This document shows, piece after piece, positions 1 through 42,765 of a stretch of 42,765 nucleotides of DNA (within the stretch, counting starts at the first letter, position 1; every line of letters starts with the position of its first letter). The notes beneath the pieces are model-generated. The model searched no databases. It was not told where the DNA came from and was given only the letters and a program-made list of their open reading frames with translations. The position numbers and the translations under genes were made by a program. The DNA is from Nostoc sp. FACHB-280 (GTDB lineage Bacteria > Cyanobacteriota > Cyanobacteriia > Cyanobacteriales > Nostocaceae). The stretch lies in NCBI RefSeq assembly GCF_014697615.1, contig NZ_JACJSD010000056.1, positions 1 to 42,765 of the forward strand, given 5' to 3'.

Positions 1-163
1 GCGCTTCCATCTCCACCTTTTTTTTTAAGCAAACGTCGCAGACGATCTGGACTCAGTTGTACATTCCTGTTTTGAGCCAACTTTGCTGATAACTGCACAC
101 TGTTATAGGTACGGGGTTCTACCTCTATACATTGCTCTAAGTATGTCTTGTTCACAGGGTTAA
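1..163 (-). pseudogene. IS630-like transposase fragment, cut by window edge
   Basis: Read on the minus strand from about 163 down to base 1, one frame is open and gives a stretch with NKTYLEQCIEVEPRTY and later LSPDRLRRLLKKKG. This resembles the second helix-turn-helix segment of IS630-type (Tc1/mariner-like) transposases, where a 'RTYxxxQL..KL' stretch precedes 'L(S)xxRLRRLLKKKG'. The frame runs off the left edge, so its catalytic part cannot be judged. Similarity stops close to where the plus-strand IS110-like reading frame begins, so the IS110-like element may have landed in this gene. Family assignment rests on motif memory only. Confidence 0.5.
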
Positions 164-1045
164 AACAGCTACCCCAGGAAAAACAGAATCAGTATTAGAG
201 TTTTGGGACTTGATGTCAGCAAGTCCTCAGTTTCGGCTTGTCTGTTGGAGACTAAGCCAGTTTTGCCACGTCAATTTTACTACGAGTGCCAGTGTCATCA
301 CTTTAATGCCAACGCCTCTGGCGTTAAAGCGATGTTAGAACTAAACCCCACTGTTGCAGTACTTGAGCCAACAGGGGTTAACTATGCCCGTCTTTGGGGA
401 TGGTTAGCGGGCGAACGTTCCTCAGTTCGTTACGATACCATGTACTAAAATTCGGTAGGTTTAAGCATTACCAGCACAGTTAAATATCACGCTCAAAGAC
501 TGTGTAACCTGCAACGAGAAGAACAAGCCATTGAAACCGAAATTTACCAACTGCTCAAAGACCCCAGGTTTAACCCTTATCGCCAAGTGTTTAGTAAATT
601 TGGCTTTGGGCAACGGCTGGAAGCAATATTGTTAAGTCAGATTTACCCATTAGAAAGTTACTTAGTAGACGGGCAGCCGGAAGTTAGAATACGCCGCGGC
701 CGCAACTCTGGTAAACCAACTAAACGTTATCTTTCACAGCGAAGGTTTCAGAAAGCCTTGGGTGTAGCGCCAACACTTGAATCTTCAGGCGATCGCCATC
801 GGCAGGTGATTGGTGGATCTGATTTATGTCGAAAAGCTTTATGGCAGTGGGTTTTTACTCGCGTGGAACCAAAGCGATCGCGTCTTAAAAATGAAGTTGG
901 GGAAAAATTAGGACGTCAACTAGATGTTGAGAAATTAGCAGGCCGTCCAGCTAGGCTGATCAGAATGAGAATTGCGGCCAAGGCCACCAAGATACTTTTT
1001 AAGGAATTGATAACAGAAATGTGTAACCCCAGAGTGTTAGAGTGA
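164..1045 (+). pseudogene. IS110-family transposase, internally deleted and interrupted
   Basis: The frame opens after a stop at 161-163. It reads VLGLDVSKSSVSACLL, the N-terminal DEDD (RuvC-like) signature of IS110 transposases, then AVLEPTGVNYARLWGWLAG. It stops at TAA 446-448. The same frame then continues without another stop through QLLKDPRFNPYRQVFSKFGFG and LLSQIYPLESYL to 1045, the C-terminal transposase half. There is thus one in-frame stop and no frameshift. The middle of a normal ~350-400-residue protein is missing: the text jumps from the early DEDD region to the late helical region. The element is therefore inactive. Its last codon lies 71 bp before atpB, so it occupies what should be the atpB promoter or leader region. 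Confidence 0.8.
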
Positions 1046-1089
1046 AAGATGACATTGCTTAATCTTTTGTCATCAAAGACCTCATCTGA

Positions 1090-2562
<1,473 letters not shown>

Positions 2563-2566
2563 TACT

Positions 2567-2653
2567 CAGTGAACAGTCATCAGTGAACAGTCATCAGACA
2601 TGAAAACTGTTCACTGATAACTAATAACTGATAACTGATAACTGATAACTGAA
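2567..2653. repeat. Heptamer/14-mer tandem repeats in the atpB-atpC spacer
   Basis: CAGTGAACAGTCAT occurs twice head to tail (2567-2580 and 2581-2594). From about 2612 the spacer is a run of the 7-mer AACTGAT with one variant (AACTAAT), ending two bases before the atpC start. The 7-bp period matches the short tandemly repeated repetitive (STRR) sequences known from heterocystous cyanobacteria. The same letters reappear in the hairpin at 22299-22343. Confidence 0.85.
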
Positions 2654-2655
2654 AC

Positions 2656-3069
2656 ATGGCATTAACCGTTCGTGTAATTTCCCCAGACAAAACAATCTGG
2701 GATGCTGAAGCTGAAGAAGTAATTTTACCCAGTACAACTGGTCAGCTAGGTATCCTCAGTGGACACGCACCACTGTTAACCGCCTTGGATACAGGTGTAA
2801 TGCGTGTTCGTGCCGGCAAAAATACCAACTGGCAAGCGATCGCACTTTTGGGTGGTTTCGCAGAAGTAGAATCTGATGAAGTGACAATTCTAGTTAATGG
2901 CGCAGAACGTGGCGATCAAATTAACCTAGAAGAAGCACGCACAGCTTATAACATAGCCCAAACCCGCCTAGCTCAAGTTCCAGCAGACGATAGACAAGCT
3001 CAAATCCAAGCTAACCAAGCATACAAACGCGCCCGCGCTCGTTTTCAAGCTGCTGGCGGTTTGGTGTAA
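2656..3069 (+). CDS. atpC: ATP synthase F1 subunit epsilon
   Basis: Epsilon subunit of the F1 central stalk; it couples the rotor to the catalytic head and inhibits ATP hydrolysis. The 137-residue length is normal. The N-terminal beta-sandwich begins [20 protein letters not shown] and includes [19 protein letters not shown], the family hallmark. The C-terminal helical hairpin (residues ~90-135) is rich in A, Q and R. It lies 93 bp after atpB and is followed by a strong terminator, so the two genes very likely form one transcript. Plastid-style nomenclature calls this gene atpE. Confidence 0.97.
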
Positions 3070-3090
3070 ACATTGCTCATAATCTGCAAT

Positions 3091-3130
3091 TTTGTAGAGT
3101 AGGCTATCTGCTTGCTCTACAAATTTTTTT
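3091..3130 (+). terminator. Rho-independent terminator of atpB-atpC
   Basis: The 9-bp arms TTTGTAGAG (3091-3099) and CTCTACAAA (3115-3123) are perfect complements around a 15-nt loop, followed at once by seven T (3124-3130). It lies 21 bp after the atpC stop. Confidence 0.9.
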
Positions 3131-3308
3131 GAGGAAGTTTTGTGATGAACATCTAACAACCAAACGCGATAACTTCGTTAAGCTGCGCTAACGCACTCCC
3201 AATCAGCATTAAGGGCTATTCCTGTAAAATCTCTTGATAGCGCATATAGCGCATATATGTATTATTTCCTAGTTTATAATTGGTGTGAATAAATCATAGT
3301 CAAACCTT

Positions 3309-3545
3309 ATGTTGCAATCGATTGAAGGAATTTATAAAAATGGCAAAGTAGAACTTGCCGAACTACCATCAGATGTGTCAGAAAGTCGGGTAATCGTAAC
3401 TTTTTTAGAACCAAGAAATTATTTGCAGCATTCACAAATAATGACATTTGGGATGTTCTCAGGGGAAAATCAATCCACGGAAGACGATTTCGGTATAGCT
3501 GAATTTCATGGAGATAGAGAAGATTATTTAGACTGGTCAAAATAA
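3309..3545 (+). CDS. Antitoxin-like small protein (orphan partner of a broken PIN toxin)
   Basis: 78 residues. The start MLQSIEGIYKNGKVELAELP resembles the short DUF104/AF2212-like and related VapB antitoxins of cyanobacteria and archaea, which begin with a small beta-hairpin of the form 'I.G.Y.nGkveL'. The C-terminus is acidic (GDREDYLDWSK), the usual toxin-binding tail. Three bases after its stop begins a short ORF with the first 17 residues of a PIN toxin, so this was probably the antitoxin of a VapBC module whose toxin has been lost. A TATAAT hexamer at 3275-3280 may be its -10 box. The family call is moderate; the antitoxin role is inferred mainly from context. Confidence 0.65.
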   Translation: MLQSIEGIYKNGKVELAELPSDVSESRVIVTFLEPRNYLQHSQIMTFGMFSGENQSTEDDFGIAEFHGDREDYLDWSK

Positions 3546-3548
3546 TCT

Positions 3549-3671
3549 ATGAAATATGTTGTTGATACCCATGCGCTTATCTGGTTTCTAGAAGGAAACA
3601 TCGCGCAGATAGCAGAGGCTTTGGAGTTAAGTGTGGATGATGTGAAAAAAGCTGCACAAAAGTCTGAGTAA
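3549..3671 (+). pseudogene. Truncated PIN-domain toxin joined to a foreign tail
   Basis: The 40-codon ORF begins MKYVVDTHALIWFLEGN, the first strand of a PIN RNase (VapC) with its first catalytic aspartate (D6). It then switches abruptly to IAQIAEALELSVDDVKKAAQ, which is not PIN sequence. That tail resembles the C-terminal segment of some transposase-related (Rpn-like) proteins, but this is uncertain. All other PIN acidic residues are missing, so it cannot be an active RNase. It follows the antitoxin-like gene by 3 bp. It looks like a deletion scar that fused two genes. Confidence 0.65.
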
Positions 3672-3712
3672 AGAAGGGGATATAAGCGATCGTACTTCCC
3701 AACATCATACAG

Positions 3713-3905
3713 GCGATCGCAGATCAGTTTGGGGTTACACTCAGGAAGCGCGGACGACCTGCTAAGGATGAAGAGGAAAAATATGAGCCGATTTCCATTA
3801 GATTTCATCCTACAAATCATAGCTTGGGCAAAGGAAGAAGCAGAAAAGCGAGGGATAGGCTATCAAACGGTTATCAATGAAGCACTATTGGAGAAAATAG
3901 GCTAA
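3713..3905 (+). pseudogene. Frameshifted partial duplicate of the brnA-like gene
   Basis: This stretch is a near-identical copy of the last two-thirds of the brnA-like gene at 5044-5310, starting at the shared GCGATCGCAGATCAGTTT and ending at its stop. One extra base (CATCCTACAAATCAT here, CATCCTAAAATCAT in the intact copy) breaks the frame after the FHP motif. No start codon or BrnT partner is present here. It is a decayed duplicate left in the toxin-antitoxin island. Confidence 0.85.
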
Positions 3906-3973
3906 AACTTAACGATCGCACTTTCCCAATATTACAAATGCGTAGCCGTAAAGCTTGTAGTTAGACATCGCAC

Positions 3974-4369
3974 TTAGCAAATTGTTTTGATGTGTGGATA
4001 GTTGAGAATTTTTTGATCGCAGGTCATAAGTTCTATATTGCGGCGGTAGGCGATCGCAACAATAATACGATCAGCTGGGTCTTTGTGGAAGTCGCCGGGT
4101 AATTGGGTGCTGGTAATTGCATCAAGTGGATCGAGTGGTTCTATGGTAATTCCAGGTCGGCTTTTGGCAAGTGCAAACCATTCATTAACGGGAAGTGGGA
4201 GTGGTAGTTTCCCATTACTATACTTAACTGCGATTTCCCAAACAGAAATAGCAGAAACAATAAGGGCATTTTGATTTTCGCCTATGGTTAATAGGTTACG
4301 ACCACGCTCAGAAAGCTGATCTGGGGAATGGAGCCACCACAGCCAAATGTGGGTGTCTAGCAAAATCAT
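3974..4369 (-). CDS. PIN-domain RNase toxin, VapC-like
   Basis: 131 residues from the ATG at 4369, giving MILLDTHIWLWWLHSP; six extra upstream codons would also be open. PIN-fold features are visible: D5 in the first strand, the SAISVWEIA glutamate in the middle, and DPADRIIVAIA with the late acidic pair, followed by a MTCDQKIL strand. VapC-type toxins cleave specific RNAs and are held by a partner antitoxin. The start codon overlaps the stop of the upstream minus-strand gene in an ATGA junction (4366-4369), so the two are translationally coupled. Unlike the broken toxin at 3549, all expected acidic residues are present. Confidence 0.85.
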   Translation of the reverse strand: MILLDTHIWLWWLHSPDQLSERGRNLLTIGENQNALIVSAISVWEIAVKYSNGKLPLPLPVNEWFALAKSRPGITIEPLDPLDAITSTQLPGDFHKDPADRIIVAIAYRRNIELMTCDQKILNYPHIKTIC

Positions 4370-4605
4370 TGTCCCAAAGCATCCCATAATTCAGGCATGG
4401 GTTCGTCAAAATCTGGGGGAATTGTTATGGGGATTTTGCGTAGGGGATGCTGAGGACTGCGATCGCTCTTTAAATCAATTGCATCAGGGGTTGGAGATGG
4501 CTGTGATGATGGCACTGTCAGGCTTTGAGCTAAAATTTGGAGGATGCGAATCCTTTCTGCTAAGTCGAGGCTGAGGAGTTGTTGCTCTAGTTCTTGATTG
4601 CTCAT
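4366..4605 (-). CDS. Antitoxin partner of the VapC-like toxin
   Basis: 79 residues from the ATG at 4605 (MSNQELEQQLLSLDLAERIR). The open frame extends upstream to 4821, but that part is HIP1-rich and unlike coding sequence. The N-terminal helix with repeated L and ER resembles the short antitoxins annotated before cyanobacterial PIN toxins. The C-terminus (PPDFDEPMPELWDALGQ) is proline- and acid-rich, as expected of a disordered toxin-binding tail. It overlaps the toxin by 4 bp and precedes it, the canonical antitoxin-toxin order. It probably autorepresses from the 180-bp region shared with the divergent brnT gene. Confidence 0.7.
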   Translation of the reverse strand: MSNQELEQQLLSLDLAERIRILQILAQSLTVPSSQPSPTPDAIDLKSDRSPQHPLRKIPITIPPDFDEPMPELWDALGQ

Positions 4606-4784
4606 AGCTTTGCCCCTAATGGTTGTGCTATTTATTTTAGCGGAACTCTCCAATCTGTCCGATGACAGATAACGCGATCGCACTCTCTTCACTACAAACA
4701 AAAAGCGATCGCATCTATGCACTTCATCCCAAAGTCCCAGTCGTTGTAGGATGGCAAAGACAATATTTTTGGTATATACTATAA

Positions 4785-5060
4785 ATGGGCTTTGAGTGGG
4801 ACGACAACAAAGCCGAATCAAATTTTTTGAAACACGGTATCAAATTCGAGGAAGCTGTAACAGTTTTTGCCGACCCGTATCTCATGTTTACGGAAGACTC
4901 TATTCATTCTCAGGGAGAAGAAAGGGAATGGGCGATTGGTGAAATAGAAGATGGCTCAATTGTTGTGGTTGTTTTTACCATGCGAGGTGAGCGAATCAGG
5001 ATAATTAGTGCAAGAAGAGCGACAAAAAGGGAGTGTCAAGAATATGAATCAGGAATCTGA
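4785..5060 (+). CDS. brnT: BrnT-family RNase toxin
   Basis: 91 residues. It begins MGFEWDDNKAESNFLKHGI with the BrnT pattern (F-WD-NK-N--KHG), followed by FEEAVTVFADP and the C-terminal RIRIISARRATKRECQEYE, matching the 'R.ISAR.A...E...Y' signature. BrnT is a RelE-fold ribonuclease that is neutralised and co-repressed by BrnA. The brnA-like gene overlaps its end by 17 bp on the same strand, the normal toxin-first BrnTA order. It is divergent from the VapBC-like pair. The gene looks intact. Confidence 0.92.
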   Translation: MGFEWDDNKAESNFLKHGIKFEEAVTVFADPYLMFTEDSIHSQGEEREWAIGEIEDGSIVVVVFTMRGERIRIISARRATKRECQEYESGI

Positions 5061-5310
5061 GTTTCCTTTTGACAAAGCAAGACGAGTTACACCAGAGGAA
5101 AACCAAAAATTCAGAGATGCGATCGCAGATCAGTTTGGGGTTATACTCAGGAAGCGCGGACGACCTGCTAAGGATGAAGAGGAAAAGTATGAGCCGATTT
5201 CGATCAGATTTCATCCTAAAATCATAGCCTGGGCAAAGGAAGAAGCAGAAAAGCGAGGGATAGGCTATCAAACAGTTATCAATGAAGCACTATTAGAGAA
5301 AATAGGCTGA
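5044..5310 (+). CDS. brnA: BrnA-like antitoxin
   Basis: 88 residues from ATG 5044 (MNQESEFPFDKARRVTPEEN). An upstream in-frame start at 5008 is less likely because it lies deeper in brnT. The centre carries the basic GRPAKDEEEKYEPISIR segment. The end (FHPKIIAWAKEEAEKRGIGYQTVINEALLE) is a ribbon-helix-helix, a DNA-binding fold common in BrnA antitoxins. It binds the BrnT toxin and probably represses the operon. A damaged duplicate of its 3' part lies at 3713-3905. Confidence 0.88.
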   Translation: MNQESEFPFDKARRVTPEENQKFRDAIADQFGVILRKRGRPAKDEEEKYEPISIRFHPKIIAWAKEEAEKRGIGYQTVINEALLEKIG

Positions 5311-5342
5311 AAAAATGTGATCTCCATCTCCTCAACCAAAAA

Positions 5343-5529
5343 GCGATCGCACTTCTCAAAACCACCAAAATGCGATCGCACTTTCCCATAATTCCCACAA
5401 AGGTGATCGCACCTCCCCACAAATCCGAATACACGCGATCGCACTCTCCAATCAACTCTAACAAATGCGATCACACGCTTCAAAAACTAAATGCGATCAC
5501 ACTCTATAAAACCTAATAAAGGCGATAAG
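5343..5529. repeat. HIP1 array with ~30-bp step
   Basis: GCGATCGC or a one-to-few-base variant begins at 5343, 5372, 5403, 5435, 5467, 5493 and 5522, at intervals of 29, 31, 32, 32, 26 and 29 bp. Each is usually followed by ACT/ACA and a short AC-rich linker. This is the whole space between the brnA-like gene and the end of the minus-strand ATPase gene. HIP1 is very frequent in cyanobacteria, but regular spacing is not a general property of it. Confidence 0.75.
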
Positions 5530-5566
5530 TTCTTCAAATTCTGTTAGTCCTATCTCTCCAAATGGA

Positions 5567-8500
5567 TTAACGAGAACCAGCAGTACGTCTATGACAAATC
5601 CTTTCTTCTTGTATTTTTCGTGCAACAGATAAGCATCGTTGTTGGTAATATTCTGGTTGATAACTAAACATATATGATTCATTTCGTAAGCGGCTATATA
5701 TTAAAGATAAATTATTTAATACAGTTGCCTCTAAGGCATAATCTGCTATTTCCTGTCCTATAGTTAAGCTCTCTTTATATATTTTTTCTGCTTTCTTTAA
5801 CTCGCCTAAACTCGTATATACATTAGCTATATTATTGAGAAGAGAGCCTTCAAGTGAGCGATTTTTTAAGATTCTAGTAATAATCAATGATTGTTCATAG
5901 AATTTAAGAGCTTTCTGAAGATTGCCGAAATTATAATATACTCTTCCTATATTGTTTAAGATATTTACTTCACTCGATTTATCTATTACTTCTCTACTTA
6001 TACTTATGGCTTCTTGATAAAACTCTAAAGCTTTAACAAAGTCACCCAAGCTTTCATAAATTACACCCATATTGTTTAGAATAGTCCCCTCATTAGCCCT
6101 ATCACCTACTCGTTTAAAAATAAATAAAGCTCTCTCGTAATATTCTAATGCTTTTTGATTATCCTCAAGGTTTCGATATACAGTCCCAAGGTTACTTAAG
6201 ACAATTCCTTCTAAAGCGATATCTCCGATGTATCTACTCATGCTAATTGCTTTTTGATAAAACTCTAAAGCTTTTTGATATTCTCCAAGATTACTATAAA
6301 TTAGACCAATAGCATTTAGTGCTATTTTCTCTCCATCGCTATCTTTGATTCTCACAAAAATATTTAGTGATTCTTGAATAACTTCTAAAGATTTGGAATA
6401 ATCTCCCGTTCTTAAATAGCCAAGTCCAAGGTTTAACAAAGCATTAGCTTCTTCCTGTGGTGACCCTGGAGACTCTTCTTTTATTATTTTTATTAATGTG
6501 TCTAATACTCTCTTCTCGGCTTCACTTATTTGCTTCTGCACTCCTCTTATCGTCAATGAATCCACAAAACTCGATACAACATTCTTAGCTTGCGGATTTT
6601 GTTTTACTATTTCCCGAAGAAGATTTTGTACGTGTTCATTAGATTGTTTAAAAATTTCTTGCTGTTGTAGTAGTATCTGGCTTTCTTTATAATTTTTTAG
6701 TTTATTTGTTATTAACTGGTACCTCGCTTGTTGTAAATCTCTTGCAGATAATTCTACTTGTTGCTTCAATATTTCTAGTTTACCTTTTTCTCGTCTTACC
6801 TGGTTTCGCGCAAGTTGTGATTCTCTTTGTGCTTTTTTCAGTTCTTTCTGAGCATTTCGTATTTGTTCTTCAATTGAACTTATTTGCTTTTCTAATTCTC
6901 GTTTGTCCCCTTGTGCTTGTCTTTCTGCTTGCTTCAAAGATACTTCTCTCTGTTGTAATTCTTGAACATATGCTGTTCTCCGATCCAATTCCTGATAGCT
7001 TTGTGTTAATTGTTTAACAGCAGTCTTTAACTTATTATTTGTATTATTTTCTTTATACTCTGCTTTCTCGGCTCTATTTTCTGCGTTGTTGGCTCTATTT
7101 TCTGCTTGTTTAGCTCTATCTTCTTGTTTTTTTACTTTATCAATGACAAATCTTGTATTATCTTCTGCCCTCACTCGTTTTTGATTAGAAATATTTGCAA
7201 AAATCAACGCAGTAACAGCTCCAAGAATAGAAATAGTAAGCGCGATCACACCAATTCTAATCTGTCTTTTTGTCTTTTTTGTAGCTTCTGTAACTTTCTC
7301 TTCAGCTTTCGCTACTTTTTGATTTAACTCAGCTTCCACACTCGCAGACAAAAACCGATAATCAACATCGCTTAACTTTCTTCCATCCACCCAAACACGA
7401 GCTTTTTCTAAATCTTCTCCCCACAATAAGCAAGTATTATCCTGATAATTACTCTCTACCCAAGCCCTTAATTTATCAGCATAAAAGCGTAACTTATCTA
7501 ACTCATTCTCAACCCAACTTAAATCAAAAACATTCCTATAAATCTGGTTATAAACCCTCAGTTTACCTTGCTGCTGTACCACCAAACCCGTCAAACGCAA
7601 TCGCATCTGCTCAAAGCCACTATCAGCAGTCATTTCTTTTTGTTGCAAAATCTGCTGATATAACCCCAACAAAGCCACAGAAACTTCTTCGTTAATTAGT
7701 AACCTGTCTCGAATCGTTTTTAAATGCTCTTGTTTATCGTTAGCTTCCCAATTATCAATAATTTGATTGTGAATAATTTCTTTTACTAATTCAATAATCT
7801 GATTTTCATCAACAGACCTAAAATCTCGCTTCTCGATACTTAAAGCTTTCCCCAACAATTCACAAACTCTCTGAGTTAAAAAAGGCTGTCCCCCCGTCCA
7901 AGCTAAAACCTCTTGCATCACCGCTTGGGGATTTCCTACTTTCCCTGCTAATCCCTTTGCTAAAGGTTCTATTTCGTGAATCTTAAATCCATCTAACTCA
8001 ATTGCTTCGCCGATATTAAAGGGGGTTCGGGTTTTATCTTGGATTAAATCACCGGGGGTTGCTACTCCTAATAAAGCAAAAGTCAACCGTTTATAAGCTG
8101 GATTTTCAGAGCGTTTGTTATAACAACTTCTAATCAGAGCAAAAAAATCTTCGCTCGCAAATCCTAAACTCAGGGTACTATCAATTTCATCGATAAAGAT
8201 AATAATCTGTCCTGGGATAGATGACAAAAGTACATCTTCAATAAATTCATCAAACTTCTGCACAGGGGAAATATCATGGCGATCGCGCCACCAAGTCCGA
8301 CGAAATTCGATTGGTTTGGCAATTTGCAAATCTTTAACAATTTTGGAAACAATACCCGTATACCATTGTTCCTGAGTGACGTTATCTTTGCTACCTTGTC
8401 CAGAAACATCAATACTCGAACAAGCCACCCCTTCGTTGACAAGTCTTTGCATCACCCGAACTTTCAAGCTCGATTTACCCATCTGGCGCGAGTTAAAGAC

Positions 8501-8620
8501 GTAACAATATTTACCAGCTTTCAAAGCATGATAAAAATCCGAGTCGGCTTTCCTCACCACATAACTAGGAGCATCCGGGGGGAGACTGGCTCCAACTTGG
8601 TATTCGTAATTGTCAACCAT
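5567..8620 (-). CDS. AAA-like ATPase with membrane segment, coiled coil and TPRs
   Basis: 1017 residues. The N-terminal ~370 residues form an AAA-like (AAA_35 type) STAND-like NTPase: a degenerate P-loop NSRQMGKSSL at 43-52, Walker B IIIFIDEIDSTL near 139-150, and a WTGGQPFLTQRVCELL winged-helix-like segment at ~241-256. A single hydrophobic segment (IGVIALTISILGAVTALIFA, ~456-475) follows. Then comes a long charged coiled coil (~480-690) and seven TPRs of 40-residue period (~735-985). The build suggests a membrane-anchored signalling or scaffold NTPase that senses partners through its TPRs. Related cyanobacterial proteins are often linked to conflict or signalling systems, but the function is unknown. 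It is divergent from a second AAA-like gene at 8856. Confidence 0.88.
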   Translation of the reverse strand: MVDNYEYQVGASLPPDAPSYVVRKADSDFYHALKAGKYCYVFNSRQMGKSSLKVRVMQRLVNEGVACSSIDVSGQGSKDNVTQEQWYTGIVSKIVKDLQIAKPIEFRRTWWRDRHDISPVQKFDEFIEDVLLSSIPGQIIIFIDEIDSTLSLGFASEDFFALIRSCYNKRSENPAYKRLTFALLGVATPGDLIQDKTRTPFNIGEAIELDGFKIHEIEPLAKGLAGKVGNPQAVMQEVLAWTGGQPFLTQRVCELLGKALSIEKRDFRSVDENQIIELVKEIIHNQIIDNWEANDKQEHLKTIRDRLLINEEVSVALLGLYQQILQQKEMTADSGFEQMRLRLTGLVVQQQGKLRVYNQIYRNVFDLSWVENELDKLRFYADKLRAWVESNYQDNTCLLWGEDLEKARVWVDGRKLSDVDYRFLSASVEAELNQKVAKAEEKVTEATKKTKRQIRIGVIALTISILGAVTALIFANISNQKRVRAEDNTRFVIDKVKKQEDRAKQAENRANNAENRAEKAEYKENNTNNKLKTAVKQLTQSYQELDRRTAYVQELQQREVSLKQAERQAQGDKRELEKQISSIEEQIRNAQKELKKAQRESQLARNQVRREKGKLEILKQQVELSARDLQQARYQLITNKLKNYKESQILLQQQEIFKQSNEHVQNLLREIVKQNPQAKNVVSSFVDSLTIRGVQKQISEAEKRVLDTLIKIIKEESPGSPQEEANALLNLGLGYLRTGDYSKSLEVIQESLNIFVRIKDSDGEKIALNAIGLIYSNLGEYQKALEFYQKAISMSRYIGDIALEGIVLSNLGTVYRNLEDNQKALEYYERALFIFKRVGDRANEGTILNNMGVIYESLGDFVKALEFYQEAISISREVIDKSSEVNILNNIGRVYYNFGNLQKALKFYEQSLIITRILKNRSLEGSLLNNIANVYTSLGELKKAEKIYKESLTIGQEIADYALEATVLNNLSLIYSRLRNESYMFSYQPEYYQQRCLSVARKIQEERICHRRTAGSR

Positions 8621-8855
8621 TACCTTTTCAATTTATCTGACTTCGGTTATCTAATTATTTTTTCTTAAAAAATAAATACGAAACAACCTCAAAAGCTTGT
8701 GTTATATAAGTTTAGCCGAAGTGGGATTGTAAAAACTTTGAATTTAAATTGAATTTAATTTGAGTTTGATTTGAGTTTTGTAAGTACGATTTTTAGGGGT
8801 TTATCTATAGCGAGAAATCCTCTAATCTGTTGGTATAGTTATTATCTATTTTTTT
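8621..8855. other. Shared divergent upstream region of two ATPase genes
   Basis: 235 bp, AT-rich, with no ORF. It must contain the promoters of both the minus-strand TPR-ATPase and the plus-strand HTH-ATPase. A loose direct repetition of 'GAATTTAAATT / GAATTTAATTTGAGTTTGATTTGAG' lies at about 8738-8778. No clear terminator or known operator was recognised. Confidence 0.6.
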
Positions 8856-10187
8856 ATGACTATCAATCCAGAACCCATTGGGGGGTTAGGTTTTAGGGTG
8901 CATCAGGACTGTATCAACAAAGTTAAAGCTGCCAACAAGACCGCTATGATGAAAATGGGCAAGAAGAATCAAGAAACCTTTGCCCATGCAATTGAAATCG
9001 CTCCATCGACATTAAGTAGTTTTCTCAATGGTAAAAATGTCGCTCTGGGAACTTTCCTGCAAATTTGTCAAAATTTAGATTTAAATTGGGAAGACATCGC
9101 CGATAGACCAAATAACCCTATTACGCCTCCAGTTCCCCAATCTTCCATAACATCAATATTAATCCTCTCCCCTGATATGTCCATCAAATATCCAGAAGGG
9201 CCAGTTGCATTAGATTCAAGTTTTTATCTTGAGCGTCCTCCCAAAGAACAGGACTGTTACCGAGAAATTAGTAAACATGGCGCATTAATTCGCATCAAAG
9301 CACCGGAACAAAGAGGGAAGACTTCATTATTAATTCGGATTTTGCACCAAGCACAAACAAATGGCGATCGCACTGTTTATATCAGTTTAAAAGAAGCAGA
9401 CAATCAATGTTTTATCAACTTAGATAAATTCCTGCGTTGGTTTTGTGCAACTGTTAGCCGTAAATTAAAGTTAGAAAATCGCTTAGATGAATATTGGGAA
9501 GATGATATTAGTTGTAATATGCGATGCGAAACCTATTTTGAAGAATACATTCTCCCAGAAATAGGTCAACCATTAACCCTCGGTTTAGATGAAGTTGATA
9601 GATTGTTTGCATATCCCGATATTTACGGTGATTTTTTTGGCTTGCTGCGATATCTCCACGAAGAAGCCAGACGAGAGAATATTTGGCAAAAATTTCGGTT
9701 AGTCCTCGCTCATTCCACAGAAATTTATGTCCCTTTAGATATCAATCGTTCTCCCTTCAATGCAGGTTTCCCCGTCGATTTACCAGAATTTAATTCACAA
9801 CAAATAACCGAATTAGCCCAAAAACATCAATTAAATTGGAGTGAAAAAGAAGTTACTCAAATCATGTCGATGATAGGTGGACACCCGTTTTTAGTCCGTC
9901 TTGCTTTATATCATATTGCCCGTCAAGATGTAAGTTTAGATAACTTTCTCCAAACAGCAGCCACCGACTCAGGGATTTACTCAAAACATTTACATCGTCT
10001 CATGTCCGCCCTCGAAAAACAACCAGAATTATTAGCAGCAATGCGGGAAGTTGCCAAACTTGATCGACCATTACAGTTAAGTTCTGAAATCAAATTCAAA
10101 TTACAAGCAATGGGATTAGTCAAAATCACAAATGATGGTGTGATACCCAGTTGTGAATTATATCGACAATATTTTCAGAATTTTTAA
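8856..10187 (+). CDS. HTH plus AAA-like ATPase (AAA_35 type)
   Basis: 443 residues. Residues ~12-82 form an XRE-like helix-turn-helix (ETFAHAIEIAPSTLSSFLNG followed by FLQICQNLDLNWEDIA), typical of the HTH domains fused to cyanobacterial NTPases. A proline-rich linker (~86-97) leads to the AAA-like domain: P-loop APEQRGKTSL at 149-158, lacking the first glycine, and Walker B PLTLGLDEVDRLFA near 239-252. A GGHPFLVRLALYHIA segment near the C-terminus corresponds to the GGQPFL segment of the neighbouring ATPase. It may be a soluble, DNA- or partner-binding switch NTPase. Role and partner are not known; divergence from 5567-8620 suggests a functional link. Confidence 0.85.
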   Translation: MTINPEPIGGLGFRVHQDCINKVKAANKTAMMKMGKKNQETFAHAIEIAPSTLSSFLNGKNVALGTFLQICQNLDLNWEDIADRPNNPITPPVPQSSITSILILSPDMSIKYPEGPVALDSSFYLERPPKEQDCYREISKHGALIRIKAPEQRGKTSLLIRILHQAQTNGDRTVYISLKEADNQCFINLDKFLRWFCATVSRKLKLENRLDEYWEDDISCNMRCETYFEEYILPEIGQPLTLGLDEVDRLFAYPDIYGDFFGLLRYLHEEARRENIWQKFRLVLAHSTEIYVPLDINRSPFNAGFPVDLPEFNSQQITELAQKHQLNWSEKEVTQIMSMIGGHPFLVRLALYHIARQDVSLDNFLQTAATDSGIYSKHLHRLMSALEKQPELLAAMREVAKLDRPLQLSSEIKFKLQAMGLVKITNDGVIPSCELYRQYFQNF

Positions 10188-10338
10188 TCCCCTGTTTGTT
10201 GCGAATTCAGCATGAATTGAAGGTGAAAATATTCTATTTATATTCAAAAGAAAATCAAAAGAGATTTAAACCAATTTCAGTGCGAAACTCAATAGGAAGC
10301 AAGGGAAAGTAGGATTGTCGAGTTCAACAGACAATTTC

Positions 10339-10809
10339 ATGTTACAAGCATTCAGCAACAAACAAATCAAAAACCTCACAGCAACCGCAGTCTTCGCATT
10401 TATATCCCTTTTTCCAAGCGTAGTTCGTGCAGAAGACGATCGCCCATATATTTATGAAGTCCGAAAACAATTAATAGAAGCAGCGATCGCATCTGATTTG
10501 GATGGTTACACTTTAACTCACGAACCTACCATTGATACCCTCCGTGAAGGTCGCTCCCATTATATAAACGTAAATCTGCGTGCAGGTATGTCCTATGGAA
10601 TTGTGGGAGTGTGCGATCGCGATTGTCAAGATTTAGACATTTCTCTTTATGATCACCGAGGAAAATTGATTGCTTCAGATTTACAAGATGATGACATTCC
10701 CGTGATTAGCTTCAATCCCTCTCGAAGCGGTAGATATCAAATCCAAGTTGATATGGCTAATTGTAATGCTAATACTTGTTACTACGGCATAGGTGTATTT
10801 GGTCAATAA
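10339..10809 (+). CDS. Small exported protein with a PPC-like beta-sandwich
   Basis: 156 residues from ATG 10339; a TTG at 10315 is also in frame, but the ATG gives a clean signal peptide (basic start, hydrophobic TATAVFAFISLFPS, cleavage near VRA-ED). The mature part reads GYTLTHEPTIDTLREGRSHY, then INVNLRAGMSYGIVGVCD, DLDISLYDHRGKLIASD and FNPSRSGRYQIQVDM. This order resembles pre-peptidase C-terminal (PPC)-like domains. Four cysteines (CDRDC and CNANTC) probably form disulphides in the periplasm. No catalytic motif is seen. The SPFH gene follows on the same strand. Function unknown. Confidence 0.75.
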   Translation: MLQAFSNKQIKNLTATAVFAFISLFPSVVRAEDDRPYIYEVRKQLIEAAIASDLDGYTLTHEPTIDTLREGRSHYINVNLRAGMSYGIVGVCDRDCQDLDISLYDHRGKLIASDLQDDDIPVISFNPSRSGRYQIQVDMANCNANTCYYGIGVFGQ

Positions 10810-10861
10810 ACCTAAATTGAAGGGGAGCAGGCAATTCAAAAAGGGGAGTAATATTCAAAGC

Positions 10862-10884
10862 CTCTCTCCGCTTCGAGGAGAGGG
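10862..10884 (+). terminator. Possible terminator hairpin
   Basis: CTCTCC (10864-10869) pairs with GGAGAG (10877-10882) around GCTTCGA and is followed by GGGTTT rather than a clean T-run. It lies between the exported protein and the SPFH gene and may equally be a dispersed palindrome. Confidence 0.35.
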
Positions 10885-10997
10885 GTTTCAAGAAGAAGTC
10901 GCACATCGGATAAAAAATTACACCAAGTTTAAGAAAATCAGACCTTAGCAAGTGAAGTGATAAGTTAGATGATTAGTTGCCCAACAGGGCGCATAAT

Positions 10998-13085
10998 ATG
11001 AAAACTTTTCCATCTTGCTTTGGTAAGAGTCAACAAAATAAATTAGTTCGTTTGGGATTGTCCGCATTAACAGCTTTAGCCATCACAGGCGGTATACATT
11101 CAGCTAATGCAACTCCCCTAAAAATCCAAAATTCAGCAGAAATCGCTTCAGCCTCAGTCAATCTCAGCCAAACACAAACCGTTACTAATCAGCCTTCCTA
11201 TCAAGCAATGCAGATAGCACCATTGATTCCCATAGTGGTGCTTGGTGGCGTTGTTATATTTGTACCGTTATTTTTTGGCGGACTCGTAGTGATTGGCGAA
11301 CGGGAAGTTGGCATTGTCGTGAAAAAATTTGACCTTTCGGGACGCGGATTACCAGCTGGACGATTAATCGCCATCAACGGTGAAGCTGGTTTGCAAGCTG
11401 ATACCCTTGCACCGGGTTGGCACTGGGGTTACTGGCCTTGGCAATATTCGGTTCGTAAAGAATCGGTGGTGGTAATACCCCAAGGTGAAATCGCCTTGAT
11501 TGTCGCCGCAGATGGCGCACAAGTTCCTCCAGAGAGAATTTTGGGCAAAATTGTCGATTGTGATAATTTTCAAGACGCGCGGAAGTTTCTCAGCAACGGC
11601 GGTGAAAAAGGTCGGCAAATGGGTTTTCTCACCGCAGGTACTTACCGCATTAACACCGCACTGTTTCGAGTGATTATGGCGGCGAATGCTAAAAATAATG
11701 ATATGAGCGCCGAAAAACTGCATGTGTACAACGTAGCATCTGATAAAGTCGGTGTTGTTACTACCTTAGATGGTTTACCAATTCCGGCTGGAGAAATTGC
11801 CGGGCCGATGATACCAGGACACGACAACTTTCAGAACGGGCAGAGATTTCTTGATGCTGGTGGACGGAGAGGTTTGCAAGAGCAAATATTACTATCAGGT
11901 TCTTGGAATTTAAATCCTTGGTTTGTGCAGGTGGAACAAGTACCAATGACCGAAATTCCCATTGGTTATGTGGGTGTGGTGATTTCTTTTGTTGGTCAGT
12001 CTCAAGAAGATGTCAGTGGTGCAGCTTTTACTCATGGTAATTTAGTTACTCCTGGGCATAAAGGCGTATGGGTTGATCCTCTATATCCAGGTAAACATCC
12101 ATTGAATACCCGTGTGATGAAAGTAGAGCTAGTACCCACCATCAACATTGTGTTGAACTGGGCTGATTGGACTGAACGACATAAATATGATGCTGAACTA
12201 GAAGCTTTAACAGTACGTTCTAAAGATGGGTTTGCCTTTAGTTTGGAAGTATCGCAAATCATTCATGTTGGTGCATTGGACGCACCCAAGGTAATTTCTC
12301 GTGTTGGTTCTATGCAAAACTTGGTTGATAACGTCCTAGAACCAAGTATTGGGAATTATTTCCGCAACTCAGCCCAAGATTACACCGTGCTAGACTTTTT
12401 AAATGCCCGGAGCGAGCGGCAAGCAGAAGCGGCTGAGTATATTAGGGCGGCATTACGCGCTTATGATGTGCAAGCAATTGACACTTTAATTGGGGATATT
12501 CAACCGCCAGCATCCTTGATGCAAACCCAAACTGACCGGAAAATTGCTGAAGAACAACGCAAAACCTACGAAGTGCAGCAGGTAGCCCAAACCCAACGTC
12601 AGCAATTAGTGAGGGAAACAGCATTGGCTGATATTCAACAAGAAATGGTGAAATCAGAGCAAAGCGTCCAAATTGCTGAACTGAAAGCCCAAGCACATAT
12701 TAAACAGGCGACTGGAGAAGCGGAGTCCACCAAATTGCGTGCCATCGCAGAAGCCGAAGGGATTCGCGCCACAGGTAACGCCAAAGCCGAAACTTACCGC
12801 GCTGGTGTGGAAGCCTTGGGAATGCAAGGTTATACAGCTATGCAACTGATGCAGATTATAGGCGATCGCAACGTCCGGTTGATACCAGAAGTTTTGGTTA
12901 GTGGTAACGGTAGTAATAATGGCTTGGTAGATGGTTTACTCTCAATGATTTTGTGGAATCAAACCGCCAAGCAAGGTGAAGTCACACCCACACCCTTACA
13001 TCCACAACCCATAGTTGTGAATAACCCATCAGTTTCACCAAATAATAATTCGCCGATAGTTGCGGAGTTACCAACAGATAAGTAA
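10998..13085 (+). CDS. SPFH/band-7 (flotillin-like) membrane protein
   Basis: 695 residues from ATG 10998 (MKTFPSCFGKSQQNK); an in-frame TTG at 10977 is less likely. An N-terminal basic-hydrophobic leader (~14-40) and a strong membrane segment (LIPIVVLGGVVIFVPLFFGGLVVIG, ~75-100) are followed by two half-similar beta-rich repeats containing 'PGHDNFQNGQRFLDAGG' and 'DCDNFQDARKFLSNGG'. The SPFH core comes next (EALTVRSKDGFAFSLEVSQI, then PSIGNYFRNSAQDYTVLDFL). A long charged Ala/Glu/Gln coiled coil (QTDRKIAEEQRKTYEVQQVA...GEAESTKLRAIAEAEG) lies near the C-terminus, as in flotillins. Such proteins scaffold membrane microdomains. Its last ~20 bases are part of a duplicated 63-bp segment. Confidence 0.9.
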   Translation: MKTFPSCFGKSQQNKLVRLGLSALTALAITGGIHSANATPLKIQNSAEIASASVNLSQTQTVTNQPSYQAMQIAPLIPIVVLGGVVIFVPLFFGGLVVIGEREVGIVVKKFDLSGRGLPAGRLIAINGEAGLQADTLAPGWHWGYWPWQYSVRKESVVVIPQGEIALIVAADGAQVPPERILGKIVDCDNFQDARKFLSNGGEKGRQMGFLTAGTYRINTALFRVIMAANAKNNDMSAEKLHVYNVASDKVGVVTTLDGLPIPAGEIAGPMIPGHDNFQNGQRFLDAGGRRGLQEQILLSGSWNLNPWFVQVEQVPMTEIPIGYVGVVISFVGQSQEDVSGAAFTHGNLVTPGHKGVWVDPLYPGKHPLNTRVMKVELVPTINIVLNWADWTERHKYDAELEALTVRSKDGFAFSLEVSQIIHVGALDAPKVISRVGSMQNLVDNVLEPSIGNYFRNSAQDYTVLDFLNARSERQAEAAEYIRAALRAYDVQAIDTLIGDIQPPASLMQTQTDRKIAEEQRKTYEVQQVAQTQRQQLVRETALADIQQEMVKSEQSVQIAELKAQAHIKQATGEAESTKLRAIAEAEGIRATGNAKAETYRAGVEALGMQGYTAMQLMQIIGDRNVRLIPEVLVSGNGSNNGLVDGLLSMILWNQTAKQGEVTPTPLHPQPIVVNNPSVSPNNNSPIVAELPTDK

Positions 13086-13123
13086 CCTGCATAATTAATT
13101 TAAATCAAACTCTTGTAAGGTGG
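13061..13123 (+). repeat. 63-bp direct repeat, copy 1 (overlaps SPFH gene end)
   Basis: This begins TGCGGAGTTACCAACAGATA inside the last codons of the SPFH gene and runs past its stop. Copy 2 at 13616-13678 matches with only two substitutions. The 555-bp distance encloses two small genes. Confidence 0.95.
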
Positions 13124-13160
13124 GCATACTTCGACAAGCTCAGTACAAGTCTTGCCCGCC
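13119..13160 (+). terminator. Palindrome GGTGGGCA...TGCCCGCC after the SPFH gene
   Basis: GGTGGGCA (13119-13126) pairs with TGCCCGCC (13153-13160), allowing one G-T pair, with a second nested arm pair (CTTCGACAAG-like). No T-run follows. The same letters occur at 13674-13692 and inside metH (30784-30804), so this is a dispersed palindromic repeat that may also terminate transcription. Confidence 0.55.
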
Positions 13161-13220
13161 TTGCTCATTAAGGAAAGTCATTAAATCAAGATTAGCAATT
13201 AACACTTATGCAAAATAAAA

Positions 13221-13421
13221 ATGAAACCAGAAACAAAAAACATTTTATCCAATGTGTACGATCAACTACAGGTGATTGCTGCACAATTATATCTAGCTGC
13301 TGATCAAGCACTTCAAAATGATGATTTTGACGATGCTAGTCTACTTCAAAGTAGAGCAGATAAAATTTATGAAGAAGCTGAAAATATTGAAATTCTGATT
13401 TCTGAACTGGAGGGTGAATGA
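13221..13421 (+). CDS. Small helical protein, first of a coupled pair
   Basis: 66 residues, ATG start. Almost entirely helical in appearance: YDQLQVIAAQLYLAADQALQ, then DDASLLQSRADKIYEEAENI. It is acidic, with no cysteines, membrane segment or known motif. Its TGA stop overlaps the next gene's ATG in the sequence ATGA (13418-13421), so the two are translationally coupled. The pair sits between the two copies of a 63-bp direct repeat. Function unknown; the size and coupling would fit a two-component small complex, but no toxin family is recognised. Confidence 0.7.
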   Translation: MKPETKNILSNVYDQLQVIAAQLYLAADQALQNDDFDDASLLQSRADKIYEEAENIEILISELEGE

Positions 13422-13606
13422 AAACTATCGAGCAGCTAAAAACACGCATTCGGGAATTGGGACAACTTGCTGCACAGTTCAGTCAGCAAGCTGTTGAGGT
13501 AAGTAAAACTAATCGTGAACAAAGCAAAAATCTGATGAGACAAGCTAGAGAGGCTAGTAAACAGTGTCAGGTATTGATACAAGAGTTAAAAAGACATAAA
13601 TATTAG
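13418..13606 (+). CDS. Small basic coiled-coil protein, second of the pair
   Basis: 62 residues. It starts MKTIEQLKTRIRELGQLAAQ and continues as a Q-, S- and R-rich amphipathic helix ending LIQELKRHKY. It is basic, whereas its upstream partner is acidic, so the two could pair by charge. It overlaps the previous gene by 4 bp. No family recognised. The second copy of the 63-bp repeat begins 10 bp after its stop. Confidence 0.68.
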   Translation: MKTIEQLKTRIRELGQLAAQFSQQAVEVSKTNREQSKNLMRQAREASKQCQVLIQELKRHKY

Positions 13607-13615
13607 AATCACGTC

Positions 13616-13678
13616 TGCGGAGTTACCAACAGATAAGTAACCTGTATAATTAATTTAAATCAAACTCTTGTTAGGTGG
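13616..13678 (+). repeat. 63-bp direct repeat, copy 2
   Basis: Copy of 13061-13123 with C to T at the CCTGCATAAT position and A to T in TTGTAAGG. It carries the last SPFH codons (AELPTDK-stop) out of context, which shows that the direction of duplication was from the SPFH gene end. Confidence 0.95.
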
Positions 13679-13692
13679 CCATCTTGCCCACC
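13674..13692. terminator. Palindrome between convergent small gene and GNAT gene
   Basis: GGTGGCCA TCT TGCCCACC: 8-bp arms with one mismatch and a 3-nt loop, followed by TTATTAAT. Placed between convergent genes it could stop transcription from both sides. It is a close relative of the palindrome at 30784-30804. Confidence 0.55.
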
Positions 13693-13695
13693 TTA

Positions 13696-14289
13696 TTAAT
13701 GAATTAATTGCTGATTTAAACTATGTTGAAAGTGAGAAAAAATAGAAACATCATATACCATAATAACCATATTTTGTTCGTACCTTGGATGTTCAGTTAT
13801 TGCTATACGTCTGAAGCCATATCTTTGGTAATAACATTCTAAAATTGGATTATCCATAACACAATCTAAATATATTTTTTCAATTTCATTCTTAGTAGCG
13901 ATTTTAATTATTAGCGGCAGCACTTTCCTGACAATTAAACTCGGTTTTTGTAAGTTTGTACATAAACTTTGAAGCAGCCAAATATTGTTATTTCTTCTCA
14001 GGTACTCAGGATAATAGTTTGGTAATTCATGGGAAATTGCAAATGTACCCAGCAAAAATCTGCTCTCATTTCTAATTACAAAAATTTCACCTTTACTGAT
14101 ATTTTGGTGTATTTTTACCAAGTCATAGCCTTTTTCCCACTGCTTGATTCCTTTGTTTTTATAGTATTCAGCAGCAAGTTTAAAAAGTTCACATATCTCT
14201 GCAAAATCAGAAATTGTTGCTTTATCTGCCAACAATTCATTAGTGATGTCATCAGCTACTTTCACGACTTTATTTATGCTGTAGTCCAT
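13696..14289 (-). CDS. GNAT-like N-acetyltransferase
   Basis: 197 residues from ATG 14289. The central part reads GEIFVIRNESRFLLGTFAIS, then LPLIIKIATKNEIEKIYLDC and ILECYYQRYGFRRIA. The last is the typical 'N.....YY.r.GF' end of GNAT acyl-CoA transferases, where acetyl-CoA is bound by the preceding strand and helix. The N-terminal ~40 residues (KATISDFAEICELFKLAAEY) fit the first GNAT helices. Substrate unknown. It is convergent with the small-gene pair. The upstream 290 bp to the Uma2 relic hold no gene. Confidence 0.7.
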   Translation of the reverse strand: MDYSINKVVKVADDITNELLADKATISDFAEICELFKLAAEYYKNKGIKQWEKGYDLVKIHQNISKGEIFVIRNESRFLLGTFAISHELPNYYPEYLRRNNNIWLLQSLCTNLQKPSLIVRKVLPLIIKIATKNEIEKIYLDCVMDNPILECYYQRYGFRRIAITEHPRYEQNMVIMVYDVSIFSHFQHSLNQQLIH

Positions 14290-14583
14290 AAGCCTAAACC
14301 TATTAAGAAATTTTGCACCCTTAAAAGCTGACCTTTATACTGGTCTTTTGTTATGGTTATATTCCCCAAGAACTGGTTATAGAAGTTCTATATAAGGTAC
14401 TTTTATGCTAAGGACTACAAAACCTAGACTACAAATTTCAGAAAACAGTAGACATGAAACGCCATAAAAATGGAAAAGCACCCTTGATATCTGGAATTAG
14501 CATCTACGCTTTTCAAGTATGGTTTTAGAACAGTCAAAATAATTTAGGAAAAGCGTTGGATTCTTCCACTGGTTTTATTACTT
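14290..14583. other. Gene-free stretch upstream of the GNAT gene
   Basis: About 290 bp of AT-rich sequence with stops in all frames. It contains the presumed promoter of the minus-strand GNAT gene. No repeat, hairpin or RNA gene was recognised. Confidence 0.5.
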
Positions 14584-14704
14584 GGTTGGTTAATTAATCC
14601 TAAAGACAAACAAGTAATAATTTATCGCCCTCATCAAGCACCTGAAGTTTTACAATCGGCTACAAGTTTATCTGGTGAGTATATTCTTCCTGGTTTCGCC
14701 CCAT
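14584..14704 (+). pseudogene. C-terminal relic of a Uma2-family endonuclease
   Basis: One plus frame reads GWLINPKDKQVIIYRPHQAP, then EVLQSATSLSGEYILPGFA. This closely follows the 'GWLidPk.k.V.iYrpg..v..l.....lsGedvLPGF' end of Uma2 (DUF820) restriction-endonuclease-fold proteins, which are abundant in cyanobacteria. The upstream part is stopped within about 20 codons, and no N-terminal half is present. It is a fragment and has no function as a nuclease. Confidence 0.8.
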
Positions 14705-14707
14705 TCC

Positions 14708-15946
14708 CTACGCCCTACTCCCTACTTCATTTTTTTTCAGAATTTGCCAACATTGTTGTGCGATCGCCCAATCTTCTTGAGTATGTATAACTAACACCCG
14801 CGCTGTAGAATCAGGTGTGGCGATATCTTGATCAACAGGTCGATTTTGATTTTTGGCTGGGTCAATTTTCAAGCCCAAAAATCCAAAGGCTTCGCACACA
14901 GCTTGGCGAATACCTGACGAATTTTCCCCGATACCTGCGGTAAATAATAATACATCCAATCCACCCAGACTAGCCAGCATCGCACCAATTCCCGACCGTA
15001 GGCGATGGACGTACATATCCCAAGCAAGTTGGGCGCGGTCATTACCTTGGGCGATCGCTTCGATCACTTGGGGTAAGTCGCTGGAAATTCCCGAAATTCC
15101 CCGTAAACCAGAAGATTTATTTAATACATAATCCAAACTTTCGGCTGAGTAATTAGATTGGCGCAGTAGATAAATTAAAATGCCTGGGTCGATGGAACCG
15201 CAACGACTTCCCATCATTAAGCCATCTAAAGGAGTGAAACCCATTGTGGTGTCAATGCTGCGACCATCTTTAATTGCGGCTAAGGAACAACCATTACCCA
15301 AGTGACAGCTAATGATTCGCAACGATGCTAAATCTCGACCAAGAATTTGCGCCGCCCGTTCAGAACAATATTGATGACTGATACCGTGAAATCCATAACG
15401 ACGAATACCTTGTTCTACCCATTCGTAAGGGCCGGGATAAATCGCCGCCGCATCTGGGAGGGTAGAATGAAAGCCTGTATCAAATACTGCGACTTGGTTA
15501 ACTTCGCCTAAACTTTTTTCAATGGCTTCAATGCCTTCTAAAGCTGGCGGGTTGTGTGCGGGGGCGATATTAGAAAGACGAGCGATCGCACCTTTAACTT
15601 CTTCCGTAATCACCACACTATGGCGGTAGTCTTGCCCACCATGAACTACACGATGTCCCACCACATCAATTTCTGACACTTCATTGACTACTTTAGTCGC
15701 ACCACGGCTGAGGGTATAAAGCATGTAAGCTACATGGGCTTGGCGAGAGTCACCATAAATAGACTCATGCAAAGTTTCACCGGATGCCGTTTTCACCTCA
15801 ATTTCTGCCACACCTTGGTCTTGAGTCCAGTTGACTTTGCCTTCCCAAAGCGGTTTGGGTGCTGATGGGGGTAAAGCATCATCGGCTATTTCATATAGGC
15901 AACTTTTTTGGCTGCTAGAACCAGCATTTAGTACTAGGATTTTCAT
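14708..15946 (-). CDS. ackA: Acetate kinase
   Basis: 412 residues from ATG 15946 (MKILVLNAGSSSQKSCLYEI). The frame is open further upstream, but this start matches the family. AckA converts acetyl-phosphate and ADP to acetate and ATP. Signature 1 is NAGSSS; signature 2 is GHRVVHGGQDYRHSVVI; YGFHGISHQY and GNGCSLAAIKDGRSIDTTMGFTP-like ATP/acetate-site segments follow, with FTAGIGENS near the C-terminus. It is the last gene of the xfp-gap-pyk-tal-ackA group on this strand, separated from tal by a plus-strand gene. It probably uses the acetyl-phosphate made by the phosphoketolase at 22353. Confidence 0.96.
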   Translation of the reverse strand: MKILVLNAGSSSQKSCLYEIADDALPPSAPKPLWEGKVNWTQDQGVAEIEVKTASGETLHESIYGDSRQAHVAYMLYTLSRGATKVVNEVSEIDVVGHRVVHGGQDYRHSVVITEEVKGAIARLSNIAPAHNPPALEGIEAIEKSLGEVNQVAVFDTGFHSTLPDAAAIYPGPYEWVEQGIRRYGFHGISHQYCSERAAQILGRDLASLRIISCHLGNGCSLAAIKDGRSIDTTMGFTPLDGLMMGSRCGSIDPGILIYLLRQSNYSAESLDYVLNKSSGLRGISGISSDLPQVIEAIAQGNDRAQLAWDMYVHRLRSGIGAMLASLGGLDVLLFTAGIGENSSGIRQAVCEAFGFLGLKIDPAKNQNRPVDQDIATPDSTARVLVIHTQEDWAIAQQCWQILKKNEVGSRA

Positions 15947-16253
15947 AAATTTGACCCTTTGTTGACAACACTTGAGGATTCGTTTTGAGGGTGCTGTTAA
16001 AGGATGATCGTTAATGTGTTCTGGTGAAGGAAATGGATTGCGTTGATTGCGATCGCCTTGAGAATTCTTCAACCTGCTAAAAGTGACGGCAAACTAGAAA
16101 ATTATGCCATTTTGAGCTATTGATCAACCAAATTGAGTCAAATTTAGTCGCAAAAGCAAAGTTTTTTGAGAAACGCAATAGACTTTCATCTAATGTTAAT
16201 CGAGATGTTTTTTGCTTTATTCTAAGCATCGTTTTACAAAAAAATAAATCTAT
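15947..16253. other. Divergent upstream region of ackA and the deaminase gene
   Basis: 307 bp with no convincing gene. A minus-strand extension of the ackA frame covers part of it but lacks family similarity. It must hold promoters for both divergent genes. No operator or palindrome stands out. Confidence 0.5.
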
Positions 16254-17825
16254 ATGCTTAGACGAGCGCCCTTATATTTTTTTTTAGGAATATTAACGAG
16301 TTCTAGCTGTTTCATCTTCAGTGTATCAGCCCAAGTCCCATCTGATTCGCAGCAGTCCTCAACTCGGAGTGAAGCTCAAGCTGCTAGTTGGTTTGAAGCC
16401 CATCGCTCCCAGCCAGCAGCTTTACGAGCATTTGTACAACGAATGCCGAAGGGAGGAGATATTCACAGTCATCTAAGTGGGGCTGTGTACGCAGAACATT
16501 ATCTGGAGTGGGGTGCAACTGATGGGTATTGTGTGAATCCGCAAGCAGGGACTTTAGTTGAACCCAAAGCTTGTAATCAGGACAGTAGCTATTTTCCCGC
16601 TTCCGAATTGTTCAATCGAACATCTGTTTATGACTCCCTGATAAATAGATGGTCTACTCGTAACCTGCAATTTGCCGGAAAATCTGGACATGACCAATTT
16701 TTTGCGGCTTTTGCTGGATTTGGAGCAATATCAGATTCTGCTACCCGTCGGGATGATATGGTCGCGTCAGTAGCAAATCGGGCAGCTTCCCAGCATATTA
16801 CCTATCTAGAGTTAATGCTAACTGTTCAGGGGAGTGAGGTTCGACAGCTAGGGCGGGAAGTGGGTTGGAATCAAGACTTCCAAGCGATGCACGAGCAATT
16901 GCTCAAACGAGGATTAACTCAACTAGTAACACTCGGCAATCAGCAATTAATACAGTTGGAGAGTGAAGTTGCGAAAACCCTTGGTTGCGGCACTCCAGCA
17001 GCACAGCCTGGATGTACAGTCACGGTGCGCTATTTGCAGCAAACTACCAGAACAAAATCACCTGTGGAAGTATTTGCTCAGTTAGCTTATGCCTTTGCAC
17101 TGGCTTCATCGTCCAAGCAGGTAGTTGGGATCAATCTCGTCGCCCCAGAGGATCACCCGATCGCACTGCGTGACTACACCTTGCAAATGCAGATGCTACA
17201 ATTTCTCAAACGTCAATATCCCAATGTTAAAGTTTCACTTCATGCCGGAGAGTTAACTTTAGGGTTAGTTCCAACTGAGCATTTACGTTTTCATATTCGG
17301 CAAGCTGTAGAAGTAGCACAAGCATCTCGCATTGGACATGGTGTGGATATTCTGTTTGAGGATCGTCCTTTTGAGTTGATGAAGCAGATGCAGCAACGCG
17401 GCGTGTTGGTGGAAATCTGCCTGACTAGTAATGAAGTCATTTTGAATGTCCAGGGAAATCAGCATCCTTTTATGGAGTATTGGAAAGCTGGAGTACCCAT
17501 GACTCTTGCTTCCGATGATGAAGGTATTTCCCGCATTGATTTGAGTCATGAGTATCTGTTAGCCGCAACCAGATATGGGCTGGCATATAAAGACCTCAAG
17601 CGCCTGGCTCGCAATAGCTTAGAATATAGTTTCGCACCCGGAAATAGTCTTTGGAAGTCGCCTGAATTTAAGGCAATGGTTCCAGCTTGTGCCAGCGATA
17701 CCCCTGGTAATACCTCTGTTTCTTCAGGATGCAGTGCTTTTTTGCAAAAGAGCGATCGCGCAAGAATACAATGGCAACTAGAGTCGGAATTTACTCGGTT
17801 TGAGTCTTTGCAAAACTGGCTTTGA
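16254..17825 (+). CDS. Exported adenosine deaminase-like enzyme
   Basis: 523 residues, longer than cytosolic bacterial adenosine deaminases (~330-350) because of an N-terminal signal peptide (MLRRAPLYFFLGILTSSSCF, cleavage near SVSA-Q) and a ~40-residue extension. Zinc and catalytic motifs are in order: GGDIHSHLSGA (H71, H73), VSLHAGELT with the catalytic HAGE, RIGHGVDI, LTSNEVIL, and LASDDEGISR with the metal aspartate. It would deaminate adenosine or a related purine nucleoside in the periplasm, for nitrogen or purine salvage. The long form is reminiscent of secreted ADGF/ADA2-type enzymes. It lies on the plus strand inside an otherwise minus-strand carbon cluster, so it is probably an insertion. 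Confidence 0.9.
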   Translation: MLRRAPLYFFLGILTSSSCFIFSVSAQVPSDSQQSSTRSEAQAASWFEAHRSQPAALRAFVQRMPKGGDIHSHLSGAVYAEHYLEWGATDGYCVNPQAGTLVEPKACNQDSSYFPASELFNRTSVYDSLINRWSTRNLQFAGKSGHDQFFAAFAGFGAISDSATRRDDMVASVANRAASQHITYLELMLTVQGSEVRQLGREVGWNQDFQAMHEQLLKRGLTQLVTLGNQQLIQLESEVAKTLGCGTPAAQPGCTVTVRYLQQTTRTKSPVEVFAQLAYAFALASSSKQVVGINLVAPEDHPIALRDYTLQMQMLQFLKRQYPNVKVSLHAGELTLGLVPTEHLRFHIRQAVEVAQASRIGHGVDILFEDRPFELMKQMQQRGVLVEICLTSNEVILNVQGNQHPFMEYWKAGVPMTLASDDEGISRIDLSHEYLLAATRYGLAYKDLKRLARNSLEYSFAPGNSLWKSPEFKAMVPACASDTPGNTSVSSGCSAFLQKSDRARIQWQLESEFTRFESLQNWL

Positions 17826-17847
17826 TGGACTTTTCCCAAAATGCTTT

Positions 17848-17900
17848 AATCCCACATTCCGCCTTCTCCTTTGTTAATTGGAGATGCAGAATGTGGGATT
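17848..17900 (+). terminator. Terminator-like hairpin after the deaminase gene
   Basis: AATCCCACATTC (17848-17859) is perfectly complementary to GAATGTGGGATT (17889-17900), with an inner TCTCC/GGAGA pair. It starts 23 bp after the stop. Only a short TTTAA follows, so termination strength is uncertain. Confidence 0.7.
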
Positions 17901-17961
17901 TAATCATGGAATCTAAATTCTAGTAGTTCGTCTCATTATTTGTGAGAAGTTGGTGGTAGTT

Positions 17962-17994
17962 AGATCCCCGACTTTTATCAAAAGTCGGGGATCT
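17962..17994. repeat. 33-bp palindrome, copy A of a dispersed family
   Basis: AGATCCCCGACTTTT and AAAAGTCGGGGATCT form perfect 15-bp arms around ATC. The same palindrome recurs at 25140-25172 and 41542-41574, with a degenerate form near 33746-33772. Confidence 0.95.
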
Positions 17995-18069
17995 AGCAAC
18001 CCAGAAAAATTAATGTGATCGACCTCTATTACAACGCGGCGGAAATCAAGATACCATTTCAAGTTAGTG

Positions 18070-18093
18070 AAAAGCTTGTGAAATAAGCTTTTT
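18070..18093. terminator. Hairpin downstream of tal
   Basis: AAAAGCTT (18070-18077) and AAGCTTTT (18085-18092) are complementary around a 7-nt loop, with T on the plus side and TTTT on the minus side. It could end transcripts of the convergent deaminase and tal genes. The neighbouring 18094-18120 is an AAAAGTC-type heptamer tract. Confidence 0.5.
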
Positions 18094-18139
18094 GACTTTT
18101 GACTTTTAACTTTTGACTTCCGCGTAGCGTTACTAGTGG

Positions 18140-19132
18140 CTAGACGGCTACTTCTAAACTAGATAGTCTATCTGCCAATAATTTTTCCAGGTCTTCTAAG
18201 GCTTTGGTAAATCCTTTGATACCTTCGTCTAATTTGTCGTAAGCCATTTGGTCTTCGGCGTGCATTTTGTCGAAGGTGGCTTTGTCGATGGAGATTTTGG
18301 TAATGTCCAAAGAAGTGACTTTAGAAGGATCAAGTTTGCGGGGTAGTTCGCCGATGGTGGCTTGCAATTCACCTAACAAAGAAGGAGAGATAGTGAGTAA
18401 ATCACAGCCAGCCAACTCAGTGATTTCACCAACGTTGCGGAAGCTTGCGCCCATAACTTCGGTTTTGTAACCGAACTTTTTATAGTAGTTATAGATGGTG
18501 GTAACAGATACTACGCCTGGATCTTCAGCAGAGGGGTAGCTGTCGCGTCCAGTTGATTTTTTATACCAGTCAAGAATCCGACCGACGAAGGGGGAAATTA
18601 AGGTAACACCTGCTTCAGCACAAGCGATCGCTTGATGTAAGCCAAACAACAGAGTTAAGTTACAGTGAATGCCTTCTTTTTCCAGAATTTCGGCGGCGCG
18701 AATACCTTCCCAGGTACTAGCAATTTTAATCAAAATTCTTTCGGGGCCAATGCCAGCAGCTTTATACTGAGCAATGATTTCTCGACCTTTGGCAACTGTC
18801 GCTTCGGTGTCGTAAGATAAACGGGCATCAACTTCTGTAGAAACCCGACCAGGAATGATTTGCAGAATCTTCAAACCAAAGGATACAGCCAAGCGGTCAA
18901 AAGCTAAGGAAACTATTTGGGCTTTGCTTGCACCAGCACCAGCATCTTTTTTGGCTTGCAATAAAGTCTGATCAACAATATCCTGATACTCTGGCATTTG
19001 TGCCGCAGCAGTAATCAAGGAAGGGTTGGTGGTCGCGTCTCTCGGTGTAAATTTTTCAATGGCTTTAATATCGCCAGTATCAGCAACTACTACTGTAACT
19101 TCGCGCAACTGTTCTAGTAAATTTTTAGACAT
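18140..19132 (-). CDS. tal: Transaldolase
   Basis: 330 residues from ATG 19132 ([20 protein letters not shown]), preceded by GGAG six bases upstream, which decides this start over a TTG two codons earlier. Transaldolase moves a dihydroxyacetone unit from sedoheptulose-7-phosphate to glyceraldehyde-3-phosphate. The Schiff-base lysine lies in [25 protein letters not shown] and [15 protein letters not shown] are the other family blocks. The length and the F/W-rich [12 protein letters not shown] loop match the classical TalB-type enzyme. It lies 150 bp after pyk on the same strand and links the pentose-phosphate branch to glycolysis. Confidence 0.96.
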
Positions 19133-19281
19133 AATCAACTCCGCGATGGTGATTTGTGTAGGATTTACCTAATTCCCCTATGTGTTTACACTCTCTACGG
19201 TCACTAAAATTCTGATTTCGGCAATCTTTCTTAATGCTTGCTTTGTTCACTGAGCGAAGCCTCAGCCTTATTCTAGCTACG

Positions 19282-20712
19282 TCAAGCGAGAATAGGCTGT
19301 CCAATAGAATGCACTTTGATTAAACTAGTTGTGCCTGATTTACCAATTGGAACGCCGGAAGTAATTACCACTTTATCGCCTTCATTGACTAAACCCGTGT
19401 CTGCAACTGTGTTGACGACGTTGATAAACATTTCCTCCGCATTGTGAACTGGCGGAATGAATATAGGTTCAATTCCCCAAGATAGTGCTAGTTGGCGATA
19501 GGAATTTTCATCCGGGGTGAGGGCAATAATCGGCGCGGAAGGACGGTATTTGGACACTAATTTGGCTGTACTGCCAGAGGTGGTATTACAAAGAATTGCC
19601 TTTGCGCCTGTTTCATAAGCGATGCGACATACTGCTTCAGCCACCGATTCGGTAACGCTGAGACTACCTGCTTCGTGACACCAGGAATGTTTACCACCTT
19701 CTTGCAAAGCTTGTTCTGTGCGTAGGGCGATGTTGTGCATGGTTTGTACCGCCGCTACAGGATATTGACCGACGGCTGTTTCTCCAGAAAGCATGACGGC
19801 ATCAGTACCATCCAAAATAGAGTTAGCAACGTCGGTGGCTTCGGCGCGGGTGGGGTCTGGTGAACTAATCATTGACTCCAACATTTGGGTAGCAGTAATC
19901 ACGGGTTTGCCAGCCTGATTACAACGGTGAATAATATCCTTTTGAATCAGGGGAACTTCGTGAATTGGCACTTCTACCCCCAAATCACCACGGGCAATCA
20001 TAATGCCGTCAGCGACTTTTAAGATGGAGTCAAAACGCTCAACTGCTTCTGGTCTTTCGATTTTGGCAATTAAACGGATGGCAGCCCCAGCAGCTTCAAT
20101 CATTCTTTGGGCTGGTTCTAAATCTTGAGGCGATCGCACAAAGGAAACCGCCGCAAAATCTACACCCAACTGAATGCCAAAGCGCAAATCCATCAAGTCT
20201 TTTTCGGTGATTGAACTGACGGGTAATGGTGTTTCTGGCAGATTAACGCCCTTGTGGGTGGAAATTAACCCGCCAATTTTCACCAACGCCCGAATTTTAT
20301 CGGCATCGCGATCGGTGACAATTAATTTGACGCGTCCATCATTAATTAAAATCGGTTCCCCTGGTCTAACCATTGCGAACAAAGTGGGCAAGGGTAAAGG
20401 CAGTTCGTCGATACTATTGCCTTTGTCCTGCAAAACAAATGTGACTTCTTCACCAGCTTCGACATTTAGTCCTTCTGGTGGTAAAACTCCTAAACGAATT
20501 TTCGGGCCACAAAGGTCTTGCATAATTGCCACTGGCTTTTGGCGATCGGCACTAATTTGCCGTAAATATTTAGCCGTTTGTCCGTGAAATTCATGAGCGC
20601 CGTGAGAAAAATTTAACCTCGCTACATTCATCCCAGCTTCTACAAGGGCTTGCAGTTTTTCCGGTGCAGAACTAGCAGGGCCAACAGTGCAAATAATTTT
20701 GGTTCGACGCAT
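19282..20712 (-). CDS. pyk: Pyruvate kinase
   Basis: 476 residues, ATG start (MRRTKIICTVGPASSAPEKL). It makes pyruvate and ATP from phosphoenolpyruvate and ADP. The family signature IAKIERPEAVERFDSIL, followed by DGIMIARGDLGVEVP, contains the catalytic lysine and metal-binding acidic residues. NFSHGAHEFH and TATQMLESMI are also present. The C-terminal effector domain (AKAILCNTTSGSTAKLVSKY) is complete. Length fits the type without an extra PEP-utiliser domain. The gene lies between gap and tal on the minus strand, with spacers of 395 and 149 bp, so separate promoters are possible. Confidence 0.96.
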   Translation of the reverse strand: MRRTKIICTVGPASSAPEKLQALVEAGMNVARLNFSHGAHEFHGQTAKYLRQISADRQKPVAIMQDLCGPKIRLGVLPPEGLNVEAGEEVTFVLQDKGNSIDELPLPLPTLFAMVRPGEPILINDGRVKLIVTDRDADKIRALVKIGGLISTHKGVNLPETPLPVSSITEKDLMDLRFGIQLGVDFAAVSFVRSPQDLEPAQRMIEAAGAAIRLIAKIERPEAVERFDSILKVADGIMIARGDLGVEVPIHEVPLIQKDIIHRCNQAGKPVITATQMLESMISSPDPTRAEATDVANSILDGTDAVMLSGETAVGQYPVAAVQTMHNIALRTEQALQEGGKHSWCHEAGSLSVTESVAEAVCRIAYETGAKAILCNTTSGSTAKLVSKYRPSAPIIALTPDENSYRQLALSWGIEPIFIPPVHNAEEMFINVVNTVADTGLVNEGDKVVITSGVPIGKSGTTSLIKVHSIGQPILA

Positions 20713-21107
20713 AGGGATTAGGGTTCGGGTCTATATTGCGATATAGAAGAGGAGACAGGAGGCACTCCGGCAAAGCCGGAGAAGTCAAAAGTAAAAAACC
20801 AAAAGTCAAAAGTATTCTTCATTTTTGCCTTTTTACTTTTGCCTTTTGACTTACCAATACCTTCAGCCATTCTCTGCATCTATATCACTTGTGCTTCATA
20901 TCACTCCTTTTGTATATAAAAAAGCTTTTTATCTAGTACAGGTCGGCGTAAATAAACAGACCATCAGAAATTGCTACAAGGCTTGTGGTATCGTTATTAT
21001 TTCTTTTTACTTTTGCCTTTTTACTTTTGCCTTGTTGTACTAGTCAGAGTAGGGATTAGAAGTTAGGAAATTTACCCACTCCCAACACCCTATTCCCTAC
21101 TCCCTCA
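20713..21107. other. Repeat-rich spacer between gap and pyk
   Basis: 395 bp without a credible gene. CTCCGGC AAA GCCGGAG (20765-20781) is a perfect hairpin. It is followed by AAAAGTC heptamer material (20785-20850), repeated at 21005-21030 as TTTTTACTTTTGCC tracts. A 55-bp stretch at 20775-20830 has a close copy at 38556-38610. Confidence 0.7.
20775..20830 (+). repeat. Dispersed AAAAGTC-type repeat, copy 1
   Basis: It starts CGGAGAAGTCAAAAGTAAAA and ends TTCATTTTTGCCT. Copy 2 at 38556-38610 matches over about 55 bp with about five differences. An inverted shorter relative is at 18094-18122. Confidence 0.85.
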
Positions 21108-22148
<1,041 letters not shown>

Positions 22149-22298
22149 TCAACCTCCTAATTGAGAACAACCCAGGTCTGTTCTCCGTTTCAGCGCGGCA
22201 TTTAGCTGGGTTAATTTTGGTCTGACTGAGCTGATCGTGACAGTCTTAGACACCTAAACGCATTTTGTTAGATATCTTTTAAGGTTTTGGGATTTTAT

Positions 22299-22343
22299 CA
22301 GTTAGCAGTTATCAGTTCACTGTTTACTGATAACTGCTAACTG
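22299..22343. repeat. 18-bp-arm palindrome between xfp and gap
   Basis: CAGTTAGCAGTTATCAGT (22299-22316) is exactly complementary to ACTGATAACTGCTAACTG (22326-22343), with a 9-nt loop. It lies 9 bp after the xfp stop and may fold in the transcript as a terminator or 3'-end stabiliser, though no T-run follows on the minus strand. Its letters are the AACTGAT heptamer family seen at 2567-2653. Confidence 0.85.
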
Positions 22344-22352
22344 TTCACTGTT

Positions 22353-24734
22353 TTAATACGGCCACTGCCAGTTGCGGATTTCGGGCATATCTTCGCCGTA
22401 TTGGGAAATGTAGTGTTTGTGTTCGATCAGCTTATCTTGCAGGTGTTGTTTGACATAAGCTGCTTTGTAACCTAGTTTCGGCACGCGATCGATTACATCC
22501 ATAACTAAATGATAGCGATCGAGGTCATTGAGAACCACCATGTCAAAGGGTGTTGTGGTAGTACCTTCTTCTTTGTAACCACGGACATGGAGGTTATGAT
22601 GATTGGTTTGCCGATAAGTTAACCGATGAATTAACCAAGGATAGCCATGAAAGGCGAAAATAATTGGTTTATCGGTTGTGAAGATTGTATCGAAGTCTTT
22701 AGGTGTTAAACCGTGAGGATGCTCACTTTTTGGCTGTAATGTCATCAAATCGACGACGTTGACAACCCTAACTTTTAAGTCTGGGAAGAATTGACGCAGC
22801 ATATCCACCGCAGCCAAGGTTTCTAAGGTGGGTACATCCCCAGCACAAGCCATGACTACATCTGGTTCACTACCTTGGTCGTTACTTGCCCATTCCCAAA
22901 TGCCAATACCTTTGGTGCAGTGTTTAATGGCTGCATCCATATCTAGATACTGCAAGGCTGGTTGTTTGCCTGCAATAATTACGTTGACGTAGTTCCGGCT
23001 TCTTAAGCAGTGGTCGGTGACGGAAAGTAAGGTGTTGGCATCGGGGGGAAGATAGACACGGATGACTTCTGATTTTTTGTTGACTACGTGGTCGATAAAA
23101 CCAGGGTCTTGGTGCGAGAAGCCGTTGTGGTCTTGTCGCCAAACGTGAGAGGTGAGTAAGTAATTGAGGGAAGCGATTGGTCTGCGCCAGGAAATATGGC
23201 GGGTGGTTTTCAACCATTTGGCGTGCTGGTTGAACATGGAGTCAATGATATGGATAAATGCTTCGTAGCATGAGAAGAAGCCATGACGACCAGTCAGGAG
23301 ATAGCCTTCTAACCAACCTTGACAATTGGTTTCGCTGAGAATTTCCATTACCCGACCGTTGGGGGAGAGGTGTTCGTCTTCGGGCAGGATTTTGGAAACC
23401 CAAGTTCTGTCGGTAACTTCAAAGATGGCATCTAAACGATTGGAGGCGGTTTCATCAGGGCCAAAAACGCGGAAATTCCGGCTGTCGAGGTTGAGTTTCA
23501 TCACGTCTCGGAGGAATTTACCTGCAACTTTGGTGGCTTCTGCTTCGACTTTACCGGGGTGAGAAAAATTTACGGCGTAGTCTTGGAAGTTGGGCATTCG
23601 CAAATCACGCAACAAGATACCGCCGTTGGCGTGGGGATTATCACCCATCCGCCGTAGACCTGTGGGGGCTAATTGGGCAAGTTCGGGGATGAGTTTACCG
23701 TTAGCATCGAAGAGTTCTTCGGGCTTGTAACTCTTCATCCATTCTTCGAGTAATTTTAAATGTTCTGGCTGTTGCGCGATCGCTCCGAAGGGAACTTGAT
23801 GCGATCGCCAAAAATCTTCGGTTTTCTTGCCATCTACTTCTTTTGGCCCTGTCCAGCCTTTAGGGGTTCGCAAAATAATCATCGGCCAGCGCGGACGTTC
23901 TTGAAAACCATGTACGCGGGCTTCTCTTTGGATGTTTTGAATTTCGGAAATGATTGTATCTAAGGTTGCTGCCATCTGTTGATGCACGTCTGTGGGATCA
24001 GAACCTTCGACAAAGTAAGGTTTATAGCCATAACCCACAAATAAGCTTTCTAATTCTTCGTCGCTTAACCGTGACAACACTGTGGGGTTAGCAATTTTAT
24101 ACCCATTGAGGTGCAGAATCGGCAAAACTGCCCCGTCATTCACTGGGTTAAGAAATTTATTGGAGTGCCAACTTGTAGCTAAAGCCCCGGTTTCGGCTTC
24201 ACCATCACCCACAACCGCCGCCACAATCAAATCAGGATTGTCAAAAGCTGCACCGTAAGCGTGTACCAAGGCATAACCCAATTCCCCACCTTCGTGAATT
24301 GAACCAGGGGTTTCGGGGGCGACGTGACTGGGAATCCCACCAGGGAAAGAAAACTGTTTGAATAGCTGCTTCATTCCCTCAACATCTTGGGAAATGTTGG
24401 GATAATATTCGCTGTAAGTTCCTTCTAGGTAGGTGTTCGCCACTAAGCCAGGGCCACCATGACCAGGCCCAGCAATATAAATGATGTCCGTATCGTATTT
24501 TTTAATGATGCGATTGAGGTGGACATAAATCAAATTCAGCCCTGGTGTTGTTCCCCAATGCCCTAAAAGTCGGGGTTTGACATGTTCGAGTTTCAGGGTT
24601 TCTCTTAGCAGTGGATTATCTAGGAGATAGATTTGCCCTACTGACAAATAGTTCGCCGCCCGCCAGTAGGCATTAATTTTATGTAATTCTTCGTCTGTTA
24701 AAGGCTTTGTTTGTGGAGAGATTGCTAAAGTCAT
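22353..24734 (-). CDS. xfp: Phosphoketolase (xylulose-5-phosphate/fructose-6-phosphate)
   Basis: 793 residues, ATG start ([20 protein letters not shown]), the normal length. It is a thiamine-diphosphate enzyme that splits xylulose-5-phosphate (or fructose-6-phosphate) with phosphate into acetyl-phosphate and glyceraldehyde-3-phosphate (or erythrose-4-phosphate). Typical blocks are [50 protein letters not shown], and the cofactor motif [10 protein letters not shown]. The C-terminal [17 protein letters not shown] and [10 protein letters not shown] end are also characteristic. It is the first gene of the minus-strand group. Acetate kinase at 14708 can use its acetyl-phosphate, and the dehydrogenase next to it can use its triose phosphate. 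Confidence 0.97.
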
Positions 24735-25139
24735 AACAAATTTCCGTAGACAACAGGATTTTGACCTTGTTTCAGTAAGCTAGTGTAGTGGTCTATTCAG
24801 TAACGGCCATCTTACTCATGACAAATTTTTCCCAGCGCCAATCTGGAAAAACTTGTACTTTGTTGTTGCGATCGCTGGTGTGAAAATTTTTAGTGAGTGA
24901 TAAATAATTCCCGACTATCTCCTGCTTGAGAGAGTAGCAGATATAACCAAGATGATTCGCTAGTTTTAAGATTTTTTTAAACCATTTATGACAAATGCCA
25001 GAAATTCACTACAGAATTTGGTTTAGAAAAGATAATGTTATTAAAGAAATATTACTTTTGATAAAAAATATTAAATACTACAAAAATCATCAGCGTTGTG
25101 CTACAAGTTATAGCATTCCTAAATCATTCATGAACTAAA
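24735..25139. other. Upstream region of xfp
   Basis: 405 bp, increasingly AT-rich, with no ORF of coding character. It must contain the xfp promoter. Only one HIP1-like site (near 24869) and no clear operator or hairpin were seen before the palindrome at 25140. Confidence 0.5.
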
Positions 25140-25172
25140 AGATGCCCGACTTCCTCAAGAAGTCGGGCATCT
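25140..25172. repeat. 33-bp palindrome, copy B
   Basis: AGATGCCCGACTTC and GAAGTCGGGCATCT are perfect 14-bp arms around CTCAA. The change of CCCC to GCCC in one arm is matched by GGGC in the other, a compensating change relative to copies A and C. It lies about 100 bp from the IS630 relic. Confidence 0.95.
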
Positions 25173-25274
25173 ATTCATTAAAGCCATACATGAGGTTAAT
25201 CACAATACTTTTCAAATAACCTCTAAAGTTTGGTTTGGGCGACATCATCAAATACATCGAGATAGTCTATAGGA

Positions 25275-25682
25275 CTAGTGTTTGATTTTTGAAAAAGCAC
25301 CGTACATTTGAAGAGTTGCAAAATCGAAGTTAGTGTGTCGGAGAAACCACTCAAACATCCACTTGAGATGAGAAAACGAAGGAATCAAAGCACAGAAACG
25401 GTGCACCCAGGTTTTAGCTTGTAACCAAATATCCTCAATTGGGTTTTGTGATGGGCAATTAGGAGCGAAGCGCAATCAGCAAATTTCATATTCCTTATAA
25501 GCCTGCTTCCAGCTTGTTATTGAACCGACAGAGACATCTAAAATTGTTTGAATTTCCTCATACTTGTAGCCTTGATAAACCAGTTTCACTGCCAAAGCTT
25601 TTCTCACCTCACGAGCATCTGGACGGCTATCTATAAATTCTTGTAATTCTGCGTTAGCGAAGCTCGCCGAAGGCATCGCCAT
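25275..25682 (-). pseudogene. IS630-family transposase, internally deleted
   Basis: The minus frame begins with a helix-turn-helix part (ELQEFIDSRPDAREVRKALA, then YKYEEIQTILDVSVGSITSW), as in IS630 transposases. At TGA 25476-25478 it meets, still in the same frame, the C-terminal DDE region (RFAPNCPSQNPIEDIWLQAK, WVHRFC). The glutamate of PIED is the last catalytic residue; the two aspartates and about half of the protein are missing. It is one deletion product with a single in-frame stop and no frameshift. Terminal inverted repeats could not be located by eye. Confidence 0.8.
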
Positions 25683-25826
25683 TTCTCGATGCTGGCTTAT
25701 GATTGTTCGTTATTATACAGATACTTCTGTCAGTATTATCTCGCAGTCTTTTTCAGAAATCAAATATGATTCCTATATAAGTCATTTTGTGGTAAAGACG
25801 AACAGTATTATCAATTCAGTTCGGTT

Positions 25827-26105
25827 ATGGCTTATAGCTTTTTTAACAACAGATTTGAATTTCTTGAAGTTCCAGATATCATAAATTACTTAGATAAAAA
25901 TTTCAGCACCTGTGAACGTTATTTAGTTATTACCGAATTGCTGGGTGTAAAAGTGAGAGCATTGACAGATTTAGATATTTTTCATCGACTGCCAACCGAA
26001 GATGAATATATTTTGACTAATGCTGAAGGAAAAACGTACTTAACAAATCTAGATTATTTAAAATTTCGCATCCCCGATCTCAAGTGCTTAAACCGAAATT
26101 CTTAA
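25827..26105 (+). CDS. Small protein of unknown function
   Basis: 92 residues, ATG start (MAYSFFNNRFEFLEVPDIIN). It is mixed alpha/beta in appearance, with one cysteine near the middle and one near the end, and no signal or membrane segment. No family is recognised. It lies between the IS630 relic and the propeller gene; an overlapping shorter frame at 25699-25884 is not convincing. Codon use looks like that of neighbours, but the evidence that it is expressed is only its open frame. Confidence 0.45.
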   Translation: MAYSFFNNRFEFLEVPDIINYLDKNFSTCERYLVITELLGVKVRALTDLDIFHRLPTEDEYILTNAEGKTYLTNLDYLKFRIPDLKCLNRNS

Positions 26106-26229
26106 TCAGTAATTTCTGGGAAAAATCCTGGAATACGATTTAAACAATATCAACAAAGGGAATACTGAGTTTAACCGCCAGCCAATTTAGGTAATGGCTA
26201 AACTTACTGTCTTTTGAGGAAATGTCACC

Positions 26230-27354
26230 GTGGTATTGTTTCGCAAGCATATAAGTTTTTTGACGACTTCGATTTTGCTGGGGTTGATGACTTTGCCAAA
26301 CATTGGCCTGGTAATGATGACAAATCCAGCCAAGGCACAAACCAATAGTGAAAATCCATCAACTCTGACTCCAGATGTTAAGCGATCATCGGATGTGACT
26401 CCTTCTTACCCAGCTTCCGCACCACCACCGCAAGTCAAACCTTTACCAGATGAGAGAAATCTGGAAGAAAGGTCTATAGAGACAGATTACCGTGTCAGTA
26501 ACTTACTGAAAGACTTTAAAGGAAATTTGTGGGTGGGTTATTGGCGGGGATTATCGCGGATTGACCCCAAGACAGGTAAGATATTAGCGCGGGTAAATTT
26601 ACCGAATGTGGCGATCGGTGCTTTAGCTCAAGACAAAGTGGGGCGTTTATGGGTGGGAACTTATGAAGGACTGATGCGAGTTGACCCCCGGACAAATGAA
26701 ATTACAGCGCAGAATTTGTTTTTACCTTCCAAACGGGTGTTGTCGATGTTAGTTGACAAGCGCGGTTACTTGTGGGTGGGAACTGATAGCGGTTTAGCTT
26801 TAATTAGTCCCGATCAAGGTTTAATTATGACGACAGTGAAAAATTTACCTGGGGTTAGTGCCAACACCTTAACTTTAGATGCAGAAGGTCAATTGTGGGT
26901 GGGGACTTTGGATGGGTTGGTCAGGGTAAATACTACCAACGCTTATATTATGAAGCGGATTGACGGTTTACCCGGTACAACAGTGCAAACCTTAGCTATT
27001 AGTCCAGAAGGGTTAATTTGGGCGGGAATGGCTAACAATTTGCTGGTAATTGACCCAAAAACAGATAAAGTATTGCGGTCTGTGACTCCATTGCGGGGAC
27101 GGAATGTCACAGCAATCAAATTTGCCCAAGATGGTAGTGTTTGGGTAGGGACAAACAATGGTTTGTTACGATTAAATCCACACACAGGCGCACTTTTAGA
27201 TCAAGTTCCAGGTCTCCCTTCTAGCCGAGTGCTTGCGCTTGTACCAGATATTAGTAATAAATTATGGATCGGCACTAGTGAAGGTTTAGCTTGGTTAATG
27301 CCCAAAATGGGTGGTGCAAAACCCCATCTTGCTTTCAGTCGTGCAGTGAAATGA
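26230..27354 (+). CDS. Exported seven-bladed beta-propeller protein
   Basis: 374 residues from GTG 26230. A signal peptide (HISFLTTSILLGLMTLPNIG, cleavage near AKA-Q) is followed by a Pro/Ser-rich linker. Then come seven repeats of about 40 residues, each ending in a WVG/WIG/WAG motif and 'GL.R.(D/N)P': LWVGYWRGLSRIDP, LWVGTYEGLMRVDP, LWVGTDSGLALISP, LWVGTLDGLVRVNT, IWAGMANNLLVIDP, VWVGTNNGLLRLNP and LWIGTSEGLAWLMP. This is the two-component-regulator propeller (Reg_prop) repeat, here without any kinase or membrane domain. Seven blades would close one propeller, probably in the periplasm. Ligand unknown. panB follows 82 bp later. Confidence 0.88.
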   Translation: MVLFRKHISFLTTSILLGLMTLPNIGLVMMTNPAKAQTNSENPSTLTPDVKRSSDVTPSYPASAPPPQVKPLPDERNLEERSIETDYRVSNLLKDFKGNLWVGYWRGLSRIDPKTGKILARVNLPNVAIGALAQDKVGRLWVGTYEGLMRVDPRTNEITAQNLFLPSKRVLSMLVDKRGYLWVGTDSGLALISPDQGLIMTTVKNLPGVSANTLTLDAEGQLWVGTLDGLVRVNTTNAYIMKRIDGLPGTTVQTLAISPEGLIWAGMANNLLVIDPKTDKVLRSVTPLRGRNVTAIKFAQDGSVWVGTNNGLLRLNPHTGALLDQVPGLPSSRVLALVPDISNKLWIGTSEGLAWLMPKMGGAKPHLAFSRAVK

Positions 27355-27436
27355 GGGAACAGGTGATAGGTGACAGTTTACAGTAAAGAACTTTCACTTA
27401 TCACCTATATCCTGTAACCTTTAACCTGTAACCTCT
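27355..27436. repeat. Heptamer repeat/hairpin between propeller gene and panB
   Basis: AGGTGATAGGTGACAG on the left and CTTATCACCTATATCCTGTAACCT-like repeats on the right form an imperfect inverted repeat. The right side is a 7-bp tandem (CCTGTAA / CCTTTAA / CCTGTAA) that runs up to the panB start. Confidence 0.7.
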
Positions 27437-28207
27437 ATGCCAGTTACTACCCAGCAATTAATTCAATGGAAACAACAGGGACGTGCGATCGCAGCGTTAA
27501 CCGCTTGGGATTATGTGATTGCCCAACTGATCGACGCGGCTGGTGTAGACTTAATTTTGGTCGGAGACTCGATGGCGGTGGTTTTAGGTTATGAAACCAC
27601 ACTCCCAATTACCTTGGATGAGATGGTTTATCATGCTAAATCTGTGCGTCGGGGTGTGAAACGCGCTTTAGTTGTGGTTGATTTACCATTTTTGACTTAT
27701 CAAGAAAGTATTGCTCAAGCTATGCACTCAGCCGGCAGGATATTGAAGGAAACTGGGGCGCAAGCAGTCAAACTAGAAGGTGGCTATCCAGCGATGGTAG
27801 AAACAATAGCACGTCTAGTCCAAGCTGGAATCCCGGTGATGGGTCATGTGGGATTGACACCCCAATCAGTTCATCAACTAGGTTTGCGCCAACAGGGAAA
27901 AACTGAAGAACAAGCAGAGAGAATTTTAAATGAGGCGATCGCCTTAGAACAAGCGGGTGTATTTTCGATTGTGTTAGAGCATATTCCCGCAGATTTGGCA
28001 AGGCAAATCACAGAAAAACTCAGCATTCCCACAATTGGGATTGGTGCTGGTTCCTACTGCGATGGTCAAGTGTTAGTGACTTCAGATGTTCTTGGTCTTT
28101 CCGCCAAGCAACCACCATTTGCTAAAACCTACACCAACCTGCGGGAAACAATTACTCAAGCTGTACAAGATTACACTATTGAAGTGCGAGAGAGAAAATT
28201 TCCGTAA
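27437..28207 (+). CDS. panB: 3-methyl-2-oxobutanoate hydroxymethyltransferase
   Basis: 256 residues, ATG start. It adds a hydroxymethyl group from methylenetetrahydrofolate to ketoisovalerate, giving ketopantoate, the first committed step of pantothenate and CoA synthesis. Family blocks are [38 protein letters not shown] with the Mg-binding aspartate, [10 protein letters not shown], and [19 protein letters not shown] text (here QLGLRQQGK). [15 protein letters not shown] is near the C-terminus. The gene is convergent with lepB. No other pantothenate gene is visible nearby. Confidence 0.97.
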
Positions 28208-28321
28208 TTTTTATAGAGTGCTGAGTGCTGAGAGGGGGAAGACAAGGTAGAAAGATTGCTTCCTTGTCTCCCGTGTCCCCCTTGTCCTCCTTGTCCCCCA
28301 ACTCCCAACTCCCACTTGAGA
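28208..28321. repeat. Repeat-rich spacer between convergent panB and lepB
   Basis: It starts with a GAGTGCT heptamer tract, then GGGGGAAGACAAGG...CCTTGTCTCCCGTGTCCCCC, an imperfect inverted repeat that could terminate both genes, and ends in CCCAACT repeats. Confidence 0.6.
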
Positions 28322-28894
28322 TTAAATAAACCCAATGCGGTGTAATGGCCAAAAGCGAAATACGGCGCGACCGATGATATTTTGTCTGGGGAGAAAACCC
28401 CAATAACGGGAGTCGTTACTGTCGTTGCGGTTGTCGCCCATGACAAACAACTCATCTGGTGGAACTTGCACTGGTGGGAATGGTTGATTTGCTGGTTCAG
28501 CGATGTAATCTTCTGGCAAAAGTTGACCGTTGAGATAAACTTTACCACCAGCCACTTTAATAATTTCCCCTGGTGTCGCAATTACCCGTTTAATAAAAGC
28601 TTGGTCTTTGGGGTAGCCGCGTTTTTGTAATTCTTCGGGGGCTTGAAAAACTACGATATCCCCAGTGGCGGGAGGTTGGAAATGGTAAGAAATTTTTTCG
28701 ACCACCAAGCGATCGCCTTCATATAAAGTTGGCACCATAGAATCAGAAGGGATGTAGCGAGGTTCCGCCACAAAAGTTCTGATTAATACTGCCAATAATA
28801 AAGCGATCGCTACTAAAGTTAAATTTTCTCGCCAACCATGCCATGTTTTTGATGAGGTATTAGCTGCTTTTGTATCAGTTTCCTGCGGAATCAT
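28322..28894 (-). CDS. lepB: Signal peptidase I
   Basis: 190 residues, ATG start (MIPQETDTKAANTSSK). It is the membrane serine protease that cuts signal peptides from exported proteins. One N-terminal membrane segment (LTLVAIALLLAVLIRTF, ~25-41) is followed by PSDSMVPTL with catalytic Ser52 and AFIKRVIATPGE with catalytic Lys102. The GDNRNDSNDSRYWG block near the end is complete. Its length is normal for cyanobacterial Lep enzymes, which often occur in two copies. It is convergent with panB. Confidence 0.96.
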   Translation of the reverse strand: MIPQETDTKAANTSSKTWHGWRENLTLVAIALLLAVLIRTFVAEPRYIPSDSMVPTLYEGDRLVVEKISYHFQPPATGDIVVFQAPEELQKRGYPKDQAFIKRVIATPGEIIKVAGGKVYLNGQLLPEDYIAEPANQPFPPVQVPPDELFVMGDNRNDSNDSRYWGFLPRQNIIGRAVFRFWPLHRIGFI

Positions 28895-29168
28895 AGAAGT
28901 TTTTAGCCAGTGCCAACAGTGGGATAAATACCTTGATATTTCTGAGATTCAAGGTGTGCTTACAAGTAAACTGGGTTTTGTTACGACCCATATAAATATT
29001 AATATTACGTTCTCAAGTATATTGGTAATTTTGTGCATAAACACACATAAGATTACGAATAAATTTCTTTGTGCTTACTTTATTACTTACCAAATAAATA
29101 GGAATACCCATCACAATTACCTCATCTCCTCAAACAAGTTCAATGATGGCTGATGATGGGTAGAAAAA
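28895..29168. other. Gene-free stretch between lepB and the charged-repeat gene
   Basis: About 270 bp, AT-rich, containing the lepB promoter. No known RNA, palindrome or convincing ORF was seen. Confidence 0.45.
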
Positions 29169-29924
<756 letters not shown>

Positions 29925-32900
29925 CTATGCACTAAAGTACTTCGCTACTGGGTGGTAGGTAATAATTGCCGTTGTAGACTGTTCGGGATAAAGTTGTTCA
30001 CTTTCATCCATATACAGGTTAATCCTGCCAGTCTCTAACAACTCTAACTGCTTGTACTGGTCTTGCATATTGGGACAAGCTGGATAGCCAAAACTATAGC
30101 GTGAACCGCGATAGCGTTGGGCTAAAATATCCCGAATATTATCAGGTTCTTCAGCAGTAAAACCTAACTCCTGACGAATTCTGGCGTGTGTCCACTCAGC
30201 TAAAGCTTCCGCCATCTGCACTGCTAAACCGTGGAAGTAGAGATAATCGGTGTATTGATTATCTGCAAACAGCTTTTGGGCGTATTCTGTCGCAACTTCA
30301 CCCACAGTCACCGCCTGCATCGGGAAAACATCAATAATTCCCGACTCCTTGGGCGCAAAGAAATCTGCAATACACAGCCTTCTTAGAGACTTTTGCCTGG
30401 GAAACTCAAAATTTGTTCTTACCTCCGCGCCCTGACGGTTCGTTTCATACACATACAACGTATTCCCCTCAGCCTGACAAGGAAAATACCCGTAAATGAC
30501 TTGAGGATGTAACAAATTCTCCTCAATAATGCGTTGCTTCCAACTTTCTAAAATTGGGTAAACTTTTGCATCTAAGAAAGCCTGATATTCTTCTTTTGAT
30601 TGTTCTTTTGGCTTACGGAATTGCCATTGTCCCGCAATTAAAGCTTGCAAATCCAAATACCAGAATAATTCTTCAAAAGGAATATCCGCAGGCTGTAGTA
30701 ACTTGGTTCCCCAGAACGGTGGTGTGGGACGTTCTATATCTACTGCGATCGCTTCGGAACGTCTTGTATCTACCTCAATTGTGGGGTGGGCATCTTGCCC
30801 GCCCTCTTCTGGCAGGTGTCTCACCTGCCCCACAAGAGGTTGATGTCCATTTTCCTCAACTTCATCCAAAAATCCTTGCAAGTCATCCCAATTCCCAGCA
30901 GTTTTGGCTGGCATTAATTTATCCATGAAATGCAAGTCAGAGAAAGCATCTTTGCCATAAACCACTTTACCTTTGTAAGTGTTTTGGCAATCATTATTGA
31001 CAAACTTGGGAGTTAACGCCGCGCCGCCTAAAATGACTGGGACAGTAATTCCCTTTTCGTTGAATACTTCCAAGTTTTCTTTCATGAAGGCAGTGGATTT
31101 CACCAGCAAGCCACTCATAGCAATACAATCAGCTTTATGTTGATTGTAAGCTTCGATAATGTTTTCGACTGGCTGCTTAATTCCCAGGTTAATTACCTTG
31201 TAGCCGTTGTTAGAAAGAATGATGTCTACTAAGTTTTTACCAATGTCGTGGACATCACCTTTAACTGTGGCAATAATTACCTTACCTTTAGCATTATTCC
31301 CCGCTTCAGATTTTTCCATGAAGGGTTCTAGGTAAGCTACCGCCGCTTTCATGGTTTCGGCTGACTGTAAGACGAAGGGTAACTGCATTTGTCCTGAACC
31401 AAACAACTCACCAACGACTTTCATCCCATCTAGCAAGAAAGTATTGATAATTTCCAGTGGTTTGTAAGTTTCTAAGGCTTTGGTGAGGTGCTTTTCTAAA
31501 CCAATGCGTTCGCCGTCAATGATGTGGCGTTTGAGAATTTCTTCAATGGGGAGGTTTTCATCAACGCCTTTTTCCCGTTTCGCACTGACTCCAGCAAATA
31601 AGGTTGTGAGTTCGGCCAAGGGGTCATAAACGCAGACATCACCCTCAAATTTCCGTTCATCGTAAATCAACTGGCGACAGACTTCTTGATGACGGGGTTC
31701 AATCTTCGCCAGTGGTAAGATTTTGTTGGCGCTAACAATTGCCGCATCCATTCCCGCCGCCATTGCTTCGTGCAGAAACATGGAGTTGAGGACGATACGC
31801 GCGGCTGTGGAAAGTCCAAAGGAAATATTCGACACACCCAAAATTACATGACATCCCGGCAATTCTTGGCGAATGCGGCGAATAGATTCAATGGTGGCTT
31901 TGCCGTTTTCTCGGTCTTCTTCAATCCCCGTAGAAATTGGTAGGGCTAAGGTATCAAAGAAGATTTCTGTAGCAGGTATACCATATTCTACAGCTTGGCG
32001 GTAGGCACGTTGAGCAATTTGGAATTTTTTCTCCGCCGTCCGCGCCATCCCATCTTCATCAATCGTACCGATGACTACACCTGCACCGTACTTTTTCGCC
32101 AACTCCAGCACTTTTAAAAAGCGCGGTTCGCCGTCTTCGTAGTTGGTGGAGTTTAACAAACATTTACCACCCGCAACTTTTAACCCCGCCTCCATTTTTT
32201 CCCATTCGGTGGAGTCGAGCATTAAGGGTAAGGTAACATTATTCACAATGCGCGAAACGAGTTCGTGCATATCTCGCACACCGTCACGCCCCACATAATC
32301 GACGTTGACATCTAAAATATGTGCGCCTTCTTTGACTTGCGCCCGCGCCATTGACACCAGTCCGTCCCAGTCTTCGGCGTTGAGTAAGTCGCGGCACTTT
32401 TTAGAACCACTGGCGTTGAGGCGTTCACCAACAATTAAGAAAGAATTGTCTTGGGTGTAAGGTTGAGTTGTATATATTGATGCCGCCGCAGGTTCGAGGC
32501 TGGGCTGTCGAACTTTTGGCTTTAATTCTTTGGCGATTTCTGCTAATTGTTGAATGTGTTCTGGACGTGTCCCACAGCAACCCCCGATCACTTGGACACC
32601 CAAATCTTCAACAAAGTGCATTAATGCCATCCGTAATTCTAGCGGTGTCAAGCGGTAGTGTGCTTGACCTCCGACGTTCTCCGGTAAACCCGCGTTAGGA
32701 ATACAAGAAACCACAAACGGCGAATGTTCTGCCAAATACTTGATGTGTGGTTTCATTAAGTCTGGCCCTGTGGCACAGTTTAAACCGAGAATATCGATTT
32801 TATATGGTGCCAAAATGGTCAGGACAGCATTGATTTCTGTACCTACCAACATTGTCCCCATGCTTTCCATTGTGACAGACACCATCAACGGGATGCGATC

Positions 32901-33458
32901 GCCTTTTTTCGCAAAGGCTTCTTCTATCCCATTGAGTGCAGCTTTGATTTGCAATACATCTTGGCAAGTCTCGACAATTAATAAATCTACACCACCATCA
33001 ATTAGGGCTTCGGCTTGTTCAGCAAAAGCAGCCTTCATGGTGTCAAAGTCAATATGTCCCAAGGTAGGGAGTTTGGTTGTGGGGCCGATGGAACCTGCAA
33101 CAAACCGGGGTTTTTCGGGTGTGGAAAATTCCGCCGCCACACGCTTGGCGAGTTCGGCGGCGGTTTTGCTGAGGTAGTAAGCTTGGTCTGCTAAGTCATA
33201 CTCTGCCAGTACAATCGAAGTACTGCCAAAAGTATCAGTTTCAATCACATCCGCACCCGCAGCGAGAAAATCACGATGCACTTTGGCGACAGCTTCGGGT
33301 TTGGTGTGGACTAAATATTCGTTACAACCTTCATATTGTGCGCCGCCGAAATCTTCAGCAGTCAGGTTTTGGGTTTGCAAGTTAGTACCCATCGCCCCGT
33401 CAAAAACAATCACCGGGCTATCAGGACTACGCAGGCGTTCAAGGAAAGGATGAGTCAT
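29925..33458 (-). CDS. metH: Cobalamin-dependent methionine synthase
   Basis: 1177 residues from ATG 33458 ([20 protein letters not shown]); 15 earlier open codons come from a repeat and are not used. It transfers a methyl group from methyltetrahydrofolate to homocysteine through methylcobalamin. Domains in order: homocysteine/zinc (C228 in LNCATGPD, C294 and C295 in GGCCGTRP), pterin-binding (~335-620, with [14 protein letters not shown] and GVSNISFGL), B12 cap and binding (GDVHDIG at 734-740, His737 as cobalt ligand), and C-terminal reactivation domain (~895-1170, [15 protein letters not shown]). Between B12 and reactivation domains, residues ~875-894 are encoded by a palindromic repeat inserted in frame. 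Confidence 0.97.
30779..30835. repeat. 57-bp palindromic repeat inserted in frame within metH
   Basis: It is bounded by TTGTGGGG (30779-30786) and CCCCACAA (30828-30835). Inside are two palindromes: GGGTGGGCA TCT TGCCCGCCC (30784-30804) and GGCAGGTG TCT CACCTGCC (30811-30829). Its 57 bp equal 19 codons, so metH stays open. The first palindrome is the one seen in intergenic positions at 13119-13160 and 13674-13692. Confidence 0.88.
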
Positions 33459-33491
33459 ATTTTCCCAGAAGAAATGATTTTTTAGTTGAGG

Positions 33492-33606
33492 AGATCCCCC
33501 CAACCCACCTTTTTAAGGAGGGCTATTTTTTTATTTATCCCCTTAAAAAGTAGAGGATTGTTTTTTAACCCCCTTTTGAAGGGGGTCGCCGTAGGCGGGG
33601 GGATCT
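33492..33606. repeat. 115-bp element with inverted ends upstream of metH
   Basis: AGATCCCCCC (33492-33501) and GGGGGGATCT (33597-33606) are exact inverted ends. Inside are ACCCCCTTTTGAAGGGGGT (33568-33586), a perfect hairpin, and a ACCCACCTTTTTAAGGAGGG hairpin-like part. It has no ORF, and this size and structure fit a miniature inverted-repeat element. It begins 34 bp before the metH start, so it lies in the metH promoter or leader. Confidence 0.8.
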
Positions 33607-33929
33607 AATTTTAGGACGCTCGAAGTTTGATCCGAGAATATTGGAAATGTAGTGAGTATTGTAATACTGCACTTAATTTATTATTTTCCCTAATTGTGGG
33701 GTAAGATGGGCGATCGCTCATAATCTCAACAGACACGCCAACGCTGAGATCCCATGTTAGAAGCCGGGGATCTGATGAATCATGAAGGATATATGACAAG
33801 ACTTTATTCCCAGTTGTTAGGAAAACCCAATAAACGTTATGTTGGTGAGGTTGCGAGATTAAAATAGCTGTAGCAAGCAATCAACAACACTTGTATGAGT
33901 TCTCACGCCTTGTTTAAGGATTACAGATA
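33607..33929. other. Spacer upstream of metH element and the 33930 gene
   Basis: 323 bp with no credible gene. It includes a degenerate relative of the 33-bp palindrome near 33746-33772 (GAGATCCCATGTTAG, then CCGGGGATCTGATG) and one HIP1-like GCGATCGC near 33711. AAGGA at 33916 precedes the next start. Confidence 0.5.
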
Positions 33930-34274
33930 ATGCGACCGATCAAAAGACCCATCAAGCCAGCGACTTATATATCCTTTCTCTACATCTACGAGACTACTTG
34001 GGGAACGGCTGGTGATATCTGTTTAATCCGGGAATCCGTAGCGAATGAAAGTACAACCAAGTTTATCGGTCATAAAGTCCGGTTGGTAGCGCCGAAAAGG
34101 CTAGAACGCGATCGCGTGGCAAATTTTCCGGTAATCAAAGTTGCCGGTAATGTCGGAGAAGGACACCCGAAAGAACATCCCTATGAATGGGAATTGTATG
34201 AAGGTGTTGATCGAGAAATTGCGATCGCAGCTTTAAAACCTTGGGGCTTCAAGTTAATTGAGCCTGAGAATTAA
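33930..34274 (+). CDS. Small conserved-looking protein, function unknown
   Basis: 114 residues, ATG start with AAGGA about 10 bases upstream. It is basic at the start (MRPIKRPIKPATYISFLYIY) and acidic at the end. The middle (FIGHKVRLVAPKRLERDRVA, then FPVIKVAGNVGEGHPKEHPY) looks like a compact beta-rich domain. No cysteines except one, no signal peptide, no membrane segment. No family is recognised. It is convergent with trxA, from which it is separated by a 21-bp repeat array. Confidence 0.6.
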   Translation: MRPIKRPIKPATYISFLYIYETTWGTAGDICLIRESVANESTTKFIGHKVRLVAPKRLERDRVANFPVIKVAGNVGEGHPKEHPYEWELYEGVDREIAIAALKPWGFKLIEPEN

Positions 34275-34329
34275 TCTCACTCACAGCTACAGGGTTGAGT
34301 TTGTTGCTTTAATTTTCTACTTTGAGGAA

Positions 34330-34499
34330 CTGGTGAATGAGGATTTTGGCTTGATTAATCAGCTTCGGCACTTCATTAATGAGCTTTGTAACTTCATTAA
34401 TGAAGTATTTTAACAGCTTTAATGAATATTTGAGCTTGATTAATGAGGTTAAAAGACTCATTAATCACTATTAGAACTTGATTAAAGAAGCTTTTTAAC
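34330..34499. repeat. 21-bp tandem array, seven clear units plus one degenerate
   Basis: Units start at 34351, 34372, 34393, 34415, 34436, 34457 and 34478, all 21 bp apart except one 22-bp step; a degenerate unit covers 34330-34350. The consensus is about TTCATTAATGARNNTTTTAAC, with a CATTAATG dyad core. The last unit covers the final codons and stop of trxA (stop at 34482-34484), so gene and array share sequence. The array fills the space between the convergent 33930 gene and trxA. Confidence 0.92.
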
Positions 34500-34814
34500 A
34501 GCATCGCTGTACTGTTCGTAAGCGGAAACTCCAATAATTTTTTCGACTAAATCACCATCTTTAAAGATTAAAACGGCTGGAATACTACGAAGACCATATT
34601 GTTTAAATAGTGGTTTGTTGTGATCTACGTCTACTTTAACGACTTTAGCGCGTCCGTTGTATTCTGCTGCAAGTTGTTCCATTAAGGGACTGACAAGGCG
34701 ACAAGGGCCGCACCAAGTAGCAGTAAAATCAACAACTAGAATTTTCTCTTGAGTTAAAAAAGTATAAAATTCACTTTCTTGAATGTCAGCAACTGTACCT
34801 GCTTCGGTAGACAT
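34482..34814 (-). CDS. trxA: Thioredoxin
   Basis: 110 residues from ATG 34814 (MSTEAGTVADIQESEFYTFL), with GAGGAA upstream; earlier open codons are not family-like. Active site TATWCGPC has W34 and the redox pair C35 and C38, with VDVDHN, the SIPAVLIFKDG cis-proline block and a normal end. It reduces disulphides in target enzymes, with electrons from ferredoxin- or NADPH-thioredoxin reductase. The final codons (AVKKLL and stop) are part of the first unit, in transcript order, of the 21-bp repeat array. Confidence 0.96.
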   Translation of the reverse strand: MSTEAGTVADIQESEFYTFLTQEKILVVDFTATWCGPCRLVSPLMEQLAAEYNGRAKVVKVDVDHNKPLFKQYGLRSIPAVLIFKDGDLVEKIIGVSAYEQYSDAVKKLL

Positions 34815-34934
34815 TTTTAAATTCCTCAATATTAAACTCAAATTCAATAACTAAGTAACTATACAGAGTATATAGGTAGGAGCGATCGCAAAACGGCTTT
34901 ATTCTCAGTTTTCAGCGATCGCAGCAATGGAAAA

Positions 34935-34980
34935 AGCCATCACCCAACAGATCATTTTCATAATCTGTTGGGTGATGGCT
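34935..34980. repeat. Perfect 18-bp-arm palindrome upstream of trxA
   Basis: AGCCATCACCCAACAGAT (34935-34952) is exactly complementary to ATCTGTTGGGTGATGGCT (34963-34980), with a 10-nt loop CATTTTCATA. No T-run follows on either side. It lies about 120 bp before the trxA start, so it is either a terminator-like or a protein-binding dyad. Confidence 0.9.
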
Positions 34981-35243
34981 ATAAGCCAATACAGTTAAGT
35001 TAAGGTGATGAGAGTTTCAAGACAATGAGCAAGATTTGGGGGATTCTCCCCCAAGCCCCCGATTGGGGGACGGTTGCGTCCCCCAAACCCCCTCCAAAAT
35101 CACTTTTTCGTTTTTATAGCAAAGTGCTGAGTGTCGAGTTGGAACTCAGTATTTTCAGGAGTTTCAGCCACAAACATAGTCCTAACAAATGCTTCGACTG
35201 CTATATTTGAAAGCTTGAATAGCAGGAATAGTAAGACTTTTCC
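34981..35243. other. Spacer with C/G-tract palindrome
   Basis: No gene is supported. TTGGGGGATTCTCCCCCAA, CCCCCGATTGGGGG and GGGACGGTTGCGTCCC follow one another at about 35036-35084, three small hairpins of a C-rich dispersed element. The rest is ordinary AT-rich sequence. Confidence 0.6.
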
Positions 35244-35299
35244 TCCTGCCTCCTGCCTTCTGCCTTCTGCCTCCTGTCTCCTGCCTCCTGCCTTCTAAC
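35244..35299. repeat. Heptamer array TCCTGCC, eight units
   Basis: Eight 7-bp units of TCCTGCC/TTCTGCC, the last one TTCTAAC, run without interruption and overlap the stop codon of the minus-strand 1039-residue gene (stop at 35295-35297). STRR-type repeat. Confidence 0.92.
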
Positions 35300-38200
35300 C
35301 AATAGCAGAGATAGTTAAACCTGTCACAGCTATAGCACCAGCGATCGCACTTGCAACCAGAGAGGTGAGTGCTGTCCCAAATAACCACCAAGCGGCGTTA
35401 GCAACGGTTTTCTTCGTTTCTTCGGCTTGTTTTTTCGCTTGGTGTTGGATACTGTGTAGGCGTTCCTTGGTGATTTGCTGAATGCGTTCGGCGCGTTGCA
35501 GGACACTATCGCGGGCGGATTCGATTTGGTTGATAATGCGGTTAGCGTCTTCCTGGGAAATGTCCTCGCGGGAACTGAGAACAGCAACTAAGGTATCGCG
35601 GTCAAATTGACTCAAGCGATCGCGCAAGGCTTCAAATCCGGCTTGGGGGTCATCAAACAATTTGGCAAAATCATGTCTGATCCCTTCATAATCCAGTTCA
35701 GGACGATTCAAGGAATTGAGATAGTTACGAATTCTATTTCTGACTCGTTCGGTTGCTGATTGCACACTTTGTTGAATTTGGCGATATTGTTTCACCACTA
35801 CATCCCGCGCCGATAAGATTTGATCAGCAATGCGGTTAACGTCTTCTTCAGAAATATCCTCCCGTTGGGATAGTAACGCCACAATTGTGGAACGGTCAAC
35901 TTGAGATAAGCGATCGCTTAAACTACCAACTCCAGCGCGGGGATCTCGCAACAGCAGTTGTAAATCACGTTTAATGCTGTCTGGGTTGAGTTCTTCTTTA
36001 TTGGTGTGACGTAGATAATCTTCGAGATTTCTTTCAAAATCGACCACTTGTTGAACAGTCCGGTTTGCCAAGCGGCGCGGTGCTTTAATAATGTTAGTAA
36101 TCGCCTCTTGTACTTGGTCAATTAACCGTTCTACTTGTTCTTCGCTTAAGTCTCCCCGTTGGCTGACAAGTTTAACTAAGGTTTCGCGGTCAACTTGCGA
36201 CAAGCGATCGCGAATTGCAGAAATTCCTTCTCGCGGATCAACCAGCAATTTTTCTAAATCTTGGCGAATACCTTCGGGGTCAAGTTCTTCTAAGTTAGTA
36301 TTACGGAGATATTCAGCAATTTGAGTTGTGGTTTGTTCGTATTGTTCTTTAGCTTTATCTGCTACAACTTGCGGGGTTTGCAAAATGTTATTTCTGACTG
36401 ATTCTAGCTGATCAATAATTTGGTTAACTTCATCCTCATTCAAATCTTGACGCTGAGAAAGCAGACTGACTAAAGTATCACGATCAAATTGAGATAAACG
36501 CTGACGCAACAAGTTAAATCCGGCTTGGGGGTCTTGCAGTAAAGTGCTGAAATCGCGGCGAATACCTTCAGGATTTAATTCTTCCTTATTCGTATTTTGC
36601 AGATAATCTTCAACTCTTTGGCGTAAGTTTTCAGTTTGAGTTGTGGCTTGTTCCTGTAATTGATTTAAAACAGAGTCTCGAACACTTTCTAAATTATCTA
36701 GCAAATTATTAGCTTCTTCATCACTAAAGTCTTGACGCTGCTGTAACACTTGCAGCAAGACATCACGAGTCAATCCTTGGAAGCGTTCATTTAAATCATC
36801 AAAATTAGCGTTTAATTCTGTCAGTAATTTAGAAAAATCTCGCTCAACAGCTTCAGGTTTCAATTCTTCTTTACTTGTGGAACGCAGATAATTTTCGATG
36901 CGGTTCCGCAAATCTTGACTCTTATCTTTAACTTCCGCCTGTTGTAAAGTTGCTAAAACTTCTTGGCGAATTTCTTCCATTTGTTGAGCAATTTCTTTAA
37001 CTCTGGCTTCGCTAATATCACTGCGGCGGATGAGTAAATTAGCAAACTCTTCTTGGTTGAATCCCTCTAATTCTCGCCGCATAGTTTCCGCATCGGCTTG
37101 CGGGTCATAGATAACATCGCGGAATTCATCTTTAATGGTGATGCGGTTAAAGTGCCAAGGTAAAGAATTTTGAATGTAAGATTCTACATCTTGACGGTAG
37201 TTAGAGTTTGATGAACCGCCTCGTCCTTGGGTAGTCTTTTCAAGAGTTTCTTGCAGTTGATGAGAGATGTTTTCGATATCTAAATCTTGGACTTTATCTT
37301 TGAGCTTTTGCAACTGATTGGTGATTTTGTTCACATCTATATCAGAGACATTTACTCTTTCTAAAACTACGGGTAAAGCAGCAGTTAAACCAGTTTGAAT
37401 GGCTTTACTAATACCACCATTATTGCCATTACCGTTACCGCCAACAGTCACCAATTCTTGCAAGCGATCGCCTAGTTCATCTGATTGCAATTCTTCGGGA
37501 GTCGCCGAGGTAATCAAGTTAATTACTTGTTGTGCCGGGTTGCGACGCGCTAAAGTTTGGTTCCAAGCTGCTTCTAATTGGTCAGCAATTTTATTTACAT
37601 CAGCTTTAGAAAAATCTGTGCGATCGCTAATTAAATCAACAAAAGTTTGACGATTGAAATTTTGCGTCAAATTATCAGGGAGAGATTGCCAATTTATATC
37701 ACCGAAAATCTGATCAAATTGTTTGCGGATATTTGGCAAATCTAGTTGTGGTCTTTGCAGATTACCTAAAGAAGTTTGCAGTGTATTTTGAATACTGCCA
37801 ACATCAAAACCAGAAGTTAATTCTCGGCGAACTGCGGCTGTAATATCTTCCGCAGTCGAAACCATTTGTTGTTTAGAAAAATTTGCACCAATGGCACTAG
37901 TCGCAGTTCCCATTAATGCTTTTATGCCACTATTAGCAGTATTTGCCACTGCACCAATTAATGAACCGACTGTCGAAGAACCAAACCAAACAACTATAGA
38001 AAAATAAGCAGACCAAATAACTACACCAATAATTGCGCCTAAAAATGCACTATCAATTAAGCTGAGTTTGACTGCAAAAAAGGAAGCAATAAATAATGCA
38101 ATAGTGGCGCTAATTAATGCCCAAAAACCGACTTTATTCTCTACTTTACGAATTGTATCGCCTAAGCTTTCATCATCACTAGAAGATGAATCATCATTTG

Positions 38201-38414
38201 TGGCAGAAATTCTTAAAGCGACTGCGAAGTTAGTCAGTAACAATTGAAAGGCAAATGCCATTAAGACACCAGCCACTAATGCAACTAAAAATTTAGGCCC
38301 AGAAAAAACCACAGATGCTTGTTCTGGAGTTAGTATTTCTTGCACTTCGGTTATGGCTGCTAATCCATTATTCAGCCAATGCCATCCTAAAGAATTTTCG
38401 ACAATTTGAAGCAT
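35295..38414 (-). CDS. Large membrane protein with seven repeated helical units
   Basis: 1039 residues, ATG start. Three N-terminal membrane segments (~41-62, 97-117, 122-145) separated by an acidic DDSSSSDDESLGD loop precede a long soluble region (~165-985), then a C-terminal Ala-rich hydrophobic segment (~1005-1035). The soluble region has seven units of ~95-100 residues. The later ones share 'YLRNTNKEELNPEGIRRD', 'DPRAGxxALRDRLSQ(V/F)DR' and '(T/L)V.LLSQRxDLSEE.VN.I..Q'; the first two are more divergent. No enzyme motif is seen. Such proteins are sometimes labelled MFS transporters in databases, which the sequence does not support. It may be a membrane-anchored scaffold; function unknown. 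Confidence 0.88.
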   Translation of the reverse strand: MLQIVENSLGWHWLNNGLAAITEVQEILTPEQASVVFSGPKFLVALVAGVLMAFAFQLLLTNFAVALRISATNDDSSSSDDESLGDTIRKVENKVGFWALISATIALFIASFFAVKLSLIDSAFLGAIIGVVIWSAYFSIVVWFGSSTVGSLIGAVANTANSGIKALMGTATSAIGANFSKQQMVSTAEDITAAVRRELTSGFDVGSIQNTLQTSLGNLQRPQLDLPNIRKQFDQIFGDINWQSLPDNLTQNFNRQTFVDLISDRTDFSKADVNKIADQLEAAWNQTLARRNPAQQVINLITSATPEELQSDELGDRLQELVTVGGNGNGNNGGISKAIQTGLTAALPVVLERVNVSDIDVNKITNQLQKLKDKVQDLDIENISHQLQETLEKTTQGRGGSSNSNYRQDVESYIQNSLPWHFNRITIKDEFRDVIYDPQADAETMRRELEGFNQEEFANLLIRRSDISEARVKEIAQQMEEIRQEVLATLQQAEVKDKSQDLRNRIENYLRSTSKEELKPEAVERDFSKLLTELNANFDDLNERFQGLTRDVLLQVLQQRQDFSDEEANNLLDNLESVRDSVLNQLQEQATTQTENLRQRVEDYLQNTNKEELNPEGIRRDFSTLLQDPQAGFNLLRQRLSQFDRDTLVSLLSQRQDLNEDEVNQIIDQLESVRNNILQTPQVVADKAKEQYEQTTTQIAEYLRNTNLEELDPEGIRQDLEKLLVDPREGISAIRDRLSQVDRETLVKLVSQRGDLSEEQVERLIDQVQEAITNIIKAPRRLANRTVQQVVDFERNLEDYLRHTNKEELNPDSIKRDLQLLLRDPRAGVGSLSDRLSQVDRSTIVALLSQREDISEEDVNRIADQILSARDVVVKQYRQIQQSVQSATERVRNRIRNYLNSLNRPELDYEGIRHDFAKLFDDPQAGFEALRDRLSQFDRDTLVAVLSSREDISQEDANRIINQIESARDSVLQRAERIQQITKERLHSIQHQAKKQAEETKKTVANAAWWLFGTALTSLVASAIAGAIAVTGLTISAIG

Positions 38415-38555
38415 AGTATTTTCTCATTCATGCTCATTAAATGCCAGTTAATTTGCAAACAACTGGCTACTTCCTACGCTAAGTACCAAATTCTTTAGCT
38501 GACACTTTCTTAGGGGGTAAAGTCTGTTTCCGAAAGTCGTAGTTTTATAGGAGGC

Positions 38556-38610
38556 GGAGAAGTCAAAAGTAAAAAGGCAAAAGTCAAAGGTATTTTTCAT
38601 TTTTGCCTTA
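38556..38610 (+). repeat. Dispersed AAAAGTC-type repeat, copy 2
   Basis: It reads GAAGTCAAAAGTAAAAAGGC and ends TTCATTTTTGCCT, about 50 of 55 bases the same as 20775-20830. The 21-bp array begins two bases after it. Confidence 0.85.
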
Positions 38611-38611
38611 T

Positions 38612-38758
38612 CGACATTGTGAATGTATGACCTGACATTAGCAATGTATCGCTTGACATTGCTAATGTATCGCTTGACATTGTGAATGTATCACCTGACA
38701 TTGCCAATGTATTGCCTGACATTGGCAATGTATCGCCTGACATTGTGAATGTATCGAC
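38612..38758. repeat. 21-bp tandem array, seven exact-length units
   Basis: The motif GACATT begins at 38613, 38634, 38655, 38676, 38697, 38718 and 38739, exactly 21 bp apart. The consensus is TGACATTGNNAATGTATCGCC, with a dyad ACATTGNNAATGT whose two central positions vary (TG, CT, CC, GC), while the arms are almost fixed. On the minus strand it is open throughout as a 7-codon repeat (MSGDTLA-like). Confidence 0.95.
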
Positions 38759-38838
38759 TAACTCTAAAAGATTTGTGTGTACACAGTAGCGCCTTTTAGG
38801 AAAGGGAAACTGGGAGGGAGAGGTTTGTCAAATTCCAG

Positions 38839-40389
38839 TTAAATCACTAAAGGTTCTAGTTGATAATTGTGCCAGTGGCGTTGATACCATTCGGCGACTA
38901 AAGGTCGGACAATAAATTTAGGACGACCTTCGCCTGTGACATCAATTCGCAAGCAGGAGTAAGGACGGCGTTTTTCCGAACCATGACCGTTACGACCAAC
39001 AAACAAATGCGATCGCGCAATTAATTGATTTCCCTCAACTAAATCAGCGCCTTCAGTTCGTTGTCGCCGCAAACTAAACCCACTTCCGCCACACACAATC
39101 CAGTTAATCGCAGAGTCTGCATGTCCAGTGTTATATGTTTGCAAATATTCTAAACAATGAGCATGGCCGTTTAATACCAAATCTACTACAGCACGACCTT
39201 GAGTTACATCACCTACTGTTTCCGCTACTGCGTTGAAAACTTCACGCAAGCGACTACGAATCGCTAATGTTTGTGCTTGTTGCCATTTAGTTGCTTCCGT
39301 AACATAAGGAGGATGATGGAAATAAACTACCCTTCCCCGCACTTGGGAATTCTGCCAAGATGCGATTAATCTTTGTTTTAGCCATTCCAACTGTTCTACA
39401 TCGGTGTGGGTTGCTTGTTGCGGCGCTAATTGTTTGTCAATATCAACTACTAATTCTTCAATTTGCGACAACTTGACGTATAAATCATCCAGATGTTCGG
39501 CTTCGTGGGGATTATCTGGATTCAACTTGCTGGATGTTTCTAGAATTTGCTGTTTTTCTTGTTCAAATTCCTGGCGACGTTGTTCTAAGTTTTTCCGTTG
39601 TGCGTCGCCTTCTGCGGTTTGGGGGAGTGATGGCGGATCGTTGAAGGTATTGGAATCTAAAGCAAAGAAGTCAATCCCACCATAACGAAAACTATAATAA
39701 CGATTTGGCAGACGAGTAAATTTTCCCGGCTGGTAGGACAAACAGCAACCTGTATCTGTTTTGGCGGTGTAGTATGTGTCTAAATGTCGGTCTAAATCAC
39801 CAGGAAACTTCAACCCGTTGAGATAATCAAGAAATGCTTTGGCGTAAGCGTCGCCTGTTCCTGAACCATGTAAACCAACATCCATATCGAGGCGCGATCG
39901 CAATAACCGACGAATTGGTAATGTTGTAACTGATAGCAAGTTAAAGACTAGGGGTAAATCGTAATAATCGTGATTTCCCGGTACAGGCAAAATCGGTACA
40001 CGAAAAGTCATCTTGTCGTAGGCAATTTTTTTAGGAAAATCTCCACCGACAAGATATTCTTTGTAAGGCCGAATAAAGTTTTGCTGATAATACTCACTTG
40101 ACCCCACTAAATAAATGACATCGCCTGTATGCAGCATAAAACGACAGTCATTGAGATGAGGTAATGTAAGTTCCGCTACTTGCCTTTGGGGGTTTTGTCC
40201 CCCATGTCTCCCTGAACCGCTATCTCCGACTACCAAAAACGAAAATTCAGGATTATCGGCTTGACCATCTTCCAATACCAAGTGAGTTTGGTCTATACCG
40301 CGCCTTTTCATTACAGGATCTTGCCAGCGGACTCGCTGGTTCATCTTCTGAATTTTTTTAGCGATCGCCGGATCAGAAACAAGCTTCAA
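38839..40389 (-). CDS. Calcineurin-like metallophosphoesterase
   Basis: 516 residues. The frame starts with TTG 40389, preceded by GAGGAG (40399-40404); a later ATG at 40344 is the alternative. Two-metal phosphoesterase motifs appear in order: FLVVGDSGSGRHGG, MLHTGDVIYLVG, PVPGNHDYYD, VVYFHHPPY and LVLNGHAHCLEY, with a large insert between the GNHD and HHPPY blocks containing a coiled coil (AEGDAQRKNLEQRRQEFEQE). The substrate cannot be read from sequence. The gene is 27 bp after a lipid kinase on the same strand, which suggests an operon. Confidence 0.9.
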   Translation of the reverse strand: MKLVSDPAIAKKIQKMNQRVRWQDPVMKRRGIDQTHLVLEDGQADNPEFSFLVVGDSGSGRHGGQNPQRQVAELTLPHLNDCRFMLHTGDVIYLVGSSEYYQQNFIRPYKEYLVGGDFPKKIAYDKMTFRVPILPVPGNHDYYDLPLVFNLLSVTTLPIRRLLRSRLDMDVGLHGSGTGDAYAKAFLDYLNGLKFPGDLDRHLDTYYTAKTDTGCCLSYQPGKFTRLPNRYYSFRYGGIDFFALDSNTFNDPPSLPQTAEGDAQRKNLEQRRQEFEQEKQQILETSSKLNPDNPHEAEHLDDLYVKLSQIEELVVDIDKQLAPQQATHTDVEQLEWLKQRLIASWQNSQVRGRVVYFHHPPYVTEATKWQQAQTLAIRSRLREVFNAVAETVGDVTQGRAVVDLVLNGHAHCLEYLQTYNTGHADSAINWIVCGGSGFSLRRQRTEGADLVEGNQLIARSHLFVGRNGHGSEKRRPYSCLRIDVTGEGRPKFIVRPLVAEWYQRHWHNYQLEPLVI

Positions 40390-40416
40390 AACATTTTACT
40401 CCTCTATGATCATCAC

Positions 40417-41421
40417 TCACTGCACAGAAGATAACTCTGCCGCCTCCGCCTCAGTTTCTTGAGGATTTTTCAACTCAATGACTAAATTCGGCAATCCTTC
40501 CAGTTTTTCCGCGAGTTCAACTTCTTCTACCGTTGGTACAAATACTCGCAAACCTGCCGGGACACACTTCACTTCTATTGGTGTTGTGCCTACTATCTCG
40601 CCATCCAAGACAACTTTTTGTACTGGGTCAGTAGTGATTTTAAATTGTTTAGCGCGGAGATAGCCAATATCATCTCGTTCGGCTGCATTCCCAGAAGAAG
40701 CACTTTGAAATAAATGATATGTCGCAGCGATCGCGCCAGCTTTATTTACGGGAGCTACAATTGTGACATCAAGTAATCCATCATCATAAATTATTCCGCC
40801 TGGCCCTTGCGCCAAAACTGATGTCGGTGGTGCTGCGTTAGCAACTGTCACGGCTGCGGCAGTGGTTTTAATAATTTTTTCGTCTGTCTCAATTTCGACA
40901 TCAAAACTCTGTAATTCCCGTAACTGTTGGAGTCCTGCCAAGATGTAAGCAATAATTCCAAAGCGGTTTTTCGCTTCTCGGTTAGCTTTTTCTACAGTTT
41001 CCGCCTCAAAACCCACACCAGCGAGTAATATTAATGGGCGATCGTTGCAATAAGCTACATCTACATTGCGAGTTGCACCTTGTAAAATTGTTTGACAAGC
41101 TGCATCAATGGTGTCGGGAATACCTAAAGCATTGGCAAAGGCATTGGCTGTTCCCCGTGAAATAATGCCAAAGGGAATATTCGTATTAATGACTGCGGCT
41201 GCTGCTGCTGAAAGTGTACCATCACCACCAGAGGCAATAATTTCATCCACTCCGCGCTGAACTGCGTCATAAGCCAATTGATCAGCACCGACTTCTTCGG
41301 TTGTGAAATGAATATCTAAATCAATAGTTGGTTCTAATAATGCGCGAATCTCGATTAGTTCTTGTTCTGGGTTGCCTTGACCCGCTACTGGATTGAAAAT
41401 GAGGCAGGCGGAACGATTCAT
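40417..41421 (-). CDS. YegS/BmrU-type diacylglycerol or sphingolipid kinase family
   Basis: 334 residues from ATG 41421 (MNRSACLIFNPVAGQGNPEQ); the 17 earlier open codons are not family-like. The kinase N-lobe has NPVAGQGN; the nucleotide loop is IIASGGDGTLSAAAAAVI; PFGIISRGTANAFANALGIP is the family's third hallmark. The C-terminal beta-sandwich (YDDGLLDVTIVAP, then VVLDGEIVGTTPIEV) is complete. Members phosphorylate diacylglycerol or related lipids at the membrane. The phosphoesterase 27 bp downstream might act on a related phosphate, but that is inference. Confidence 0.92.
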   Translation of the reverse strand: MNRSACLIFNPVAGQGNPEQELIEIRALLEPTIDLDIHFTTEEVGADQLAYDAVQRGVDEIIASGGDGTLSAAAAAVINTNIPFGIISRGTANAFANALGIPDTIDAACQTILQGATRNVDVAYCNDRPLILLAGVGFEAETVEKANREAKNRFGIIAYILAGLQQLRELQSFDVEIETDEKIIKTTAAAVTVANAAPPTSVLAQGPGGIIYDDGLLDVTIVAPVNKAGAIAATYHLFQSASSGNAAERDDIGYLRAKQFKITTDPVQKVVLDGEIVGTTPIEVKCVPAGLRVFVPTVEEVELAEKLEGLPNLVIELKNPQETEAEAAELSSVQ

Positions 41422-41541
41422 AAAAGTTAAATTTAAGCAGCGATCGCTAACATACCAAAATATTCCTATCATTCCCAGATCATCTTGACTTCTCTCTGAC
41501 GACAGGTTGACTCATCTTCAGAAATAGGTAGTTGGTTGACC

Positions 41542-41574
41542 AGATCCCCGACTTCTTGAAGAAGTCGGGGATCT
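41542..41574. repeat. 33-bp palindrome, copy C
   Basis: AGATCCCCGACTTC and GAAGTCGGGGATCT are perfect arms around TTGAA. It matches copies A (17962) and B (25140) and, like them, lies in an intergenic space. Confidence 0.95.
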
Positions 41575-41836
41575 GACCACTGGCATTTTTTCAATTAAGG
41601 ACATACTTCAGTATTTTGCGGAACTAGCTGATACATAACTCACACTTAACTTTGCTTAAATGTCTTAACTGTCTCAATTTAATTACTTAAAGGTCTTAAA
41701 TTTCCTTGAATGTTTTTGCAAATACACAGAAAATGTATCAACGTAAAAACAAAAATTATTAATCATAAAAAAACAAAATTAAATATAAATTAAAAATAAA
41801 AATTTCCCACTAATAATATTTAAAGGAGTTCAAGAA
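41575..41836. other. AT-rich upstream region of the phytochelatin-synthase-like gene
   Basis: About 260 bp with no gene. Several CTTAAATGTCTTAA-like motifs (about 41652-41705) are repeated every 20 or so bases. An AAGGAG ribosome-binding site (41823-41828) lies eight bases before the start codon, stronger than most in this window. Confidence 0.6.
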
Positions 41837-42499
41837 ATGGATATTGATAATATAGGTCAGATTTCTAAAAGAGACTTAGAAATAATTCAACTACATCAAT
41901 TTCAACAACCTATTTATTGTTGCAACGTTACTGCGATCGCCTATGCTTTGACTGCACTAGGATATTTAACAACTGTCGATGAAATTTTCTATGCCACCCA
42001 ACTGCCCATCGCTTCAGTTTTAGATGATGGCATGACTTTAGCAGAAACTTACGACACTTGCAAAATATATATAGAAAGAAAAGGATTGCCTTTATCAATT
42101 CGGATGGATCATTTTGACAAGCCAAGTCTGACACTTGAAGCATTCATCCGAGAAGTTGAAACTGCTGTTTGTAATGAAAATGATGTCCACATTCTTAACT
42201 TCAATACTCGGATTGCTCATGAAAATCCTAGTTTAGAAGGTGGTCACTTCTCTTTACTAGCAGATTATGACCCCCAAACTCAAGAAGTCACCATTGCAGA
42301 TACCAATCCCAAGCGATATACAAGATTTTGGAAATGTCCAATTCAACGGATGTATACTGCTTGCGTAGACAAAGATTCCTCCTCAAATCGCTCTCGCGGG
42401 ATGATTGTACTCCGCAGATTAGAACCAGCCAAAACAGGTAACGGCGCACTTCATCCAGCCGAACTGGCTTTGAATGCTCTTCATGCAGAAAATAGCTGA
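41837..42499 (+). CDS. Phytochelatin synthase-like cysteine peptidase
   Basis: 220 residues, ATG start with AAGGAG. The papain-like triad of the phytochelatin synthase family can be placed: Cys28 or Cys29 in QQPIYCCNVTAIAYALTALG, His in EGGHFSLLADYD, and Asp in IADTNPKRYTRFWKCPI. The length fits the short bacterial forms (~220-240 residues) without the plant C-terminal Cys-rich domain. Bacterial members mainly hydrolyse glutathione or its conjugates, removing glycine; net phytochelatin synthesis is weak. No signal peptide. It stands alone, with a clear terminator after it. Confidence 0.82.
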   Translation: MDIDNIGQISKRDLEIIQLHQFQQPIYCCNVTAIAYALTALGYLTTVDEIFYATQLPIASVLDDGMTLAETYDTCKIYIERKGLPLSIRMDHFDKPSLTLEAFIREVETAVCNENDVHILNFNTRIAHENPSLEGGHFSLLADYDPQTQEVTIADTNPKRYTRFWKCPIQRMYTACVDKDSSSNRSRGMIVLRRLEPAKTGNGALHPAELALNALHAENS

Positions 42500-42548
42500 G
42501 TTTTTTTGTTAATCAATCCTCCTGAAAGTATCACAGAAACAGCACTTT

Positions 42549-42580
42549 AACTCCTTCATTTATGTGTGAAGGAGTTATTT
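42549..42580 (+). terminator. Rho-independent terminator after the phytochelatin-synthase-like gene
   Basis: AACTCCTTCA (42549-42558) is exactly complementary to TGAAGGAGTT (42567-42576), with an 8-nt loop, followed by ATTTT. Confidence 0.85.
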
Positions 42581-42765
42581 TCTATCCATAGCAGGTGAGA
42601 GGTTACAGGTGACAGGTGACAGATTTCAACTCCCTACCCTGAAGGGGTGACAAAGCGGCTGAAGCCGAGGAAATAAAAGATTGTGACCGTTTTGGGGTAA
42701 AAAAAGATAGGTCAGGTATTGTCAACAAGACCTATCAAATGATAATGTTACCTAAATTCTACCAA
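42581..42765. other. Right-edge spacer
   Basis: It contains an AGGTGAC heptamer tract (about 42596-42630) and no gene. The window ends within ordinary intergenic sequence. Confidence 0.5.

What the first reader, a model, noticed from the sequence alone, without database searches (positions are those of the whole stretch)
38612..38758. Second 21-bp array: seven ACATTGNNAATGT dyads, exactly phased
Seven units have exactly 21-bp spacing. The dyad arms are conserved while the two central bases change, the pattern expected if both arms are under selection as a binding site or RNA stem. It lies between the phosphoesterase stop and the promoter of the 1039-residue membrane protein. It shares the CATT/AATG half-sites and the 21-bp step with the trxA array, although the sequences otherwise differ.
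Basis: partly seen in the sequence, partly recalled or inferred. Interest (0 to 1): 0.74.

Follow-up and report, generated by a model that had tools for sequence, protein, structure and literature searches.

The report
Mobile 21-bp palindrome array in Nostocaceae
A row of seven near-identical 21-letter palindromic DNA units, sitting between two genes of a filamentous cyanobacterium, turns out to be one copy of a scattered, partly mobile repeat family whose palindrome arms stay fixed while the rest of the unit drifts, which suggests that a protein still to be found recognises them.

Summary
In detail: seven units of exactly 21 bp at 38613-38759, each with ACATT-nnn-AATGT (7 found, 0.11 expected). 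It is not peculiar to this locus. Arrays of the same unit occur in 58 of 217 family genomes and 15 of 56 genera, but in 1 of 262 sampled order genomes outside the family. Some lie inside short elements bounded by CTACnGTGTACACACAAGT, the ends of a 1487-bp IS4-family insertion sequence. The window copy keeps the right end only. In the orthologous spacer the array is present in 2 of 11 genus genomes (own included), with 7 and 5 units, and absent in 9, so its neighbours do without it. In arrays chosen by that terminal repeat, arm columns changed 5-9 times less often than centre or spacer columns under strict rules, 2-4 times under loose ones; no compensatory pairing was seen. Best reading: a minisatellite carried by a MITE, like BrickBuilt of Porphyromonas, whose dyad is a sequence-specific DNA site, probably for a dimeric protein, repeated every two helical turns. 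Shared ends and length change are shown; mobilisation in trans and the protein are inferred. New variant of a known kind.

The parts
38613..38759 (+). array of seven 21-bp units, consensus GACATTGnnAATGTATCGCCT
38614..38752 (.). seven 13-bp dyads ACATTnnnAATGT starting at 38614, 38635, 38656, 38677, 38698, 38719 and 38740
38760..38770 (-). right subterminal segment AACTCTAAAAG, shared with array elements of relatives (L024, L291, L304)
38771..38789 (-). right terminal inverted repeat; read on the minus strand CTACTGTGTACACACAAAT, one mismatch to CTACnGTGTACACACAAGT
38605..38612 (.). left junction: the left terminal repeat that many relatives carry next to the first unit is missing here; G204 has the same truncated junction
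38560..38588 (+). neighbouring heptamer repeat (AAGTCAA) of the short-tandem-repeat type known in cyanobacteria; outside the element

Best explanation
This is a truncated copy of a dispersed minisatellite of Nostocaceae. One carrier form is a short non-autonomous element: an IS4-family terminal inverted repeat, a lead of about 9 bp (TGCTGCATC, TGCTTCATC and variants), one or more 21-bp dyad units, and a second terminal repeat. Shown: the shared ends, the fixed phase at the left junction, unit numbers from 1 to 14 behind that end, and copy-number change and presence or absence between orthologous spacers. Inferred: that an IS4-family transposase moved the element in trans, that unit number changes by slippage or unequal recombination (which also spreads variants between units), and that each dyad is a sequence-specific site for a dimeric DNA-binding protein, the 21-bp step (two turns of B-DNA) putting all sites on one face; this would keep the arms fixed while centre and spacer drift. 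Many arrays without these ends exist, so the unit also spreads or persists outside the element by a route not identified here.
For: Same terminal repeat and same junction phase: 19 of 19 loci with at most one mismatch to GTGTACACACAAGTTGCTnCAT have their first dyad starting 3 bp after the CAT; over all 30 loci read (31 places found in 217 genomes) 21 have two or more dyads. Unit numbers there run from 1 (L299) and 2 (L278) to 14 (L280). The same ends bound 1487-bp elements in G199, G200 and G201; the 446-aa protein of L075 is an IS4-family transposase (NF033590, 374 bits, cut-off 160), those of G201 and G200 are 93% and 89% identical to it; target duplications read by eye are 10 bp in L075 and 11 bp in L077. 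Array elements with two ends and an imperfect target duplication: L296 (7 of 9 bp) and L278 (9 of 11). The window has the right end. Orthologous spacer: 7 units in the window, 5 in G204, none in 9 others; in G204 one arm change (CACT for CATT, read on the minus strand) sits in 3 of 5 units, a mark of spreading between units. Constraint on arms: 149 units of 18 terminal-repeat-anchored arrays, mismatch to own consensus 1.8% arms, 18.6% centre, 15.0% spacer; distinct changes per column 1.4, 12.0, 12.1. With units accepted on the 13 non-arm columns only: 1.25, 7.7, 6.4 (13 arrays, 110 units). Spacing behind the terminal repeat: 107 of 120 steps between intact dyads are 21 and 119 of 120 are multiples of 21.
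Against: The window copy has only one terminal repeat and no visible target duplication, and the 9 array-free spacers differ over the whole block, so a clean empty site was not seen. G202, with the protein nearest to the window's, lacks the array while the more distant G204 has it, so loss or exchange must be assumed. Only 2 of 8 two-ended array elements show a recognisable target duplication. Only 10 of 51 distinct arrays have the terminal repeat within 120 bp and 3 mismatches (not a random sample). A strong transposase match (E at most 1e-100, some of them partial or with stops) is in 19 of 217 family genomes, not in the window's own, and in 2 of 13 genomes with terminal-repeat-anchored arrays, so most copies must be stranded. 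For the binding step: no protein is known and I ran no search for one; isolated ACATTnnnAATGT sites do not appear enriched (0 in 400 kb of the own genome, 0 in 400 kb of G223; 6 in 352 kb of G360, a stretch that includes an array). Arms do break and spread in places (G204; ATTG for AATG in L301; L288; L091). Looser rules for accepting units shrink the arm effect to 2.3-3.5 fold, and in 22 units at array edges the arms were about as variable as the rest. The anchored arrays still had to hold two intact dyads to enter the test. Part of the centre and spacer variety may be old shared variation.
Confidence: 0.65

Rival explanations
1. A neutral minisatellite: replication slippage helped by weak DNA hairpins in each palindromic unit keeps making arrays; arms look conserved because only intact palindromes expand.
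For: Presence, absence and copy number change at the locus; variants spread between units; elements with one and two units exist; the array folds better than shuffles as a single RNA strand (z -3.5 and -5.0); units at array edges show no special arm conservation (22 units).
Against: This needs pairing, not a given sequence, so paired changes should be tolerated; none was seen at the outer pair within arrays, and all 18 anchored array consensuses keep the same eight arm letters. The eight unrelated 21-bp arrays tested in the sampled stretches exist without a significant dyad.
Confidence: 0.25
2. Cis-regulatory operator array for the 1039-aa gene or the phosphoesterase operon.
For: It lies about 200 bp upstream of the 1039-aa gene; another array of the family lies about 1.2-1.3 kb upstream of the phosphoesterase start in 3 of 11 genus genomes, where the window has the start of a diacylglycerol-kinase-like gene.
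Against: Absent from 9 of 11 orthologous spacers although the roughly 130-nt leader next to the gene is largely conserved in all 11; no promoter beyond shuffle level in 38300-39000 (1 found, 1.6 expected); arrays elsewhere sit in mixed contexts.
Confidence: 0.05
3. A transcribed RNA hairpin array, with neighbouring units pairing (units 2+3 and 5+6 have complementary centres AGC/GCT and GCC/GGC).
For: Predicted 13-bp stems between neighbours in the window.
Against: Over 66 arrays neighbouring centres are complementary in 8 of 418 pairs, permutation mean 7.55, P about 0.5; no Rfam match at the array at E up to 1.
Confidence: 0.05
4. A heptapeptide-coding repeat (DIxNVSP, 21 bp = 7 codons).
For: One frame on each strand is open in most units.
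Against: A stop in unit 1 and no reading frame of 100 aa over the array; third codon positions of the arms are as fixed as the others while a second codon position (TCG/TTG) varies.
Confidence: 0.01

Closest known systems
BrickBuilt MITE of Porphyromonas gingivalis (PMC4596501; abstract and the section on its identification read)
   Same: Minisatellite inside an inverted-repeat-ended, non-autonomous intergenic element; leader and tail; unit number from 1 upward; some copies lack leader or tail; conserved and non-conserved positions within the unit.
   Different: 23-bp unit in one species; here 21 bp, with a conserved dyad, ends shared with an IS4-family element, over 15 genera, and most sampled arrays have no such ends.
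IS4-family insertion sequences of cyanobacteria (NCBIfam NF033590; among the 12 plasmid records listed, the nearest that bears an IS name is ISSysp3 family, about 64% aa identity)
   Same: Terminal inverted repeat shared with the array elements (the ends of ISSysp3 itself were not compared).
   Different: The arrays carry no transposase gene.
Small dispersed repeats (SDR) of Nostoc punctiforme, Elhai et al. 2008 (recalled; the paper is not held)
   Same: As recalled: 21-27 nt repeats in Nostoc relatives, some inside minitransposons.
   Different: As recalled they are dispersed single insertions, not tandem 21-bp arrays; sequences were not compared.
REP/REPIN elements (PMC3116915; passages read)
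   Same: Short extragenic palindromes, thought to spread in trans, also reported for Nostoc punctiforme.
   Different: REPINs are doublets linked to tyrosine transposases; here head-to-tail arrays linked in part to an IS4-family transposase.
Heptamer short tandem repeats of Nostoc (PMC4692102, abstract and passages read)
   Same: Intergenic, length-variable tandem repeats.
   Different: Unit of 7 bp; the array here has no 7-bp sub-period.

Membership tests
MITE derived from an IS4-family element (window copy) | terminal inverted repeats on both sides | tested here: not met
   right repeat present with 1 mismatch, best left match has 8 mismatches
MITE derived from an IS4-family element (relatives, e.g. 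L296 in G111) | terminal inverted repeats on both sides | tested here: met
   L296 with 1 and 0 mismatches; 8 array-bearing two-ended elements listed, up to 5 mismatches allowed at the right end
MITE derived from an IS4-family element | target-site duplication | tested here: inconclusive
   2 of 8 array elements, imperfect; 9-11 bp and exact, by eye, in five array-free elements with the same ends (L080, L082, L084, L088, L089)
MITE derived from an IS4-family element | ends shared with an autonomous element carrying a transposase | tested here: met
   1487-bp elements L075-L077, IS4-family transposase NF033590
MITE derived from an IS4-family element | transposition by that transposase | not testable with these tools
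   no experiment possible
Minisatellite | head-to-tail units of 10-100 bp with varying copy number between strains or species | tested here: met
   7 units in the window, 5 in G204, none in 9 others
Operator array of a DNA-binding protein | arms conserved above the rest in arrays chosen through another feature | tested here: met
   strength depends on the acceptance rule, and edge units do not show it
Operator array of a DNA-binding protein | a protein that binds it | not testable with these tools
   none identified, none searched for
RNA stem | compensatory changes in the arms or between units | tested here: not met
Iterons of a plasmid or phage origin | located beside a replication initiator gene | tested here: not met
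   neighbours by Pfam: phosphoesterase, diacylglycerol-kinase-like gene, a 1039-aa protein without a clear family; no similar sequence in the phage set
Small dispersed repeats (SDR) | sequence match to a published SDR family | not tested
   paper not held

The most novel reading that the evidence does not exclude
Nostocaceae genomes carry a whole class of 21-bp-phased arrays, of which the CATT-nnn-AATG family is one. They serve as two-turn, one-face platforms for one or more dimeric chromatin-type proteins or element-borne binders that are still unknown, and they spread as passengers of transposons.
Probability: 0.2. Interest if true: 0.75.

Novelty: new variant of a known kind. Interest (0 to 1): 0.5.

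Why it matters
Bacterial minisatellites are commonly treated as neutral markers. Here is a family, found in about a quarter of the family genomes searched (58 of 217), in which one part of the unit appears constrained in arrays that come and go between species. That gives a concrete bait for a DNA-binding protein and a natural series of array lengths from 1 to 14 units. If the constraint belongs to the element, it offers a view of how non-autonomous elements may use internal binding sites.

Tried and rejected
Rejected: pairing between neighbouring units as a general rule (8 of 418); covariation of the outer arm pair within arrays; coding heptapeptide; promoter or terminator; known RNA family; phage relation; host-wide operator with isolated sites; other inverted-repeat ends around arrays that lack the IS4-type ones (only 3 of 51 flank pairs, L007, L037 and L181, reach the 99th percentile of random pairs, and these carry the IS4-type repeat). 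A first arm test on 22 units at array edges showed arms about as variable as the rest; the per-column figures over all units are biased, because most of those arrays were found with patterns that contain the arms. A plasmid hit in Nostoc sp. UHCC 0926 (75% over 146 bases, 6 places) had no annotation and its sequence was not examined. Paper searches listed no description of this family, judged by titles, abstract starts and the passages read; most subscription papers are not held.

Rows dropped before counts: one search read 30 of 31 places; one search dropped 3 of 21 arrays (L278, L288, L305) that kept only one accepted unit, and L288 is a decayed array with several broken arms; one search reduced 66 arrays to 51 by near-identical left flanks; one search left 19 arrays lying in reading frames of 80 aa or more (probably chance frames) and 1 unknown out of the context tally.

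Full report
What is there. The window holds seven 21-bp units at 38613-38759, consensus GACATTGnnAATGTATCGCCT, with steps of exactly 21 bp. Each has the dyad ACATTnnnAATGT; these seven are the only ones in the window, with 0.11 expected by shuffling. The three-base centres are GTG, AGC, GCT, GTG, GCC, GGC, GTG, which gives a 63-bp super-period. The array overlaps no reading frame of 100 aa and lies between a metallophosphoesterase gene and a gene for a 1039-aa protein, both on the minus strand.

A family, not a single locus. A strict two-unit pattern was found in 3 of 195 order genomes and a looser one in 7 of 11 genomes of the genus; both counts include the window's own genome. A scan of named genomes gave ten loci, in Nostoc, Calothrix and Trichormus, from which I take the family to be Nostocaceae. 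A three-unit pattern with up to two mismatches hit 58 of 217 family genomes, 15 of 56 genera; the reversed control pattern hit one genome, G313, with 7 matches. Hit counts differ widely: four genomes of genus g133 have 21 to 224 hits, while two of eight genomes of genus g101 have none. Outside the family, a four-unit pattern hit 1 of 262 genomes (G104, with a different spacer). In the window's own genome at least two further arrays lie at C19:83810 and C28:73565.

The terminal repeat. Many arrays begin a fixed distance after GGCTACnGTGTACACACAAGTTGCTkCAT and some end before its inverted counterpart. A 22-bp pattern built on it, with up to two mismatches, was found in 11 of 11 genus genomes. 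Pairs of the 19-bp repeat bound two kinds of element: 1487-bp elements with an IS4-family transposase (L075-L077) and short elements of about 140-460 bp, most with other interiors, at least five of them with exact 9-11 bp duplications by eye. Searching for the repeat plus its lead, without the array letters, gave 31 places in 21 of 217 genomes. Of the 30 loci read, 21 have at least two dyads next to it, and all 19 with at most one mismatch do, with the first dyad 3 bp after the CAT of the pattern. Behind this end the number of units runs from 1 to 14. The window keeps the right repeat at 38771-38789 and lacks the left one; G204 has the same left junction. Among 51 distinct arrays only 10 have the repeat within 120 bp and 3 mismatches (the sample was gathered by several searches and is not random). 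So the element is one carrier, not the whole story. A strong transposase match is rare (19 of 217 genomes, some partial or with stops) and absent from the window's genome, which has only a 78-residue fragment match; of the 13 genomes with anchored arrays, G219 and G220 have it. Two of eight two-ended array elements show an imperfect target duplication.

The locus in relatives. All 11 genus genomes have the phosphoesterase. Between its stop and the next gene, the window has 7 units, G204 has 5, and 9 have none, including G202 and G195, whose phosphoesterases are 97% and 95% identical. In G204 one arm change (CACT for CATT on the minus strand) sits in three of five units. The roughly 130 nt next to the 1039-aa gene are largely conserved in all 11. 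The array-free spacers differ over the whole block, so the insertion point itself cannot be read. A different array of the family lies 1.2-1.3 kb upstream of the phosphoesterase start in G196, G197 and G203 (3 of 11), where the window has the start of a diacylglycerol-kinase-like gene.

Are the arms really constrained? Patterns that contain the arms cannot tell, and edge units of such arrays (22) showed no arm effect. I therefore used the arrays found through the terminal repeat, with the one condition that two dyads be present. In 18 arrays with at least three accepted units (149 units), arm columns differ from their own array consensus in 21 of 1192 cells, centre columns in 83 of 447 and spacer columns in 224 of 1490; distinct changes per column are 1.4, 12.0 and 12.1; 129 of 149 dyads are intact. 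When units were accepted on the 13 non-arm columns alone the figures were 1.25, 7.7 and 6.4 (13 arrays, 110 units); at looser thresholds 3.75, 13.0 and 10.1, then 6.6, 17.0 and 15.0, probably as non-array sequence entered. Arms do break: in L301, in L288, in G204 and in a related array in L091, where ATTG replaces AATG (by eye). In the anchored arrays the first centre base (G) is also nearly fixed, so the conserved motif is not fully symmetric.

What kind of constraint? At the outer pair within arrays there is no compensation (285 of 406 paired, 289.8 by permutation). The association of that position across arrays (285 against 235 expected from column make-up) may reflect common descent. Neighbouring centres are complementary no more than by chance (8 of 418), although in the window two neighbouring pairs are, which gives the strong predicted folds. 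Fixed letters rather than fixed pairing, with 119 of 120 anchored steps being multiples of 21, fit a sequence-specific protein site better than a stem. The protein is unknown, and isolated sites do not appear enriched, so the binder may belong to the biology of the element itself.

A wider pattern. In stretches chosen without regard to repeats, and in the window, I counted tandem arrays of at least 4.5 copies and period 10 or more. Period 21 makes 6 of 19 rows in G223 and 3 of 17 in G360, the commonest period in both; 2 of 8 in the own genome (tied with 15) and 1 of 2 in the window (rows can overlap). Eight of these, in G223 and G360, have sequences unrelated to the array here and no significant dyad. 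Whether the common period has a common cause is open.

Comparison. The closest described case is BrickBuilt (PMC4596501), a 23-bp minisatellite in a MITE of Porphyromonas gingivalis, with leader, tail and 1 to 22.8 units (abstract and one section read). The case here differs in the conserved dyad, the IS4-family ends, the wide spread and the many copies without ends. Small dispersed repeats of Nostoc punctiforme are recalled and were not compared. I therefore file it as a new variant of a known kind, and the window copy as a truncated relic of it.

Noticed in passing
window 34354-34486: The trxA-side spacer holds ATTAAT dyads with steps 21, 21, 43, 21 and GATTAATC against CATTAATG variants; same step, but no three-base centre.
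   Followed up: partly
L199:12116-12332 (G223) and L231:18322-18553 (G360): A second, unrelated 21-bp array family (by eye GCAACTCGwAAACTArCTTTT) shared by two genera; other unrelated 20- and 21-bp arrays occur in the same sampled stretches.
   Followed up: partly
window 38415-38546: About 130 nt upstream of the 1039-aa gene are largely conserved in all 11 genus genomes and, by eye, include an inverted repeat near the start codon; possibly a promoter with a structured leader.
   Followed up: no
L261 around 1500-1620 (own genome C19:83810): An array of the same family in which two spacers contain the octamer GCGATCGC (HIP1, name recalled).
   Followed up: no
L076, L082, L084 (flanks): Elements with this terminal repeat sit in palindromes of the CTCCCC...GGGGAG kind, as if these were preferred targets (by eye).
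   Followed up: partly
L293 (G387): An array interrupted by another short inverted-repeat element (AGACATCTCC ends).
   Followed up: no
L091 (G200): A 461-bp element with the same ends whose longer array has, by eye, ATTG in place of AATG and alternating 21-bp units: a dyad-less derivative.
   Followed up: partly
upstream flanks of L139, L142, L143 (G203, G197, G196): Another array of the family 1.2-1.3 kb upstream of the phosphoesterase start in 3 of 11 genus genomes.
   Followed up: partly
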